A stretch of DNA of 64,000 nucleotides from Psychrobacter sp. NG254 (GTDB taxonomy: Bacteria; Pseudomonadota; Gammaproteobacteria; Pseudomonadales; Moraxellaceae). The stretch covers positions 372,001 through 436,000 of the forward strand of contig NZ_JADHDA010000002.1 of the NCBI RefSeq assembly GCF_015277735.1. The letters run 5' to 3'. The first letter of the stretch is position 1, and every line of letters starts with the position of its first letter. The position numbers and the translations under genes were made by a program. Of this stretch, positions 1 to 64,000 are shown piece after piece. The notes under the pieces are model-generated. The model made no database searches. It worked only from the letters and a program-made list of their open reading frames with translations, and was not told where the DNA came from.

Positions 1-58
1 CACCGACGCTAATCGCTATCGCTTGTAGATAGCTGATACTTTCTGTTTTTTCACTCAT
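1..58 (-). CDS. Truncated 5' end of an unidentified gene
   Basis: Nineteen codons of a minus-strand gene are visible, beginning with ATG at 58 and running off the left edge. An AAGGAG ribosome binding site lies seven bases before the ATG, which makes the start credible. The visible residues begin MSEKTESISYLQAIAIS; the end of this stretch is turning hydrophobic, as at the start of a membrane protein, but too little is present to name a family. The next gene on the left side of the window is also on the minus strand, but it ends 157 bases away. Confidence 0.55.
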   Translation of the reverse strand, partial: MSEKTESISYLQAIAISVG

Positions 59-215
59 AGAATACTCCTTCACGATCAAAAATGGAGAAGGAGGGAGTGC
101 TTATTAAAAGGTGAATGCAGGACATGAAAAACCTTGTGATGCCACTACGCAGGGTAGTGGCTATCTTTTATAAGTAGGAAAGTCATATTAAAGGTTTTTG
201 TTGAGTGTTACCTTT

Positions 216-995
216 TCAATCCTGTTGGATTTTTTTAGCCAGAACCTTTTTCCAACTGTCCTCTAAACAGTCAATCGCGAGCCACGGTTCAATCACATTA
301 GCGTCAAACTTTTCTTTTGAGTTTGCCAGTTGCCATAGCGTCTCTAATGTCGCAAACGGATAAGGGCGCTCAACCAGATACACAGGTAAATCAGCGTCTA
401 TAATGCCATCACGGACGACTTGGAAGTACCAGCCAGAGATACCTTGCTTGCTGACCCATGCCGCGATATTTGGTACTTTGGTAAATTGACCAATTTGATC
501 GTTGATTTTGTAGCAAGGGCGGCGTGGTTGGACAATCCGTAGTTGAACGCTAGCACCATCATTACTAGTATCTAAACCGTTTTCAAAATGTCCACCGTAC
601 TGAAAAACATCGCCAATGCAAACCGTAGACTCAGTCATTTCTGGTAGATCGTTGACGGCTTCGGTCGTGAGGTTTTCACCCAATGTACCGACGCGTACGT
701 TTAGGCCAAACTCTGTATTGATTCTCTCATAAGTCGCAGGTGCCAGTTGATGCACGGCTTTTAGCGGGCCACCATGATGTTTGCGATCGGCTTGCTCATC
801 AGTGGCGAGGCCCATGAAGTTGACCGCGACCGGCGCTTTGATGGGTGCTTTATCGATGGCGCTCATTTCTTCGCGCGCAAATGGCATAGCTTTACCAGTG
901 CGGACGCAGGTTAAGTTGGCGATATGTAGTGGCAGGTCTTGGTTAAAGTCTTTTTGGGGTTTCTCAACTGTTGGCGTGACTGATGCTGCGCTCAT
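216..995 (-). CDS. MOSC domain-containing protein (YiiM-like)
   Basis: A 259-residue protein with a MOSC fold, the domain shared by molybdenum cofactor sulfurases and by YiiM-type proteins that act on N-hydroxylated base analogues and other Moco-dependent reductions. Seen in the sequence: the DRKHHGGPLKAVH segment, GTLGENLTTE, an IGDVFQ strand, and the RRPCYK segment that carries the conserved cysteine thought to hold the sulfur or Moco ligand. The C-terminal third fits the small three-helix domain that follows MOSC in YiiM. The start at 995 is chosen because AGGA precedes that ATG by six bases; an upstream in-frame ATG at 1022 has no such site and would add nine residues. It stands alone. 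The exact substrate cannot be read from the sequence. Confidence 0.85.
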   Translation of the reverse strand: MSAASVTPTVEKPQKDFNQDLPLHIANLTCVRTGKAMPFAREEMSAIDKAPIKAPVAVNFMGLATDEQADRKHHGGPLKAVHQLAPATYERINTEFGLNVRVGTLGENLTTEAVNDLPEMTESTVCIGDVFQYGGHFENGLDTSNDGASVQLRIVQPRRPCYKINDQIGQFTKVPNIAAWVSKQGISGWYFQVVRDGIIDADLPVYLVERPYPFATLETLWQLANSKEKFDANVIEPWLAIDCLEDSWKKVLAKKIQQD

Positions 996-1093
996 AAGGT
1001 TTCCTAGAATATAGGTGTTCATACTAATAAGTGGGCGAGGACGGTTTGATTTCTATTTTATTATACGGGTTTGCCACCTCAGAGGTCACACAA

Positions 1094-1125
1094 AAAAAGA
1101 CCAGAATAGATATTCTGGTCTTTTT
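1094..1125 (-). terminator. Rho-independent terminator after rsfS
   Basis: A near-perfect inverted repeat with arms AAAGACCAGAATA and TATTCTGGTCTTT is bordered by A and T runs on the two sides. It lies 46 bases past the rsfS stop on the minus strand, and the A run at 1092-1098 reads as a U tract there. The T run on the other side would let it work in both directions. Confidence 0.8.
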
Positions 1126-1170
1126 GGTAATACGTTTTTGAATGTTGAACGATTGTCGTAATCAACAGTC

Positions 1171-1584
1171 TTATTTGTTTTTGTTACGACGACCGGCCGT
1201 TTTCTTTTCACGTGGTACAGCGACCAGCTCAGCCAACTGCTCAGGTGATGACCATAGGCCTTCTAAGTCATAGAACTCACGAGCTTGAGGCGTCATCATA
1301 TGGACGACAACTGCGCCCAAATCGATCAACGTCCAGTCAGAGTCGATACCGCCTTCACGGCCAAGTGGCATAAAGCCAGCTTGCTTAGCTTCAGCGCCGA
1401 CACTATCAGCCATCGCACGTACGTGGCGTTTAGACGTACCATCAGCGATGATGATGCGTTCGGTTACGTCAGTCAATGCTTCTACATTCATTACAGTGAT
1501 GTTCTTTGCTTTCATATCATCTAGAGCGCTTTGTACAATGGTCAAACATTCTGTTAGGCGTTCTTCAGTCATGGTGTTGGTCAT
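1171..1584 (-). CDS. rsfS: Ribosomal silencing factor RsfS (Iojap)
   Basis: A 137-residue protein of the RsfS/Iojap/YbeB family, which binds uL14 on the 50S subunit and blocks joining to the 30S when nutrients are short. The family pattern is visible: an N-terminal helix, then IIIADGTSKRHVRAMAD, the GREGGIDSDWTLIDLGAVVVHMM block, and REFYDLEGLW. The C-terminus is a basic tail ending in RRNKNK. The ATG at 1584 gives the usual length, with an AAGAGA sequence 11 bases upstream; in-frame extension to 1659 would add 25 residues unlike the family. It follows nadD by about 130 bases on the same strand, the common nadD-rsfS order, and is probably cotranscribed with it. Confidence 0.93.
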   Translation of the reverse strand: MTNTMTEERLTECLTIVQSALDDMKAKNITVMNVEALTDVTERIIIADGTSKRHVRAMADSVGAEAKQAGFMPLGREGGIDSDWTLIDLGAVVVHMMTPQAREFYDLEGLWSSPEQLAELVAVPREKKTAGRRNKNK

Positions 1585-1715
1585 AAATTTTAATCTCTTG
1601 AATCGTAAATATATAAAATAAAGGGGTAAAACGTCAATTTGTCTTATCCGACTCATCATATGTCGTCAGTCACGCATAGAGACAGGATAGGCAAAATGAC
1701 ACAGATAAGGCGATT

Positions 1716-2657
1716 TTAACGGAATTGAGCAGCAGAATATAGCTGATGGGCGATAATATATTGATAAACAGCAGGATTTAGCCATTTAGCTAATGGATTA
1801 GATTCAGTATTGCTAATGATATCATTTATTGGTGCTATAGATGTGATTTGCCTTTGGGTGACTGGCATTTTATTTGTTTGATTGTCTATTCTCTGTAGTT
1901 GCTCACGTATTTGCGTGCTTGATACGGCAGTGATGGGTCGCGGGTCTATATAAATGCGTCCTTGATTGGTGCTTTTCAAGTCAGCTTTCAAGTCAATACT
2001 ATCCGGATCAGTGATATTTGAGTTCGAGCTATCTATTAGTTGCTGAGTAGTTGGGGTCAGTAGCGCACTCGGTGAGTCCGTTATATAGGGCTGCAATGAC
2101 AACGGCAATTGCGATTTTAAGAAAGTAACATCTTGTGCAGTTGCTGTATTGTTTTCAGAAGATATAGTGCTATTAGACATTTCACCATCAGTACAGCTGT
2201 CACGATTAAACACCCACAGATTGACATGGTCGGTGAGTCGTAATCCCTCTTTCCATTTATCCAAACTATGGGCACTGTCCATACCCATGATAAATATCAA
2301 ACTGTCATTAGGATATTGCTGCCTCAATGTACGTACGCTGTCGATCGTATAGACAGGCGGCGCTTGCCACAGCTCCAGCTCATTAATCTGTATCGGCGTA
2401 TTCTCCGTCGCTAGCTTTAGCATCGCTAAACGATGGTTAGGGTCTGTACTTTGGGTCTTAAATGGCGAGCGCGCATTGGGTAGTAATGACACGTGCAACG
2501 AGAGCTGTTGCTGCTTTGCGATTGGGAGTAGATGTTGATATACCGACATCGCTACTTCTAGATGACCGTTATGTACAGGATCAAACGAGCCGCCAAGATA
2601 AGCACGAATGGCAGGCGCAGGTGTTTTTTCTTGAGGGCTAGTGCTCGTATTTGGCAT
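1716..2657 (-). CDS. nadD: Nicotinate-nucleotide adenylyltransferase NadD, with insertion
   Basis: Transfers AMP from ATP to nicotinate mononucleotide in NAD synthesis. The nucleotidyltransferase signature GGSFDPVHNGHLEVA sits near residue 20, followed by LLPNARSPFK, the FIMGMDSAHSLDKWK block, and the C-terminal ISSTQIR-type motif here read as AVSSTQIREQL. At 313 residues it is about 100 longer than the usual 210-220; the extra length lies mainly between the FNRDSC segment and the RPITAVSSTQIR motif and is rich in Ser, Asn, Thr and Asp, so likely a loop. The ATG at 2657 is preferred because it places the GGSFDP motif near the N-terminus as in the family, although no strong ribosome binding site is visible. 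Open frame continues to a TTG at 2759, directly next to the pta terminator, which makes that start unlikely. Confidence 0.9.
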   Translation of the reverse strand: MPNTSTSPQEKTPAPAIRAYLGGSFDPVHNGHLEVAMSVYQHLLPIAKQQQLSLHVSLLPNARSPFKTQSTDPNHRLAMLKLATENTPIQINELELWQAPPVYTIDSVRTLRQQYPNDSLIFIMGMDSAHSLDKWKEGLRLTDHVNLWVFNRDSCTDGEMSNSTISSENNTATAQDVTFLKSQLPLSLQPYITDSPSALLTPTTQQLIDSSNSNITDPDSIDLKADLKSTNQGRIYIDPRPITAVSSTQIREQLQRIDNQTNKMPVTQRQITSIAPINDIISNTESNPLAKWLNPAVYQYIIAHQLYSAAQFR

Positions 2658-2767
2658 AAATAAATGTGTAAAAGGATTAATAATACGTTGGTTGATTCTA
2701 GAGAAGATAGCGCCATTGTAGAGGGCAAGCGCGCCCTTGTCATCACTGTCTGTCACCAAGGCACCAA

Positions 2768-2800
2768 TAAAAAACCGACCATCATCATGACAGTCGGTTA
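2768..2800 (-). terminator. Terminator after pta
   Basis: On the minus strand the arms ACCGAC and GTCGGT are separated by 13 bases and followed by six T and then ATT. The structure lies 35-67 bases beyond the pta stop codon and separates the acetate genes from nadD. Confidence 0.7.
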
Positions 2801-2834
2801 TCTATAAGTGTGCATTATACAAACGTTAAGATAA

Positions 2835-4982
2835 TTAAATCAGATCGCTGTGCGCTTGGATAGCAGTCAGCGCGATGGTATAGACGATATCATCGACCAA
2901 CGCACCACGTGATAAATCATTCACTGGTTTGTTCAGGCCTTGTAGCATTGGGCCGACACTGACGACGTTGGCACTACGCTGTACCGCTTTATACGTCGTG
3001 TTACCAGTATTGAGATCAGGGAAGATAAAGACATTGGCTTGACCAGCGACAGGCGAATCAGGCGCTTTTTGCTTACCGACGCTCATGACCGATGCCGCAT
3101 CATACTGTAGTGGGCCATCGACTTTGAGGTCTGGTGCACGCTCACGAACGATTTGGGTTGCACGGGCGACTTTTTCGACATCTGCGCCAGTCCCTGATGA
3201 GCCAGTAGAGTAGCTGATCATCGCGACTTTTGGATCGATACCGAAGGCCGCCGCAGACTGAGCTGATTGAATGGCAATCTCAGCCAGCTCTTCAGCGTTA
3301 GGATCAGGGTTGATGGCGCAGTCACCATAGACCACCACTTGCTCAGGCAACAGCATAAAGAATACTGACGACACGAGCGAGTATTGCGGTGCGGTCTTAA
3401 TCAACTGAAATGCTGGGCGTACGGTATTGGCAGTCGTATGAATCGCACCTGAGACCAGACCATCGACTTCATCCATCTGTAGCATGATGGTGCCGAGGTA
3501 TACAGTGTCTTTTAGATATTCAGCGGCGACATCTTCATTGGTTTTACCCTTGCGGCGCTCAACGACTGCTTTGATATATTTACTCATATCTAGACTGTCA
3601 GGGTCGATGATTTCTAACCCTTCAGGCAACGTCAAATCACGGTTTTTAGCGACTTGTTCAACATCACTACGCTTAGCAAGTAATACGCAATTGGCAATAC
3701 CGCGGCTTTGACAGATACAAGCCGCTTCCACGGTACGTGGCTCAGCGCCTTCTGGCAGTACGATGCGTTTTTTGGCTTGCTGTGATTTTTTGACTAACTG
3801 ATGGCGGAATGCTGACGGCGACAAACGTGGCTCGTGATTGCGGCTGAAGTATTCTTTAATCCAGCTCAGATCCAAATGCGCGGCCACATAGCGAGCCACT
3901 TCTTCCGCTCGTTCGGTGTCGTCATTTGGAATCTCAGAGCTCATGTGCATTAGGCTTTGTACGGTCTCGTAGCTGTCGCTTTCGACACTCATGACAGGGA
4001 TGCCCGTTTTGAGCGCTGATTGCCACAGCTCAGCGACCGTTGCACTTGGCATAATACCGCCAGTCAATACCAAACCTGCTAGCGGAATTCCATTGATACA
4101 GGCCAAGCCAGCAGCGAGTAATAAGTCGTCACGATCCCCCGGTACCACCATCAACGTACCGCGCTTAAAGACTTCATTAACACGTGCTACTGAACGGGCA
4201 GTTAGGCTGATACGATTGATACGACGTGTCTTTGCTTCACCAACATTGAGCCATGTCGCGTCCAGCTCGGTCGCGATATCCCACGTGCGCGGTACTGATA
4301 ACGAGTCACTAAAGGGCACCACACCGATCAGGCGAAATGCTTCGGTATTAAATGAAGGAGATAAGCGCTGAACTGCCTGCATAAAGTTCTGATCTAAGCT
4401 GACAACCGCTTCACCAGGGGCAACTGGTTGGTTTTCAAAGGTGTTGGGCACGTCTTGTACGCGCATCAATATCACGCCGAGCGTACGTGCATCAATGACG
4501 CCGCCGAACTCACGTGCATGGACATCGAGCTTATCTGCTAAATAGGCAGGCTGATTGATATCAGCGGTACTGACAAATATAATCTTGGCATCTAGCGCAT
4601 GGGCAAGCGCGCGGTTGATTTGTGAGGCATAAGAGGTTTCAGTAGTCGGCACGAGACCTTCGCAGATGATGACCTCATGACCCTCATCGATCGTATGATA
4701 ATTGGCGATCACTTCTTCCATCAAGTCGTCAAGATTGCCATCGCCCAGCATGCGTTCGACATGCTGGCGGCTGATAGATTTGGGCGGCTTGAGACCAAAC
4801 GCATGCATGGTGAGCGCATTTGAGCTGTCCAAGCTGTGCTGCTTATCGAGTGTATCATCTTGCAAAAACGGCTTCATAAAGCCGGCTTTTATACCGTTAT
4901 AATCAAACGCACGAATCAGACCGAGCGCCGCTGACGTCACACCAATACCGCGGCTGATGGGAACAAGTAAAATGGTTTGCAT
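2835..4982 (-). CDS. pta: Phosphate acetyltransferase (long form)
   Basis: Converts acetyl-CoA and phosphate to acetyl-phosphate, the partner step of acetate kinase. At 715 residues it is the long enterobacterial type: residues about 1-230 are a P-loop dethiobiotin-synthetase-like region (opening MQTILLVPISRGIGVTS), then the DRTGG domain (VPGDRDDLLLAA, LTGGIMP), then the catalytic PTA_PTB domain from about residue 395 (RIVLPEGAEPRTVEA, VDGLVSGAIHTTANTVRPAFQ, SYSTGSSGTG, FPDLNTGNTTYKAVQRSA). An AGGA site six bases before the ATG supports the start. It is 132 bases downstream of ackA on the same strand, giving the usual ackA-pta operon, and is closed by a hairpin terminator. Confidence 0.97.
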   Translation of the reverse strand: MQTILLVPISRGIGVTSAALGLIRAFDYNGIKAGFMKPFLQDDTLDKQHSLDSSNALTMHAFGLKPPKSISRQHVERMLGDGNLDDLMEEVIANYHTIDEGHEVIICEGLVPTTETSYASQINRALAHALDAKIIFVSTADINQPAYLADKLDVHAREFGGVIDARTLGVILMRVQDVPNTFENQPVAPGEAVVSLDQNFMQAVQRLSPSFNTEAFRLIGVVPFSDSLSVPRTWDIATELDATWLNVGEAKTRRINRISLTARSVARVNEVFKRGTLMVVPGDRDDLLLAAGLACINGIPLAGLVLTGGIMPSATVAELWQSALKTGIPVMSVESDSYETVQSLMHMSSEIPNDDTERAEEVARYVAAHLDLSWIKEYFSRNHEPRLSPSAFRHQLVKKSQQAKKRIVLPEGAEPRTVEAACICQSRGIANCVLLAKRSDVEQVAKNRDLTLPEGLEIIDPDSLDMSKYIKAVVERRKGKTNEDVAAEYLKDTVYLGTIMLQMDEVDGLVSGAIHTTANTVRPAFQLIKTAPQYSLVSSVFFMLLPEQVVVYGDCAINPDPNAEELAEIAIQSAQSAAAFGIDPKVAMISYSTGSSGTGADVEKVARATQIVRERAPDLKVDGPLQYDAASVMSVGKQKAPDSPVAGQANVFIFPDLNTGNTTYKAVQRSANVVSVGPMLQGLNKPVNDLSRGALVDDIVYTIALTAIQAHSDLI

Positions 4983-5114
4983 AAGGTTTCCTACGATTTA
5001 TTTTGTTTTAGACTTCGATTTATTATTGGCAGCATAAAGAATACCGAGCGTTTTATTCTATGTTTTTTACAACCATCAAGAGTGATAAACGCTGAGTATA
5101 ATATCTAAATAAGC

Positions 5115-6347
5115 TTATACCAAATTCAAGGCCTGACGCGTCTCTTGCGCGATACGGTATTCTTCATCCGTTGGTACGACCCACAGCTCAATACTACTGT
5201 CATCGGTATGGAAGCTGCCTTCTTTGCCACGGGACAAATCCGCGTTTTTGTCCACATCTATTTTGATACCAAAATGACGCATCACTGCTAAGATGCTGGC
5301 ACGTGTGGTCACTGAGTTTTCACCGATACCACCAGTGAAAACAATGCCGGTAAATTCAGGCAATGCACAGCTTAGGCTGGCGAGGTATTTACCCGCGCGA
5401 TAGCAGAACATATCAATCGCCAGCTGCGCGTCTTTATGACCTTCACTAGCGGCTTGCTCAATGGTACGCAGATCGTTAGACAAGCCTGATATGCCTAGCA
5501 GTCCACTGTCACTATTGAGCATTTTGTCCGTCTCTTCTAGGCTGATACCGAGATGACGCTTTAGATGCATGTGCAAGCTAGGGTCGACATCACCACTACG
5601 CGTACCCATCATTAGACCTTCGAGTGGGGTCAGACCCATACTGGTATCGAGGCTCTTGCCATCGTACACGGCAGCCACCGAGCAGCCATTACCGAGATGT
5701 GCTGTTAGCCAACCATGTGGCCCTTTGGCCTCCGTGATTTGGCTCGTACGCTCTGAGACATAGGCATGAGAGGTACCATGAAAACCATAACGACGGATTT
5801 TGTGTTCTTCGTATAGGTACTTTGGCAGGGCATAGCGAAACGCAACGGGCGGCATCGTTTGGTGAAAGGCGGTATCAAACACCACGACTTGCGGCATATC
5901 AGGATAAATGGCTTGCACCGCTTCGATACCCAACGCATTGGCAGGGTTGTGTAGTGGCGCCAGTATCTTGAGGCGTTTGACTTCTGCGAGTGCATGATCG
6001 TCAACTCGTACCGCCTCAGAGTATTCACGGCCACCATGTACCACGCGATGACCGACCGCGATGAAATGATACTGCTCTAACAGCTCAAGGATTTTTTGTA
6101 GCGCCAGCTTATGGCGACCACCAGGGATAGATATTTCAAGCTTCTCACCATTTAAGGTCGTGTGTTTGATACGGGCAGTATCGAGGCCTAAGTTTTCGGC
6201 AAGACCGGTGATACGAGTAGAGTTGTCATCACTAATCAACGCGTATTTGATGGAAGACGAGCCGCAGTTTAGCACTAAAGTCGGACTGGTCAGGGTTGAT
6301 GTTTCACTGTTCTTATCATCAAAAGTGGTGCTTAGGGTGGCGCTCAT
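5115..6347 (-). CDS. ackA: Acetate kinase
   Basis: Interconverts acetyl-phosphate plus ADP with acetate plus ATP. The 410-residue length fits the family. Visible signatures are LVLNCGSSSIKYAL near the N-terminus, VGHRVVHGG, DTAFHQTMPP, RRYGFHGTSHAYVS, HLGNGCSVAA, the TPLEGLMMGTRSGDVDP block, and FTGGIGENS near the C-terminus. About 16 residues precede the catalytic start, more than in E. coli. AAGGA six bases before the ATG supports the start. First gene of the ackA-pta unit; the 656-base gap upstream holds its promoter region and is shared with the divergent lptM. Confidence 0.97.
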   Translation of the reverse strand: MSATLSTTFDDKNSETSTLTSPTLVLNCGSSSIKYALISDDNSTRITGLAENLGLDTARIKHTTLNGEKLEISIPGGRHKLALQKILELLEQYHFIAVGHRVVHGGREYSEAVRVDDHALAEVKRLKILAPLHNPANALGIEAVQAIYPDMPQVVVFDTAFHQTMPPVAFRYALPKYLYEEHKIRRYGFHGTSHAYVSERTSQITEAKGPHGWLTAHLGNGCSVAAVYDGKSLDTSMGLTPLEGLMMGTRSGDVDPSLHMHLKRHLGISLEETDKMLNSDSGLLGISGLSNDLRTIEQAASEGHKDAQLAIDMFCYRAGKYLASLSCALPEFTGIVFTGGIGENSVTTRASILAVMRHFGIKIDVDKNADLSRGKEGSFHTDDSSIELWVVPTDEEYRIAQETRQALNLV

Positions 6348-7003
6348 ACTCTATCCTTAGATTGGTTTTTATGGAGGTGAATCAAATCGTTTGTGAAATA
6401 TAAAAAATGTTTTTAGTAATGTGTCTTTTATACTAGCGCGTCGTCAGTACAAATCCTTTTGGATGGCTGATATCTCATGTGCCACGCAGGTATATGGCCG
6501 ATTCTATTTATATTTAAGCCGGTACTTTTATACTATTATTATCGGCGAATGTCTATGAATCACAGGCCAAAACCCTATGATGAGCGCGGATTGCCAAGAT
6601 ATTGCTGTCTATTCATATATCTGTACTGCAATAGCCCAAATGTTTGAGAATGTGATGCAGTAAGCGATTGACACAGAAATAGACTAATAACCATCAGCAA
6701 TTTTTAAATAAGTTGGCATAGAATTAAGGCATATGGTGATAGCGAATTATTAGTGGCACAAATTGTAAGAAATGTTGTCCAAATACCCGTAAATCGCGTT
6801 TCGCAATCAAATTACTCCTCGTTATCATGATAATAACTCAATCGAAATACAATAAAATGCCGAATAATAATCAAGTTTATGAGTCAATCATATTCAGTAT
6901 GCGTACAGCTTTGTGTAATAATGCTATGATTGAAATGCTTATCTCAGCAGCGTTTTGACTGCCTTTTTAGCTGTCTATTTATCACAATTATTATTGCCCT
7001 TAC
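6348..7003. other. Intergenic region between divergent ackA and lptM
   Basis: No convincing coding region is seen in these 656 bases. The stretch is AT-rich and must hold the promoters of ackA (leftward) and lptM (rightward). It contains a perfect 12-base palindrome, TTATCATGATAA at 6822-6833, and a possible extended -10 at 6922-6930. It is long for a promoter region in this window, so a small RNA is possible, but I see no hairpin followed by a T run to support one. Confidence 0.4.
6922..6930 (+). promoter_or_regulatory. Possible extended -10 promoter for lptM
   Basis: TGCTATGAT matches the extended -10 form TGnTAtgaT and lies 74 bases before the lptM start. No good -35 is visible, which extended -10 promoters tolerate. 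Similar TGCTATTAT elements occur before dxs and gspE in this window. Confidence 0.3.
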
Positions 7004-7333
7004 ATGACTATACGCTCACAGGTTGCCCATTCTATGTCTACTATATACCGCCTCTCAAAAACTGACGATAGCTCTTTATTGGTTGGCAGCCATCGCCGTA
7101 CTATCGGCGCGCTCATCATTGGTAGTGCCCTTATGGCAGGGTTGTCAGGTTGCGGTCAAAAAGGTGATTTATACTTGGTAGATTCCGCTAGCCAAACGAT
7201 TGAGGGCAGCTCATCTATGCTTGACAGCACTAGTCATCCACAAGACGCCGCTTTTGCTGGTCTTGATGGTAATGACCAAAACACAGATGTGATGGTTTTG
7301 CCAGAGCCTAGTGAAGACCCGAACGATTATTAG
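7004..7333 (+). CDS. lptM: Small lipoprotein LptM (YifL family)
   Basis: LptM is a small outer-membrane lipoprotein that assists disulfide maturation of the LPS translocon LptD. The family hallmark is a lipobox followed at once by CGQKGDLYLP; here LSGC at residues 47-50 is followed by GQKGDLYLV. Two arginines (31-32) precede the hydrophobic signal segment. At 109 residues it is longer than the E. coli protein, with an unusually long pre-signal part; an in-frame ATG at 7034 would shorten it by ten residues, and neither start has a clear ribosome binding site. The remainder is acidic and low in structure. It lies upstream of lysA and dapF, the same order as yifL-dapF in enterics, which supports the call. 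Confidence 0.82.
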   Translation: MTIRSQVAHSMSTIYRLSKTDDSSLLVGSHRRTIGALIIGSALMAGLSGCGQKGDLYLVDSASQTIEGSSSMLDSTSHPQDAAFAGLDGNDQNTDVMVLPEPSEDPNDY

Positions 7334-7519
7334 CACGTGGCTACGAATGACTAACTATTAACGCTTAACTGGATCAAATACTAATGCTTGAATTAAGCCG
7401 CGTTAAGAGACAATGGCAATATCTGAGTAGGCTTGATTAAACTGCTTGGATCCACACACACATTTGACACCCATATTTATTATTACCTTTTATAACCTGA
7501 TTAGATTAGAGATTTTTAT

Positions 7520-8896
7520 ATGAGTTCTTCTGAATTAGCTACTGACGTCACTGAATTAACCACTGGCGAATCAGTCACCACTCAAACTGAGCAAGGGTTG
7601 TATATTGACCCTGAAGCTTTGACTACTTATTTACCTGCGCTGAATTACCGCGACGATTCGCTATATATGGAGCAGGTCAGTATCAATGCATTGGCAAAAC
7701 AATATGGCACGCCCTGCTATGTCTACTCAAAGCAGGCGATATTGGACGTTTACCAAGCATACACGGACAGCTTCGCCAGTCTAAATCATCAAGTATGCTA
7801 TGCGGTAAAGGCAAACTCTAACCTTGCAGTGCTTGGTGTTTTGGCAGAGGCAGGTGCTGGGTTTGATATCGTTTCTCGCGGTGAGCTGATGCGTGTACTG
7901 GCTGCTGGTGGCGCTGCCTCTCGCGTGGTATTCTCAGGCGTTGGCAAAACTTATGGCGACATCGAATACGCGCTGACCCAAGGTATTGGTTGCTTCAATG
8001 TTGAGTCGATTAGCGAGCTGACCTTAATCAATGAAGTCGCAAAGTCACTTGATAAGCCTGCGCCGATATCGCTGCGCGTCAATCCAAATGTCGATGCAAA
8101 GACTCATCCGTACATCTCGACCGGTCTCAAAGACAACAAGTTCGGCATCACTCACGGAGATGCCCTAGCGGTTTATCAGCAAGCGGCAGTGCTATCACAT
8201 ATCGATATCGTTGGTATTGATTGTCACATTGGCTCGCAGTTGACTGAGGTAGAGCCATTTGTCGCAGCGTTAGATAAAGTCATTGAGCTAATACATAGTC
8301 TGCGTGATAACGGCATTGAGCTATGTCATATTGATTTGGGCGGCGGACTGGGTGTGCGTTACATCGATGAGACGCCTGTGACTATCGATGAGTTTGCCCA
8401 AGCCTTATTACCAAAACTTAGCGAGCTTGGCTTAAAAGTATTTTTTGAGCCGGGTCGTAGTATCGTTGCCAATGCTGGCGTGCTCTTGACCCAAGTCGAT
8501 GTACTCAAACCGACTGAGCACAAGAATTTTGCCATCGTCGATGCGGCCATGAACGACTTGATTCGCCCTGCGTTATATCAGGCTGAAATGGCTGTTATTC
8601 CAAGCACACTGCCTAGCGATGGTATCAATACGGATGGTACGCAGCCATGGGATATCGTTGGTGCGATTTGTGAGACGGGTGACTTTTTGGCAAAAGACCG
8701 TTTATTGTCATTGGCCACAGGTGATGTGCTAGCAATCACTGGTGCGGGTGCTTACGGCTTTACCATGAGCAGTAACTATAATTCGCGCCCGCGTGCCAGC
8801 GAAGTGATGGTGGCAGGTGAGCATCATCAGCTCATTCGTAAGCGCGAAACGGTTGAAGCCTTATATGCCGATGAAACATTGTGGCAGGATAAATAG
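7520..8896 (+). CDS. lysA: Diaminopimelate decarboxylase
   Basis: A PLP-dependent fold III decarboxylase that makes L-lysine from meso-diaminopimelate, the last step of lysine synthesis. Seen: the PLP lysine in CYAVKANSN (about residue 93), GAGFDIVSRGEL, the IDCHIGSQLTE histidine block, IDLGGGLGVRY, FEPGRSIVANAG, and the substrate-binding CETGDFLA and GAYGFTMSSNYNSRPR segments. The N-terminus carries some 35 residues before the usual start, rich in Thr, Glu and Ser. Start ATG at 7520 is preceded by a weak GAGA. It is followed by a strong terminator and then dapF, so the two DAP genes sit together but are not one transcript without read-through. Confidence 0.96.
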   Translation: MSSSELATDVTELTTGESVTTQTEQGLYIDPEALTTYLPALNYRDDSLYMEQVSINALAKQYGTPCYVYSKQAILDVYQAYTDSFASLNHQVCYAVKANSNLAVLGVLAEAGAGFDIVSRGELMRVLAAGGAASRVVFSGVGKTYGDIEYALTQGIGCFNVESISELTLINEVAKSLDKPAPISLRVNPNVDAKTHPYISTGLKDNKFGITHGDALAVYQQAAVLSHIDIVGIDCHIGSQLTEVEPFVAALDKVIELIHSLRDNGIELCHIDLGGGLGVRYIDETPVTIDEFAQALLPKLSELGLKVFFEPGRSIVANAGVLLTQVDVLKPTEHKNFAIVDAAMNDLIRPALYQAEMAVIPSTLPSDGINTDGTQPWDIVGAICETGDFLAKDRLLSLATGDVLAITGAGAYGFTMSSNYNSRPRASEVMVAGEHHQLIRKRETVEALYADETLWQDK

Positions 8897-8922
8897 AACG
8901 GTCAGAGCGGTACTTGACGCAT

Positions 8923-8958
8923 AAAAAACCCACTGTGATGATAACAGTGGGTTTTTTT
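8923..8958 (+). terminator. Terminator after lysA
   Basis: Arms AAAAAACCCACTGT and ACAGTGGGTTTTTT with a short loop and a T run, starting 27 bases after the lysA stop. The A run on the left would also allow leftward termination. Confidence 0.88.
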
Positions 8959-9094
8959 ATGGCAAACGCTGACTGAATGCAGCGGTTTTGAGTTATGACG
9001 ATAACTTGGTATTTGATAGCGGTGATAATTATGATTGTATCTGACAGCGTGCTAATATAAGACATATATAAAAATAGGATAGGACATCAAAAAT

Positions 9095-9982
9095 ATGCTA
9101 ATAGAATTTACTAAAATGCATGGTTTGGGCAATGATTTTATGGTCATTGATTTAGTGACCCAGCGCTTAGAGTTGACCAAGGAACTAGTAGCGTTATTGG
9201 GAAATCGTCATTTGGGCATTGGCTTTGATCAATTGCTGGTGGTAGAGCCGCCCATGCGCCCTGATGTGGATTTCAGTTATCGTATCTTTAATACTGATGG
9301 TACCGAGGTCGAGCAGTGCGGTAATGGCGCACGTTGTTTTGCCCGTTTTGTGCAAGCGCGCAAACTGTCATTTAAGCAGCGTCTACGTGTAGAGACGGCC
9401 AGTGGTATTATTTCATTGACGACTGATCGTTATGGCTGGGTTGAGGTTGATATGGGTAAACCCAAGTTTGAGCCAGATGAGATTCCATTTAGCCCAAGAG
9501 CCACGACCAAAATCCAAAACACATACCATCTCGATGTGAATGGTACGCCTGTACAGCTGTATGTTGCCAATATGGGCAACCCGCATGCTGTCATCAAAGT
9601 CGATGACGTACTCGATGCTGAGGTCGAAAAATTAGGCAAGGCAATCGAATCGCATCCTGCGTTTCCAGCTCGCGTCAATGTGGGTTTTATGCAGGTGATG
9701 AACCAGCGCCATATTAGACTGCGTGTCTATGAGCGCGGTGTGGGTGAGACCCAAGCATGCGGTACTGGCGCTTGTGCTGCTGTTGCGGTCGGTATACGTG
9801 AGGGCTGGTTGGATGAGGGCGAAGAGATCCGCGCGCAGCTCTATGGTGGCAGCATGATTATCAAGTGGCAGCCAGGTTACTCAGTCATGATGACGGGTCC
9901 GACAGCCTTTGTTTATGAAGGTGTCTTTAGTCCAGATGGTTTGATGGCACAAGCCGGTATCAAGCCCAATTCTGAAGGCTAA
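9095..9982 (+). CDS. dapF: Diaminopimelate epimerase
   Basis: Interconverts LL- and meso-diaminopimelate for lysine and peptidoglycan synthesis, without a cofactor, using two cysteines. Both are visible: the QCGNGARCF segment (about residue 75) and TQACGTGACAAVAV (about residue 225). The opening FTKMHGLGNDFMVID and the NMGNPHAV segment are also characteristic. Length 295 is slightly above the usual 275. AGGAC ten bases before the ATG supports the start. xerC follows 46 bases later on the same strand, as in many gammaproteobacteria, although the DUF484 gene that often lies between them is missing here. Confidence 0.97.
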   Translation: MLIEFTKMHGLGNDFMVIDLVTQRLELTKELVALLGNRHLGIGFDQLLVVEPPMRPDVDFSYRIFNTDGTEVEQCGNGARCFARFVQARKLSFKQRLRVETASGIISLTTDRYGWVEVDMGKPKFEPDEIPFSPRATTKIQNTYHLDVNGTPVQLYVANMGNPHAVIKVDDVLDAEVEKLGKAIESHPAFPARVNVGFMQVMNQRHIRLRVYERGVGETQACGTGACAAVAVGIREGWLDEGEEIRAQLYGGSMIIKWQPGYSVMMTGPTAFVYEGVFSPDGLMAQAGIKPNSEG

Positions 9983-10028
9983 GAGCTGACATTGGGTAAA
10001 TGACATAAATAGCACGGGTGCTTCTACT

Positions 10029-11054
10029 ATGGTGATGTCCGCTGATAAAGACAGTCAATCTGCACAGATGACGCCTTGGCTATCAGCTGAGTTGGCAGCC
10101 ACTGTAGAGGCAGACACTGCGTTACGAGCGTTATTAGCACCTGTCCATCGTTGGCTTAATGTTCTGGCCGTGCGTAACCACTCGCCGCATACGTTGACCG
10201 CTTATTTTGCGGGTGTCAATCAGTTGGCGCTATATATACGCGGCAAGCGTTTGACATGGACGCGCTGTGATAAACGCCAACTGGCTCAGCATATCAGTCA
10301 GCGCCTTGATGAAGACAAGCTTGCACTGGCGAGCGTTCAGCAAGAGCTGTCAGCGATTCGTCATTTTTATGGGTGGCTGATAGAGGAGGATCTGGCACGT
10401 GTTAATCCAACGACTGGCTATCAGCTCAAGCGCAGTCCTAGACCACTGCCGTCTATTGCCGATGTAGATTTACTCACTCAATTGCTAGACCAGGCCATCC
10501 CGGATACCCCAGAGCAGGCCCGCTTATGGTTACGGGATAAGGCCATGTTTGAATTGCTTTATAGCAGCGGTCTACGTGTTGGGGAGTTGGTCGCGCTCGA
10601 TATGGCAGATGTGGACTTGTCTGATTTGCGTGTGCGAGTCACAGGCAAAGGCAATAAAACCCGCCTAGTACCGTTAGGTGTAAAGGCGGCAGAGGCGATA
10701 GCACGTTATTTGCCGCATCGCAATCTATGGGTTGAGCAGATGGACAGTGCATTATTCATTAGTGAAAAGCTCGGCACCAGACTCTCAACGCGAGCGGTGC
10801 AGCAGCGTCTCAAAGTCGCGACGACTCGTGCAGGCATCGCGCAAAACATGTATCCGCATTTACTGCGTCACTGTTTTGCCTCACATATGCTCTCAGGTAG
10901 TGGAGACCTACGCGCCGTGCAAGAAATGCTGGGCCATAGTGATATCAGTACCACGCAGATTTACACCCATGTCGATTTTGCTAAGTTAACACAGGTCTAT
11001 GATCGCGCCCATCCACGAGCGACTCATGCTCAGAATGATAGCAATTCTACCTAG
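10029..11054 (+). CDS. xerC: Site-specific tyrosine recombinase XerC
   Basis: Works with XerD at dif sites to resolve chromosome dimers. An N-terminal SAM-like core-binding domain (about residues 35-130, with HSPHTLTAYFAGVNQL) is followed by the catalytic domain. Catalytic residues are visible: Arg in SGLRVGELVALD, Lys in TGKGNKTRLVPLG, His and Arg in HLLRHCFASHML, His in LGHSDIS, and nucleophile Tyr in TTQIYTHVD. The length of 341 is above the usual 300, because of about 30 extra N-terminal residues. Start could be ATG 10029 or ATG 10035. It directly follows dapF, a conserved arrangement, so it is the housekeeping XerC and not an integrase of a mobile element. Confidence 0.93.
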   Translation: MVMSADKDSQSAQMTPWLSAELAATVEADTALRALLAPVHRWLNVLAVRNHSPHTLTAYFAGVNQLALYIRGKRLTWTRCDKRQLAQHISQRLDEDKLALASVQQELSAIRHFYGWLIEEDLARVNPTTGYQLKRSPRPLPSIADVDLLTQLLDQAIPDTPEQARLWLRDKAMFELLYSSGLRVGELVALDMADVDLSDLRVRVTGKGNKTRLVPLGVKAAEAIARYLPHRNLWVEQMDSALFISEKLGTRLSTRAVQQRLKVATTRAGIAQNMYPHLLRHCFASHMLSGSGDLRAVQEMLGHSDISTTQIYTHVDFAKLTQVYDRAHPRATHAQNDSNST

Positions 11055-11090
11055 TCTCTAGTAGAGCAACTTGTCACAAGGCAATTTGAT

Positions 11091-11990
11091 TTACGCCAAA
11101 CGATGGCAATCAAAGATCGGCATTTTCTGTCGACCTTGTATTTGTGCCTGCTTGTCTAGTGAGGCCATGACAATGGCGTATCCTTTATCTGGTTCAGCTG
11201 TGGCAGAGGTGTTTAGCTCACTACTATCGTGGCTAGCAATAATACTGCCATTAAAATCAGTAATGGCTGTATGTCCCCATGTCTGGCGAGTATTGCCGTC
11301 TTTATACGCATGATAGCCGCCTTGCGCTGCGCCAATGACCATACATTGACTGTCTAATGCCCGTGCCTGTAACAACAGTGACCAGTGCGCTTGTCCGGTC
11401 AGATAGGTAAAGGCCGCAGGCGCACTTAGCAGGTCTGCGCCTGCTTGACGTAGGCGCTGTGCCAACGCTGGAAAACGCAAGTCAAAACAAACCATCATAC
11501 CCAGTTTATACACAGCATCGTCTATCTCAAGTGAGGTGACGACAGTTTGTGTGCCTGGCTCAAAAGTCGCCGCCTCATTATAACTGCCTTGTTTGTCGGC
11601 CACAGTCGCGGTAAACAGATGAATCTTATCGTAGCGTGCTACCAGCGTACCATCTGGGGCAAACAGCTGGCTGACTTGGCGCAGTCTACCATCTGGTACG
11701 ATAACCCCATCAGGGCGATAAGGGCAGGGCAGTGAGCCTACTAGCAGATAAATACCATAGGTACGGGCATACTCTGCCATCGTCGCTGAGAGCGCATCAA
11801 AACGCTCTGCAGTGGCAAACTGCTGTCCCATACTACAGCAGTTTTCAGGTATGACCACGAGCTTGGCACCCTGCGAGGCTGCGTCAATAACGGCTGCTTT
11901 TATAGTGGTCAAATTATTTTCGATATCTTGCTGACTGTTCATTTGGATGGCAGCGATGCCAAATCCAAGATTGTTTATTTTGTTGTTCAT
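11091..11990 (-). CDS. Carbon-nitrogen hydrolase, Nit1-like amidase
   Basis: A 299-residue nitrilase-superfamily amidase. The Glu-Lys-Cys catalytic triad is visible in VVIPENCC (Glu), RYDKIHLF (Lys) and MVCFDLRFP (Cys). The closest family I recognise is the Nit1 group, which hydrolyses deaminated glutathione as a metabolite repair enzyme, supported by the FDLRFP and RALDSQCMVIGAAQ patterns; other omega-amidases are possible. The ATG at 11990 has GAGAA about seven bases upstream; a TTG six codons earlier is an alternative. It runs convergent to xerC with only 36 bases between stops and no obvious terminator. Confidence 0.88.
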   Translation of the reverse strand: MNNKINNLGFGIAAIQMNSQQDIENNLTTIKAAVIDAASQGAKLVVIPENCCSMGQQFATAERFDALSATMAEYARTYGIYLLVGSLPCPYRPDGVIVPDGRLRQVSQLFAPDGTLVARYDKIHLFTATVADKQGSYNEAATFEPGTQTVVTSLEIDDAVYKLGMMVCFDLRFPALAQRLRQAGADLLSAPAAFTYLTGQAHWSLLLQARALDSQCMVIGAAQGGYHAYKDGNTRQTWGHTAITDFNGSIIASHDSSELNTSATAEPDKGYAIVMASLDKQAQIQGRQKMPIFDCHRLA

Positions 11991-12256
11991 GGCAGTATTC
12001 TCATTCAATGTTAAGACGGATCGGTCGTTTAATAGGTTTTCTTTATTATAAAATTCTTATAATTATGAACAGATTATTCATATGTATGGGCGGGTTATGA
12101 CGTGTCAAATGATAAAGGTGTCCAGTATTTATCACCATCATATCTGGGCAGGGTGTAAATTATCATAGCAAAATTGTGGCAAAAAATGCTATCGTCATGT
12201 CCAGATAAGGATAAATCACGGCCTCAATTGGCAGTATAAATATAATAGCATCAAGA

Positions 12257-13945
12257 ATGGAGTGTAATAAGCCGACCATGAGTATGTCGTTCGGATTGGC
12301 GACCACGCTGAGCAACTCGCAAAAACTAACCCCGCAAATGCAGCAAGCCATCAAATTGCTGCAGCTCTCTAGTCTTGAGCTCGCGCAAGAGGTTCAGGCC
12401 AAGCTGGACAGTAATCCGCTGCTTGAACGTATCGAAGACGATGGCGATGATGACTATAGCGATGATAGCGACTATGAAAGCTCTGACGATAAAAGTGATG
12501 CGTCAAACGAGCCATTGACCTTGGATAGTTGGAACCAAAGCAGCAGTGATTTTTCTAATACAGCAGGGTCTAGTACAGGAACTGAGGGCAACACAGATTA
12601 CGGTGATGAAGCAATCGATAGCTTGGACAAGTTGCAGCAGACCAGTATCGATGATGGCGCGATGGACAGTAGCACTGATAATTTTGATGCCAATAGTGAT
12701 ACGGAGCATTTTGATTATAGTAACCATGCCTCTGCGTCGAGTGGCTCTAGTAATAATAACGAAGACTTTGATAGCTATCAAGGTGGTACTTCTTCGACCA
12801 TTCAAGACCATGTGCGCTGGCAGCTTAATTTTAAGCGCTTGTCGGAGACAGACACGCTGATCGCAGAATATCTCATAGACTCCATGGATGACATGGGGTT
12901 TATTCGGTTGGATATAGATGAGCTGCTACAGAGCTTTGATACTATGGCCAGCTTTTATCAGTGGGATGAGCGCGTTGAGCATGATGAGATTACAGCGGTA
13001 CTACGCATGATTCAATCTTGTGATCCTGTTGGTGTGGGTGCACGGCACTTGAGTGAGTGCTTAGCGATTCAGCTATCCAAGCTCGATGCTCGCACAGCTT
13101 ATCTACAAGAAGCAAAAGCGCTACTATCAGCCAGTGAGCATTTGGTCAGCAATAACATCAAAGCGCTGACGGAACTAACGGGTCTTGCCCCTGAATACAT
13201 CACGCCTGCGATTACTTTACTGCGCACACTCAACCCGTCACCAGGATTGTTGTTTCAAATCAGTCAACCTGACTACACTCAGCAGCCTAACAGTTATGAC
13301 ATACCAGATGTGTTAGTCTCGCCCATCAGGCACCATGACGGGACGCCCAATGCTGCAGATGAAGGCTGGCATGTACGTCTTAATCCTGACACGTTGCCAA
13401 AACTGCGAGTCAATCAAGAATACGCCAATCTAGTCAAACGCGGTGATGACAGTCCTGACAATCAATATCTGCGAGAAAATCTCACCGACGCGAGACTGTT
13501 CATCCGTAGCATCGAAGAGCGCAATCAAAACCTGTTAAAAGTCGCGACCAGTATCGTACGTTATCAGCAAGAGTTTTTGTTGCATGGCGCGACGGCTATG
13601 CAGCCGCTGATCTTAAAAGCCATTGCAGAAGAAGTTGATTTACATGAGTCAACGGTTTCGCGACTGACCACCAGTAAAACCATCTTGACGCCGCAGGGAA
13701 TGTTTTCGTTAAAGCATTTCTTTTCGTCACACGTCAGCAGCAACGATGGGGATATCTCATCGACTGCTATCAGCGCCATGATCAAAAAGCTCATCGCCGA
13801 TGAAGATCCCAAAAAACCATTATCGGATAGCCGCTTAAAGAACGAGCTATTGGCTGATGGTATCGATATTGCTCGTAGAACGGTCGCAAAATACCGTGAG
13901 GCTATGAATATTGGCTCATCTACTCAGCGCAAACAAAAATACTAG
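12257..13945 (+). CDS. rpoN: RNA polymerase sigma-54 factor
   Basis: Sigma-54, which recognises -24/-12 promoters and needs enhancer-binding ATPases. Region I, which contacts those activators, is visible as QKLTPQMQQAIKLLQLSS and LDSNPLLE (about residues 22-57). Residues about 58-175 form a long acidic, Ser/Asn/Asp-rich region II, much longer than in enterics. Region III follows with the core-binding and DNA-binding parts, including STVSRLTTSKTILTPQG and the RpoN box ARRTVAKYRE near the C-terminus. Length 562 is above the usual 470-500. ATG 12257 is the first start; ATG 12278 is a possible alternative. hpf follows downstream, a conserved neighbour of rpoN, although lptB, normally just upstream, is missing. 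Confidence 0.96.
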   Translation: MECNKPTMSMSFGLATTLSNSQKLTPQMQQAIKLLQLSSLELAQEVQAKLDSNPLLERIEDDGDDDYSDDSDYESSDDKSDASNEPLTLDSWNQSSSDFSNTAGSSTGTEGNTDYGDEAIDSLDKLQQTSIDDGAMDSSTDNFDANSDTEHFDYSNHASASSGSSNNNEDFDSYQGGTSSTIQDHVRWQLNFKRLSETDTLIAEYLIDSMDDMGFIRLDIDELLQSFDTMASFYQWDERVEHDEITAVLRMIQSCDPVGVGARHLSECLAIQLSKLDARTAYLQEAKALLSASEHLVSNNIKALTELTGLAPEYITPAITLLRTLNPSPGLLFQISQPDYTQQPNSYDIPDVLVSPIRHHDGTPNAADEGWHVRLNPDTLPKLRVNQEYANLVKRGDDSPDNQYLRENLTDARLFIRSIEERNQNLLKVATSIVRYQQEFLLHGATAMQPLILKAIAEEVDLHESTVSRLTTSKTILTPQGMFSLKHFFSSHVSSNDGDISSTAISAMIKKLIADEDPKKPLSDSRLKNELLADGIDIARRTVAKYREAMNIGSSTQRKQKY

Positions 13946-14329
13946 TGATTTGACCGCAGAAATTTAATTAGCTATTTATTTGACTGAGAACACAGAAGCT
14001 GCTGGATAGTTAGCCTATGTTTCTATACAGTTATAAAAATAAAATTTTTTGATTATATAGAAACTTAGTAGAAATAATAGCTATTGTTACACTTGATTAC
14101 AATTTAATGGCTTGCTACTATTTGGTTTTCATGACAAATTAGAGCCATACCAACCACAAAATCTTAATGCCGATTTATAGTATTTACTCATAACTGATAA
14201 AGGAGACGATAAAAGGATACGTCGACATGTTACTAGCGGCATTGGATAGATGATTGGTAAGGCAGGATGACAAGAGCAGGAATGCGACCTCATCTGTTGA
14301 TTGTAAGTTATAAATAAAAGGACAATAAT
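13946..14329. other. Intergenic region between rpoN and hpf
   Basis: No coding region is seen. It holds an inverted repeat with arms GTTTCTATA at 14019-14027 and TATAGAAAC at 14056-14064, enclosing an A/T-rich loop that ends in six T. It may end rpoN transcripts or mark a control point before hpf. The gap is larger than usual for rpoN-hpf, so hpf probably has its own promoter here. Confidence 0.35.
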
Positions 14330-14710
14330 ATGAATGTTTCTATCAGTGGTCATCATATCAGCGTTACTGAAGCTATGGACACAGCGGTTCGTGAAAAGCT
14401 TGAAAAAGTAGAACGTCACTTTGATCAGATACAGAGTATTCAAGTGATATTATCGCTAGACAATAGCGGTGCCAGTGACGGCGGCAAAAAGAGCCATAAG
14501 GCTGAAGCAATTATGCGCGTCTCAGGTCAAGAAATGTTTGTCCAAGCCCTTGAAGATGATATGTATAAAGCCATTAACGAGATGGCAGACAAACTTGATA
14601 GACAAGTGCGTAAGTATAAAACCCGCCAAGAGCGTAAAAAGACTCAGGGTGCTGGACGCGAAGGACGCTATCAAGATTTGACGCCCGCTGAAGCAGTGCC
14701 AGCAGCTTAG
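14330..14710 (+). CDS. hpf: Ribosome hibernation promoting factor (short HPF)
   Basis: A 126-residue member of the HPF/RaiA family, which binds the 30S decoding region and helps form 100S dimers in stationary phase. The pattern MNVSISGHHISVTEAM, the KLEKVERHFDQI helix, and the YKAINEMADKLDRQVRKYK helix are typical. It lacks the C-terminal dimerisation domain of long HPF but has about 25 more residues than E. coli HPF, basic and then Ala/Pro-rich. AAAGGAC is nine to ten bases before the ATG. Downstream of rpoN and closed by a strong terminator. Confidence 0.93.
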   Translation: MNVSISGHHISVTEAMDTAVREKLEKVERHFDQIQSIQVILSLDNSGASDGGKKSHKAEAIMRVSGQEMFVQALEDDMYKAINEMADKLDRQVRKYKTRQERKKTQGAGREGRYQDLTPAEAVPAA

Positions 14711-14822
14711 TAATAACGCCACATGGTGCTAAATAAGCAACGACAGTCATCTGGATTGATAGATATATTAAAAACCAAAAAGACAATAAACAGTCAATCT
14801 ATCAAGCCATGACTAACAAAAG

Positions 14823-14862
14823 AAAAAAGACCTCAAACATATCCTATGTTGAGGTCTTTTTT
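14823..14862 (+). terminator. Bidirectional terminator between hpf and thiS
   Basis: Arms AAAAAAGACCTCAACATA-like on the left and TATGTTGAGGTCTTTTTT on the right, with a tiny loop. It lies between the convergent hpf and thiS genes and has A and T runs on both sides, so it can serve both. Confidence 0.85.
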
Positions 14863-14933
14863 AATAAGCACATAAAAATCGCATACAGGTTTAAAGCCGA
14901 ATAAAGCGATAAACCATTTACAGCGAAATGATT

Positions 14934-15134
14934 CTAACCGCCGCCAACTGCTTGTACCACTTCAATATTCATACCTTCTGCAATGCGCAATTGAGCCAAT
15001 TCACTTTTGGGTATCAGATCCCCATCGACTTCGACAGCATAACGACCTTGACTCAGACCAAGTTCATTGATGACTAGTTGCACTGTCTGATGGGTGGTTT
15101 GTAAGGTTTTGCCATTGACACTAATATTGCTCAT
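14934..15134 (-). CDS. thiS: Sulfur carrier protein ThiS
   Basis: A 66-residue ubiquitin-like protein that carries sulfur as a C-terminal thiocarboxylate to thiazole synthase ThiG. The protein begins with a short beta strand (ISVNGK), contains YAVEVDGDLIPKSE, and ends in VQAVGGG, so the required Gly-Gly end is present with one further Gly. The ATG at 15134 is chosen because AAGGAG lies seven bases upstream and the length fits; extension to 15200 would add 22 unlike residues. Unusually, thiG is not adjacent but about 25 kb away on the same strand. The neighbours are a DUF423 membrane protein and rpoH. Confidence 0.9.
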   Translation of the reverse strand: MSNISVNGKTLQTTHQTVQLVINELGLSQGRYAVEVDGDLIPKSELAQLRIAEGMNIEVVQAVGGG

Positions 15135-15227
15135 AATTGCGCTCCTTAATAATTTAGATTTCCTTGTACTCAAAAATATGAATGCTTGAGTAGATGACAT
15201 CCTCTAGATTGATTAACTGGGTTTTGA

Positions 15228-15602
15228 TTAGTTGATCGAGTCTTTTGATCTAAATGTCGATACTGCCAGCCATAGCCAACCCGCAATCATAAAGATACCG
15301 CCAATAGGAGTAATCGCCCCAAACCAACGCGGTGCGCCAAGCGTCATCGCATACAAACTACCAGCAAAAATGACGATGCCGATTTGTAGTAGCCAAGCCG
15401 TGGTTTGGGTGGTGTATTTCAGGCGAATCAGTAAACCCACTAGCAGCAGCCCAAGTGCATGTATAAACAGATATAAAGTTGCGGTATGCCACCATTCAAG
15501 TTGCTGAGGACTGACAATAGCTTCTAAGCCATGAGCACCAAATGCTCCTAGGACAACGGCTACTGCCATATTCAATGCAGCAATACCAATCCAATTCAGC
15601 AT
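15228..15602 (-). CDS. DUF423 family small membrane protein
   Basis: A 124-residue protein with about four hydrophobic segments, matching the DUF423/YwdK family of unknown function. Characteristic features are the opening VVLGAFGAHGLEA, the WWHTATLYLFIHALGLLLVGL segment (given in part), AGSLYAMTLG, and the late ITPIGGIFMIAGWLWL. It lies 93 bases upstream of thiS on the same strand and downstream of rpoH. No role can be inferred from the context beyond possible cotranscription with thiS. Confidence 0.87.
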   Translation of the reverse strand: MLNWIGIAALNMAVAVVLGAFGAHGLEAIVSPQQLEWWHTATLYLFIHALGLLLVGLLIRLKYTTQTTAWLLQIGIVIFAGSLYAMTLGAPRWFGAITPIGGIFMIAGWLWLAVSTFRSKDSIN

Positions 15603-15647
15603 GATAAAACTCGCAATGGCTTACAGGCGCGAATAACGTGATAGATA

Positions 15648-16673
15648 TTACTGAATATCATCTGGCAAAATCACACTATCAATGGTCATGGCGTCACGAA
15701 TTTTATCCATCGCATTTTTTTCGATCTGACGCACACGCTCGGCGGAAATAGAGTAGACCGCTGCTAACTCATGCAAGGTAGATTTTTGCTCAGAGAGCCA
15801 GCGCTGCTCGACGATATCGCGTGAACGATCATCCAAGGTACCCATAGCAGCAATCAGAGCTGATGAGTTGTTTTCTTCCCAATCTGCTTCTTCTAACTGC
15901 TCGGCAGGATCGATGCCATCTTCTAAAAACAATTGGGGTGCATAGCGACCGTCATCATCGTCGCTCGACTGCGCTTCAAACGAGGCATCATAAGAGGTCA
16001 GACGAGATTCCATCTCTAGCACTTGCTTACGTGTGACATTTAAGTCCTTGGCGATCGCATCTGCTTCTTCTAGCGTTAGCTGATTGTTGGTTTTCTTTAG
16101 GCTACGTAAATTAAAGAACAACTTACGATGGGCTTTGGTAGTGGCGACTTTGACAATACGCCAGTTACGAATCACGAACTCATGAATCTCAGCTTTGATC
16201 CAATGTACGGCAAAGGAGACCAAGCGCACACCTTTATTGGGATCGAAGCGTTTGACCGCTTTCATCAGCCCCAGATTGCCCTCTTGAATGAGATCCGCCT
16301 GCGGCAGTCCATAGCCTGAGTAGCTGCGGGCAATGTGAATCACAAAACGCAGATGTGACATCACGAGTAAACGCGCCGCCTCAACATCGCCTTCGTCATG
16401 ATAACGATGCGCAAGCTCTTGCTCTTGCACGGGAGTCAAAATAGGGATTTGGTGCACAGTGTTGATATAAGCGCCTAAGTTGACCCCTGGTGCAGATAAA
16501 TGCGTTGGCATGGCCGGTACTAAATCACGTGTACTGGTATCACCTAATGCACTTGCATCATAAGGCGGACGCTGTGCAGCAGCTTTGAGTGCCGCATCAC
16601 GTGCGTCGTTTCTTATAGGAGTTACGCTGTCTTTTTTGTTTGTATCTGCAGCGTCAGTAGTAGTATTAGCCAT
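15648..16673 (-). CDS. rpoH: Heat-shock sigma factor RpoH (sigma-32)
   Basis: A 341-residue sigma-70 family factor. Region 2 is visible as LIQEGNLGLMKAVKRFDP and VSFAVHWIKAEIHEFVI; just after it comes the RpoH box with KLFFNLRSLKK, the stretch that marks sigma-32 against RpoD and RpoS. Region 4 near the C-terminus contains the helix-turn-helix HELAAVYSISAERVRQIEK. The N-terminus is about 50 residues longer than in E. coli and rich in Ala, Asp and Thr. The ATG at 16673 has AAGG 11 bases upstream and is preferred to 16703. The ftsYEX genes usually upstream of rpoH are not here. Confidence 0.95.
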   Translation of the reverse strand: MANTTTDAADTNKKDSVTPIRNDARDAALKAAAQRPPYDASALGDTSTRDLVPAMPTHLSAPGVNLGAYINTVHQIPILTPVQEQELAHRYHDEGDVEAARLLVMSHLRFVIHIARSYSGYGLPQADLIQEGNLGLMKAVKRFDPNKGVRLVSFAVHWIKAEIHEFVIRNWRIVKVATTKAHRKLFFNLRSLKKTNNQLTLEEADAIAKDLNVTRKQVLEMESRLTSYDASFEAQSSDDDDGRYAPQLFLEDGIDPAEQLEEADWEENNSSALIAAMGTLDDRSRDIVEQRWLSEQKSTLHELAAVYSISAERVRQIEKNAMDKIRDAMTIDSVILPDDIQ

Positions 16674-16752
16674 ATTCTTGACCTTGATTAAATGGTTGAG
16701 CAAATAGTCAGATAAAACGCTTTATGATTGTAATTGTAAAGGATAGCGCCGT

Positions 16753-17214
16753 TTAGTTGCTATCAGTTTTGGTAATGATGAAGTGATATATTGTATCGAA
16801 ACGCTGTGATGATGTGCTATTTACGGCTGATAATTCGGTGATTTCAGTTGCTGCATTAACGATTAAGTTTAAATGGCTCGATGCGGATGCTTGCTGACTT
16901 TGTCGACAGAAAGCAGTAATGTCTGCTCGCGAGTTGGGGTCTGTTGCGACCACATATAGCGACTCCCCAACGGACACCCCTCGTAGCGCAACTTTGGTTT
17001 TTAACAATGGCATGGGACAAGCAAGACCACAACCATCAACAAAGCCTTTGATATCTAATACAGTTTGTTCTGTGACACTCTTTGAATCAGCGCATTCTGC
17101 TGGCAGCAGATCCATCAAACTGCTTATACTGTGCTGTTCGGTATCAGATAAGTTGGCTGATAAACTGATAGCGTGAGACATACGGTTTATGATTGACGGT
17201 GTATCAGCAGACAT
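16753..17214 (-). CDS. TusA-family sulfurtransferase
   Basis: A 153-residue protein whose central part (about residues 50-125) is a TusA/SirA fold: the active-site cysteine lies in GLACPMPLLKTKVAL, the CPxP motif of the family, followed by VVATDPNSRADITAFC. TusA proteins pass persulfide sulfur to tRNA 2-thiouridine, molybdenum cofactor or other paths. This one has about 50 extra residues at the N-terminus and a 30-residue tail, so it may not be the tRNA TusA itself. AAGG six bases before the ATG supports the start. It is transcribed alone, away from the BepA-like gene. Confidence 0.82.
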   Translation of the reverse strand: MSADTPSIINRMSHAISLSANLSDTEQHSISSLMDLLPAECADSKSVTEQTVLDIKGFVDGCGLACPMPLLKTKVALRGVSVGESLYVVATDPNSRADITAFCRQSQQASASSHLNLIVNAATEITELSAVNSTSSQRFDTIYHFIITKTDSN

Positions 17215-17597
17215 AAAAAACCTTGTAGATATCGATATATGGTTTGGTGCTATTTTTAAGCAAATATTTTTTATGCAAAGAGTGTCTGTAATCAGTCATA
17301 CTCGATCTAGACATTGACGTTTGAGATAAGCGAATTTATCTGATAGTTACTGCGATAGTTACTGCCCTCTTAACGTCAGCTTACCTTTGTTATCCGTCAT
17401 TATACCAAATAGCCGATGTATAATTGCAGTTGAATATAGTCAACGTTGTGTTCGGTTCACTAGAATCACACAACCATGTTGCACAATAATGACGGATGGC
17501 TGCGTGATTGGTAGTCAGAGGCATAGTAAAATTGACCACATGCCTGCAAGCCCGTATAGTCAAAAATACAGGGTAAACAATACGATAGGATACGCAC
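17215..17597. other. Intergenic region between tusA-like gene and bepA
   Basis: These 383 bases separate two divergent genes and should contain both promoters. I find no credible gene. Small palindromes such as ATATCGATAT at 17230 are present but not distinctive. Confidence 0.3.
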
Positions 17598-19295
17598 TTG
17601 TCTCATTTTACTAGACCACCACGACTGAATAACCATGAGCCGCGCCTGACAGCTAAGTTGGCTATTAGGGCAGTGCCACTTTTATTACAGCCAATATCGC
17701 AGCCAAAAATCTATCACAAATGCCCCAAGCGGTCTTTACTGAGCACTGCTAAGCGTGGCGTGTCAGTTGTGCTCTTAGCAGCAGTGACCAGTGCTTATGG
17801 CAATGATAACCAAGACGTTGGATTTGCCAATAGCTCGTGGCAAGACCCAGATACGCAAACCTTAGAGTTGCCAAATCTGCGCGGTCAAGGGCTGAGCTTT
17901 GCTGAGCAGTATCAAAATAAGATGCTGGGTGAGTGGTCGCTACAAAACATCAATGGTCGCGTCAAAATGGAGCACGACCCTTGGGTGCAAGAAACCGTCA
18001 AAAACATGACGTGGCGACTCAATGCCCAAGTGCGTCAGCAAGCGCCACTGGGTTTGGTCATCATTGATAATGCTAGTATCAATGCGTTCGCTGCGCCTGG
18101 CGGGGTGATTGGCATCAATACAGGTACCATACTGGCCGCCAGTAGTATGGATGAGTTGGCAAGCGTCATCGCCCATGAAGTGGCGCATATCAGTCAGCAT
18201 CACTACGAGTATAGTGCAGAGGAGAGTAAAAAGGCGCTACTGATGCAACTGGGCGGTATGTTGGCTGCGATCGCCGCCTCAGCAGTGGATGGTGATGCAG
18301 CAGCAGCGGTGATGATGGGTAGCCAAACTGCCTTTATGAACAGCAGTATGGCGTTTAGCCGCAGCAACGAGCGTGAAGCCGATAGAGTCGGGATGCAAAT
18401 CATGACCCAAGCAGGCTACGACCCTCGAGCGATGCCACGGTTTTTTGCCACGATGAATCAAAAAAGCCAGCTGAATCAGGTGAAAGATCAATTTTTACCC
18501 AGTTTTGTGCGCTCGCATCCGCTGAGTAATGAGCGTCTAAGTGAGTCACAAAGTCGTGCGCAGCGTTATCCAGTACTATCTCTGAGTCAGCAGCAGCGTC
18601 ATCAAGCACTATTTGATCTGCTCTACTGGCGAGTACAAAGTACAGGTAAACACGCGTCTGAGACAGTGCTGACAACAGCAGCCAAGAACAGTCTGGGTGC
18701 CAAACTGGCTCTCGTACGCTGGTACACAGAGCAGCAGCGTTTTAAGGATGCCAATGATATATTGACTCAGATGAACGCCTTACCCATCACGCAACGTCAA
18801 AACTTAGAACCGCTGCTTGCGATTACGCACAGTGAGCTGCTAAGCGAACAGCAAATGTGGCAACCAGCAGCAGAGATTTTAGCAAACCAGCAGCGTTTGT
18901 ACCCTGAGCGTCGTGATTTGCGTCTTTATTTGGCAGAAGCGCTCACTAACAGTAACCAACCGGCAGCTGCACAAGCACTGCTAAAGCCATTGACCGAACA
19001 GCAGCCAAGCGATCGCTACGCGTGGCAAAGTCTGCAATTGGCGAATGAAAAGCTGGCTAAAACCACAGCATCACTGCAATTGGCCAATATCGCAACCATC
19101 AATGCCCTGCGTTATCGAAGTCAAGATCAGTTATGGAATGGACGCTACGAGCATGCGCTGACATCATTGACGCAGGCCAAGCAACTCACCGAAAATCTGC
19201 AAACCACGGCTCAGGCCAGTAGTGCCCGTCCGTTATTGGCCAATATCGATGCTGAAATTAAAGCAATAAAAACCGCCCAAGACTTTAAGCCTTAG
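17598..19295 (+). CDS. bepA: BepA-like periplasmic M48 metalloprotease with TPRs
   Basis: BepA acts in the periplasm on outer membrane assembly, promoting LptD maturation or degrading stalled proteins. The zinc site HEVAHISQHH lies at about residue 194, with the third ligand in SNEREADRVGMQI. The region after residue 320 is helical and repeats TPR-like motifs (LYLAEALTNSNQPAAAQALL). The N-terminus holds a hydrophobic segment (SVVLLAAVTSAYG) after about 50 residues, long for a signal peptide. The start is a TTG at 17598, supported by AGGA seven bases upstream; there is no in-frame ATG before the mature part. LptM, also linked to LptD maturation, is in this window but about 10 kb away. Confidence 0.88.
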   Translation: MSHFTRPPRLNNHEPRLTAKLAIRAVPLLLQPISQPKIYHKCPKRSLLSTAKRGVSVVLLAAVTSAYGNDNQDVGFANSSWQDPDTQTLELPNLRGQGLSFAEQYQNKMLGEWSLQNINGRVKMEHDPWVQETVKNMTWRLNAQVRQQAPLGLVIIDNASINAFAAPGGVIGINTGTILAASSMDELASVIAHEVAHISQHHYEYSAEESKKALLMQLGGMLAAIAASAVDGDAAAAVMMGSQTAFMNSSMAFSRSNEREADRVGMQIMTQAGYDPRAMPRFFATMNQKSQLNQVKDQFLPSFVRSHPLSNERLSESQSRAQRYPVLSLSQQQRHQALFDLLYWRVQSTGKHASETVLTTAAKNSLGAKLALVRWYTEQQRFKDANDILTQMNALPITQRQNLEPLLAITHSELLSEQQMWQPAAEILANQQRLYPERRDLRLYLAEALTNSNQPAAAQALLKPLTEQQPSDRYAWQSLQLANEKLAKTTASLQLANIATINALRYRSQDQLWNGRYEHALTSLTQAKQLTENLQTTAQASSARPLLANIDAEIKAIKTAQDFKP

Positions 19296-19306
19296 GCGGT
19301 ATTTTT
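19272..19306 (+). terminator. Terminator overlapping the bepA stop
   Basis: Arms ACCGCC(C)AAG and CTT(A)GGCGGT with one mismatch, then a run of five T. The left arm lies in the last codons of bepA, so the stop codon falls inside the hairpin. Confidence 0.7.
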
Positions 19307-19396
19307 ATAGTACTAGCTTTGCTTACTATGACAGTAGGGTGTTGTTTCAGAGTAAGAGGCGCTACTCAATAGCAAACATATTATTCACCTTACAAG

Positions 19397-19849
19397 CTAC
19401 TTACCTTGTAAGGCGTCTTTGACCAATTTAGAGATAAGAGCAGGATCAGCACGACCTGCGGTTTTATTTTTTAGTATACCCATGACGCTGCCCATGTCAC
19501 GCATAGACGTAGCACCTTGCTCACTGATTTCAGCGTTCACCAATGCGATGATTTCGTCATCATCCATCTGCTTTGGCATAAACTCATTGATAATATCAAT
19601 CTCAAACTGCTCTTTGGTCGCTAAGTCATCACGGTTGTTTTCGGTAAAAATAGTGAGTGATTCTTGACGCTGCTTGAGCTGCTTTTGTAAAACTTCTAAT
19701 ACTTGGGCATCATCGAGTTCTATCCGGCGGTCAATCTCGATTTGTTTGACGACCGCTTGCACATTGCGCAGTACCTTAACGCGCTCAAGCTCACGTGCTT
19801 TCATGGATACTTTGATATTGTCTAATAAAGTCTGTTTAAGTTGGCTCAC
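19397..19849 (-). CDS. yqeY: GatB/YqeY domain-containing protein
   Basis: A 150-residue YqeY-family protein, homologous to the C-terminal tRNA-binding domain of GatB of the amidotransferase. The family pattern is visible: LLDNIKVSMKARELERVKVLRNV at the N-terminus (given here in part across a helix), IDIINEFMPKQMDDDEI, SMRDMGSVMGILKNKTAGRADP, and a short basic end. The start is GTG with AAGGA nine bases before it. It lies directly downstream of rpsU, a widely conserved pairing, but the strong rpsU terminator lies between them. Its function in cells is not well known. Confidence 0.92.
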   Translation of the reverse strand: MSQLKQTLLDNIKVSMKARELERVKVLRNVQAVVKQIEIDRRIELDDAQVLEVLQKQLKQRQESLTIFTENNRDDLATKEQFEIDIINEFMPKQMDDDEIIALVNAEISEQGATSMRDMGSVMGILKNKTAGRADPALISKLVKDALQGK

Positions 19850-19915
19850 TGTTATTATCCTTATTTGTTAAGAGTTATTTGTTCAAATGTTGAGCAATAA
19901 TAAAAATTGTAGCAT

Positions 19916-19952
19916 AAAAAACGCCACTGATATCAATGGATAACAGTGGCGT
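19916..19952 (-). terminator. Terminator after rpsU
   Basis: On the minus strand ACGCCACTG and CAGTGGCGT pair across a 14-base loop, followed by a run of five to six T. It begins 39 bases after the rpsU stop and separates rpsU from yqeY, probably as an attenuating terminator. Confidence 0.82.
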
Positions 19953-19990
19953 TAGTGTAGCGCTTGTACGTAACTAAATCAGATTACTGA

Positions 19991-20206
19991 TTAGTACATA
20001 CGAGTGGTACGAATAGTTTCGCGTTGTAATTTCTTTTTATAACGCTTTACGGCAGCAGCTTTTTTACGCTTACGTACTTGCGTTGGTTTTTCATAAAACT
20101 CACGCTTACGTACGTCTGATAATACACCAGCTTTTTCACAAGCACGTTTGAAACGACGGATAGCGATATCAACTGGTTCGTTTTCTTTAACCTTAACTGC
20201 AGGCAT
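19991..20206 (-). CDS. rpsU: Small ribosomal subunit protein bS21
   Basis: A 71-residue, highly basic ribosomal protein of the 30S platform near the anti-Shine-Dalgarno end of 16S rRNA. The protein begins [19 protein letters not shown] and contains the [23 protein letters not shown] and the basic end typical of proteobacterial bS21. AGGAG five bases before ATG. It lies divergent from the lipoprotein genes, with tsaD 1.4 kb away, the usual neighbourhood of rpsU. Confidence 0.98.
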
Positions 20207-20578
20207 GAAGACTCCTCGATTAGGATGAGATATAAGGGCATTAGTTTGGCTGTGTATTAGTATTTAGCCGCGATATCTCAAGATCACAGGCATCAGCTCA
20301 AACTAGGATAATCTTGCGCACTAGCACAAGGGCAGGTATTTTAATAAAAAATACCAACAAAGTCAATGATTTTAGGTGTTTATTGTCTATTTATCATTTG
20401 TTTGTCAGAACATTTGAGCTTACCTGTGCTGTTCTAGAGCGAGTCAAAGGAGAAAAACCATCGTGAATAAAAAGTCCCTACGGTCTATAACGGTATAGCG
20501 GGAGTTTATGCTATGATAATTTCCATATTGTAGTAAGCATATGAACCGGTTTGTGTGTATTTTATTGAGGATGTTGGA
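20207..20578. other. Intergenic region between rpsU and lipoprotein gene
   Basis: Shared promoter region of the divergent rpsU and lipoprotein genes, 372 bases. A strong AGGAG at about 20449 precedes a GTG and an 11-codon frame, 20463-20498, too short to call. No terminator-like hairpin is seen. Confidence 0.35.
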
Positions 20579-20947
20579 ATGAAAAAAACAGTATTTAACG
20601 CGGTATTGAGCACGGCACTTATTATGGCTTTGGGTGTGAGCGTGAGCGCTTGTAGTGGCGGCGAAGAGCATGAAGAAGTAATGGCAATCGATCGCGTTGA
20701 TGAAGCCGCTGCATTGGCCATCAAAAATGGCCCACCAGCTGAAGAGATGAAGTTCCCAGAAGCGGCACCAATGCCAGCTGCTGATGCAACCGCTACAGAT
20801 GCTGACGGTACGGCAACTGCTGAAGCAGGTACGGCTGATGCTGATATGGCAGCAACGACGGATAGTACGGACACAGATGCCGCTCCTGCTGCCACTGACA
20901 GCGCCGACATGGCGACTGAAGATGCAGCTGCTCCAGCCGCTGAATAA
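20579..20947 (+). CDS. Small acidic, Ala/Thr/Asp-rich lipoprotein
   Basis: A 122-residue predicted lipoprotein of unknown function. A basic start (MKK), a hydrophobic stretch and the lipobox VSAC at residues 22-25 are clear. The mature part is acidic: a short ordered-looking segment with EEVMAIDRVDEAAALAIKNG, then about 60 residues of Ala, Thr, Asp and Pro with no predicted fold. AGGA eight bases before the ATG supports the start at 20579. It lies 21 bases before a cytochrome c lipoprotein on the same strand, so the two are probably one operon and may work at the same membrane face. Not recognised beyond this. Confidence 0.8.
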   Translation: MKKTVFNAVLSTALIMALGVSVSACSGGEEHEEVMAIDRVDEAAALAIKNGPPAEEMKFPEAAPMPAADATATDADGTATAEAGTADADMAATTDSTDTDAAPAATDSADMATEDAAAPAAE

Positions 20948-20968
20948 TCTATCCGCTAGAGGTGAGAG

Positions 20969-21472
20969 ATGATTGGTATACCGCAGCATATGCATAAGTT
21001 GAGCTTGTCTATACTTAGTCTGAGTATGTTGCTCGCACTGAGTGCTTGCAGTGATAACACGCCTACTGACAAGGCGGCGGATATCGATGAGTCTACCGAT
21101 GTAGCCGTAGTGGCAGAGGCTGAACCAGCAGTAGAACCTGCCACCGCTACGCCTGATACTGTTAGCCAGTCAGAGTCTGCTGCTGAAGACGTGATAGTGC
21201 CTGAAGTGGCTGCTGAGCCTGAAGTGTTGGCCGTAGATGCAGGTGCCAAGCTGTATGAGTCAAACTGTAAGGTTTGTCATGCGGCTGGTTTGCTAGACGC
21301 ACCAAAATATGGTGATACTGCTGCTTGGTCAGCTCGAGTGACTAAAGACAAAGAAACGTTATATATGCACTCGGCCAAAGGCTTTAACAAAATGCCAGCA
21401 CAGGCGGTAAATGACGTCACTGAAGCACAGGTTAAAGCCGCTGTCGATTATATGCTGGCGTCGGTAAGCTGA
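20969..21472 (+). CDS. Cytochrome c5-type lipoprotein
   Basis: A 167-residue predicted lipoprotein with one haem c. Lipobox LSAC at residues 24-27; an acidic Ala/Glu/Pro/Val linker to about residue 90; then a small cytochrome c domain with the haem-binding CKVCH at residues 100-104 and the distal methionine in FNKMPAQAV. The order LYESNCKVCHAAG and the KYGDTAAW segment match the c5 family, soluble or tethered electron carriers feeding oxidases. GAGG seven bases before ATG. Cotranscribed with the preceding acidic lipoprotein. The flexible linker would let the haem domain swing from the membrane anchor, which is inference. Confidence 0.87.
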   Translation: MIGIPQHMHKLSLSILSLSMLLALSACSDNTPTDKAADIDESTDVAVVAEAEPAVEPATATPDTVSQSESAAEDVIVPEVAAEPEVLAVDAGAKLYESNCKVCHAAGLLDAPKYGDTAAWSARVTKDKETLYMHSAKGFNKMPAQAVNDVTEAQVKAAVDYMLASVS

Positions 21473-21516
21473 TACGGTACATATAGCGTATATTGACCAT
21501 TGAAATTTGTTAAACT

Positions 21517-21551
21517 GACCGTCATTGTGACTGACAATGGCGGCTTTTTTA
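21517..21551 (+). terminator. Terminator after cytochrome c5 gene
   Basis: Arms CCGTCATTGT and ACAATGGCGG (one wobble) with a short loop and six T, 47 bases after the stop codon at 21472. Confidence 0.75.
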
Positions 21552-21640
21552 TGCATGCTTTTTATCAGCGCACGCCCGAATAACATGGTTGAAAAGACAG
21601 TACGAAAACAGTATGAAAACAAAGGTATAAAGGCAAAAAT

Positions 21641-22699
21641 ATGAAAGTATTGGGTTTAGAGACCTCTTGTGATGAGACAGGACTAGCGATTTTTGATAGC
21701 GAGCAAATAAACAGCGACAATCAAGGTTTGGTCGGTCAAGTGCTGTACTCTCAGATTGAGCTACATGCGCTCTATGGCGGCGTGGTGCCTGAACTTGCCA
21801 GCCGCGATCATATTCGTAAGCTAGTGCCATTACTCAATGAGCTGTTAGATCAGTGCGATACGAAAAAAAGCGAGATCGATGCGATTGCTTATACTAAAGG
21901 GCCTGGTCTCATTGGTGCTTTGATGACGGGTGCACTGTTTGGGCGCAGCTTGGCATATGGTTTAGATATTCCAGCAATTGGTATTCATCATATGGAAGGG
22001 CATCTATTGGCACCGCTCATGGGCGCAAATCCTCCGGCCTTTCCTTTTGTCTCACTATTGGTATCTGGTGGGCATACGTTACTGATTGCCGCCCATGGCG
22101 TAGGGCAGTATGAGATATTGGGTGAATCGATAGATGATGCAGCGGGTGAGTGCTTTGATAAAGCCGCCAAGATGCTAGGCCTGCCTTATCCTGGTGGCCC
22201 CAATATTGCCAAGCTTGCAGAGACAGGTAATCCTAACGCGTATTCGCTGCCAAGACCGATGCTACATCGTGGTTTAGATTTCTCATTTAGTGGTATGAAA
22301 ACTGCCGTACATAATCTGATTAAAGATACGCCACTGTCAGGCGGTTCTGGTCATAAATCTGATAGCGACCCACAAGTTCGCGCGGATATCGCAGCCAGCT
22401 TTCAACATGCAGTGGTCGATACGCTAGTGAAGAAGTGCGTTAAAGCACTCAAGCAAGCAGATATGAGTCGCTTAGTGATTGCGGGCGGGGTCAGTGCCAA
22501 TACTCATCTGCGTGAGACGCTAGAGGCGGAGCTGGCTAAAATCAATGCGACGGTTCATTATGCACCGCCTGCACTATGTACGGACAATGGCGCGATGATT
22601 GCTTATGCAGGTTTTGAACGTTTGCAGGCAGGACAGTCCGATGATTTGGCCGTGAGCTGTGTTCCGCGTTGGCCGATGACAGAGTTGCCAGCCGTCTAA
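21641..22699 (+). CDS. tsaD: tRNA N6-threonylcarbamoyladenosine synthase subunit TsaD
   Basis: The catalytic subunit that places threonylcarbamoyl on A37 of ANN-reading tRNAs. Seen: [16 protein letters not shown] at the start, the metal-binding [10 protein letters not shown] (about residue 112), [51 protein letters not shown] and [12 protein letters not shown]. Length 352 is normal for the family. AAGG about eight bases before the ATG. Same neighbourhood as in many gammaproteobacteria, near and opposite to rpsU. crcB follows 43 bases later. Confidence 0.98.
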
Positions 22700-22742
22700 C
22701 TGAGCCTTTTATTCAATATATTTATACGATTAAGGACAGTCT

Positions 22743-23114
22743 ATGCAGTGGTTTGCTATTGGTTTGGGCGCAGCATTCGGTGCTTGTCTGCGAGCTTGGT
22801 TATCGCGTTTTAATGCTCTACATGGTTGGGTGCCGCTCGGTACTCTGAGCGCTAATATCTTGGGTGGACTGCTGATAGGGCTGGCGCTAGTGTGGTTCGA
22901 GCGTATGGGAGGCAATTTGTCCGATCATGTACGCGTGTTTGTCATTACGGGTTTTTTAGGTGGGTTAACTACCTTTAGCACGTTTAGTGCAGAGGTATTT
23001 GGCTTTATTCATGACGGGCGGTTGCTAGCAGGTTTGACGCTCATCGGCCTGCACGTTGGGCTAACGTTACTGGCAACCGCGCTTGGCTTTTATTTCTTTA
23101 AGTTGGTTTTGTAG
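22743..23114 (+). CDS. crcB: Fluoride ion channel CrcB (Fluc)
   Basis: A 123-residue protein with four membrane segments that forms a dual-topology dimeric fluoride channel. Visible family marks are [14 protein letters not shown] at the start, [14 protein letters not shown], and the [15 protein letters not shown] segment that carries the polar track and the Na+ site. AGGAC six bases before ATG. Follows tsaD closely on the same strand. No fluoride riboswitch fits in the 43-base gap. Confidence 0.95.
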
Positions 23115-23263
23115 CCGTTGGTAGATATTAATCGTTTAATGGTCTGTTATAAGTGGTTCCACCATATCAGTCTATTTTAAGTGGTCTGTTAATAGGTTTA
23201 ATAGGTGAATTATCTGGTTCCCTTGGGGTATACCTATTTTCAATCATTTTTCTTACAATTTTT

Positions 23264-23794
23264 TTACTCACCTGAATAATTTTCAAGCATTTGTATTAAT
23301 TCTTGAAAATCAGGATGATCACCTCGAAAGCCTTTAATTGCTTCAAGTAAGTAATCTTTTCCATTATAGTAGTTAACATCCCCACCATTTTTTAACATCA
23401 ATTCTAGTACATCTAACCTATCAGGCATCAGCAAAGTCATTCTCAGAGGTATAAGGTTATCTCTATTAGTAATGTTTGGATCTGCCCCTGCTTCTAATAA
23501 GGCAATAGCGGCTTCTGCATTTTCTCCTCGCATTGCATAGTGCAATGGTGTCATGCCATAACTGTCTTGAGCATTGATTGGGACACCTTTTTCTATAAAA
23601 AACTCAATAGTTTTTTTCGGTGGTTCTTTTGGGTTAAATCCCATTGAGAGCTGATGTAGCCAGTTCCATTTATCAGTTGGAGATGTTTCAAAGTAATCCA
23701 TATTGTTACTTTCGAATAATTCAGAAGCTTCTTTTATCAGGCCTTCTTTAAAAAGCCTAAAAACTTTCATTCGTAGTTTTTTGTATTCATTCAT
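23264..23794 (-). CDS. Ankyrin-repeat protein, possible immunity protein
   Basis: A 176-residue protein with two or three ankyrin repeats after a helical start. The clearest repeat runs NAQDSYGMTPLHYAMRG... into ALLEAGADPNITNRDN (about residues 72-115), and a second ends in LMLKNGGDVNYYN. No enzymatic motif is present. Codon use is AT-rich compared with neighbours. An orphan 34-residue reading frame ends two bases before its ATG on the same strand. Small ankyrin proteins placed directly after a toxin C-terminus often act as immunity proteins of polymorphic toxins; here that role is inferred from position only. Confidence 0.78.
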   Translation of the reverse strand: MNEYKKLRMKVFRLFKEGLIKEASELFESNNMDYFETSPTDKWNWLHQLSMGFNPKEPPKKTIEFFIEKGVPINAQDSYGMTPLHYAMRGENAEAAIALLEAGADPNITNRDNLIPLRMTLLMPDRLDVLELMLKNGGDVNYYNGKDYLLEAIKGFRGDHPDFQELIQMLENYSGE

Positions 23795-23796
23795 AA

Positions 23797-23901
23797 TTAT
23801 TTTTCTTTACTTCTATTGCTATTAAGAAATTCTTGCATTTCATCTGTTAGTTCTTGTGGAATATCTTTGCCTTCCATCTCATCAGTATGACTAATATTAA
23901 G
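23797..23901 (-). pseudogene. Orphan C-terminal fragment, possible toxin tip
   Basis: An open stretch with no start region: it follows an in-frame TAG at 23902-23904, reads LNISHTDEMEGKDIPQELT and 15 more residues ending in SNRSKEK, and stops two bases before the ATG of the ankyrin gene. Its composition is that of a real protein end (helical, charged), and the tight junction is that of a gene pair. An ATG at codon 11 is available but would give 24 residues. I read it as the last residues of a deleted larger gene, possibly a polymorphic toxin whose immunity gene remains. Family not recognised. Confidence 0.4.
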
Positions 23902-24000
23902 CTATGCTATCAATTCCTTAGTCATTGAAGTTATTTCTAGCACTAGAAGTTAGATTCCTGTATAGCGCATCTATCAATATGACCCAGAGGTAATAAAGTA

Positions 24001-24369
24001 ATGATCAAACAAAAAAGTTTTAAACCTTATTCATCAGAAATATTACCAGTAGGATTCGTTTATCCTGCTGCTTACATCCAATTGACAAAAAATACAGAAA
24101 CAGTCAAGTCTGATGAATATTTTCAATGGTGGTTCTTAAACTCTACAACTGAAGGAGCCAAACTAACATATAGTCTTAGAAACAATAAAATTAAGGATTT
24201 TAACTTAATTCCATTCGCTCAAAACAGCGAATGGATGGCTTACTTTGATGGCGATGATTGTTCAGGTGATCCAAGAGTAATAGTAGTTGATCTTACTGAT
24301 TTGCCTTCATTCATGATATTCGAGAATTTTAATGAATGGCTTACTAAAGCTGAGCAGGATTACTGGTGA
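24001..24369 (+). CDS. Small SUKH-like (SMI1/KNR4) protein
   Basis: A 122-residue protein with AT-rich codons. GAGG nine bases before the ATG supports the start. The pattern of a IPFAQNSEWMAYFDGDDC segment, then DPRVIVVDLTDLP, then FENFNEWL at the end resembles the core of the SMI1/KNR4 (SUKH) superfamily, in which a 'dggGd' turn is followed by a strand and a closing F-x-x-F-L helix. SUKH proteins are common immunity proteins against nuclease toxins. The resemblance is by eye and partial. It faces away from the ankyrin gene, in the same AT-rich patch. Confidence 0.6.
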   Translation: MIKQKSFKPYSSEILPVGFVYPAAYIQLTKNTETVKSDEYFQWWFLNSTTEGAKLTYSLRNNKIKDFNLIPFAQNSEWMAYFDGDDCSGDPRVIVVDLTDLPSFMIFENFNEWLTKAEQDYW

Positions 24370-24574
24370 TAGCTAATCTTAAGCTTGATAATCTAACGTT
24401 TTGTACACCATGAAGTACACTGAGACTATCTCAGCGAGTTAAAACGTTGATACCGTTAGCCCACAGCCACAGATTCAAGTCCTCACTAGGGAACCATTAT
24501 TTACCATAACATTCATTACGATATGAAAAGGTGAATAATATTTCATCACTATAAAAAAGTGATTAGTAATGAAA

Positions 24575-25465
24575 CTACAACGGCTTCACTATCCCTTCCA
24601 ATAAGCTCGCAAATCCCTGCATATACGCCGTATCTTTACTTGAGGTACGCGTCGCGGCATATAGCTGACAATGTACGCCATCACCTAGTGGTCGCGAGAC
24701 GACCCAACCTTTTTTCTCATATTCAGCTACCACCCAATCAGGCAATGCCGCTACGCCGCGTTCACTAGCAACCAACTGAATCAGCATCGCGGTCAGCTCT
24801 GTCGTACGAACACTCTCAAAGCTTACTTGTGCTGGCGTCATAAAATTAGCAATGATATCGAGACGTTTGGCCTCTACTGGATAGGCAATTAATGTCTCAT
24901 TAATCAAATCATCAGGGTCAATAAACTTTTGAGTGGCTAAATCATGCGTGGGTGACAGCACCAAGCGACTCTCATACTCAAACAGCGGCTGATAACTGAT
25001 ACCGTCGAGCGGCAAATCGCTGGTCGTAATGAGCAGGTCAATATCGCCTTCCATGAGTAGATGATGCGGCTCAGGCTCAAACCCTGTGGCAAAATCCAGC
25101 TCAACATCCGACCATTCACGGCGATAGTGATTCAGTATCGGCATCAGCCAATCAAAGCAGCTATGGCACTCTGATGCGAGGCGTAACCTGCCTGCTTGAC
25201 CGTGTGCCAAGCGCTTTAGGTTGGCTTTGGTGCGGGTCACTTGCGGCAAGATACTGTCTGCTAACGCCAGTACTGCTTTACCCGCTGGTGTGAAGCTGAG
25301 CGGGCGCGTCCGGCGATTGACCAAGCTGATATCGTAATAGTTCTCAAGCTCCTTTAGCTGATGAGAGACAGCAGAAGCTGTGACATGTAGCTCATCTGCC
25401 GCTGCTGCAAGTGAACCATGCGCCCGTAGCGCGGTCAATGTATTAAGATGACGTAGCTCAAGCAT
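24575..25465 (-). CDS. metR: LysR-type regulator MetR
   Basis: A 296-residue LysR regulator. The N-terminal winged helix-turn-helix reads LRHLNTLTALRAHGSLAAAA and continues with SAVSHQLKELE. The effector domain carries features specific for MetR, the homocysteine-responsive activator of methionine genes: LASECHSCFDWLMPIL, the LLITTSDLP stretch, YPVEAKRLDII, and GVAALPDWVVAEYEKKGWVV all line up with E. coli MetR by memory. No met gene is adjacent in this window; potABC lies directly upstream on the same strand with a 104-base gap. A target site for MetR was not identified. Confidence 0.87.
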   Translation of the reverse strand: MLELRHLNTLTALRAHGSLAAAADELHVTASAVSHQLKELENYYDISLVNRRTRPLSFTPAGKAVLALADSILPQVTRTKANLKRLAHGQAGRLRLASECHSCFDWLMPILNHYRREWSDVELDFATGFEPEPHHLLMEGDIDLLITTSDLPLDGISYQPLFEYESRLVLSPTHDLATQKFIDPDDLINETLIAYPVEAKRLDIIANFMTPAQVSFESVRTTELTAMLIQLVASERGVAALPDWVVAEYEKKGWVVSRPLGDGVHCQLYAATRTSSKDTAYMQGFASLLEGIVKPL

Positions 25466-25569
25466 AATATAACCTAACCGCTAAGGTGAGAAAAATTCAT
25501 TATAGTCAATATAGCGCTGACTTTCACTCATAGTCCGTTATTAATGAGTAGTTAATAAGCAATCAATAT

Positions 25570-26376
25570 CTAGCGCTTGCGTAATAATAGCTGTGAGATA
25601 ACCACCAATATCAGCGAGGCAACCAGCAATAATGTACCAATCGCATTGACTTCTGGCTTGAGTCCTACCCGAACCATCGAGTAAATCCGCAGCGGCAAAA
25701 TCTCATAGCTAGGCCCAGTGACAAACGTCGAGACCACCACATCATCTAGCGATAGGGTAAAAGCCAGCAACCAGCCTGCCATGACTGCTGGTAAGATAAC
25801 CGGAATCAATACGGTGCGCACCATAGTTGATTCATTGGCACCCAAGTCGCGTGCCGCTTCCATCAAGCGCTCATCTAAACTGCTCAATCGTGCAAAAACG
25901 GTAATGACGACGAAGGGTAGGCAAAAAGTAATGTGTGCTAATAGTAGCGAGACAAAGCCCAATTGCAAACCAATCAGTAAGAACAGTGCTAGCAATGAGA
26001 TAGCGAGTACAATCTCAGGCGACATCATAAGTACAAACAGTAGCCCGTTTAGTAAGCCTTTACCACGAAAATTATAACGGTGTAGCGCTAGTGCGGTGAG
26101 TGTCCCTATCAACGTTGAGACAGTGGCTGCCACCAATCCTAAGACAATCGAGTGCCAAAATGCATCGAGCATCGCTTGGTTGTTAAACAGTGACTCGTAC
26201 CACTTTAAGCTAAACCCGCCCCAGTTATAGCCGATTTTTGATTTGTTAAACGACATCACCACCAAGACGATGATGGGCAGGTATAACAAGGTATAAATCA
26301 GTCCGAGATAACCTTTGGCGGCGATACTACCAATCTTGATCGGACGAGTTTTTTTGTTCGGTGAGCTATAAGACAT
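25570..26376 (-). CDS. potC: Spermidine/putrescine ABC transporter permease PotC
   Basis: An inner-membrane permease with six hydrophobic segments. The sequence lines up closely with E. coli PotC: NSFN-like MSFNKSKIGYNWGGF, LHRYNFRGKGLLNGLLF, MMSPEIVLAISLL, the EAA loop EAARDLGANESTMVRTVLIP, and DDVVVSTFVTGPSYEILPLRIYS (given in part). Its ATG overlaps the potB stop in TAATG, so the two are translationally coupled. Third gene of potABC. A potD binding-protein gene does not follow: the next gene is metR. Confidence 0.95.
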   Translation of the reverse strand: MSYSSPNKKTRPIKIGSIAAKGYLGLIYTLLYLPIIVLVVMSFNKSKIGYNWGGFSLKWYESLFNNQAMLDAFWHSIVLGLVAATVSTLIGTLTALALHRYNFRGKGLLNGLLFVLMMSPEIVLAISLLALFLLIGLQLGFVSLLLAHITFCLPFVVITVFARLSSLDERLMEAARDLGANESTMVRTVLIPVILPAVMAGWLLAFTLSLDDVVVSTFVTGPSYEILPLRIYSMVRVGLKPEVNAIGTLLLVASLILVVISQLLLRKR

Positions 26377-27254
26377 TAGGCCACCTCATTAAAGTCAGTC
26401 TTGCCAATGCGGCGGCTACTGGCACGGTAGGCAAGTAATAATACCGCCATCGCCAGTGTCAATAAAACGCTGGCCGCAGCACCAAAGGGCCAGTCACGCG
26501 CATCCAAAAATTGGTTTTTGATAATATTACCAACCAGTAAATTACGCGAACCACCCAAGATATCCGCCACATAAAACATGCCCATCGCAGGCAATAACAC
26601 GAGCAGTACACCAGAAATAATCCCCGGTGTCGTTAACGGCAATACCACATGCCAAAAGGTCTGCGTTTTAGATGCGCCCAAATCTTGCGAAGCCAATAGC
26701 ATATCATTGCGTAAGTCAGTAAATACCGCATATAGCGGCAGTACCATAAACGGAAATAACAAGTAGGTTAAACCTGCAATCACTGCACCTTGCGTATATA
26801 AAATATCGATAGGGGTATCGATGACGCCGATTGCTAATAGCAATTTATTAATCAAACCGTTATTGGCAAATAGTAGTTTTAATGCATAAGTCCGCACCAG
26901 AGAGTTGGTCCAAAACGGCAGTATCAGTAACATCATGAGCAGTGGCTGCCAGCGCACTTTTGCTTTGGAAATCAGCCATGCAAAAGGATAGCCAAGCAGT
27001 AAACAGATAACCGTAGTGATACCTGCCATCCATAATGAGTGGACAAATACCTCAAAATACAACGGGTCAATCATCCGCACATAGCTGTCGATGCCAACAG
27101 GTAAGCTAATAAAGGCGCTACTATCGCGGGTCAAGAAACTAACAGCAATGACCAAGATATTTGGCAACAGCGCAAATATCAGTAGCCAACCCCAGATTAG
27201 CCAAAGCGTGGCGGTACGAAATGGGCTTTTACTGCCTAAGTGGTTGCGGGCCAT
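26376..27254 (-). CDS. potB: Spermidine/putrescine ABC transporter permease PotB
   Basis: The second permease of the polyamine transporter, 292 residues with six membrane segments. Matching points to E. coli PotB are FLTRDSSAFI, DPLYFEVFVHSLWMA, GYPFAWLISKAKVRWQPLL, PFWTNSLVRTYALK, the EAA loop SQDLGASKTQTFWHVVLPLT, and LLVGNIIKNQFLDARDWPFG. Start overlaps the potA stop (TGATG), and its own stop overlaps potC, so all three are coupled. Confidence 0.95.
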   Translation of the reverse strand: MARNHLGSKSPFRTATLWLIWGWLLIFALLPNILVIAVSFLTRDSSAFISLPVGIDSYVRMIDPLYFEVFVHSLWMAGITTVICLLLGYPFAWLISKAKVRWQPLLMMLLILPFWTNSLVRTYALKLLFANNGLINKLLLAIGVIDTPIDILYTQGAVIAGLTYLLFPFMVLPLYAVFTDLRNDMLLASQDLGASKTQTFWHVVLPLTTPGIISGVLLVLLPAMGMFYVADILGGSRNLLVGNIIKNQFLDARDWPFGAAASVLLTLAMAVLLLAYRASSRRIGKTDFNEVA

Positions 27255-28495
27255 CAGCTACCATCCTTTTGTGCAGTTATGTCTGGCACAGTTTCAGAGT
27301 CTTCTGGTAATACCCATTCCCAGCCATCTACCCATGAGACTTTGACGCCTTCATTTAGTTTATAGTCGAAGCTCGGGTCATCCTCATCAAAAAACTCAGA
27401 GGCTTTGATGATATGACCATTTGCCAATTCGATAATCGAGTCTAAGGTGCTGCCTTTATAGTTACTCTCGATGACACGGCCTAACAGTCCGCTATGCTCA
27501 TTGTCTTTCGGATCATATATTCGTAGGTCTTCGGGGCGAAGTAGTAAATTAACGATATCACCTACCTGCACATCATTGGCAAAATTAGGACGACGTAAAT
27601 TACGCAATGTGGTTGGACCGTCTTGTGCTTGCGCTTCACAAACTTCGACCTCGATGCGTCCATTAGTCACTTTGCCATCACGATCGGGGTGATCTGGATG
27701 GACACCTTTGACCTCAGCTCTAAATAAATTGGTCTCGCCGATGAATTTGGCAGTAAATAAATTGGCAGGGGTTTCATAAATCTCGATAGGCGTGCCAATT
27801 TGCTGAAACGTACCGTCTTTCATTACGGCAATACGGTCTGACATCGACAGCGCTTCTTCTTGGTCATGAGTGACAAAGACAAAGGTAATGCCAAGCTCAC
27901 GTTGCAGACGCTTTAGCTCAGATTGCATTTGCAGGCGCAGTTTATGATCGAGTGCGGATAATGGCTCATCAAGCAAAAGAAGTTTAGGACGGTTAATCAC
28001 CGCGCGTGCAATCGCGACACGCTGCTGCTGACCACCAGATAAATCTTGCGGTTTACGGTTGGCCAAATGCTCTAGCTGTACCATCGCTAGCATTTCGCTG
28101 ACGCGTCTTTGGATTTCATCTTTCGGGACTTTTTTTAGCTTTAGGCCATATGCGACGTTTTGGGCGACGCTCATATGAGGAAACAACGCATATTGCTGAA
28201 ATATGGTATTCACCGGACGTTTATCAGCGGGCAAGCCTGCCATCTGTACGCCATCCAAATATATCGCCCCAGCGTTTGGCTGCTCAAAGCCTGCAATCAA
28301 GCGTAGCAAGGTTGTCTTACCGCAGCCCGATGGCCCAAGCAGTGTCAAAAACTCACCGTGTTTGATATCAAGGTTGATGTCTTTTAAGACCTCGGTTTGA
28401 TCATAGGTTTTTTTGAGACCAGTCAGTTTCAGTAGCACCTGATCATCATGAGGTGACGCAGAGGTGTTGTGTGTATTTGGAGAGGGATTGGCCAT
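27254..28495 (-). CDS. potA: Spermidine/putrescine ABC transporter ATPase PotA
   Basis: The ATP-binding subunit, 413 residues, longer than E. coli PotA (378). Walker [10 protein letters not shown] (about residue 54), Q-loop in [14 protein letters not shown] signature [14 protein letters not shown], Walker [13 protein letters not shown], and the switch His in [11 protein letters not shown] are all present. The C-terminal TOBE-type part ([10 protein letters not shown]) is about 130 residues. AGGA nine bases before the ATG. First gene of the potABC unit; the 401-base gap upstream is shared with the divergent carbonic anhydrase gene. Confidence 0.95.
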
Positions 28496-28896
28496 AATAT
28501 CTGTTCCTAAGCGTCCAATATATCAATACAGTTATCTAGGTAAATCACTGTCATCAAAGAGATTGGCATGAGCGTAAGCAGGATCTGATTGCTGCCTGAT
28601 TGTTGCGTATTATAACAAACCCTTGATATAAATCAGTGCAAGTTAGTTATAAGTTATGCGAGCCATACGGTCATGGTCATGATGGGTACGGCTGTATTTT
28701 TGGTATCGACTATATTTACCTCACGACATTTAGACAAATTTTTTTACCGATTTTTGGCCTTTATTCCTATACAATCACGATATGGCTGACAAATATCACG
28801 AGCCCGATAGGTTGGTAGCCACTAGCCAATCTATGTTTGCATACCTAATGTAATGCCATTTATAACTCTCATATTATTGATGATAAAGGATCTCTC
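28496..28896. other. Intergenic region between potA and carbonic anhydrase gene
   Basis: A 401-base divergent promoter region. The 28700-28760 part is strongly AT-rich. No gene, RNA or clear repeat was found in it. Confidence 0.3.
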
Positions 28897-29535
28897 ATGT
28901 CTACCGATACACGTCCAACCACAGGTCAAGAAGCGCTTGAGCTTTTAAAAGCAGGTAATGCACGCTACGTTGATAGCCTCACCAGTACCGATGAGTATAT
29001 GCAGCGCCGTCCAGAGTTGGTCAAGGATCAAAATCCATTGGCTATTATTTTGGGTTGCTCAGATGCACGAGTACCAGTTGAGATTGTTTTTGATCAAGGT
29101 TTGGGAGATTTGTTCGTTATACGAGTTGCGGGTAACGTGGTTGCACCATCGCAGATTGGTTCAATTGAGTTTGCAGCCGAAGCCTTTGGCACGCAATTGG
29201 TAGTGGTACTTGGACATTCAAAATGCGGCGCTGTCACGGCCTGCGTTGAGACACTGATCAATCCTGAACAAAACTATTCACCTAACTTGCAGTCCATCGT
29301 AGATCGTATTCGTCCAAGCGTTTATAACTTGCACGAACTGGCAACTGCCAATGGTCAAGACGTCGATGCAGATGAATTGGTTGACCGCTCTATCCGTGCA
29401 AACGTGCGCATGTCAGTCAGTCAGCTAAAGCATGGCTCTCGGGCATTAGAGGACTTAACCAATAGCGGCCAGCTGCTGGTAGTGGGTGCAGAGTATGATT
29501 TAGAAACTGGAAAAGTGCGTTTCTTAGACAGCTAG
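28897..29535 (+). CDS. can: Beta-class carbonic anhydrase
   Basis: Reversible hydration of carbon dioxide, a zinc enzyme. Ligands are visible: Cys and the Asp-Arg dyad in GCSDARVPVEIVFDQG (about residue 52), His and Cys in GHSKCGAVTAC (about residue 108). Length 212 fits the family. The sequence VIRVAGNVV and SIEFAAEAFGTQLVVVLGHSKC match the beta class. AAGGA six bases before the ATG. It stands alone. Confidence 0.95.
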   Translation: MSTDTRPTTGQEALELLKAGNARYVDSLTSTDEYMQRRPELVKDQNPLAIILGCSDARVPVEIVFDQGLGDLFVIRVAGNVVAPSQIGSIEFAAEAFGTQLVVVLGHSKCGAVTACVETLINPEQNYSPNLQSIVDRIRPSVYNLHELATANGQDVDADELVDRSIRANVRMSVSQLKHGSRALEDLTNSGQLLVVGAEYDLETGKVRFLDS

Positions 29536-29690
29536 GATATGTCCTCAATTAAGCCATATTTAAGGCAGCGTTGAGCCATTTGTTAAATTATTGACAGACT
29601 TTATGGTTATCGATAGCTTAACAACTCCTATTCAGCTTCTTACAAAACCCTATCAATTACCTCGCCATTTTTTATTATGATAAGTAAACG

Positions 29691-29718
29691 GCGCAAATCA
29701 CGACAAGGTGGTTTGCGC
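29691..29718 (+). other. Strong hairpin upstream of gloA
   Basis: Arms GCGCAAATCAC and GTGGTTTGCGC pair over 11 base pairs with one wobble and a six-base loop. It ends 38 bases before the gloA ATG. There is no T run on either strand, so it is not a usual terminator; it may be a 5' leader element or an operator. Confidence 0.45.
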
Positions 29719-29756
29719 GCTTATCAACCTATCTTATGAACCCTATTAGGATAATT

Positions 29757-30326
29757 ATGTCTAACGTATCTACCGATAATAAAAATGACGCAGTGATAGC
29801 TCAGCCTATCAGCAGTGTGCATACCGATGGTGTGCAGCCCATTGCCGCTCAGACGACAGGTTTTACTTTTAACCACACTATGCTCCGTGTCAAAGACCCA
29901 GTCAAATCATTGGCATTTTATACTGGTGTCTTGGGTATGACGTTACTGGCGGTCAAAAAATTCCCTGACATGGGGTTTGATCTGTACTTTTTGGCACAGC
30001 TGACTGAGAGCGAGCGCGACAACCTGCCTACAGGCGACGACTTGGAAATCTTTGCCTTCCGACAACGCGGTATCTTAGAGCTGACCCATAATTATGGTAC
30101 CGAAATCAAGGATGATTTTAGCTATCATGATGGCAATCAAGAGCCACAAGGTTTTGGTCATATTTGCTTTAGCGTACCGAATTTAGAAGAAGCCGTTGCT
30201 TGGTTTGATAAAAACGACGTCGAATTTAAAAAACGTCCAGAAGAGGGCAGTATGAAACACATTGCCTTTATCAAGGATGCAGATGGCTACTGGATCGAAA
30301 TCGTCCAAGCAAACTTGATGTCTTAG
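29757..30326 (+). CDS. gloA: Lactoylglutathione lyase (glyoxalase I, long zinc-type)
   Basis: Converts the methylglyoxal-glutathione adduct to S-lactoylglutathione. A 189-residue single VOC-fold pair. Metal ligands are in the expected places: His in FNHTMLRVKD, Glu in RGILELTHNYG, His in GFGHICFSV and Glu in GYWIEIVQ. The length and the loop inserts (LAQLTESERDN, the YHDGNQEPQGFGH region) match the longer class of yeast, human and Pseudomonas GloA that prefer zinc, unlike the short nickel class of E. coli. AGGA six bases before ATG 29757 decides the start over 29736. Confidence 0.94.
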   Translation: MSNVSTDNKNDAVIAQPISSVHTDGVQPIAAQTTGFTFNHTMLRVKDPVKSLAFYTGVLGMTLLAVKKFPDMGFDLYFLAQLTESERDNLPTGDDLEIFAFRQRGILELTHNYGTEIKDDFSYHDGNQEPQGFGHICFSVPNLEEAVAWFDKNDVEFKKRPEEGSMKHIAFIKDADGYWIEIVQANLMS

Positions 30327-30420
30327 TTGGTATATTCTCAGTGAGCCGCAGCGAGTCGCTTTGGAACTAAACCCTTTATTTATAATGATGCGCCAACATA
30401 GCAATAGGAGCAATCCCTTT

Positions 30421-31377
30421 ATGCCCACCCCTGATGTGAGCCGCCTATCGAACACAGTAGCTGATGGTATGACCATCTATCAGCAAGTGGTCTATACCAC
30501 CCAAGATTTGGCAAATGGCTTTATTGAGCGCATTCCATATTTTGTGGCGGCGCTCATTGTTTTGGGTATTTTTTGGTTATTGTCCATTTTTTTCAAAAAA
30601 GCGGTGCATAAAATCTTAGGATCGCGCGTACGTCATCAAAACTTGGTCAAGGTGTTTCAGCGGATAGGTGGGGCACTCATTCTGTTTATTGGTTTTATGA
30701 TAGCGATGGTTGTTGCTGTTCCAGGGTTCACACCTGCTAAACTTATTGGTGCACTCGGGATAGGTTCGGTCGCGATTGGTTTTGCGTTTAAAGATATCTT
30801 TCAAAATTTGCTGTCCGGTATTTTACTACTGATCTCAGAGCCGTTTCGTATCGGTGATCAGATCGTATCTGGTGAATATGAAGGCACAGTCGAAGACATT
30901 AAAATTCGCGCGACCACCATCAGGACTTATGACGGTCGGCAAGTGGTAATTCCCAACTCTGATTTGTACACCTCAGCACTGACGGTCAATACTGCTTATA
31001 AGCAGCGCCGTTTGCAAGTTGCGGTCGGTATCGGTTATGAAGATGACATCGAAGCGGCAAAAGCTGAGATACTACGAGCGCTAGACAAAGTCGATAGCGT
31101 ATCAAAAAAAGCGACACCAAGCGTGATTGCCACTGGGTTTGGCGGCTCGTCTATGGATCTGATGGTGCGCTGGTTTATTGAAGATGGTACGCAGGCCAAT
31201 AAGGTCGCCTCAATTCATCAAGTTATTGTAGAGATTAAAAATGCGCTTGATGCAGCAGAGATCAATATTCCATTCCCGATACGCACGATAGATTTGAGTG
31301 ACCCTTCGGTAAAATCCATCGTCAATAAGATAAATGAGCAACAAGTGATTGATGTTAATAAAGCTGCGACAGAGTAA
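30421..31377 (+). CDS. Small-conductance mechanosensitive channel (MscS family)
   Basis: A 318-residue MscS-type channel. Three membrane segments lie in residues about 30-135; the last holds the pore with GALGIGSVAIGFAFKDIFQN. The beta domain follows with LLISEPFRIGDQIVSGEYEGTVEDI and RTYDGRQVVIPNSDLYTSALTVNT, then the alpha/beta cytoplasmic cage. These are the family hallmarks. AGGAG ten bases before ATG 30421 supports that start over upstream codons at 30361-30388. A bidirectional terminator follows. Confidence 0.93.
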   Translation: MPTPDVSRLSNTVADGMTIYQQVVYTTQDLANGFIERIPYFVAALIVLGIFWLLSIFFKKAVHKILGSRVRHQNLVKVFQRIGGALILFIGFMIAMVVAVPGFTPAKLIGALGIGSVAIGFAFKDIFQNLLSGILLLISEPFRIGDQIVSGEYEGTVEDIKIRATTIRTYDGRQVVIPNSDLYTSALTVNTAYKQRRLQVAVGIGYEDDIEAAKAEILRALDKVDSVSKKATPSVIATGFGGSSMDLMVRWFIEDGTQANKVASIHQVIVEIKNALDAAEINIPFPIRTIDLSDPSVKSIVNKINEQQVIDVNKAATE

Positions 31378-31434
31378 TTCGCTTAGGGCCTTACTTTAAA
31401 AGGACTGCCTTTAACGTGATATTTTTTACGCAAT

Positions 31435-31473
31435 AAAAAACCGCCATCTCATTTGATTTGGCGGTTTTTTTTA
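31435..31473 (+). terminator. Bidirectional terminator between mscS-like and cytochrome c' genes
   Basis: AAAAAACCGCCA and TGGCGGTTTTTTTTT with a 12-base loop. Both convergent neighbours can use it. Confidence 0.9.
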
Positions 31474-31501
31474 CTTGTCGACTTACTATAAGCACAAATT
31501 T

Positions 31502-31984
31502 TTATTCATCTTTTGCTCTAAAGTCGGTATGGCATGATTTACAGCTTGCACCAACTTGTCCAAAGGCAGGTTTAACATCGTCCATGCTAGTGGCGGTTTG
31601 CGCAGCAGCATTCAGCTCAGCAGTGACTTTTTGGAAGTTTTCGGCTTCTGCACTGAAACCATCAGCATTAGACCAAACTGCTTCAGTAGCATTGCCTACC
31701 GCTTCTGGGTCTTCGAAATGACTCCATGGTGTAGAGGCATCTTCTGCCATAAATGCTGCTTGCTCTTTGAACACAGCTGCATCAAACGTATCAGGCGCTT
31801 TTGCCATATCGCCCATCACGCCCATTGAATCACCCCAGTTTTTCATACTGTCTTGACGGGCTTGTACGTCAGGGTTTGAGTCAGCATCATTGGCAGTACT
31901 ACAAGCCGTTAGACCTAGCGCTGCTGCCATCAAGGTGACACTGAAGAAGGATTTTAAAAATTTGTTAGAATGAGCCTTTGTCAT
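31502..31984 (-). CDS. Cytochrome c' family lipoprotein
   Basis: A 160-residue protein with lipobox LTAC at residues 25-28, then a four-helix-type sequence ending with the haem site CKSCH just eight residues from the C-terminus (ASCKSCHTDFRAKDE). A C-terminal CxxCH in a helical protein marks class II cytochrome c'. The family binds nitric oxide or oxygen and is normally free in the periplasm; here a lipid anchor is predicted. AAGGA nine bases before ATG 31984 decides the start over a TTG/ATG up to 32044. Confidence 0.9.
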   Translation of the reverse strand: MTKAHSNKFLKSFFSVTLMAAALGLTACSTANDADSNPDVQARQDSMKNWGDSMGVMGDMAKAPDTFDAAVFKEQAAFMAEDASTPWSHFEDPEAVGNATEAVWSNADGFSAEAENFQKVTAELNAAAQTATSMDDVKPAFGQVGASCKSCHTDFRAKDE

Positions 31985-32349
31985 ATAGATTATTCCTTTA
32001 AAATTTGCTAATAGTATGCGCATGCAAACGCTGGCTTTGAACAAGATATAAATAGAGCAATTTATTCATACTATTTAGAAACGCGTTCGCTTCTAAATAA
32101 CTTTTCAAAAATATAATTTCTATTGTAACCACTATTTACGTAGTTATAGTTAAGATAGTTGTTATATCATCGTAATATTGTCAAATGACAATCCAAAACA
32201 CAATGTTGAACTTAGACGTGGGCTCAATTCAACCGATCGTCCTTTCAACAGTCTTATATGAATAAGGCCAGCGATAGCAGCTGACCTTGTCTAAATTTTC
32301 TAGATTATTGTCTAGAATGAACCACCCAATTTTATTATATGCAGATAAG
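31985..32349. other. Intergenic region between cytochrome c' gene and hemF
   Basis: 365 bases, AT-rich, containing the cytochrome c' promoter region and the 3' end of the ribA-hemF transcript. It holds a perfect inverted repeat at 32298-32317 described separately. No gene is seen. Confidence 0.35.
32298..32317. repeat. Inverted repeat TTCTAGA-N6-TCTAGAA
   Basis: Two perfect seven-base arms separated by TTATTG. It lies 33 bases past the hemF stop. It could be a weak terminator of hemF (an AAAATTT tract follows on that strand) or an operator-type palindrome. Confidence 0.55.
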
Positions 32350-34081
<1,732 letters not shown>

Positions 34082-34809
34082 TACTGTCCTACAGAAGCCT
34101 ACAGTTGTGGCGGTAGAGGGTTTGTTATAACGAATTGAGAGCGTGTTATCAGACAACACGCACCTACATTTAATGATTTCAAAAGGGCTTAATTTTACTA
34201 ATGGTCATTAGAGACTTTTCACTAGGTTCATTGTCACTAGGTTTATACGTGTGACGATCTATTTTTTGTTTTTTCGGCCGCTGATCTTATATTTAGCATC
34301 AGATTATAAATGACGATAGACCATCGAGGCACTGTGTCATCACAGCCTATTGCCAAAAACATAACGGCAGCAGTATAACCTGTTTACCAGTACCGCGTAT
34401 TTATCGCATTTGTTATAAAAACACACAAAGTTCACAGACGATGCACGATGATTAAAGCGACAATTAAAAAAAAATGCTATTATGCCATACTATTTTGATG
34501 GATACAGTGACAAGTCTTTATCCTTGCACTACTATGTCGTCATTAACATCTGATATTGATGCAAAATAATAAGGCATAATGTTATCCCTTAGCGTTTCAG
34601 CGTAGTATTGGCGCGTCGGTTATCCAGACAGTGTCGCTGCTATGGTATGTAGCAACATTACATAGTTATATACCGCAAAAGTTGCATGAATAATTATATG
34701 GTCGATTACATCAATAACGATGTAGATATTATTGACACCCCTTGGCTATAGTGACCGCTATATGCTGAGGATATGTCTTGTCAGCAGATTGGTAGGTATC
34801 GTACGTTTT
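34082..34809. other. Long divergent intergenic region, ribA to dxs
   Basis: 728 bases with no convincing gene. It contains the ribA promoter (leftward) and the dxs promoter (rightward), including an extended -10 element at 34475-34483. I looked for an FMN riboswitch core and did not find one. The stretch 34732-34809 is an open frame into dxs from a TTG, but this is not supported as coding. Confidence 0.35.
34475..34483 (+). promoter_or_regulatory. Possible extended -10 promoter for dxs
   Basis: TGCTATTAT, preceded by a run of A. The same AAATGCTATTAT string precedes gspE. It would give a leader of about 320 bases before the dxs start. Confidence 0.35.
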
Positions 34810-36879
34810 ATGCAGCAGTCACCTCATTCTTTACAGTCTCAGTCTCTATCTGCATCAGTGCTTGATTCTGCTGCCCAGCTATCGAGCTTACAGCAGACCT
34901 ACACTGAGATTCCACGCGTGCGTCCTGATACGCCATTGCTGGATGCAATCGATACGCCCTCTAATCTGAGCACATTGAGCAAAGATCAGCTGATTACATT
35001 GGCTGATGAGCTGCGTCTTTTTTTGTTGTATTCAGCCGGTCAGAGCGGTGGGCATTTCGGTGCCAACTTGGGTGTGGTTGAATTAACCATAGTACTGCAC
35101 TATTTGTTAGACACGCCAAACGACCAAATCGTTTGGGATGTTGGTCATCAAGCCTATGCCCATAAAGTATTGACAGGTCGCCGTGATCAGTTGAGCACTA
35201 TCCGGTCTAAAGATGGTTTGACGGCATTCCCAGAGCGCGCCGAGTCCGTCTACGATACCTTTGGGGTTGGACATTCATCAACCTCAATCTCAGCCGGTCT
35301 GGGTATGAGTTTAGCCCTGCGCTATCAGCGCCGCGAGCAGACCGTTGCTTGTATCATTGGCGATGGCGCAATGACAGGCGGTATGGCATTTGAGGCCATG
35401 AATGACGCAGTACAGCAAGATGCGGATCTGTTGGTCATCCTAAACGACAATGATATGTCAATATCATGCTCTATCGGCGGCTTTTCGCGTCATTTAGCGA
35501 TGCTGTGGGAATTGGGCTATCAGGTGGATATCTCTGAGTCAGGCCAGCCTATTCTGTGCCAACGCCCTGACATGCAAGCGTTTGATCGACGCAAACGCCA
35601 CAAAGAGATGCGTGACGTCCCGCAGCTAGAAGACAATTTATTTAAGGCGATAGGTTTTACCTACTTTGGTCCGTTTGATGGGCACAATATTCCTGAGCTG
35701 TTGCGTGTGTTATCACTGGCAAAGCAGGTAAAAGGCCCAGTACTAGTACATATCTATACGACCAAAGGTAAAGGTTTCGCGCCAGCAGAATTAGACCCAG
35801 TCGGCTATCATGCAATCAGCAAACTACCTGCTGACAGTCATAGCGACTCTCAGAGTACTGAGAAAACAGAGCCGAAGCCCGTTATCAAAGACCCAGTCAA
35901 AAAGACTGCGTTGAAATACTCGCAAGTGTTTGGACAGTTTTTGTGTGATAAAGCGGCCGAAGACGATCAGTTGCTTGCCATTACTCCTGCCATGGAAGAA
36001 GGCTCGGGCATGATTGAGTTTGCTCGTCATTTTCCAGAACGCTTTTTTGACGTAGCCATTGCTGAGCAACACGCTGTCACACTAGCGGCTGGTATGGCAA
36101 CTCAGGGCGTCAAGCCGATTGTGGCGATTTACTCGACGTTTTTGCAGCGTGGTTATGATCAGCTGATTCACGATGTGGCTTTGCAGAATCTCGATGTCAC
36201 GTTTGCCATTGACCGAGCAGGCCTCGTCGGTGAAGACGGTGCCACGCATGCGGGCGTATTTGATTTTGGCTTTTTACGTTGCGTGCCGAATATAGTGATT
36301 GCCGCGCCCAAAGACGAAAACGAATGCTACCACTTGCTCAATACCTGTTATGAATATCAAGGATGTACGGCAGTTCGTTATCCGCGTGGCCTTGGTACGG
36401 GGGCAGTTATAGAACAGCCCGCTCAAAATTATCAAGTTGGCGAAGCCGTCATAGAGTCGGTATTGGGTAACGTAGATGCACCTAACAAGATAGCCATACT
36501 AGCATTTGGTACGATGGTTGCCACCGCGCAGTGTGCTGCAGAGCATATCACTCAAGAGAAAACGCTGGATTGTCAGATGCATGTGGTCAATATGCGCTGG
36601 GTGAAGCCGCTAGATACTACAATGCTTGACAGTCTGTTAGCACAAGGCGTGACGCATGTCGTGACTCTAGAAGAGCACATGATTATGGGCGGCGCGGGTA
36701 GTGCAGTAAATGAATACTTGCTCAACGAGTCTAAGACTTATCAGCAGCATCGTCCGATGATTCGCAATATTGGCATTACAGATCGTTTTATCGCGCATGG
36801 TTCACAATCTGAGCAACTAGCGGATTGTGGCTTAGATGTCGATGGTGTGGTCAGACAAATTAAGTTACTCTTGTCATAG
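34810..36879 (+). CDS. dxs: 1-deoxy-D-xylulose-5-phosphate synthase
   Basis: Thiamine diphosphate enzyme that joins pyruvate and glyceraldehyde 3-phosphate; first step of the MEP isoprenoid path and a source for thiazole and PLP. Seen: [20 protein letters not shown], the [17 protein letters not shown] segment, ThDP motif [41 protein letters not shown], and [18 protein letters not shown]. ThiG elsewhere in the window uses its product. ATG 34810 still leaves about 40 residues before the usual start; ATG 34762 and TTG 34732 are in frame upstream and less likely. Length 689 versus about 620-640 usual. Confidence 0.96.
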
Positions 36880-37242
36880 TTGATGCTTCTCAGATTTTAC
36901 TATTACTCTGAACCGCTTATTTATAATAGATATTAGCTCTCTATGTAGAGCAAACACCTGCTAGCCGTAGGTGCTTACTTTTTTACAACTTGCGCAGTGT
37001 TTTCGATCACCAATATATTGGTTGGGTCAGCGTGACGGTTTTTTCGTTTTTATCGAACAATTTTAGTATAATGCGGTTGTCATTTATAAGTTTTTATTTA
37101 TAAATGACACGTTTTTTAAATCGCATAGATGTGGTGTGATGCGGCGGCTGATTGGCATGTTGTGAGCACAGAGTTAGTCTTATTTTTGGTATTCATTTAT
37201 CAAGTAAATGTTACATTCATTCATCAAGCAAATAGGTTATTT
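36880..37242. other. Intergenic region dxs to suhB
   Basis: Contains a hairpin with arms CACCT and AGGTG at 36955-36973 followed by six T at 36979, a possible dxs terminator. Further on, TATAAT at 37067-37072 fits a -10 for suhB, and an inverted repeat CATTTATAA / TTATAAATG lies at 37081-37106, at the likely transcript start. No gene is seen. Confidence 0.4.
37081..37106. repeat. Inverted repeat just after the suhB -10
   Basis: Arms CATTTATAA and TTATAAATG with an eight-base T-rich centre. It lies nine bases after TATAAT at 37067, so would form at the very 5' end of the suhB message or act as an operator. Confidence 0.4.
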
Positions 37243-38070
37243 ATGGAACCCATGGTCGTCATCGCAGCGCGTACTGCTGAAAAAGTTGGTAAAGAGATTT
37301 TATATGCGCATCAAAACCGTCACAAAATTGAGCTAGATATCGAGTCGAAAGGACTTGATGGCCTAGTCACTCGTATCGATCGTTTCAGTGAAGAGCTGAC
37401 GATTGAGACGCTAAAAGCCAGCTATCCGAATCATTCGTTTTTGGGTGAAGAGTTTGGTATGCAAGAAGGTCGCGGCGAAGACGCTGACTGGTGCTGGATT
37501 ATCGACCCACTAGATGGTACTAAAAACTTTGTTCACGGTGTACCGCAGTTCTGTGTGTCTATCGCTGTACAGCATAAAGGCGTTACTCAACATGGCGTGG
37601 TCTATGATCCTGTTCGTGACGAGATGTTCTCAGCGAGCCGCGGTAAAGGTGCACGTCTGAACAATCGCCGTATGCAAGTGAGCGAACGTAAAACGATTGA
37701 TGGTGGGTTCTTTACGACCGGTCATCCACTTGAGCGCAAGCGTAATGGCGAAGTTATCTCTTATGCCAAGGAGCATTTTGAGAGCTTACAAAAGGTTTCT
37801 GAAGCCGGTGGTCAAGTCCGTCGTATGGGTTCAGCAGCACTTGATTTATGCTACGTAGCTGCTGGTCGTTTTGACGGTTATTTTGAGATGTCTATCAAGC
37901 CTTGGGACATCGCAGCGGGTGAGCTTATCGTGACCGAAGCACGTGGTGTGGTGGTTGATCATACTGGCGCGCACAACTCAGCAACGTCAGGCTCTATCTT
38001 TGCTTGTAATATAAAATTGTTGAAGCCATTGATGCAAATGGTTGTCCCAGCGTGGGGCGATGCGCTCTAA
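37243..38070 (+). CDS. suhB: Inositol monophosphatase family protein SuhB
   Basis: A 275-residue metal-dependent phosphatase; in E. coli SuhB also acts in rRNA antitermination complexes. Motifs seen: the GEEFG metal Glu (about residue 70), WIIDPLDGTKNFVHG, and WDIAAGELIVTEARG with the last metal Asp. AGG six bases before ATG 37243 and agreement with the E. coli start (M-x-PM) decide the start over 37129. The gene ends before a bidirectional terminator shared with the wax synthase gene. Confidence 0.94.
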   Translation: MEPMVVIAARTAEKVGKEILYAHQNRHKIELDIESKGLDGLVTRIDRFSEELTIETLKASYPNHSFLGEEFGMQEGRGEDADWCWIIDPLDGTKNFVHGVPQFCVSIAVQHKGVTQHGVVYDPVRDEMFSASRGKGARLNNRRMQVSERKTIDGGFFTTGHPLERKRNGEVISYAKEHFESLQKVSEAGGQVRRMGSAALDLCYVAAGRFDGYFEMSIKPWDIAAGELIVTEARGVVVDHTGAHNSATSGSIFACNIKLLKPLMQMVVPAWGDAL

Positions 38071-38125
38071 TTAATACGCTGTAATTGATTGACGTTCGCT
38101 ATTATTATTGAGACTCATCAATATC

Positions 38126-38160
38126 AAAAAGCTGGTTCCGTTATGGAGCCAGCTTTTTTG
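38126..38160 (+). terminator. Bidirectional terminator between suhB and wax synthase gene
   Basis: AAAAAGCTGGTTCC and GGAGCCAGCTTTTTT arms with a five-base loop and one wobble. The right arm overlaps the last codons of the convergent wax synthase gene. Confidence 0.82.
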
Positions 38161-39568
38161 TTTTCTTAACGGCTTTATCTTGAACGGTAATGCCTTTAAA
38201 TGCCAACTCTTTACTGACAGTCTCTAACAGCTGCAGCTCTTCTTCTATGAGCATCAGCATGTCTTGCACACGTGGCAAGGCTTTGCCACAAGCGGTAATA
38301 CCAAACTCAATCTTGTCCAAGTAACTGGCTAAAGTGATGTTCATGGCCTGCCCATTAAATACGATTGACGCAGGATATAACGACTGCAAACGCGCGCCAT
38401 TCCAGTATAGTGGTTTTTCAGACCCTGGCACGTGAGAGATAATCAGGTTAAAGGCTTGTTTTTTTGGAAACAATCCAGTTGCCAAGTTGATGCCTTGCCA
38501 TGCATAGGCGATGACGCTGTAATTGATGACTTGAGCTTGATTCATACGGCGAAAACGACGCTTGCCATTATTCATACTGCGATGAATCAACTCTATTCTG
38601 CGTAATGGATTGTCCAAATGCGTGCCCAAGTTCGCCAGTACAAACGACAGCTGATTGCCTGATATGCTCTCATCTGTACGTAGCGACATCGGTACAAACG
38701 CAATCAAAGGCTTGCTAGGCAAGGCATCCATTGATATTAAATAACGACGAATAGCACCTGCACAAACCGCCAATACCACATCATTTTTGCTGATTTTGAG
38801 CCTATCGGCGATATCATTGAATCGCTGTATGTCATAAGATTGCGCCGCTATCCGCCGTGATGCTGAGATACGTTTGTTCAAAATACTCATCGGTGCATCA
38901 AAGGTGCCGACATAACCCTCATCGCCATGGTTTTTTATATTGTCCAGCAATTCTGTCACCACAGGTTTGATGGTCGAAAACTGCTCTTTTAACAGACGTC
39001 TGATGGATTTTTCGGCAGGCAATATAGCGTCAACTGGATTGCGATGGCGTGCCATGAGCGACCAAACAGGTAGCGTGACGGGTTCGGTCTCTGACTGTGA
39101 CAGTGACTTTTGTACCAAGCGCATGGCGGCGATGCCATCCACCAAAGAATGATGGATTTTGAAATACCATGCAAACCGCTCAGGACCGCCTTCAACTTCT
39201 GGTTGAATACCTTCAATCACATGACATTCCCATAATGGCATGGCGCGATCTAGTAGACGACCATGCTCTCTTGACACGTACATGAGGAGCTCGCGAATAC
39301 GTCCAGGGCTTGGCAATGCGACATGATGAAAATGATGCTCAACATCGAAGTCTTTATCTTTTTTCCAAAACACTAGATGTTCCAAGACCTGATTAAAAGG
39401 AAAGCTTGGCGGGACATCGGAGTCTTGCATCTGCTTTACCAATTGATAGACAAAGTCACTATCGGCGTTCTCTGGCAATTCAAATAAGAACATTCCGCCC
39501 ACATGCATCGGCTGCTTACGCGACTCAAGAAGTAAAAATAACTGGTCGACTGCGGTGAGAAGTCGCAT
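38141..39568 (-). CDS. Wax ester synthase / diacylglycerol acyltransferase
   Basis: A 475-residue WS/DGAT family enzyme that makes wax esters or triacylglycerol from acyl-CoA, as in Acinetobacter AtfA. The active-site motif HHSLVDG is at about residue 132, with the opening DQLFLLLESRKQPMHVGG, the LSFVLANLGTHLDNPLRRI region and the later ISHVPGSEKPLYWNGARL (N-terminal part of the second domain). AAGGA seven bases before ATG 39568 supports that start over 39622. It stands alone, convergent with suhB and in line with thiG upstream. Confidence 0.95.
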   Translation of the reverse strand: MRLLTAVDQLFLLLESRKQPMHVGGMFLFELPENADSDFVYQLVKQMQDSDVPPSFPFNQVLEHLVFWKKDKDFDVEHHFHHVALPSPGRIRELLMYVSREHGRLLDRAMPLWECHVIEGIQPEVEGGPERFAWYFKIHHSLVDGIAAMRLVQKSLSQSETEPVTLPVWSLMARHRNPVDAILPAEKSIRRLLKEQFSTIKPVVTELLDNIKNHGDEGYVGTFDAPMSILNKRISASRRIAAQSYDIQRFNDIADRLKISKNDVVLAVCAGAIRRYLISMDALPSKPLIAFVPMSLRTDESISGNQLSFVLANLGTHLDNPLRRIELIHRSMNNGKRRFRRMNQAQVINYSVIAYAWQGINLATGLFPKKQAFNLIISHVPGSEKPLYWNGARLQSLYPASIVFNGQAMNITLASYLDKIEFGITACGKALPRVQDMLMLIEEELQLLETVSKELAFKGITVQDKAVKKTKKLAP

Positions 39569-39707
39569 AATAAATCCTTTTATGACGATAAGTAATGAGT
39601 CAAAAGCGATAGTCAGGGTCATGCCTGAGTATCAAACACGCCCTGAGCAATGCTTTATTTTATTATTTTATAAGTGGCGCATTGTCGGACGTTATCAGTT
39701 TAGCAGG

Positions 39708-40529
39708 TTACTGAAAAAAGTATCCTGTTTGCGGTGAACTGGCAGTGGCCATCTTACGCATCGGCATACGACCTGCCAAAAACGCCTCGCGACCTGCCCA
39801 AACAGCGTGCTTCATCGCATGAGCCATCATCACTGGATTTTGTGCGTTGGCAATCGCTGAGTTCATCAGTACACCATCACAGCCAAGCTCCATCGCAATC
39901 GCCGCATCAGAAGCGGTACCGACGCCTGCATCGACCAACACTGGTACGTTGGCATTTTCGATGATAAGGCTTAGCGTATGGCGATTGAGCACGCCCAGTC
40001 CAGAGCCGATTAAGCTACCAAGTGGCATGATGGCAACGCAGCCCATGCTCTCTAATTCTTGTGCGACGATAGGATCATCTGAGCTATAGACCATGACTTC
40101 AAAACCATCGTCAATCAGTACTTTAGCTGCTTTTAAGGTCTCAATCACATTAGGATAAAGGGTTTTTTCGTCACCCAGCACTTCAAGCTTAACCAAGTTA
40201 TGGCCACCCAATAGCTCACGAGCCAGCTTACAAGTACGAATGGCAGATTCGGCATCGAAGCAGCCAGCGGTGTTAGGCAATATTGTGTATTTATCAGGAG
40301 AGATGACATCAAGCAAATTAGGCTCATCACGGTTTTGACCGATATTGACTCGGCGAATAGCGACAGTGACAATTTCTGCGGCTGATGCGGCAATGGCCGT
40401 GCCAGTTTCAGTCATGTCTTTGTATTTACCAGTGCCGACCAATAGGCGAGAGGAAAACGTACGGCTACCGACAGTAAAAGTATCTTGCAAAAGTAGTGAT
40501 GGGTTGGTAGTGCTAGCGTTATCTGACAT
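39708..40529 (-). CDS. thiG: Thiazole synthase ThiG
   Basis: Builds the thiazole ring of thiamine from deoxyxylulose phosphate, dehydroglycine and ThiS thiocarboxylate. Seen: [14 protein letters not shown], the Schiff-base lysine in [46 protein letters not shown] (in part), and the end [17 protein letters not shown] nine bases before ATG 40529 decides the start over a longer frame to 40634. Its carrier ThiS is 25 kb away. No TPP riboswitch core was seen upstream. Confidence 0.96.
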
Positions 40530-40946
40530 AACTGAAAATCCTAATAGCAAATGAGCGAGGGAACAAACAAAATATAATGTGTCGTTTGAGCGGTATAAAA
40601 ATGAGCGACGCGGGTAATAACAACGTATTGTCAACCAAACAAAAAAATCGAAAATAGTCTGATATAGCTGGTTCCATTTAAAAAAGCGTCAGTGTTGTCA
40701 TTCTTCATAATGACTTGATTATAGACTGACTATTTATGCAATAAAACTCAGCGAGTAGCAATAGGCATGAGCCGCCAACTGCATAAAATAATACGTGTTT
40801 AAAACAAAATGCTATTATAACAAACTCATGCCCGCTTACTTGTACTCTTTTTTGGCTTAGCCAGTTAGGCAATTAGCTTAGGGCATGCAGCACGTTTTGC
40901 TATTATTCCCTTTTCTGTCACTCTCTTTATTTATCAGGTCGCTCTT
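40530..40946. other. Intergenic region between thiG and gspE
   Basis: 417 bases between divergent genes. A small hairpin GTCATT-N6-AATGAC is at 40696-40713, and an extended -10 at 40810-40818 faces gspE. Nothing coding is seen. Confidence 0.35.
40810..40818 (+). promoter_or_regulatory. Possible extended -10 promoter for gspE
   Basis: TGCTATTAT, preceded by AAAACAAAA. It lies about 130 bases before the gspE ATG and shares AAATGCTATTAT with the dxs upstream region. Confidence 0.35.
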
Positions 40947-42497
40947 ATGATGCAGTTGCCGTACAGTTTTGCAAAACGCCATCAGATTTTGGTCATACTT
41001 GCGATTGATCCTGAGTTGCCGCCGACATTGGTGCTGACCAAAGCCACGCCACTGCCAGCGATTAATGAAGCGGTGAGGTTTTTGCAGCAGCAAGGCATTC
41101 GTAGCATACCCACTTATGACAGTGTCAGCTCAGACGATTTTGAAAAACGCATGAATGCTGCTTATGCGGGCAACACAGGCGAGTCGCAGCACATCGCAGC
41201 TGGGCTAGAGGATCATCCTGATCTTGACAGTCTCGCCGATAGCGTCCCTGAAACTGAAGACTTAATGGATCAGCAAGACGATGCGCCCATTATTCGTCTG
41301 ATCAATGCATTACTGTCTGAAGCCATTCGTTTGAGTGCCTCAGATATCCATATTGAGACCTTTGAAAAACGCTTGGTTGTGCGTTTTCGTGTCGATGGAG
41401 AGCTAAAAGAAATTATCACACCCAAACGCCAATTGGCACCATTATTGGTGTCACGTATTAAAGTAATGGCGAAATTAGACATCGCCGAAAAACGGGTGCC
41501 ACAAGATGGTCGTATCAGTCTCAGACTGGCAGGCCGTGAAGTGGATGTACGTGTATCGACCTTACCATCGAGCTTTGGTGAGCGTGTGGTGATGCGTCTG
41601 TTAGACAAGCAGGCAGGTCGCCTCAATATGACGTATTTGGGGCTGTCTGATAATGACTATACTGAGCTAAAACGTCTGATTCATCGTCCGCATGGCATTA
41701 TCTTGGTGACAGGGCCGACTGGCTCGGGTAAAACCACCACACTATACTCAGCGCTGACTGATCTGAACGATCAAACCCGTAATATCTTGACTGCTGAAGA
41801 TCCGATTGAGTTTCAGCTCGATGGTATCGGACAAACGCAGGTCAATAATAAAGTCGATATGACCTTTGCCAAGAGTCTGCGCGCGATGTTGCGTCAAGAT
41901 CCAGACGTGGTGATGGTTGGTGAAATTCGTGATTTAGAAACAGCAGAGATTGCAGTACAGGCCTCTTTGACAGGGCATTTGGTGTTATCAACACTTCATA
42001 CCAATACAGCGATTGGTGCGGTCACTCGCTTACAGGACATGGGTGTTGAGCCCTTTTTATTATCATCCTCGCTCATCGGCGTAGTGGCACAGCGCTTGGT
42101 GCGTACGTTATGCTCACATTGTCATGGTTGGCAGGATGCGGACAGCGAGCAAGCCAAGCTATTTACCGAAATCGGTATCGAGCCAGTCTCGGGAAGTGCT
42201 GAAAATATAATAAATGACGCGATTCGTCTGCCTAAACCTATCGGCTGCGATAAGTGCAATCAGTCAGGGTTTAAAGGGCGTACGGCAATATATGAAGTTG
42301 TGCCAGTCGATGACACCTTGCGCCGTATGATTCACAGTAATACCGCTGAGTACGAGCTAGAAGAGTATGCACGTCAGCAGACACCGTCAATTCGTGCAGA
42401 TGGCCTACGTAAAGTGATAGAAGGACGAACCACGTTAGAAGAGGTGCTGCGAGTCACCAAAGAAAGCGCACTCACGGGTGATGCAATACTAATCTAA
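40947..42497 (+). CDS. gspE: Type II secretion ATPase GspE
   Basis: Cytoplasmic ATPase that powers pseudopilus assembly in type II secretion. N-terminal GspE_N-type region, then the ATPase with Walker A GPTGSGKTTT (about residue 256), Asp box in LTAEDPIEFQL, Walker B VMVGEIRDLETAEIA and the His box LSTLHTNTA. Zinc cysteines are in CSHCHGW and CDKCNQSG, near residues 390 and 434. The DIHIE segment fits GspE/PilB; the four-Cys pattern, presence of gspF and gspG in the same window, and length near 500 favour GspE. AGG nine bases before the ATG. It stands alone, with no gsp neighbour. Confidence 0.9.
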   Translation: MMQLPYSFAKRHQILVILAIDPELPPTLVLTKATPLPAINEAVRFLQQQGIRSIPTYDSVSSDDFEKRMNAAYAGNTGESQHIAAGLEDHPDLDSLADSVPETEDLMDQQDDAPIIRLINALLSEAIRLSASDIHIETFEKRLVVRFRVDGELKEIITPKRQLAPLLVSRIKVMAKLDIAEKRVPQDGRISLRLAGREVDVRVSTLPSSFGERVVMRLLDKQAGRLNMTYLGLSDNDYTELKRLIHRPHGIILVTGPTGSGKTTTLYSALTDLNDQTRNILTAEDPIEFQLDGIGQTQVNNKVDMTFAKSLRAMLRQDPDVVMVGEIRDLETAEIAVQASLTGHLVLSTLHTNTAIGAVTRLQDMGVEPFLLSSSLIGVVAQRLVRTLCSHCHGWQDADSEQAKLFTEIGIEPVSGSAENIINDAIRLPKPIGCDKCNQSGFKGRTAIYEVVPVDDTLRRMIHSNTAEYELEEYARQQTPSIRADGLRKVIEGRTTLEEVLRVTKESALTGDAILI

Positions 42498-42530
42498 GCG
42501 CTTGAGTGGATATTGCATTCTATAACGCTA

Positions 42531-42995
42531 TTATTTTGCTGCGATGCACTCAATCTCAACGCTCGCCCCTGCTGCCAGTTCTGATACACCAAAGGCGGAG
42601 CGTGCGGGATAAGGTTCAGTCAGCTCTGCTTTATAGATTTTGTTAAAATCATCAAAGTCATCCATGTCTGTGAGCATCGCCAGACATTTAACGATATCAG
42701 ATTTTTGATAGCCGTATTTTAGTAAGGTCGTATGGATATTGTCTAGCGCTTGCTTGGTCTCAGCTTTGATACCGCCTTTGACCAGTTTACCGTTGTTAAA
42801 ACCAATTTGCCCTGACATATATAGCGTATTGCCGACTTGTACCGCCTCTGAAAACGGATAAGCGACGCCATCACCTAAAAACACAGGGCCAGAGTTTGTG
42901 GTGGTGGCTACACTAGCACCAGCATTTATCGCAAAACCCAACGAGCCTAGGGCAGCCAGTGATGCCATAAATACGTAGCTGCTAAGTTTGGACAT
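42531..42995 (-). CDS. RidA family protein with a signal peptide
   Basis: A 154-residue protein. Residues about 1-27 form a signal peptide (basic start, SSYVFMASLAALGSLGF core, small residues NAGAS at the end), followed by a RidA/YjgF/UK114 domain with LYMSGQIGF, the ALDNIHTTL segment, and the conserved arginine in YPARSAFGVSELA. RidA enzymes hydrolyse reactive enamine/imines from PLP enzymes in the cytoplasm, so an exported member is notable; its substrate is not known. GAGGAA seven bases before ATG 42995 supports the start. Convergent with gspE. Confidence 0.88.
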   Translation of the reverse strand: MSKLSSYVFMASLAALGSLGFAINAGASVATTTNSGPVFLGDGVAYPFSEAVQVGNTLYMSGQIGFNNGKLVKGGIKAETKQALDNIHTTLLKYGYQKSDIVKCLAMLTDMDDFDDFNKIYKAELTEPYPARSAFGVSELAAGASVEIECIAAK

Positions 42996-43137
42996 CACTA
43001 TTTCCTCATTGATTTTATTGAACGCAAATATACGGCACACGCTATAAAAAAGAAATAGCGTGTCCTATTTAAATCCAATCAATAATTTGCGCTTCGTGCT
43101 TTTATGCTCAGATTGAGGAGCTAAGAGATGCAGCGAT

Positions 43138-43920
43138 TTATTCGGCTGTGCTCTTAGCATTGTCTATATTCGTATCATCTGCATTAGTATCTGCATGGGT
43201 ATCGTTATCTGAATTGGCATCGTTTGCGCCAGTTTCCTCTGCACCAGTACGGTCATCTACAAGGTTACTATCTACTGGTTTGTCGTTGGCTTTGCCTTGG
43301 CGACGGGCTTCTAGCTCAGACTTTGGAATCCAAGCCCATGTCATCTCGACCACGATGGGGTCGCGGTCACTGTCCGACTCACGATCTTCAATGATACACG
43401 GGATAACCATCTCACCTTTTGGGGTGTTTAAGATATGCAGGCGCTGCTCATCAGATAGGCTAGATACGGCGGCAATCTGGCCTTTTTTGATTGGACGATA
43501 AAAATTAACGGAGTAAGACTTGATCAGCAGAATACGATCAGAGGGCAAGTTTAGACCTAAAATAAAGCCTGTTGCCGTTTCTGCTAGCAAGGTGATGGCG
43601 ACAGCATGGATAGAGCCAATGTGGTTTTGGACAGCTTTATTATTGTTTAAACTGACGACCACTTGATTGGGTTCGACCGTTTCATAGTAGATACCTGTGG
43701 TGCCTACATAAGGTACGACTTTGCCAAAGGCTTTGGACAAAATACTGGAGCGCGCACCGGCAGGTAAGTATTTGGTCACTGATAGCAGTTTGGTAAATTG
43801 ATTGCTGATTGGTTTTAGAGTACTACTGGGTTTGTCGGTAGGTGCTCTTGTACTGTCAGATGCTTTGGCTGATCGTTTTTTGGTCAGCTTGGCGGGCAGT
43901 TTTTTTAATAGTCCTGACAT
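43138..43920 (-). CDS. DUF4442 hot-dog fold protein, possible thioesterase
   Basis: A 260-residue protein. After a basic, low-complexity N-terminus (about 40 residues), residues 45-205 carry a hot-dog-like pattern: VPYVGTTGIYYETVEPNQV, NHIGSIHAVAITLLAETATG, NFYRPIKKGQIAA, typical of the DUF4442 group related to PaaI-type thioesterases. The last 55 residues are an acidic tail made of repeated Asn, Asp, Ala and Thr. AAGGA seven bases before ATG 43920 decides the start over 44049. No thioesterase substrate can be told. Divergent from the McrBC pair. Confidence 0.8.
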   Translation of the reverse strand: MSGLLKKLPAKLTKKRSAKASDSTRAPTDKPSSTLKPISNQFTKLLSVTKYLPAGARSSILSKAFGKVVPYVGTTGIYYETVEPNQVVVSLNNNKAVQNHIGSIHAVAITLLAETATGFILGLNLPSDRILLIKSYSVNFYRPIKKGQIAAVSSLSDEQRLHILNTPKGEMVIPCIIEDRESDSDRDPIVVEMTWAWIPKSELEARRQGKANDKPVDSNLVDDRTGAEETGANDANSDNDTHADTNADDTNIDNAKSTAE

Positions 43921-44167
43921 ACAAAATTCCTTAACATAAATGTGTTGAATGGCATTTTTAGCATGATTTTTATAGTGGTTGCTATAACCGCTATATAAGT
44001 TGAGCCTGAGAGTAGTGATGACCAAAGCCATGATGACTACTATCATCACTATGGTACATCAACCATGATTCTGCGACTATTATTAGCATGAACTGCTGCG
44101 ATTACAAAACAGCCGCGTTATCATAGTATGATGACACGCCTTAGCACGACCTATCTTATGAATCTTA

Positions 44168-45685
44168 ATGCTGGATGACGCTATGCCTGATACGACGACC
44201 CACAAGCCTGTTAATATGATTTATACCGGCGTCGCGGGTACGGGTAAAACCTATCGATTGCTACAAATCGCTAAGCAATATACCGAATTCCTTCCTACTG
44301 CCAATGAAGAAGATCTGCTTGGACAGCTGCTGCAGGACTTAAGCTGGCGAGAGGTGGTCTGTCTAATATTCTTAGACTTTAAACGAAATAAGAAAGACTT
44401 GGTCAAAGTCCCTGAATTGGTCAATCATAACTTCTTTACGGCCAAAGCGACACAGAATGCCCGAGAGAAAAATTTAAGCAATACAGCTTGGTCGGTACTG
44501 CAAATGCACAGTCCAGCCAACTCAGGTACCGTCAGTTATAAAAACAGAGCCAGCCAAGCTTATTTTGATAAAGACAATAGCGGCGGGTGGTACTTGTTAC
44601 CTGAGAGTATGGAACTGCTGTCAGGATTGTCACAGCAGTTGGCAGAGTTTCAGCAGGCGCAGCATGAGTGCAAAACTGATCAAAATCAGAATATTGCACA
44701 GCAGCGTTTTAGCATGGTGAGCTTCCATCAGGCCTATGGTTATGAGGAATTTGTCGAAGGCATTCGCCCTGTGATGAGCGGCACTACTCAGACCAACCAT
44801 AGTCATTCTAACCACGCTCAAATGAGTTACGCTGTGCAAGATGGCGCATTTTTGAAGCTATGTCAGCGCGCCGCACGCGACCCTCAGCATCGCTATGCCA
44901 TGCTGATTGATGAGATCAACCGCGCCAATGTGTCACGAGTATTTGGTGAATTACTCAGTTTGATTGAGTCAGATAAGCGCGCGGGCATGCCAAACGCGAT
45001 GACGATCCATCTGGCCTATTCTGGACGCGCTTTTAGTGTCCCTGACAATGTCGATATCTATGCGACGATGAACACTCAAGACCACTCTCTAGCACCATTA
45101 GATATGGCGCTACGTCGACGTTTTCGATTCATTGATTGTCCACCGCAGCCTGAACTATTACCCGTTATTGGCAGCGCTATGGGCTTACCAAAACAGCTAG
45201 GCACTAATAATGTCGGCACTGATGATTTTAGTACTAATGACAGTGACACAGTAGACTTGGGCAAACTGCTAATAGGATTGAACACGCGTATCGTACAGAC
45301 GCTAGGGTCAGAGGCGCAATTGGGTCACGCCTTTTTGCTGTCAGTGGATAATCTAGAGCAATTGCAAACAAGTCTGATCGAGCAAATCATTCCACAGTTG
45401 GCGCAAGCCGCGGGTAATCAAGTGAGCGTCCTGCAGTATATATTTAGAGATGAGTCGCAGCCGACAAGCTTGCAGTTTATTCAGGACAGTCAAATGATGA
45501 CCAATCAAGACACACATGGCCCAACTAGCAACCATCATAATCCGAATGCGCATCATCAAATGTTTGCAGAGCCGGGCTTTTTGATGGGTCAATCGGCCAA
45601 TATGGCTGGCTATAACGTGAATGCAGACCTAGTAGATAAGACAGGCGCGTTTAGTACTGCCGCTGTCTATCAGCGTTTGTATTAG
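44168..45685 (+). CDS. mcrB: McrB-like AAA+ GTPase subunit, no N-terminal DNA-binding domain
   Basis: The motor subunit of an McrBC-type modification-dependent restriction system. Walker A GVAGTGKT is at residues 21-28, so nothing precedes the GTPase. Next come about 155 residues unlike E. coli McrB, with LSWREVVCLIF, then ELVNHNFFTAKATQNARE and SNTAWSVLQMHSP, a pattern that looks like a winged helix insert. The core resumes at MVSFHQAYGYEEFVEGIRP (from residue 183), Walker B IDEINRANVSRVFGEL (248), and the GTP signature here MNTQD (301-305), then the arginine-finger region ALRRRFRFI. In E. coli, Walker A and the FHQ segment are only about 27 residues apart. mcrC follows four bases later. Start could be ATG 44168 or 44183. 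Confidence 0.9.
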   Translation: MLDDAMPDTTTHKPVNMIYTGVAGTGKTYRLLQIAKQYTEFLPTANEEDLLGQLLQDLSWREVVCLIFLDFKRNKKDLVKVPELVNHNFFTAKATQNAREKNLSNTAWSVLQMHSPANSGTVSYKNRASQAYFDKDNSGGWYLLPESMELLSGLSQQLAEFQQAQHECKTDQNQNIAQQRFSMVSFHQAYGYEEFVEGIRPVMSGTTQTNHSHSNHAQMSYAVQDGAFLKLCQRAARDPQHRYAMLIDEINRANVSRVFGELLSLIESDKRAGMPNAMTIHLAYSGRAFSVPDNVDIYATMNTQDHSLAPLDMALRRRFRFIDCPPQPELLPVIGSAMGLPKQLGTNNVGTDDFSTNDSDTVDLGKLLIGLNTRIVQTLGSEAQLGHAFLLSVDNLEQLQTSLIEQIIPQLAQAAGNQVSVLQYIFRDESQPTSLQFIQDSQMMTNQDTHGPTSNHHNPNAHHQMFAEPGFLMGQSANMAGYNVNADLVDKTGAFSTAAVYQRLY

Positions 45686-45689
45686 CAGG

Positions 45690-47243
45690 GTGACTGAGGT
45701 GATAAGCAATCAACGACAACAGTACGACATTAACTATTCACACACCCGTGTAGATAGTCGGTTTATGCATCCATCTAGTCAGCGTGTTATCACTGTGTTT
45801 GAGCATCAGCGTCTCACGGTCTATGATTTTTTGCAGGTGTCAGATTTTCATTGGCTAATGGCAAAAGAGTTTGATGTATTTACGATCAAGCGTCGACAAG
45901 GACAGTGGCAACTCAAAGTCGGACACTATATTGGGATTATTTTATTGCCCAGTGGCATAACACTTGAGATATTGCCCAAGCTGAACCAGTCTACTCAAAA
46001 TGACGATATCGTACAGACTCGTCACTGGGTACAGAGCATGCTATCTGACTTGACCCGCCTTGATACCCATAAAAACGGTAGACTACCAAGCACAAAAAAC
46101 CTCAATCAATTCAGTCATCAAACCGTGCCACTGCCGATAGAAGCACTACCATTGTCAGATTGGTTAGTCGCACAGTTTTTGCAGCGAGTGGCAGGCTATC
46201 AGCCAACCAAACAGTATCAGACACAGACCAATAATCACTCCTCATTACAAGGCCGTTTACTCATCAAAGAGCAGCTGCGCCACAACGCTATGCAGCCGCA
46301 CAAGTTTGTCTGCGAGAGCAGTGTGCTGAGTCCAGATATATTGGCCAATCGATTAATCAAAAGTGCGTTGATACACCTAACACCTTTATTGCCTCCACCT
46401 ATGTTTTCAACATATTTGCAACTGTGGCAACGACTACCTACGCTGAATCAATGTGAGATGCTGCAACTAAACTCGACATACCATCAAGCAAAGCGACAAT
46501 TGAGCATTCAGCCGTTGCAACGAAAACAACTACAAGCCGCTCAAGAGTTATTGAATTTGGCATATTGGTTATTGCAGCAATCAAATACGGCGACAGGCAA
46601 TGGGATTGACCCTGTTCAGCAAAGCCTATCTAAGCCGCGCTTGTGTTTATTGATTGATATGAATCAAGCGTTTGAGCAATGGGCAAGCTTGTGTATCACC
46701 ACGATGTTTCAGCAGGTCAGTGATACTTATCGCCCTCTTTATCAAACCAAAAGCGTGTGGCTAAACGATGATACAGGACAAGCATGCTTATCTATACGGC
46801 CAGATTTGCTAATATATAATGTTGACTATGATGATAGTGCTCACAATCAAAGCAATAATAGAGAGCCTGTCGAAACAAACGCTGGTGTAAATACTGAAGC
46901 AAACATAAGAGCGAAAAGAGTCAGGCGCTACAGTCATGTCATTGATATGAAATGGAAGCATTTACCGAGTGCTGGGTCTATCAGTGCAAACGACGCGTAT
47001 CAGTTGACCAGCTATGCACAAGCGTATCGAGCAGGGCAGGTATGGCTCGTCTATCCAGTGCTAGGAGTTGAGCGACAACCCGTTGCACTGAAGCAGCAAA
47101 TTCATCATGATGATGATAATGACGCTGATAGCGAAACTAATAGAGATGATTCAAGCCCTGCACATTTATGGTTGATGCCGTTTAATGTGCTGACAGGTAC
47201 GATCAACGGTGAATGGATATCACAGTTAAGCAAATCACAATGA
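45690..47243 (+). CDS. mcrC: McrC-like nuclease subunit
   Basis: The partner of McrB that stimulates its GTPase and cuts DNA. The N-terminal part has LQVSDFHWLMAKEFDVFTIKR-type sequence and YIGIILLPSGITLEILPKL, a beta domain typical of McrC. The C-terminal PD-(D/E)xK nuclease is visible as IRPDLLIYN (about residue 371) and VIDMKWKHL with D419 and K421, preceded by LLIDMNQAFEQWASLC, the McrC bridge segment. An acidic loop lies between the two nuclease motifs. Start is GTG 45690, four bases after the mcrB stop, so the two are coupled. Length 517 is above E. coli McrC (348). Confidence 0.9.
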   Translation: MTEVISNQRQQYDINYSHTRVDSRFMHPSSQRVITVFEHQRLTVYDFLQVSDFHWLMAKEFDVFTIKRRQGQWQLKVGHYIGIILLPSGITLEILPKLNQSTQNDDIVQTRHWVQSMLSDLTRLDTHKNGRLPSTKNLNQFSHQTVPLPIEALPLSDWLVAQFLQRVAGYQPTKQYQTQTNNHSSLQGRLLIKEQLRHNAMQPHKFVCESSVLSPDILANRLIKSALIHLTPLLPPPMFSTYLQLWQRLPTLNQCEMLQLNSTYHQAKRQLSIQPLQRKQLQAAQELLNLAYWLLQQSNTATGNGIDPVQQSLSKPRLCLLIDMNQAFEQWASLCITTMFQQVSDTYRPLYQTKSVWLNDDTGQACLSIRPDLLIYNVDYDDSAHNQSNNREPVETNAGVNTEANIRAKRVRRYSHVIDMKWKHLPSAGSISANDAYQLTSYAQAYRAGQVWLVYPVLGVERQPVALKQQIHHDDDNDADSETNRDDSSPAHLWLMPFNVLTGTINGEWISQLSKSQ

Positions 47244-47357
47244 TATCGGTAGTGGCAGTAGCTGTTACTGATAAAGGGTTTCGATGCCGCTATTTTTGCA
47301 AAACGAACGTTAATTTAAAAAAAATCGCAATTATTTTAAATTAATTGAAAATAGGTG

Positions 47358-47386
47358 TTGACACCATCGCCGTTTTCCCTTAATAT
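47358..47386 (+). promoter_or_regulatory. Near-consensus sigma-70 promoter of the tRNA cluster
   Basis: TTGACA at 47358-47363 and TAATAT at 47381-47386 with exactly 17 bases between them, followed by a GC-rich ATGCACCTCG discriminator typical of stable RNA promoters. It lies about 90 bases before tRNA-Pro. Confidence 0.8.
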
Positions 47387-47474
47387 ATGCACCTCGATAG
47401 CGAGGAACATTAACAAGTTAGAGGCATTGCCAACGACGAGTTAATCAACAAATTATCGAGATAATAGAGAATTT

Positions 47475-47551
<77 letters not shown>

Positions 47552-47560
47552 TCTATTTTA

Positions 47561-47583
47561 AGAGCCTTACAGGCTTTTTTTTA
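47561..47583 (+). terminator. Short hairpin and T run after tRNA-Pro
   Basis: AGCCT-TAC-AGGCT followed by seven to eight T, ten bases after tRNA-Pro. The stem is short, so it may end only part of the transcripts or serve as a processing signal before tRNA-Arg. Confidence 0.5.
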
Positions 47584-47658
47584 TGTATAATGGTTTAGTT
47601 TTTGATATAGTGAACATTATATTATAAACTGGATTTGATATATAAAAGTCCTCTAAGA

Positions 47659-47735
47659 GCGCCTGTAGCTCAGCTGGATAGAGCATCTCCCTTCTAAGGA
47701 GGTGGCCGCAGGTTCGAATCCTGCCAGGCGCACCA
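47659..47735 (+). tRNA. tRNA-Arg (anticodon TCT)
   Basis: A 77-base cloverleaf: acceptor arms GCGCCTG and CAGGCGC, anticodon loop CTTCTAA (anticodon TCT), T loop GGTTCGAATCC, encoded CCA. It reads AGA/AGG codons. Confidence 0.97.
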
Positions 47736-47775
47736 TTTAGCCTGAAGATCTTGCCTTTTTATTGGCAATAGTTAT

Positions 47776-47852
47776 GGCGGTTGTAGCTCAGTTGGTAGAG
47801 CCCCGGGTTGTGATCTCGGTTGTCGTGGGTTCGAGTCCCATCAGTCGCCCCA
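47776..47852 (+). tRNA. tRNA-His (anticodon GTG)
   Basis: A cloverleaf with anticodon loop TTGTGAT (GTG), acceptor arms GCGGTTG and CAGTCGC, an encoded extra G at -1 opposite C73 as required for histidine tRNA, and encoded CCA. Confidence 0.96.
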
Positions 47853-48539
47853 TATTTTATTCTGCAGTATCTCTCCTTATTATCCTGTACTACCCAACCT
47901 ATTTAAGTAACTGTATTCGCCAACGTTGGCGTTTTTTTGTGCCTGCTTGTTTTGTATTCTTCTGTGTTATGACGCTTTACCAAATGACTTTAACAGACCT
48001 TGATTATCTGAGGGTCAATTGACTCTGTGTGCCTCATTACTTCTATCCTAAATCCTTCAGAATTACTTCAATAAAATTATTAAGCATACTATTGTTTAGG
48101 ATTTCTTATAAGTAAATAGACAATAGGTTTTAAATTCGGCATTATAAGAAGACGTGTTCCTGACTTAGATAATAGTTACCTAAGTGAGATACTTATAATC
48201 GAAGGTTTTTAAGTAATACTAAACAACCTGATGGGTCTCATTTGATTGGCAAGTTTAAAGTCAGAATACGCTTTAGAAAATTAATGCATGCATACTATTG
48301 ATCAAAGAGTGATATACCACCCTGCATGATAAATAGTGCGTGATACTGTCGATTTGAATGACAGCCATTGGTATTTAAATCATTTTTATCATGATTTCGA
48401 AATGATGACCTGCTCTAGCAAAAGTCAGCTAGGACGAATTACTGTGTCTATTGGGTAAGTTTGAAGCGATATGTTTAATACTGTGCATGTTTTTGTGAGA
48501 TTGGTTGGTATCGACCCTGTATTATTGAGGAAATGATGG
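47853..48539. other. Intergenic region between tRNA-His and AraC regulator
   Basis: 687 bases. A terminator lies at 47918-47938; the rest is AT-rich with no credible gene. The length after a tRNA cluster could hide a small RNA or an old insertion site, but I found neither a repeated tRNA 3' end nor an integrase. Confidence 0.35.
47918..47938 (+). terminator. Terminator of the tRNA cluster
   Basis: A perfect palindrome CGCCAACGTTGGCG followed by seven T, 66 bases after tRNA-His. Confidence 0.8.
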
Positions 48540-49475
48540 ATGGACGCACTGAGCGTATTGCTACAAAACGTGCATTTATTTGAGACGAAGTACTATCGCT
48601 TAAATGGCGCTGGCAATTGGTCTTATTCAATCACTAGAAAAGACACGATTTTGTTTTATCTAGTGATGTCTGGCGGCTTTTGTATTGATGTCGGGAATGG
48701 TCTACGAGAGGCGCGTACTGGCGATATGATTATGATTCCGAACGCGCATAAGCATGTGAGCTATGCGCTGAATCATAATGGCGATGTCGCCGAATCGCTT
48801 GATGACTTATTGCTCAACTGTAAAGAGCGTACGCTCGATATCAATGGCGACGGTGATCCCAATTCCTCTTTGATATTGATTGAGTGCAAATATGATAAAG
48901 AGATGATTCATCCTTTATTGTCTGTGTTGCCACCTATATTGCCCGAAATTAATGATAAAGATGATGGTCGGTTTGAGGTCATCGATGTAGAGATTAAGCT
49001 GCTGACACTCGAAGCTGAGCGTGAGCGTATGGGAAAAACAGCGGTCATCAATCATTGGGCCAGCATCATGATGATTGAATGCTTACGCGTATATATTGAG
49101 AGCTTACCTGAAGCCACAGAGAGTTGGCTCAAGGCAATGAAAGATCCATTTTTGACCAAGGCGCTTGCCGCAATGCATGGAGCACCCAGTAAAAACTGGA
49201 CGATACATCAGCTTGCAGAGGTAGCAGGGATGTCCCGTTCTAGCTTTGCGCAGCGGTTCAAAGACACGGTTGGCATGCCGCCATTGACCTATCTGATTGA
49301 CTATCGCTTACGCTTAGCGGCGCGCTATTTGCGTTTGCAGCAAAATAGCATTTGCCGTATCAGCCAGATGGTAGGCTATGCCTCAGATTCTACTTTTAGC
49401 CAAGCATTCAAGCGGGTTTATGGGGTTTCACCAAAAGCCTATCGTCAGCAGTATCAAAAGCAAGTCCTTGCCTAA
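48540..49475 (+). CDS. AraC family regulator with cupin sensor domain
   Basis: A 311-residue regulator. N-terminal cupin domain (about residues 10-130), with LFYLVMSGGFCIDVG and TGDMIMIPNAHKHVS; C-terminal AraC DNA-binding domain (about 205-305) with two helix-turn-helices, WTIHQLAEVAGMSRSSFAQRF and ICRISQMVGYASDSTFSQAFKRVYGVSP (shown in part). This cupin_6/AraC type often responds to small molecules. AGGA eight bases before the ATG. It has no catabolic partner next to it; an unrecognised gene follows on the same strand after a terminator. Confidence 0.92.
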   Translation: MDALSVLLQNVHLFETKYYRLNGAGNWSYSITRKDTILFYLVMSGGFCIDVGNGLREARTGDMIMIPNAHKHVSYALNHNGDVAESLDDLLLNCKERTLDINGDGDPNSSLILIECKYDKEMIHPLLSVLPPILPEINDKDDGRFEVIDVEIKLLTLEAERERMGKTAVINHWASIMMIECLRVYIESLPEATESWLKAMKDPFLTKALAAMHGAPSKNWTIHQLAEVAGMSRSSFAQRFKDTVGMPPLTYLIDYRLRLAARYLRLQQNSICRISQMVGYASDSTFSQAFKRVYGVSPKAYRQQYQKQVLA

Positions 49476-49498
49476 GGTAGCTCATATTTTTTTTATTC

Positions 49499-49537
49499 AA
49501 AGCGTTAAGGATGCCAATGTGTTCTTAACGCTTTTTT
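49499..49537 (+). terminator. Terminator after AraC regulator gene
   Basis: AAAGCGTTAAG and CTTAACGCTTTTTT pair perfectly over 11 bases with a 14-base loop and T run, 24 bases after the stop. Confidence 0.88.
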
Positions 49538-49751
49538 AGTTCTCAAGTATCAAAGGTTTATAAGTGTCGTATCATTGATATTGACGCGAGCTCTTTTGAA
49601 CAGGTACAGCTGACAATGTGATTGGGTTCAGGTACTATGGGACGATGAATCGTCAAGGTATGAGCGCGCGTTTTTGGCGTATTGATTGTCACTGATTGAC
49701 AGTCCTATAAAAAACCTAGACGATGTTTATTTTTGCTGCTGATGGTGTGTT

Positions 49752-50816
49752 ATGACTGAACCGACCGCAAAGCCAAGTACAGAAGCCAATCGCCATCAAG
49801 GCACTACTGCAACTGCTAAAAAAGAAAACAAGCCTAATAAGCAAACTATCAGAGATGGTCAAAGCAGGAACGAAGCTGCTCAGATAGAAGGTGCAGTAGA
49901 AATGCCTGACAAAGCGGCCTTGCTGACATTGTTTACATTATCAGACACTAAGGAAGTCAGCGCCGCAGAAGTCGCTTCTCCTGAACGAGCCGATGCGAAC
50001 GCCGTAACAGTAATTCCTGCTGCTAGTGAAGAGAGTGTAGCCGCGCAGCGTGTGGCGCTTTATCGTACTCAGCATGAGCGCACTCGACTGCTATATATGG
50101 CATCTGCCAATACGCGTCCCACGTATCTTGTGCAAACGCTCAAGTCGCAGTTTGTAGAGTATCAGCAGTATCTGCTGGCTCAGCAGCTTGATAAGCGTGG
50201 TCTTATGGACACCGAGGCGCTTGATAGGCTTTGGCAGCAGCTGCACGTCATCGACGATATTATCGATGATATTGTGCGTCATATGCCTGCTCAGCAGCCT
50301 GCAGGTTGGCAGTTGACCACTCAGGACGGACAAAACCCATTATGCTTTGCCACTGTCGGTAAACTAAAGCATGGTAAACCAATTCAGGATCAAGGCAGTC
50401 TAAATAGTTATGTACTCGGTCACTTTGGTGTAAGCAGCTTTACCTATGATCGAGGCTATTATATCGGTCATGTGATTGGGTATTTGTTCAGCTGTTATTT
50501 TTGCGCGCACTTGTCGATCAGCTATGGTGTCAGGGCGCTTGGTCAGCAGGTAATCACTGATTATGACTATGCCAGTCTTGAGACACCGCATATGGTTAGG
50601 CTGCTACAAGGGCTAGATGGTTATTGCAAAAAACGCATTTATCAGTTGGCTGTGATCTGTGCGCGTCTTAGTATGTTTGCCAGTGACAAACGTATCGAGA
50701 GAATGCTGATTGCTGAGGTCAATGATTTTGATAAAAAAATCCAGCAGCAGCATTTAGATGTATTACTGCTGCAGGGCTTGATGCCTGACAGTAATGACTC
50801 AACACCGTTTTTTTAA
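49752..50816 (+). CDS. Hypothetical protein, 354 residues, not recognised
   Basis: I do not recognise this protein. Residues 1 to about 90 are polar and probably disordered (Lys, Asn, Ala, Glu, Thr). The rest looks ordered and mostly helical: QRVALYRTQHERTRLLYMAS, LVQTLKSQFVEYQQYLLAQQL, an acidic VIDDIIDDIVRH helix, a middle part with FGVSSFTYDRGYYIGHVIGYL and CYFCAH, and a helical C-terminus. No signal peptide, no Walker or metal motif, and no clear membrane span is seen. Codon use is like the neighbours. It starts at ATG 49752 with no strong ribosome binding site and lies 168 bases before gspF on the same strand, so cotranscription with gspF is possible. Confidence 0.7.
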   Translation: MTEPTAKPSTEANRHQGTTATAKKENKPNKQTIRDGQSRNEAAQIEGAVEMPDKAALLTLFTLSDTKEVSAAEVASPERADANAVTVIPAASEESVAAQRVALYRTQHERTRLLYMASANTRPTYLVQTLKSQFVEYQQYLLAQQLDKRGLMDTEALDRLWQQLHVIDDIIDDIVRHMPAQQPAGWQLTTQDGQNPLCFATVGKLKHGKPIQDQGSLNSYVLGHFGVSSFTYDRGYYIGHVIGYLFSCYFCAHLSISYGVRALGQQVITDYDYASLETPHMVRLLQGLDGYCKKRIYQLAVICARLSMFASDKRIERMLIAEVNDFDKKIQQQHLDVLLLQGLMPDSNDSTPFF

Positions 50817-50983
50817 TAGGCTCATTGCCGTATAAATGATGACACTATCTACGCAATGTGCTTTTTAAAGCATTGAAATTTTTAAAGTATTGAAAGTTTT
50901 AAGCATTTACGCTTTTGAAAACCTGAGCTTTTGAGTAAATACTACAACCTTTTGTCTGTGACCTTTTTAGGATATCCGCTGCT

Positions 50984-52186
50984 ATGCCCGCTTATCATTT
51001 TAAAGCGCTTGATGACCATGGTGGTGTCCAAAAAGGCTTGCTAGAAGGCGACTCTGCGCGGCAAGTCCGTCAGCAGTTGCGTGATAAACACTGGACGCCG
51101 GTTGAGGTCAGTGCGGTCAATGACAGACAGAGCCAAAGCAAAAACCGCTACAAAAAACCTTCTGCCTATGAGCTTGCACTGCTAACACGTCAGTTATCTG
51201 TACTGCTCGCCGCAGGCATTCCGCTCGAAGAAACGTTGGCCGCTGTCGCCAAACAATCACCAAAGACTCATATCAAATCTCTGATGCTGGCAGTACGCTC
51301 GCATGTCCTAGAGGGTTTGAGCTTAGCGCGTGCCCTACAACAAGCCGCCAGTTTTCCGCCGTTGTATATCGCCACGATTGCCGCAGGCGAAAAATCTGGT
51401 CACTTAGACCTCATTCTCAATCAGCTAGCAGACTACACCGAAAACCGCTTTGCCCTCCAGAAGAAAGTCCAAGGCGCTATGGTTTATCCGATTGTGCTGA
51501 TGGTCATGGCCATTGGCGTGATTATGGGACTGATGAGCTTTGTGGTGCCCAAAATTGTCAAAGTATTCGAGCAATCTGAGCAAGCGCTACCGCTGATTAC
51601 CCAAATCGTTCTGGCTTTATCGAATATCATCACCCAGTGGTGGTGGTTGATACTATTAGTATTGGCAAGTACCGCATTTTTATTCTACCGTTTTGCCCAA
51701 ACGCAAGCTGGTAAGTTGACGATAGACAGTACTGTATTGAGATTGCCTATATTGGCCAGACTGTCCAAAGGACTCAATGCGGCGCGTTTTGCTAGTACGC
51801 TGGCCATATTGGTACGCTCAGGCGTGCCGTTAATTGAGGCATTACATATTGGGGCTGCGGTAACGACCAATCTACACATCCAAAAAACTATTATCACTGC
51901 GGCCGATAGAGTCACAGAAGGCTCTAGTTTGTCTAGCCAGTTAGAGAAATCTACTTACTTCCCACCGATGATGGTACAGATGATAAAAAGTGGAGAAAAC
52001 TCAGGCGAGCTTGAAAACATGCTAAGCCGTGCCGCCAATATGCAAGAGGCTGAGGCGACCAACTTTATCAGTACCTTACTGTCATTGCTTGAGCCGTTGA
52101 TGCTAGTGTTGATGGGTGTGGTGGTAATGATTATTGTCATGGCGGTGATGCTGCCAATCGTTAATATGAATGATTTGGCAGGTTAA
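50984..52186 (+). CDS. gspF: Type II secretion inner membrane protein GspF
   Basis: A polytopic protein of 400 residues. Two repeated GspF domains: first with ELALLTRQLSVLLAAGIPLEETL, second with ARFASTLAILVRSGVPLIEAL, each followed by membrane segments; the AGEKSG and SGENSGELENML signatures are present. The opening AYHFKALDDHGGVQKGLLEGD fits GspF/PilC. The GspF reading is favoured by gspG 370 bases downstream. AGGA about ten bases before ATG 50984. Confidence 0.92.
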   Translation: MPAYHFKALDDHGGVQKGLLEGDSARQVRQQLRDKHWTPVEVSAVNDRQSQSKNRYKKPSAYELALLTRQLSVLLAAGIPLEETLAAVAKQSPKTHIKSLMLAVRSHVLEGLSLARALQQAASFPPLYIATIAAGEKSGHLDLILNQLADYTENRFALQKKVQGAMVYPIVLMVMAIGVIMGLMSFVVPKIVKVFEQSEQALPLITQIVLALSNIITQWWWLILLVLASTAFLFYRFAQTQAGKLTIDSTVLRLPILARLSKGLNAARFASTLAILVRSGVPLIEALHIGAAVTTNLHIQKTIITAADRVTEGSSLSSQLEKSTYFPPMMVQMIKSGENSGELENMLSRAANMQEAEATNFISTLLSLLEPLMLVLMGVVVMIIVMAVMLPIVNMNDLAG

Positions 52187-52556
52187 ATTAAAGTCAATGC
52201 CCTAGCTTCCTGTCTTCAAAACCTCTCTCTAATTCTCCTTTATTCTATTCATATCAGCTATCTTGCTTGCTAAACCATGGATTAGCTTTCTTAAGGTTTG
52301 CTTACTGTTGTATATTGTTGAACGAACGCTATTTTTGCTATGGCAAACACAAGCGCCGCGCTATAGTAAGCATGGATCAATAGTCATACATTTGGTGTCA
52401 GCTAACAGTTCACTTTGGCTAAAATAGCAAACTCAAACTGGGCGCAGCGCTGGATAAAAATAAAACCATGGTTTATAGTGACAACAGTTTCAGAGCTCAT
52501 TGATATATCATTGATGAGAGCCACGATAGAACGCCACTTTTACTATTTACATAACT
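52187..52556. other. Intergenic region between gspF and gspG
   Basis: 370 bases on the way from gspF to gspG. No gene or strong hairpin is seen. Its length argues that gspG has its own promoter. Confidence 0.3.
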
Positions 52557-53117
52557 GTGATGACCAAAGCGATGACTATGACTGACAAATTCCAAGTAAA
52601 TATGACGCCAAAAAGTGCTATTCAGAATACGCAATCCCATTCAAATATTGTAAATGACCCTAAGGTTGCTTCTTCAGCCATGCAGCGCAGTGTGGCAATG
52701 AAATCTGGTCAAGCAGGATTTACTCTTATTGAGATTATGGTCGTTATTGTTATCCTAGCCATTCTTGCTGGACTGGTGGTACCAAAAGTAGTCGGACAAA
52801 GCGACAAAGCGCGCGTCAAAACCACTGAGACAGCGCTTGCCACCGTATCCAATGCGCTAGATATGTATAAAGTTGACAACTCACGTTATCCAACCACGGC
52901 TCAAGGTTTAGAAGCGTTGACCACACCGCCTGCTGATGCAAAAAATTATCCCGAAGGTGGTTATATCAAAGGTGGCTACCCAACTGATGGCTGGGAAAAC
53001 GAGATGCAGTATGTCGCGCCAGGCAGTGAAGGTCGTCCTTATGATTTATTTTCGTTAGGGGCAGATGGACAACAAGGCGGTGAAGGTCAGGACACAGACC
53101 TTTATGCCCAGCTATAA
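52557..53117 (+). CDS. gspG: Type II secretion major pseudopilin GspG
   Basis: The main subunit of the type II pseudopilus. The prepilin site lies at G54-F55 with FTLIEIMVVIVILAILAGLV following, Glu at +5. The mature part has GspG features: DNSRYPTTAQGLEAL, GGYPTDGWENEMQYV, and the calcium-site end DLFSLGADGQQGGEG. From the first start (GTG 52557 or ATG 52560) the leader would be about 54 residues, far longer than the usual 6-12. ATG 52698 gives a seven-residue leader (MKSGQAG) and ATG 52680 one of 13; the true start may be there. A strong terminator follows and no gspH-N genes are present. Confidence 0.93.
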   Translation: MMTKAMTMTDKFQVNMTPKSAIQNTQSHSNIVNDPKVASSAMQRSVAMKSGQAGFTLIEIMVVIVILAILAGLVVPKVVGQSDKARVKTTETALATVSNALDMYKVDNSRYPTTAQGLEALTTPPADAKNYPEGGYIKGGYPTDGWENEMQYVAPGSEGRPYDLFSLGADGQQGGEGQDTDLYAQL

Positions 53118-53160
53118 GTCTCAATGTTAACGTTAAGCTATTCAAGCAAACAGCACTCAT

Positions 53161-53200
53161 AAAACATCAACCAATAAGGCTCTATTGGTTGATGTTTTTT
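53161..53200 (+). terminator. Terminator after gspG
   Basis: AAAACATCAACCAATA and TATTGGTTGATGTTTT pair perfectly over 16 bases with a six-base loop and six T. Confidence 0.93.
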
Positions 53201-53275
53201 ATCAATATATTTTATGAATACACTTTTAGTAATGTGGAAAACCCTTTTCTCACAGTACGATTTTATAGCGACTGT

Positions 53276-53356
53276 GCTTGATAATGGCCGTTTTTAATAA
53301 TGACCGTACTTGATAGCTACTAGTTTTGATAACGGCCATGTTTGATAGAGGCCACG
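53276..53356 (+). repeat. Degenerate tandem repeat, about five copies of 16-17 bases
   Basis: Successive units resemble TTTTGATAACGGCCATG: GCTTGATAATGGCCG, TTTTTAATAATGACCG, TACTTGATAGCTACTAG, TTTTGATAACGGCCATG and TTTGATAGAGGCCACG. The TTGATA core occurs in four of five. It is upstream of the extra nDsbD gene. Confidence 0.55.
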
Positions 53357-53442
53357 CCTGCATGCTCGTATAACCATCTTATATATCGATATAGTCGCTC
53401 TTTTATTATCTGCTACTACACCTGCCATTCAAGGTAATACTT

Positions 53443-54009
53443 ATGTCAATCAACATGTCAAATACATCGCCCATTGCTATCATAAAACCTATCTCTAAAA
53501 ATGGACGCGCACAAGCCTTTGCTGTTATTAGTGCCTCCTTGGTAGCTGGGCTGTCTATGATATCTATCAACGCACAGGCTGCAGGTCTAAATGACTTGTT
53601 TGGCAACGCTTCAGTCAAATCAAAATTTCTACCAGTCGATCAAGCCTTTCAGGTGGTCAGTAATACCAAAGCGACTTCCAAAGGCACACGGTTGTCGATA
53701 AGTTTTGAAATCACTCCAGGTCATTATGTCTATAAAAACAAGCTGACTTTGAAATTCCCCAAAGGCGTGAGTGCAACGCCTTTTACGTTTAATCAAGCGC
53801 CTGTCTCAATTGATGATCCAACATTCGGTCAAGTGCCTGTATTCACACAAAGGAGCGTCGTTGCAACCACGACGTTGACCACAAGTAATGGCAAGGGCGC
53901 AAAAAATGCACCAATGATTATCGAGTGGCAAGGCTGTGCAACAGCAGGGCTGTGCTATCCACCCGAAAAAATAAAAACCAAGGTAGATATTGCAGCGACA
54001 CGAAAATAA
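53443..54009 (+). CDS. Free-standing DsbD N-terminal (alpha) domain protein
   Basis: A 188-residue exported protein that is close to the N-terminal domain of the DsbD encoded next to it. Signal peptide about residues 1-45 ending at INAQA. The mature part reads GLNDLFG, KSKFLPVDQAFQV, ITPGHYVYKNKL, SIDDPTFG, and ends with the cysteine pair in WQGCATAGLCYPPEKI, the redox cysteines that pass electrons from DsbD to periplasmic partners. It has no membrane or thioredoxin domain. It lies 47 bases before dsbD on the same strand and looks like a tandem partial duplication. An additional carrier of reducing power is the likely role, by inference. Confidence 0.87.
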   Translation: MSINMSNTSPIAIIKPISKNGRAQAFAVISASLVAGLSMISINAQAAGLNDLFGNASVKSKFLPVDQAFQVVSNTKATSKGTRLSISFEITPGHYVYKNKLTLKFPKGVSATPFTFNQAPVSIDDPTFGQVPVFTQRSVVATTTLTTSNGKGAKNAPMIIEWQGCATAGLCYPPEKIKTKVDIAATRK

Positions 54010-54056
54010 ATAGTATGCAGGTCGATTCAAATATTGGTAATAATAGGTAGTTATTT

Positions 54057-56201
54057 ATGTCAATCAAGCCGCCACAACGATCTCAATCGCTCACGGCAAA
54101 TAGTTATTTAAATAAGTCCTATGTTTTCGCGCTAGCGATTGCGAGTAGCTCACTGCTTGCTGGGCTACCAGTGACATCAACGACCGCTCATGCTGCAGGG
54201 CTAGGCGATCTGTTTGGCAGTAGTCAAAGCGCGTCGAAATCAAAGTTTTTGCCAGTCGATCAAGCTTTTCAGGTGAGTAGTAGTATTACGCCAGTCAAGT
54301 CTGGTACACGCTTAGCGGTTAACTTTGATATCACGCCTGAGCATTACGTTTATAAGAAGCAGCTTAAACTGACGCTACCGGCTGGCGTGACGGCAGCCCC
54401 TTTTACTTTTAGCCAGACACCATACTCGATTGATGATCCTACTTTTGGAAAGGTACTGGTGTTTGATCAAGCCAATATGGTCGCTACCACCACATTGACT
54501 ACTAGCAATGGTAAAAGCATGTTGGATGTGCCAATTGTCATTGGTTGGCAAGGCTGTGCCAAAGCAGGCCTTTGCTATCCACCAGAAAAAATCACAACCA
54601 CGGTCGATATCAAAACTGTGTCAGCACAGGCAACAACTGAGAATGGTGCAGCTGCTAGTGCATCATCTGAGAAAGGTGATAGCGCAAATACTATGGCCGA
54701 CAGCACAGTAATTCAATCAGCGACAGCCAATATTGATAACACTACGCTTGATACAGAACAATTACCCGCTGATGAAGAGGTCATTGATTATGATTTAATC
54801 GATGGCGATAGCTTGGAGTATGAGTCGTTAGATGGTAGTACGACGACAGACACGCTATCTGGTGAAAAAAGTGGCGTAAATGGCGCAGCTAATGGCCATG
54901 AGACAACGTCAGAGCCGTTGGTCGATGGTGATCCTTTTGGCTTAGCCTCTCATCCATGGCTTGCCTTGGTATTATTGTTTTTGGCAGGTTTAGGCTTGGC
55001 ACTGACCCCATGTGTATTGCCCATGCTACCCATCGTTGCCAATATCGTGGCTCGTGAGCAAAACCCCACGGTCAAGCGCGGCGTCATTTTGACCACCAGT
55101 TATGCAATTGGTGTGGCGACGGCTTATGGTGTTTTGGGCGCGATCATTGCTGTGTTTGGTGAGTCGTTGGGTATTATTGGTTGGCTACAAAATCCTATTA
55201 TTCTCATTGGATTCGCTATCGTCTTTGTCTTGCTAGCACTATACATGCTCGGTTTTTTCACGGTTCGCTTGCCACAAACCATTAGTCGCAAAATGCAAGG
55301 CTTGAGCCAAGCAGGGGATAGCAAGCTGGGTAGTACGGGCGGCAGTTTAGTCGCTGGGTTTTTATCTGCACTCGTGGTGTCACCTTGTGTATCCGCACCA
55401 TTATTCGGGGCATTGCTAGCCGTCTCTACTATTGGCAATCCGCTACTGGGCTTTGTGGCGTTATTTATGCTAGGGTTTGGTTTATCCGCACCGCTCATTT
55501 TAATTGGTGCGACCCAAGGCAAAATTATGCCAAAGGCAGGGGAGTGGATGAACTGGGTCAAGCAGGGCTTTGCTTTATTATTATTTGCCGTGGCACTGCT
55601 ATTGATTGAACGCGTCTTTATATCACCAGTTATGCTGATGGTATGGGCGCTGTGGTTTATGGTCGTGGCCACATGGGCATGGAGCTGGCTTGGCAAAGCG
55701 CGTATGCTGACCCAAGCGATCAGTCTAATGGCTGGTATTTGGGCGGCTTGCTTGATAATTGGCGCAGCACTGGGCAACGACGATAGCTTGCATCCTTTAG
55801 CATCATTGAGTGCCGCACCGATGATGGTACAGTCAACCTCGGGTCAACCAGGGAATAATGATAGCACCACTGATAAGACGATCACCACGCTGGCTGAGTT
55901 AGATGCCATTGTAGCAGCCAATCCAAATGTCATCGTCGATCTGACAGCAGAGTGGTGTATTGAGTGCCGCATTATGGACAAGAACCTGTTTCATAATCGT
56001 CCAGTTCAGATGCAAGATTGGCAGCTAGTGAGGCTCGATATCACGGAGACAACCGAAGACTCAAAAGCCATTTTGTCACGTTATAAGCTGTTCGGTCCGC
56101 CCGCGCTGCTCTACTATAAAGAGGGGCAACTGACACAGAAACAAGTCGGTGAGATCGGTCGCGCAGAGTTTGAGCAGACGTTGGATGCGCTGAATGATTG
56201 A
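54057..56201 (+). CDS. dsbD: Thiol:disulfide interchange protein DsbD
   Basis: Brings electrons from cytoplasmic thioredoxin to the periplasm. Three parts are clear: signal peptide (to about residue 46), alpha domain (about 47-190) with WQGCAKAGLCYPPEK; an acidic linker (about 195-295), much longer than in E. coli; a membrane domain with eight segments holding the redox cysteines in TPCVLPMLP (C319) and SPCVSAPL (C444); and a C-terminal thioredoxin-like domain with EWCIECRIM (C634 and C637). Length 714 versus 565 in E. coli is due to the linker and N-terminus. It follows its shorter copy and is closed by a terminator. Confidence 0.95.
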   Translation: MSIKPPQRSQSLTANSYLNKSYVFALAIASSSLLAGLPVTSTTAHAAGLGDLFGSSQSASKSKFLPVDQAFQVSSSITPVKSGTRLAVNFDITPEHYVYKKQLKLTLPAGVTAAPFTFSQTPYSIDDPTFGKVLVFDQANMVATTTLTTSNGKSMLDVPIVIGWQGCAKAGLCYPPEKITTTVDIKTVSAQATTENGAAASASSEKGDSANTMADSTVIQSATANIDNTTLDTEQLPADEEVIDYDLIDGDSLEYESLDGSTTTDTLSGEKSGVNGAANGHETTSEPLVDGDPFGLASHPWLALVLLFLAGLGLALTPCVLPMLPIVANIVAREQNPTVKRGVILTTSYAIGVATAYGVLGAIIAVFGESLGIIGWLQNPIILIGFAIVFVLLALYMLGFFTVRLPQTISRKMQGLSQAGDSKLGSTGGSLVAGFLSALVVSPCVSAPLFGALLAVSTIGNPLLGFVALFMLGFGLSAPLILIGATQGKIMPKAGEWMNWVKQGFALLLFAVALLLIERVFISPVMLMVWALWFMVVATWAWSWLGKARMLTQAISLMAGIWAACLIIGAALGNDDSLHPLASLSAAPMMVQSTSGQPGNNDSTTDKTITTLAELDAIVAANPNVIVDLTAEWCIECRIMDKNLFHNRPVQMQDWQLVRLDITETTEDSKAILSRYKLFGPPALLYYKEGQLTQKQVGEIGRAEFEQTLDALND

Positions 56202-56251
56202 TAATTAGGACTTAATAAAGTTACTAACCCATGATTTTTTGCTTAACGAAT

Positions 56252-56293
56252 AAAAAAGCCAGTGTACTGTTATGTCAGTACGCTGGCTTTTTT
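56252..56293 (+). terminator. Terminator after dsbD
   Basis: AAAAAAGCCAGTGTACTG and CAGTACGCTGGCTTTTTT pair with one mismatch and a six-base loop, then T run. Confidence 0.9.
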
Positions 56294-56435
56294 GGTGCGG
56301 TTTATTCTTTTTTTAGAATATTTTCTAAGTATTTGGTTTAGTATGATTTATGCTGATTCATGCGTATTTTATCTGTCAATAACGCTAGTATAGTGTTCAT
56401 ATTTTCATTACAATAACGTAACAATATTGAAGGTG

Positions 56436-56452
56436 CATTACAGTCTGTAATG
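56436..56452. repeat. Perfect inverted repeat upstream of pldA
   Basis: CATTACA-GTC-TGTAATG, a 17-base palindrome of operator size, 121 bases before the pldA start. A TATAGT at 56388-56393 could be a -10 just upstream. It may bind a dimeric regulator. Confidence 0.5.
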
Positions 56453-56573
56453 ATTCCCTCTCGTATTGGCCAGTTATTGATTTTTCATCTAATTTTTAGC
56501 GGCAACGCTAATGGCTATATCAATTATCTTATATACTCTGCTGGCGGCGACGTCGGTTAGATAAAGGACATCT

Positions 56574-58052
56574 ATGTTTGCCCATATCACTGCTCAACGT
56601 CAACCACAACGTACCAATACAATGAGTCGTAAAGCTGATAGCTCGCACCAAATATCCTATCAAGGTATGCACACTTGTTTGAGTATGGCAGTCGCTATTG
56701 CCTTGAGTTTTACGGCAGTACAAGCACAAGCTGCTGACACGGCTCAAACTTATAATGAGATACCAGCAGCAGAGGCTGCATTTGAGTACGAAAGCTTGGA
56801 CGCGTCGCAAAAGAGTGGCGGTCTTAAAGCTGACTCAAATGTAGACATGCCAATGGAAAAACTGAATGACAAAGCGTTTGTTGCACAGCAAGCCAAGCTG
56901 TTTTTGGAGTGTACGCAAGTACAGAGCAGTAGTGCTCGTTTGGCCTGTTTTGATAAGGTAGCTGAACAAGGTAAAACACCAAGCTATACCTCAACCAAAC
57001 AACCAATTGATTTGGCAAAGACATTTCAAAGTACGGTCTCAGGTAATCCAAAAGTGATATTGGCTGAGTCTCAAACGTCAATGAGTGGTACGACAGTTGA
57101 AGATGCCGATACCATCTTAATGAGCAATCAGCAAACAGCAGCTAGCAAATTGAAGGCAAATGGCAACATAGAAATAGATAATGAAGCACAGATTTTAGAA
57201 AATGTAGGTGTCACTCAAACAGACATCGAAAAATTCTCGCCACTCAGTCTATCTTATGACCTAGACAAAAACAGTGAGCGTGGTACATGGACAGTAAGAC
57301 CGTATCGCCCGACTTATTTGCTGCCATTGTTCTATACTTTTGATCCTAATTTGAGTCCAGGTACACCATCACAAGAGACTGAATCTTTAACCACTAACGA
57401 GATGCGTGAAACTGAGCTAAAATTCCAGCTATCTCTAAAGACAAAAGTTGCAGAAGATTTATTCGATACCAGTGCTGATTTGTGGTTCGGTTATACCCAA
57501 GAGTCGCATTGGCAGGTTTATAATGAAGATAATTCACGACCGTTTCGTGCCACAGACTATCAGCCTGAAATATTTTTGACACAGCCTGTGACGGCCGACC
57601 TACCGTTTGGCGGACGTTTACGTATGCTCGGTGCAGGTGCTGTCCATCACTCTAATGGACAAGATGATCCGTTGTCACGTTCATGGAACCGCGCTTATCT
57701 GATGGCAGGCGCAGAGTGGGGCAAGCTCTCAGTCATACCGCGTCTGTGGGCTCGAGTAAATAGTGACAGTAATAGCGATGATGATAACCCAGATATCGAA
57801 GATTACATGGGCTATGGTGATATCAAATTCTTATATGACTTGCCAGGTCAGCAGAGCCTCAGTGGGACATTGCGTTATAACCCAAGCACTAATAAAGGTG
57901 CGGCACAGCTTGACTATATTTACCCGTTGTCAGAAAACGTTAACGGGATGGTGCAGTTGTTCCAAGGTTATGGCGAATCTATCATCGATTATAACCATGA
58001 AAACACCTCTATTGGCTTCGGTATCGTACTCAACGACTGGAAAGGGCTTTGA
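56574..58052 (+). CDS. pldA: Outer membrane phospholipase A (PldA) with N-terminal extension
   Basis: An integral outer membrane phospholipase, a 12-strand barrel active as a calcium-bound dimer. The active site is seen as HHSNGQDDPLSRSWNR, with H358 and S360 corresponding to H142 and S144 of E. coli. The barrel runs from about residue 235 (TWTVRPYRPTYLLPL) to the terminal aromatic end. Between the signal peptide (about residues 1-53) and the barrel lies an extra part of about 170 residues with CTQVQSSSARLACFDKVAEQ, where C113 and C125 may pair. This ARLACFD motif occurs in several periplasmic proteins. Length 492 versus 289 in E. coli. Confidence 0.92.
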   Translation: MFAHITAQRQPQRTNTMSRKADSSHQISYQGMHTCLSMAVAIALSFTAVQAQAADTAQTYNEIPAAEAAFEYESLDASQKSGGLKADSNVDMPMEKLNDKAFVAQQAKLFLECTQVQSSSARLACFDKVAEQGKTPSYTSTKQPIDLAKTFQSTVSGNPKVILAESQTSMSGTTVEDADTILMSNQQTAASKLKANGNIEIDNEAQILENVGVTQTDIEKFSPLSLSYDLDKNSERGTWTVRPYRPTYLLPLFYTFDPNLSPGTPSQETESLTTNEMRETELKFQLSLKTKVAEDLFDTSADLWFGYTQESHWQVYNEDNSRPFRATDYQPEIFLTQPVTADLPFGGRLRMLGAGAVHHSNGQDDPLSRSWNRAYLMAGAEWGKLSVIPRLWARVNSDSNSDDDNPDIEDYMGYGDIKFLYDLPGQQSLSGTLRYNPSTNKGAAQLDYIYPLSENVNGMVQLFQGYGESIIDYNHENTSIGFGIVLNDWKGL

Positions 58053-58086
58053 TATCAGTAGCATCTACCCTGACTTATGACAGCCG

Positions 58087-58920
58087 ATGCCTCGTCTAGC
58101 ACCTTATCAATCCGGACTGTGGTTGGCAGAGTACCTATATGTACGCTGCCAACTATGCCGCACCTATCGTAGTATTCCACAATCTGAGCTACGACAGTAC
58201 GATTCACCCTCTCATATCCAGCACTCAACCAATGCGCCTGCTACGTTTGAGCCCTCACTAAATAACACCATATTTGCCAATATTCGTCATCGGATAAGTC
58301 ATCGCTTAAACAAAGGCTTACTCTGTGCTGACTGCCACAACAGTATTATATGGTTACCAAAATCTTTTGAGGTTGATATTGCCGCTGGCACCTCGTTGAC
58401 GATCCAAGCGGCAACCTACTACGACTACCCAATGCGTCAGGCAATTCGGTCTTTCAAGCATCATGAAGACATGACCAAGTTGCCACTACTATTACACGCT
58501 ATACGTCAACTGCCACGTCCACATGGCTGCTACTACAATAATAGTGTCATTGTCGCAATGCCAACCACGGATCAGCGACTGATTAAGCGTGGATTTGACC
58601 CTGTCAGTATATTATCGGCACAACTATCGAAGCATTGGCATATCCCCTTATGGCACGGCGTTAGACGTATCGATGATACGATTAGCCAGCAAGGACTGAC
58701 TCGCGCTGAACGCTTGAGCAATTTAGACAATGCTTTTGCCCTGACCGAAAAGCCTCCCGTAAAGCGCTTACTGTTATTCGACGATGTTTCCACCACGGGA
58801 GCCAGCCTACAGGCGCTAGCACGTGTACTCATTTCAACTGAAATGACAGAGATAATGAATCCTAAGCATCAAAATGGCTATCGTGTCTCTGCCTATGCGT
58901 TAGCACATGGTAGCCAATGA
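58087..58920 (+). CDS. comF: ComF family phosphoribosyltransferase-like protein
   Basis: A 277-residue ComF/GntX family protein linked with DNA uptake. N-terminal zinc-ribbon cysteines CQLC and CADCHNSI (with a long insert between), YDYPMRQAIRSFKHHEDM in the middle, then the PRPP-binding motif LLLFDDVSTTGASLQAL near the end. VAMPTTDQRLIKRGFDPVSILS and ISQQGLTRAERLSNLDNAF are typical. It lies 34 bases after pldA and may be transcribed with it. Type IV pilus genes needed for DNA uptake start 340 bases downstream, a suggestive placing. No clear ribosome binding site is seen. Confidence 0.9.
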   Translation: MPRLAPYQSGLWLAEYLYVRCQLCRTYRSIPQSELRQYDSPSHIQHSTNAPATFEPSLNNTIFANIRHRISHRLNKGLLCADCHNSIIWLPKSFEVDIAAGTSLTIQAATYYDYPMRQAIRSFKHHEDMTKLPLLLHAIRQLPRPHGCYYNNSVIVAMPTTDQRLIKRGFDPVSILSAQLSKHWHIPLWHGVRRIDDTISQQGLTRAERLSNLDNAFALTEKPPVKRLLLFDDVSTTGASLQALARVLISTEMTEIMNPKHQNGYRVSAYALAHGSQ

Positions 58921-59261
58921 TAAAAGCTATCTATAGAGTGCAATATATTGCTAATACATCACCTTAACGCTATATTAATAAAATAATATATATTAATTTG
59001 TTATTAATACAGCTGAGCTTGCATGCTCCTATAGGCGAGACGTCTCGCTAAGACAGTAATTTTTAACGATATTGCTAATATTCTTATCATCAGCAATTTA
59101 TGGACAATATCATCATTAAATATGATGGAACAAAAATTGCAGGTTATTTAGTAAGTCAGCATAAAAATAAGTAATACTTATAAAGTAAAACATGTTTGTT
59201 ATTGGCTCTAAATCAATCACGATATCAGATACATAATGGCAGTTATAAATAGGAATATGAT
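58921..59261. other. Intergenic region comF to pilus operon
   Basis: 341 bases, very AT-rich at 58970-59010, then a perfect palindrome at 59035-59048. It must hold the promoter of the minor pilin operon. Confidence 0.4.
59035..59048. repeat. Perfect palindrome GCGAGACGTCTCGC
   Basis: A 14-base GC-rich palindrome in an AT-rich region, 214 bases before the first minor pilin gene. No T run follows, so it is not a terminator. It could be an operator. Confidence 0.5.
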
Positions 59262-59759
59262 GTGAGCGCATCTCTAAACAGTCGACCACTTAAGCTTCAT
59301 ACAACAAGCTCAGGCTTTACCTTAATTGAGCTGATGGTAACGATTGCTGTGCTTGCTATTATTGTGAGTATTGCTGCACCAAGTATTAGTACGCAGCTTG
59401 CCAATCAGCGCGTGAAGTCGACAACGGCTACTTTAGTTAATGCACTGAAAGAGGCCAAAGCTGAAAGTATTATCCGTCGTCAAAATGTGACTTTGAGTTA
59501 CAATAATGGTAGTGACCCTAGAGTAATTACGCTTACGGCTTCAGATTCAAAAGCAAGTGTGATAGCCACTTATAATTATGCTGCCCAAAGTACTATACAA
59601 CCTTCATCAAGTACTACTACAGTTATTTTTGAGCCCAGCAAACGTGTCACTACAGGGCGTACTTTCACTATTTGTGATAGTAATAACGTGGCCAGTCCTC
59701 GTCAAATTGTGGTCAGTGCTATTGCCAACGTGACCAGTCAGATAGGAGGTACGTGCTAA
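59262..59759 (+). CDS. fimT: Type IV pilus minor pilin FimT/FimU (GspH-type)
   Basis: A 165-residue prepilin. Short leader ending in SSG, then FTLIELMVTIAVLAIIVSIA with Glu at +5. The mature part has the GspH/FimT pattern, with a helix KSTTATLVNALKEAKAES and the basic-end segments RRQNVTLSYN; FimT proteins can bind DNA in uptake. Start is GTG 59262 with AGGA seven bases before. First gene of a five-gene operon; its stop overlaps the pilV start (TAATG). FimU or FimT cannot be told apart by reading alone. Confidence 0.87.
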   Translation: MSASLNSRPLKLHTTSSGFTLIELMVTIAVLAIIVSIAAPSISTQLANQRVKSTTATLVNALKEAKAESIIRRQNVTLSYNNGSDPRVITLTASDSKASVIATYNYAAQSTIQPSSSTTTVIFEPSKRVTTGRTFTICDSNNVASPRQIVVSAIANVTSQIGGTC

Positions 59760-60442
59760 TGCGTCAGCTTAGTCATCAATATGGAGTCGGGCTGATCGAA
59801 GTGATGGTAGCCGTACTATTATTGTCCATTGCTGTCTTAGGCTTTAGTGCACTACAAGTACGTGCAGTTAGTGCAACCGATGAGAGTCTTGTGCGTACCA
59901 AGTCATTGACATTAGTACGTAATCTGGCAGAAGTGATGCGTGCCTATCCTGATGCCTATGTCACTGGTAGTGGTACAGCTTTTACAACTAGCACATCAAA
60001 CGTAACTGGCGCGATTCCTTTGGTTCAGGCCGTTGCGAGTATTCCATCGTTGGCGAGTAGTGCGAGTGGAGTTTATAGTGCGACTATCGATGGAACACCT
60101 ATTACCATAAACGGCACTAACAACTGTCTTTCTACGGGTACAAAAACTGTCGATAGCAAAAAAGTACCAACGCAATCTTGTAGTATCAATCAACTCGCTG
60201 CTCGCGACATATTATTAGTCAAACAGATAGCTCGGGAAGAAGACATCAAAATCGCTGTCATCAGATGCCCTGCAGATGCTGGCCAAGCGACTATTCAGCA
60301 GCAAATGTGTGTGGTTGCTGCATGGAATGATACTGAGCCACTGTTAACTGATGCAAGTACGGGCATTAATGCCAATGCCTGTGCCAATAGTAAAGGTATT
60401 TACAAAAATGGTAGCCAATGCTTGATTTCGGAGGCTTACTAA
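59759..60442 (+). CDS. pilV: Type IV pilus minor pilin PilV
   Basis: A 227-residue prepilin with leader and GLIEVMVAVLLLSIAVLGFS (Glu +5), the sequence pattern of PilV. Later it has the ESLVRTKSLTLVRNLAEVMRAYPD helix and a C-terminal part with cysteines that may pair. ATG 59759 overlaps the preceding stop (TAATG) and has GGAGG nine bases upstream, which decides it over GTG 59753. Its stop again overlaps the pilW start. Confidence 0.9.
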   Translation: MRQLSHQYGVGLIEVMVAVLLLSIAVLGFSALQVRAVSATDESLVRTKSLTLVRNLAEVMRAYPDAYVTGSGTAFTTSTSNVTGAIPLVQAVASIPSLASSASGVYSATIDGTPITINGTNNCLSTGTKTVDSKKVPTQSCSINQLAARDILLVKQIAREEDIKIAVIRCPADAGQATIQQQMCVVAAWNDTEPLLTDASTGINANACANSKGIYKNGSQCLISEAY

Positions 60443-61437
60443 TGACTACTGCTAATTTGAAAGCTCAGCGAGTAACAAATACTATCGGGCAAAATGATAT
60501 GAATCACTATGCTAAGGCGATGGCAGGGTTTACTTTAATTGAGCTGATGATATCGCTGGTGTTAGGTTTACTGATATCAGCAGCTGTTATACAGGTTTAT
60601 GTTATTAATACTCGTACCATTACCATTCAGCAAAGCGCTTCAGAGGTACAAGACAGCAGTATATTTTCCTTACAAGGGCTAGAGAAGCGTATACGTCTGG
60701 CCAATTTAGGCAATCCTATTACGAGTATCAGCAGTACGAGCAATCATGGCGGGATCGTATTGACGCCAACAAATTTGGGTACGGCCAATGCTACAGTTAC
60801 TACATTACTTACCAATAGCGCAGGTTCCGCAGGATTTACTGGCGTATCAAACATAGCCAATATAATGAGTGATCAGCTGACGATACAGTACAAAAACATC
60901 ACGAACAGTCCTTTGTATGATTGCCAAGGGGCTGAGATCGCTGCTAATAGTGCTAATTGGGTGGTGGAACGTTATTTTGTTCGTTTAGCCACAGGTGCTA
61001 CTGCTAGTACGGGAGTGCAAGAGCTATCATTAGTCTGCGCCGCAGGTCGAGTAAGTGAGGAAGGTGCTGTTTTAACTAATTTTAATGGAAATGGTGAAGT
61101 TATTGTACCAGCAGTTGATCAATTCAAAGTATTTTTAGGCGTTCAAATAGGTATCAATCAACTGACCTATTTAGCACCTAGTACTTACCTCGAACTGGCA
61201 GATAAACCGCCAATCACAACGATAAAAGTAGGCACTATTATCCGTAGCACGACGCCACTGATAACGAGCGCTGATCAAGAAATATTCACTGTTCTAGGCG
61301 TGACCCAAAATCTAAAAACAGATACTGTACGCAGAAAATTTTATCGTCGTAGCTATGAGTCTACTGTGCTACTGCGTAATGCTCGGCTGATGGCCATTAC
61401 CGCAACATCACCAAAATTTGCAACCACAACACCATAG
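60442..61437 (+). CDS. pilW: Type IV pilus minor pilin PilW
   Basis: A 331-residue prepilin, the longest of the set. Leader of about 27 residues, then FTLIELMISLVLGLLISAAV with Glu +5, then IQVYVINTRTITIQQSASEVQDSS, a pattern seen in PilW. ATG 60442 shares its A with the pilV stop (TAATG) and has GGAGG seven bases upstream, which decides it over ATG 60418. The rest is beta-rich, with two or more cysteines. Confidence 0.92.
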   Translation: MTTANLKAQRVTNTIGQNDMNHYAKAMAGFTLIELMISLVLGLLISAAVIQVYVINTRTITIQQSASEVQDSSIFSLQGLEKRIRLANLGNPITSISSTSNHGGIVLTPTNLGTANATVTTLLTNSAGSAGFTGVSNIANIMSDQLTIQYKNITNSPLYDCQGAEIAANSANWVVERYFVRLATGATASTGVQELSLVCAAGRVSEEGAVLTNFNGNGEVIVPAVDQFKVFLGVQIGINQLTYLAPSTYLELADKPPITTIKVGTIIRSTTPLITSADQEIFTVLGVTQNLKTDTVRRKFYRRSYESTVLLRNARLMAITATSPKFATTTP

Positions 61438-61449
61438 CTGGAGGGTAAT

Positions 61450-62307
61450 ATGTTCAATCATCAAAAGTATCCATACCCAAAAATGCAGTCATCAGATGCT
61501 CAGCAAGGTGCAGTATTAATAGTGGTGTTGTTGTTTTTAGTATTGATTATATTGGGTGGCGTGATTGCGGTCAAAAACAGCACCACTGATCTACGTCTTG
61601 CAACCAGTGATCAGGTCAATACCTTACTCATACAGTCAGCGGATAACGCCAATCAAAATATAGAACAAACCATCAATGGCGATAGTAGTAGTGATATCTA
61701 TATTGCTATGACCTCTAGTGGCGGCCCTTTTGGTCATTTTATGTCTAAGACTGGTGGCATTAATAATGAGTATATTTTTTGTTTTCGTCCACGCGGTCAG
61801 TTTTTTAATATCAATCGAGCAACCATAACGGTAGCAGGTGGTGGCAATGTATTGGGTAATAACAACGGCTACTGTAATCCTGCCGAGCCAGATGATTATG
61901 TCAGTCAGCGTAATGCTAGCATGACACAAGTCAATGTTTCTTTGACACCCCCTAGTCCTAAATATGAAGCCTTTCGGAATTATACAATTGGTCAAGATGG
62001 TAGCAGTAGCTCTAGCCAAGCCTATCTTTTTGATATCAATAGCAGCGCAATATTACCCGCTTATGCAGGGGCAGAAGATGCGGCTAGAGACTGCTTAAAA
62101 ATGACCAGCAAGTACGAAAGCGTCACTGATAAAGAAAAGACCATTGCAGGCTGTATGGCAAAAGCTGGTGTACCAAGTACCGTTCTGTATGAGATAGCCA
62201 ATGTTGAAAACCAATCTCAACGTACCAAGTGTGTTGAGCTCGGTAAAGGAAGTGGTAAGTTGACTACCGAGCTTGCGCTACTGTGTAGCCTAATACCGTC
62301 AACATAA
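61450..62307 (+). CDS. pilX: Type IV pilus minor pilin PilX
   Basis: A 285-residue prepilin-like protein. Residues 15-45 read SSDAQQGAVLIVVLLFLVLIILGG-like (shown in part), the PilX N-terminus in which the usual FTLIE is replaced by AVLIV and Glu at +5 is not present. GGAGG is seven bases before the ATG. The body has acidic and Ser/Asn-rich parts. It lies 12 bases after pilW and 41 before pilY1. PilX and PilY1 form the priming complex with PilV and PilW in related systems. Confidence 0.85.
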   Translation: MFNHQKYPYPKMQSSDAQQGAVLIVVLLFLVLIILGGVIAVKNSTTDLRLATSDQVNTLLIQSADNANQNIEQTINGDSSSDIYIAMTSSGGPFGHFMSKTGGINNEYIFCFRPRGQFFNINRATITVAGGGNVLGNNNGYCNPAEPDDYVSQRNASMTQVNVSLTPPSPKYEAFRNYTIGQDGSSSSSQAYLFDINSSAILPAYAGAEDAARDCLKMTSKYESVTDKEKTIAGCMAKAGVPSTVLYEIANVENQSQRTKCVELGKGSGKLTTELALLCSLIPST

Positions 62308-62348
62308 ATACAGCTCTCTAATTGTAGTGATAGCATAAGGATAAGATC

Positions 62349-64000
62349 ATGAAACACCCACAAGATAGACAGTCTGGTAATCGAATTTTACGTATTACGA
62401 CTTTGTCAGCAGCGGTATTAGTTGGTCTTACAGCTATCAGTACCTTGGCATATAGTGCTACCAATGGAAAGAAAATCGGTGATCTAGAGATATACGAAGC
62501 AGCTGAAGGTGGTAAAACGACCATCATGATGATGTTAGACACTTCGGGCAGTATGAGTATAAGTCTAACTAGTAGTAATACCGACTACGCTTGTGATTTA
62601 CCAAGTGGCACGTCTTTTACGAAAGGTGTAGAACCTATCGTCATTCCGTATCCAAGATACTACTGTGAGACTGCAGGCGAAAAAAAATATTTTTATCGTA
62701 ATAAGACAAGCAGTGGCAATAATAGATGGTATCGTTGTGGTAGCGAAGGTAGTACCAGCGCTACTAGCAGTATCTGTGACGATGAAATTAGTGAACCTAG
62801 TGCTACAACGCTTTTACAGTATACTAAAGAGTCTAGTACTGGCAACAATGATTATTACTACAAGTCTAGTACTGGCGCTATCAAAGCATATGATCGTCTA
62901 ACTCGTCTTAAAGATGCTATCTTCACTTTAATGGACAGCACACAATTAGACTCTAGTAAAATAGCTATTGGAATTGGCCAGTTTTCTTCACAAAGTAATA
63001 GTAGTAACACATACAACGGTGGTGACGGCAGTAGTGGCAAAATAGTCGTCCCTGCTGCGTTATTAACTACAGCACAACGCACTACTATCAAAACAGCAGT
63101 AGCGGCTCTAAAAGGTGAAAACGGTACACCAACTGCAAATGCTTATGCTGAAGCTGGTGCTTATATGTTGGGCAAAAACACCTCTGCTTTGATTTCTTCC
63201 TTTAAAGAAGAATACATTAAAATAGATAGTAACAATAGATACTATAAATGCTCAACCTGGGGTAGTAGTGGTTTAGATTGCACGCAATATCTTATTAATG
63301 TATATATTACTAGTACTGCCGGTTTTACAACTGCATCGTGCCAAAATGCCAGTTCGTTAACTTGTTTATTAACATTAACACCGACTACAAAAACTGCAGA
63401 AGAACTAGGATATAGTGGTTTCGCTAAGTCTGTTACTACTTCTAAAGCGACTAGTAGCATTAATTACAAAAGTCCGCTAACGTCGACAGCGGCTTGTGAT
63501 GGCCAAGGTATATATTTCCTCACAGATGGCCAGCCGAATAGCTCTCCTGCACCTTTACCTTTGATGGGATCTGCCTTAGGCAATAATTCCTTTAGCGTGC
63601 CTTCATCTAATTTCTTACCAAATGGTAGTAGTGGAGCAACTAGTGGTATGCCTGCAGTAGGTGCATTCGCTAAAGCTTTACGTGATCCGACCAAAAATCC
63701 ATTGGGTGTCAATATTTTGACAGCTGTGGTTGGTTTTGGATCGGTATTCGATGTTGATAAAGTAGCAGATGCGGCGAAACCTGAAGGAGATAGAGTGATT
63801 CGCAGCTTTTCTTATACCGATCGTCTGGGTAATCAGACAACCCGTGAGTATTATAACTGTGAGAAGATCGCAGATACAGATGCAAAAAATGCTTGTAATT
63901 GGGGAGCAAAGTCACATCCTGATTTAACAGCAAAAGTTGGCGGTTATGGTGAAGGTGGATTTTATTCAGCGCAATCTACAGATGATATTGTCAAGAGTAT
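62349..64000 (+). CDS. pilY1: PilY1-like pilus tip adhesin, 3' end cut by window
   Basis: 550 codons are visible and open to the right edge. Signal peptide about residues 1-36. A von Willebrand A domain begins with IMMMLDTSGSMS; the MIDAS site is D64-T-S66-G-S68, and a second VWA hallmark, YFLTDGQPNS, is at about residue 392. Between them lie Ser/Thr/Tyr-rich inserts with cysteines. The VWA domain on the N-terminal half, with a beta-propeller expected in the missing half, is PilY1, the pilus tip adhesin and mechanosensor. AAGGA seven bases before ATG 62349. The last gene seen of the fimT-pilVWXY1 operon. Confidence 0.9.
   Translation, partial: MKHPQDRQSGNRILRITTLSAAVLVGLTAISTLAYSATNGKKIGDLEIYEAAEGGKTTIMMMLDTSGSMSISLTSSNTDYACDLPSGTSFTKGVEPIVIPYPRYYCETAGEKKYFYRNKTSSGNNRWYRCGSEGSTSATSSICDDEISEPSATTLLQYTKESSTGNNDYYYKSSTGAIKAYDRLTRLKDAIFTLMDSTQLDSSKIAIGIGQFSSQSNSSNTYNGGDGSSGKIVVPAALLTTAQRTTIKTAVAALKGENGTPTANAYAEAGAYMLGKNTSALISSFKEEYIKIDSNNRYYKCSTWGSSGLDCTQYLINVYITSTAGFTTASCQNASSLTCLLTLTPTTKTAEELGYSGFAKSVTTSKATSSINYKSPLTSTAACDGQGIYFLTDGQPNSSPAPLPLMGSALGNNSFSVPSSNFLPNGSSGATSGMPAVGAFAKALRDPTKNPLGVNILTAVVGFGSVFDVDKVADAAKPEGDRVIRSFSYTDRLGNQTTREYYNCEKIADTDAKNACNWGAKSHPDLTAKVGGYGEGGFYSAQSTDDIVKS

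What the first reader, a model, noticed from the sequence alone, without database searches (positions are those of the whole stretch)
44168..47243. McrBC pair whose McrB has no N-terminal domain but a large insert inside the GTPase
Walker A lies at residues 21-28, so the modified-base reader of E. coli McrB is missing. Instead about 155 residues are inserted between Walker A and the FHQ segment (only about 27 apart in E. coli). The insert (LSWREVVCLIF ... SNTAWSVLQMH) looks like a winged helix and may supply DNA recognition, or recognition may have moved to the longer McrC. The GTP signature NTQD and the McrC nuclease residues are intact, so it should be active with a new target. The pair lies beside a tRNA cluster.
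Basis: partly seen in the sequence, partly recalled or inferred. Interest (0 to 1): 0.6.

Follow-up and report, generated by a model that had tools for sequence, protein, structure and literature searches.

The report
Genus-wide fixed McrBC nuclease pair
A DNA-cutting protein pair of a kind that bacteria usually gain and lose as an optional virus defence turns out to sit at one fixed chromosomal place in practically every species of Psychrobacter examined, which suggests that here it has become a permanent part of the cell.

Summary
ORF 44168-45685 is a McrB-family GTPase whose Walker A starts at residue 21, with 157 residues between Walker A and FHQ; ORF 45690-47243 is its McrC. The known catalytic residues are kept. 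The insert (about 130 net residues) is a conserved domain whose predicted helix/strand order fits a winged helix; between close species it is the slowest of four McrB regions compared (dN/dS 0.058).

"The insert replaces the lost reader" is not supported. The same insert occurs in nine relatives that keep 244-447 residues before Walker A, one with a clear EVE domain. McrC's extra length is mostly low-confidence loops; no extra folded domain is seen.

The pair is core in Psychrobacter: 104 of 105 species genomes (97 of 97 near-complete), all 104 at the same site. The single miss also lacks the neighbouring gene. Divergence tracks the flanking genes. Elsewhere in the class and phylum the insert is rare (2 of 320, 2 of 347 genomes); in E. 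coli it is accessory (981 of 5,426).

Best explanation: a working GTP-driven McrBC nuclease, vertically fixed, most likely a permanent type IV-like barrier to foreign DNA. Domestication to a housekeeping role is not excluded. Target unknown.

The parts
44168..45685 (+). McrB-family AAA+ GTPase, 505 aa, no N-terminal domain
   Evidence: AAA_5, E 1e-11; TgMcrB 1.7e-40, EcMcrB 4e-30; fold
44228..44251 (+). Walker A, residues 21-28 GVAGTGKT
   Evidence: K27 and T28 invariant in 75 of 75
44300..44662 (+). insert, residues 45-165; conserved core about 58-146; predicted winged-helix-like
   Evidence: dN/dS 0.058, lowest of the four McrB regions compared; no Pfam family matched it beyond chance-level hits
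44723..44731 (+). FHQ, residues 186-188, start of the McrB segment after the insert
   Evidence: F186 and H187 invariant in A1
44909..44914 (+). Walker B D248 E249
   Evidence: invariant in 75 of 75
45071..45082 (+). signature NTQD, residues 302-305 (NxxD)
   Evidence: N302 and D305 invariant in 75 of 75
45113..45121 (+). arginine-finger region R316-R318
   Evidence: invariant in 75 of 75
45690..47243 (+). McrC-family nuclease, 517 aa, GTG start
   Evidence: PF10117, E 2.6e-36; TgMcrC 5.8e-26 by profile; fold
46803..46952 (+). PD-(D/E)xK site: D372 ... D419-M-K421
   Evidence: D372 and K421 75 of 75; D419 74 of 75, E in one
47475..47852 (+). tRNA-Pro, tRNA-Arg, tRNA-His that bound the locus downstream
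   Evidence: same trio in 37 of 37 named loci
43138..44049 (-). divergent DUF4442 (hotdog thioesterase-like) gene that bounds the locus upstream
   Evidence: beside McrB in 104 of 104 genomes that have the orthologue

Best explanation
It is a complete McrBC-type GTP-driven translocase-nuclease. The headless McrB forms an AAA+ ring that is activated by McrC and carries a winged-helix-like domain inserted between Walker A and FHQ; McrC supplies the PD-(D/E)xK nuclease. It was present in the common ancestor of Psychrobacter and has since been inherited vertically at one chromosomal site (between a DUF4442 gene and tRNA Pro-Arg-His) without a demonstrated loss in the species sampled. It most likely works as a permanent, type IV-like barrier: the ring is loaded on foreign, probably modified DNA, with the insert as a conserved DNA-contacting part shared by the whole subfamily, translocates with GTP, and McrC cuts. 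Shown here: gene identity, intact catalytic residues, the insert as a constrained and predicted-folded module, fixation and vertical inheritance. Inferred: the GTPase/nuclease activity, DNA contact by the insert, the role in defence, and any target.
For: Family and fold. Catalytic residues. Insert constrained and predicted folded. Orthologue in 104 of 105 genus genomes, McrC in 104 of 105, 97 of 97 near-complete for each; same neighbour and orientation in 104 of 104. Vertical: McrB distances correlate with four flanking genes, r 0.87-0.95, none of 999 permutations as high. Purifying selection: dN/dS 0.134 McrB, 0.170 McrC. No separate reader gene seen in the unit: a divergent gene upstream and tRNAs downstream.
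Against: Fixation in a whole genus is unusual for a defence gene. In the same genus other McrB-like genes are patchy: 38 of 105 genomes list more than one match, and in at least two of these (G087, G100) the extra match is a piece of the same gene. HsdR homologues, pooled over all sites, are in 87 of 105. Cytosine-5 methyltransferases are as common in the genus (45 of 105) as in the rest of the family sample (95 of 194; p 0.33), so there is no sign that the pair keeps m5C out. Curated NCBIfam McrB and McrC models match below their cut-offs (114 of 637 and 34.5 of 338 bits). Tracking the flanks would also follow from replacement together with the flanks. No activity data exist here.
Confidence: 0.55

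Rival explanations
1. Domesticated McrBC: the pair has a housekeeping job on the cell's own DNA (clearing wrongly modified or stalled DNA, segregation, repair), and defence is secondary or lost. This would explain fixation at one site.
For: 104 of 105 presence and 104 of 104 synteny; vertical inheritance; coexistence with C5 methyltransferases (45 genomes) and D12/Dam-like ones (22 genomes) without loss. Precedent: PcdA of S. aureus, a McrB family member turned cell-division protein (PMC10602043, passages read).
Against: Unlike PcdA, all catalytic residues and the nuclease partner are kept. Both proteins evolve faster than the flanking genes (lowest pairwise identity 0.38 for McrB and 0.24 for McrC against 0.82 for GspE and 0.48-0.54 for the three other flanks; higher dN/dS), as defence genes tend to.
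Confidence: 0.28
2. One reading: the insert is a winged-helix reader that replaced the lost N-terminal domain and gives the pair a new modified-DNA target. (Overlaps with the best explanation, so the odds do not add up to one.)
For: Winged-helix-like order and high local confidence; strong constraint on the insert. Winged helices read N6-methyladenine in other type IV enzymes (PMC11037411, passages read). The CoCoNuT census found GTPase-domain inserts frequent and judged them likely specificity domains (PMC11090510 section 6).
Against: The insert is present in McrBs that keep long N-terminal regions, one with an EVE domain (L137), so it is not simply a substitute for the lost domain. A reader facing changing phages would be expected to vary; between close species this is the slowest of the four regions compared.
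Confidence: 0.2
3. Accessory defence system recently spread through the genus on an island beside tRNA genes.
For: Type IV systems are often mobile; tRNA genes are common insertion sites (general knowledge).
Against: Same site in 104 of 104 genomes; divergence tracks the flanks; G+C like the neighbours; the six flanking ORFs scanned show no integrase or transposase family (one of them has no family at all).
Confidence: 0.02

Closest known systems
Insert-bearing McrBC of E. coli (L133 from plasmid record CP054241; relatives on chromosomes, e.g. ATCC 25922)
   Same: Same insert between Walker A and FHQ (154 residues from Walker A start to FHQ start), McrC next to it; 40% identity over 85% of McrB
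   Different: 244 residues before Walker A are kept; accessory, in 981 of 5,426 E. coli genomes at 80% or more cover
T. gammatolerans and E. coli K-12 McrBC (6ut5, 6hz4)
   Same: AAA+ core, NxxD signature, Walker motifs, arginines, PD-(D/E)xK McrC
   Different: No insert; [quoted passage not shown] Signature here is NTQD-H rather than the NTAD-R of E. coli (E. coli letters from the alignment)
PcdA (S. aureus McrB family, PMC10602043, passages read)
   Same: McrB-family protein kept in a lineage, an example of co-option
   Different: PcdA has degenerate motifs, EVE domains and no McrC; here all motifs and McrC are intact
BsuMI YdiS/YdjA (9a5m)
   Same: Fold match of both proteins; YdiS is also short before its AAA+ domain (chain 24-337 of 343 aligned)
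   Different: Part of a restriction-modification system with its own methylase (recalled); no methylase among the flanking ORFs scanned here
CoCoNuTs (PMC11090510, sections 6 and 14 and passages read)
   Same: McrBC relatives; insertions in the GTPase domain are described
   Different: CoCoNuTs have NxD and coiled coils; this one is NxxD; the type I-A insert lies between Walker B and NxD, not after Walker A

Membership tests
McrB GTPase family | AAA+ domain with Walker A, Walker B and NxxD signature, arginines | tested here: met
   (Z 20.8, rmsd 4.2, 288 aligned to 6ut5_C). The curated NCBIfam equivalog for E. coli-type McrB is below its cut-off
McrB GTPase family | N-terminal modified-base reader domain | tested here: not met
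   Walker A at residue 21, no upstream open frame. Common but apparently not required: YdiS is also short there
McrC family | McrC N-terminal/DUF2357 region plus PD-(D/E)xK nuclease, adjacent to McrB | tested here: met
   (PF10117); the NCBIfam equivalog is below its cut-off
Type IV (modification-dependent) restriction system | cuts modified DNA, spares unmodified | not testable with these tools
   no assay; the C5-methylase census gives no sign of m5C exclusion
Type IV (modification-dependent) restriction system | no cognate methyltransferase gene beside it | tested here: met
   six flanking ORFs between 40947 and 52186 scanned, none matched a methyltransferase family; one of them (49752-50816) has no family at all
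HARE-HTH (PF05066) for the insert | sequence-profile similarity | tested here: not met
   no PF05066 hit at E up to 10 (HMMER's filters drop most weak hits); hhalign probability 0.4-0.5%, while 30 column-shuffled controls reached 0.7%
Winged-helix fold for the insert | three-helix HTH followed by a beta hairpin | tested here: inconclusive
   order of predicted elements fits, with one extra helix; the insert was not folded or searched alone
CoCoNuT | NxD signature | tested here: not met
   NxxD in 75 of 75
CoCoNuT | long coiled coils | not tested
   no coiled-coil prediction was run

The most novel reading that the evidence does not exclude
A full McrBC nuclease has been domesticated in Psychrobacter into a core genome-maintenance machine: a GTP-driven motor that uses its inserted winged-helix-like domain, instead of a modified-base reader, to load on the cell's own aberrant or stalled DNA, with phage defence only a side effect.
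Probability: 0.22. Interest if true: 0.78.

Novelty: new variant of a known kind. Interest (0 to 1): 0.5.

Why it matters
Restriction systems are usually treated as optional and mobile. A McrBC pair that none of 97 near-complete genomes of a 105-species genus lacks, always at one site, and whose slowest-evolving region between close species is an unnamed domain inside the motor, makes a clear question testable: is it a permanent immune gene or a domesticated one? Four literature searches that named Psychrobacter (7 of 7, 15 of 362, 10 of 47 and 15 of 16 papers listed) showed no paper whose title or opening of the abstract describes it.

Tried and rejected
Insert as replacement reader: rejected as stated, because insert-bearing McrBs with N-terminal regions exist. 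Insert as HARE-HTH: the register looked right by eye (W at helix 1, 'PEI' at helix 2), but profile comparison gave nothing above shuffled controls. A PDB profile search with the insert gave two hits at E 0.18 and 0.7, taken as chance. Whole-model fold search was filled by AAA+ chains, so the insert was barely tested there; a list without winged helices is no evidence against one. Recent island: rejected. McrC extra domain: no sign. m5C exclusion test: negative, and weak, since methylase target sites are unknown. D12/Dam-like methylases: matches in 22 of 105 genus genomes, 21 over the cut-off, all of which also have the McrBC match; this excludes no target. Insert conservation: over all 75 rows the insert is less conserved (0.64, core 0.68) than the AAA core (0.80), so 'slowest' holds only for close species pairs.

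Reading of internal stops: one search flagged a stop inside the match in six genomes (G072, G055, G054, G080, G096, G075). For the first five the fetched loci have one open frame of 475-497 aa, so the flagged stop lies outside that frame, at an end of the match. G075 is truly broken up in frame (the genome is rated 85% complete, so an assembly error is possible). The g9 genome G112 (L081) has a stop in McrB. G081 (77% complete) has only a weak match to another McrB, no McrC match and no DUF4442 neighbour.

Labels: in my scripts and notes the flanking genes are called pilB and PilC; one search shows that they are gspE and gspF.

Rows dropped: L104 (McrB and McrC identical to L034); L081 and L100 (broken McrB) from A1; L100 from A2; L113 has no McrC in reach. 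L100 and L104 were also left out. One search dropped L090, L094 and L112 (long local insertions) from the 28 prepared rows and added L133 and L134. One search used 51 of the rows. One search trimmed A5 to its core columns. Loci L045-L073 (29) were not used, since their flanks cut McrC short. One search's megablast sees only close relatives, so 981 is a lower bound for E. coli. Searches used E up to 1e-5 and scored at most 11-12 candidates a genome.
Full report
WHAT IS THERE. The window is part of a 3.33 Mb genome (G000, contig 7, 372001-436000). The genome is very probably Psychrobacter: 37 of the 38 related loci found in named genomes are Psychrobacter, at 61-75% identity over the whole or nearly whole McrB. 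ORF 44168-45685 (505 aa) matches AAA_5, and McrB of T. gammatolerans (1.7e-40) and E. coli (4e-30) among solved chains. ORF 45690-47243 (517 aa) matches the McrBC family PF10117; on its own it finds no solved chain, but as a profile it finds TgMcrC (5.8e-26) and EcMcrC (2.6e-9). NCBIfam's E. coli-type McrB and McrC models match below their cut-offs. PADLOC's best models for McrB are two 'Type II restriction enzyme' models (1.3e-12, 1.3e-9), with none for McrC.

THE INSERT. Walker A is at residues 21-28 and FHQ at 186-188. The spacing is 157 residues here and 148-191 in the 75 McrBs aligned, against about 25 in TgMcrB. The insert is not filler. In 27 diverse rows W, V, L, T-V, R, F-x-K and W are invariant. 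AF2, run on the window protein with 40 relatives, gives the model only moderate overall confidence (mean pLDDT 65, pTM 0.45), but the ten-residue blocks from 51 to 160 average 72-90, with a helix-helix-helix-helix-hairpin order, as in a winged helix with one extra helix. Between close species pairs the insert has the lowest dN/dS of the four McrB regions compared (0.058; AAA part 176-330 0.100; lid 0.217; tail 0.212; 128-130 pairs). By mean residue conservation over all 75 rows the insert (0.64, core 0.68) is below the AAA core (0.80) and similar to the lid (0.66), so its slowness holds for recent evolution, not for the deep family. In one search the insert alone gave only two chance-level Pfam hits (E 0.03 and 0.17), and it is not detectably HARE-HTH.

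IS IT A SUBSTITUTE READER? The same insert with the same spacing is found in nine relatives with Walker A at residues 245-448 of the open frame: L085, L086, L117, L118, L133 (E. coli), L134 (Acaryochloris), L137, L139, L140 (154-166 residues from Walker A start to FHQ start). Seven of the nine were scanned with Pfam: L137 has an EVE domain above the cut-off, L139 a weak one, and the other five have no convincing N-terminal family. So the insert coexists with N-terminal regions. The headless form is seen in Psychrobacter, in five g7 genomes and four g9 genomes of the same family, in one viral contig (L116) and perhaps in L136 (cut at its end). The window's McrC is 169 residues longer than EcMcrC (517 against 348), but its N-terminal region is shared with TgMcrC (profile match from the N-terminal part on; fold match), and most of the remaining extra length is in stretches with pLDDT under 50 (1-30, 125-150, 175-213, 300-316, 383-410, 478-488). 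I see no place to which a reader moved.

FIXATION. A search of the 105 genomes held for the genus (one per species) finds a P0001 match in 105 of 105, of which G081 is only a weak match to another McrB (4.4e-10), so the orthologue is in 104. McrC is in 104 of 105. Among near-complete genomes both are in 97 of 97. The DUF4442 neighbour is in 104 of 105, missing in the same G081. In 104 of 104 genomes it lies on the same contig, on the opposite strand, 161-1120 bases from the McrB match. The tRNA Pro-Arg-His trio follows in 37 of 37 named loci. In 29 further loci (L087-L115, among them the most divergent members and one duplicate, L104) it follows in 26; the other three are cut by contig ends, one of them after tRNA-Pro. 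Pairwise protein distances of McrB correlate with McrC (r 0.98), GspE (0.87), the 354-aa ORF (0.95), DUF4442 (0.93) and AraC (0.94), with none of 999 permutations as high, over 49-64 rows. Both genes evolve faster than their neighbours, yet under purifying selection (dN/dS 0.134 and 0.170, against 0.02-0.11 for four flanking genes on the same pairs). One genome of the 104 (G075, 85% complete) has a broken McrB.

CONTRAST. Outside the family the insert is rare: 2 of 320 other genomes sampled from the class and 2 of 347 genomes sampled from the phylum besides the two Psychrobacter that matched, at E up to 1e-5; the two samples overlap. In the rest of the family sample any McrB-like match is found in 51 of 194 genomes. 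In Psychrobacter itself, other McrB-like genes are patchy (38 of 105 list more than one match, at least two of these being pieces of the same gene), and HsdR homologues pooled over all sites are in 87 of 105. The E. coli relative is in 981 of 5,426 genomes. Two other genera of the family keep the pair at sites of their own: g9 in the 4 loci fetched, all with the same flanks, one with a stop in McrB; g7 with clearly shared flanks in L076, L078 and L079, partly shared in L077, not in L080. A sixth g7 genome (G155, named) is not among the matches. In the McrB tree (51 rows) the g7 proteins join the larger Psychrobacter group with support below the usual mark (89/84), so Psychrobacter is not one clade there and a transfer out of Psychrobacter is possible but not shown.

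HOW IT MOST LIKELY WORKS. From the family (PMC7680126, passages): the McrB ring hydrolyses GTP, McrC stimulates it, the complex translocates on DNA, and McrC cuts. The residue types named there for catalysis in McrB, and the nuclease residues of McrC, are kept here by alignment. What brings the ring to its DNA is unknown. The insert is the best candidate for a DNA contact, since it is the only extra folded part that I see and is shared by the subfamily, but this is inference. Cytosine-5 methylase genes are as frequent in the genus as in the rest of the family sample (45 of 105 against 95 of 194, p 0.33), and D12/Dam-like hits occur in 22 of 105, each in a genome that keeps the McrBC. So a broad m5C or GATC-6mA target is not favoured, though methylase contexts are unknown. 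The two live readings are a permanent barrier (0.55) and domestication (0.28). PcdA shows that McrB can be domesticated, but PcdA lost motifs and McrC, which this pair has not. A fixed methylation-dependent enzyme is not without parallel: PcaRCII was said to be possibly part of the P. carotovorum core genome (PMC8989522, passages).

NOVELTY. GTPase inserts in McrB are in print (PMC11090510, section 6), so the architecture alone is a variant of a known kind. The genus-wide fixation together with a defined, unnamed insert domain is what I would call new. Four searches naming Psychrobacter with McrBC, core genome, defence or restriction terms listed no paper that describes it in its title or the opening of its abstract (listings only, three of them not showing all papers found). 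One genome per species was examined, so within-species loss is untested.

Noticed in passing
window 40947-42497 and 50984-53117: Type II secretion genes gspE and gspF (a GspG-like ORF after them by eye) are split by an 8.5 kb segment that holds the McrBC pair, the tRNAs and other genes. In the 37 named loci gspE is within reach in 33 and gspF in 30.
   Followed up: partly
window 49752-50816: 354-aa ORF with no Pfam or NCBIfam match, found beside the locus in 34 of 37 named Psychrobacter loci.
   Followed up: no
G000:C13:456923-457474: The same genome has a second McrB-like gene (809 aa open frame, 42% identity over part) and two HsdR-like matches.
   Followed up: no
L081 (G112) about 4901-5989: In one genome of genus g9 the McrB of this subfamily has an in-frame stop while McrC has an open frame, an apparent recent break or sequencing error.
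   Followed up: partly
E. coli, e.g. NZ_CP009072 2547016-2551623: In the ten best-scoring E. coli records listed, an insertion sequence lies within the matched McrBC stretch (IS3 family, mostly ISEc52, in nine; IS1 in one); the other records were not looked at.
   Followed up: no
McrB residue 306: The residue after the NxxD signature, Arg in the published MNxxDR consensus, is His in 57 of 75 members and Arg in only 11.
   Followed up: no
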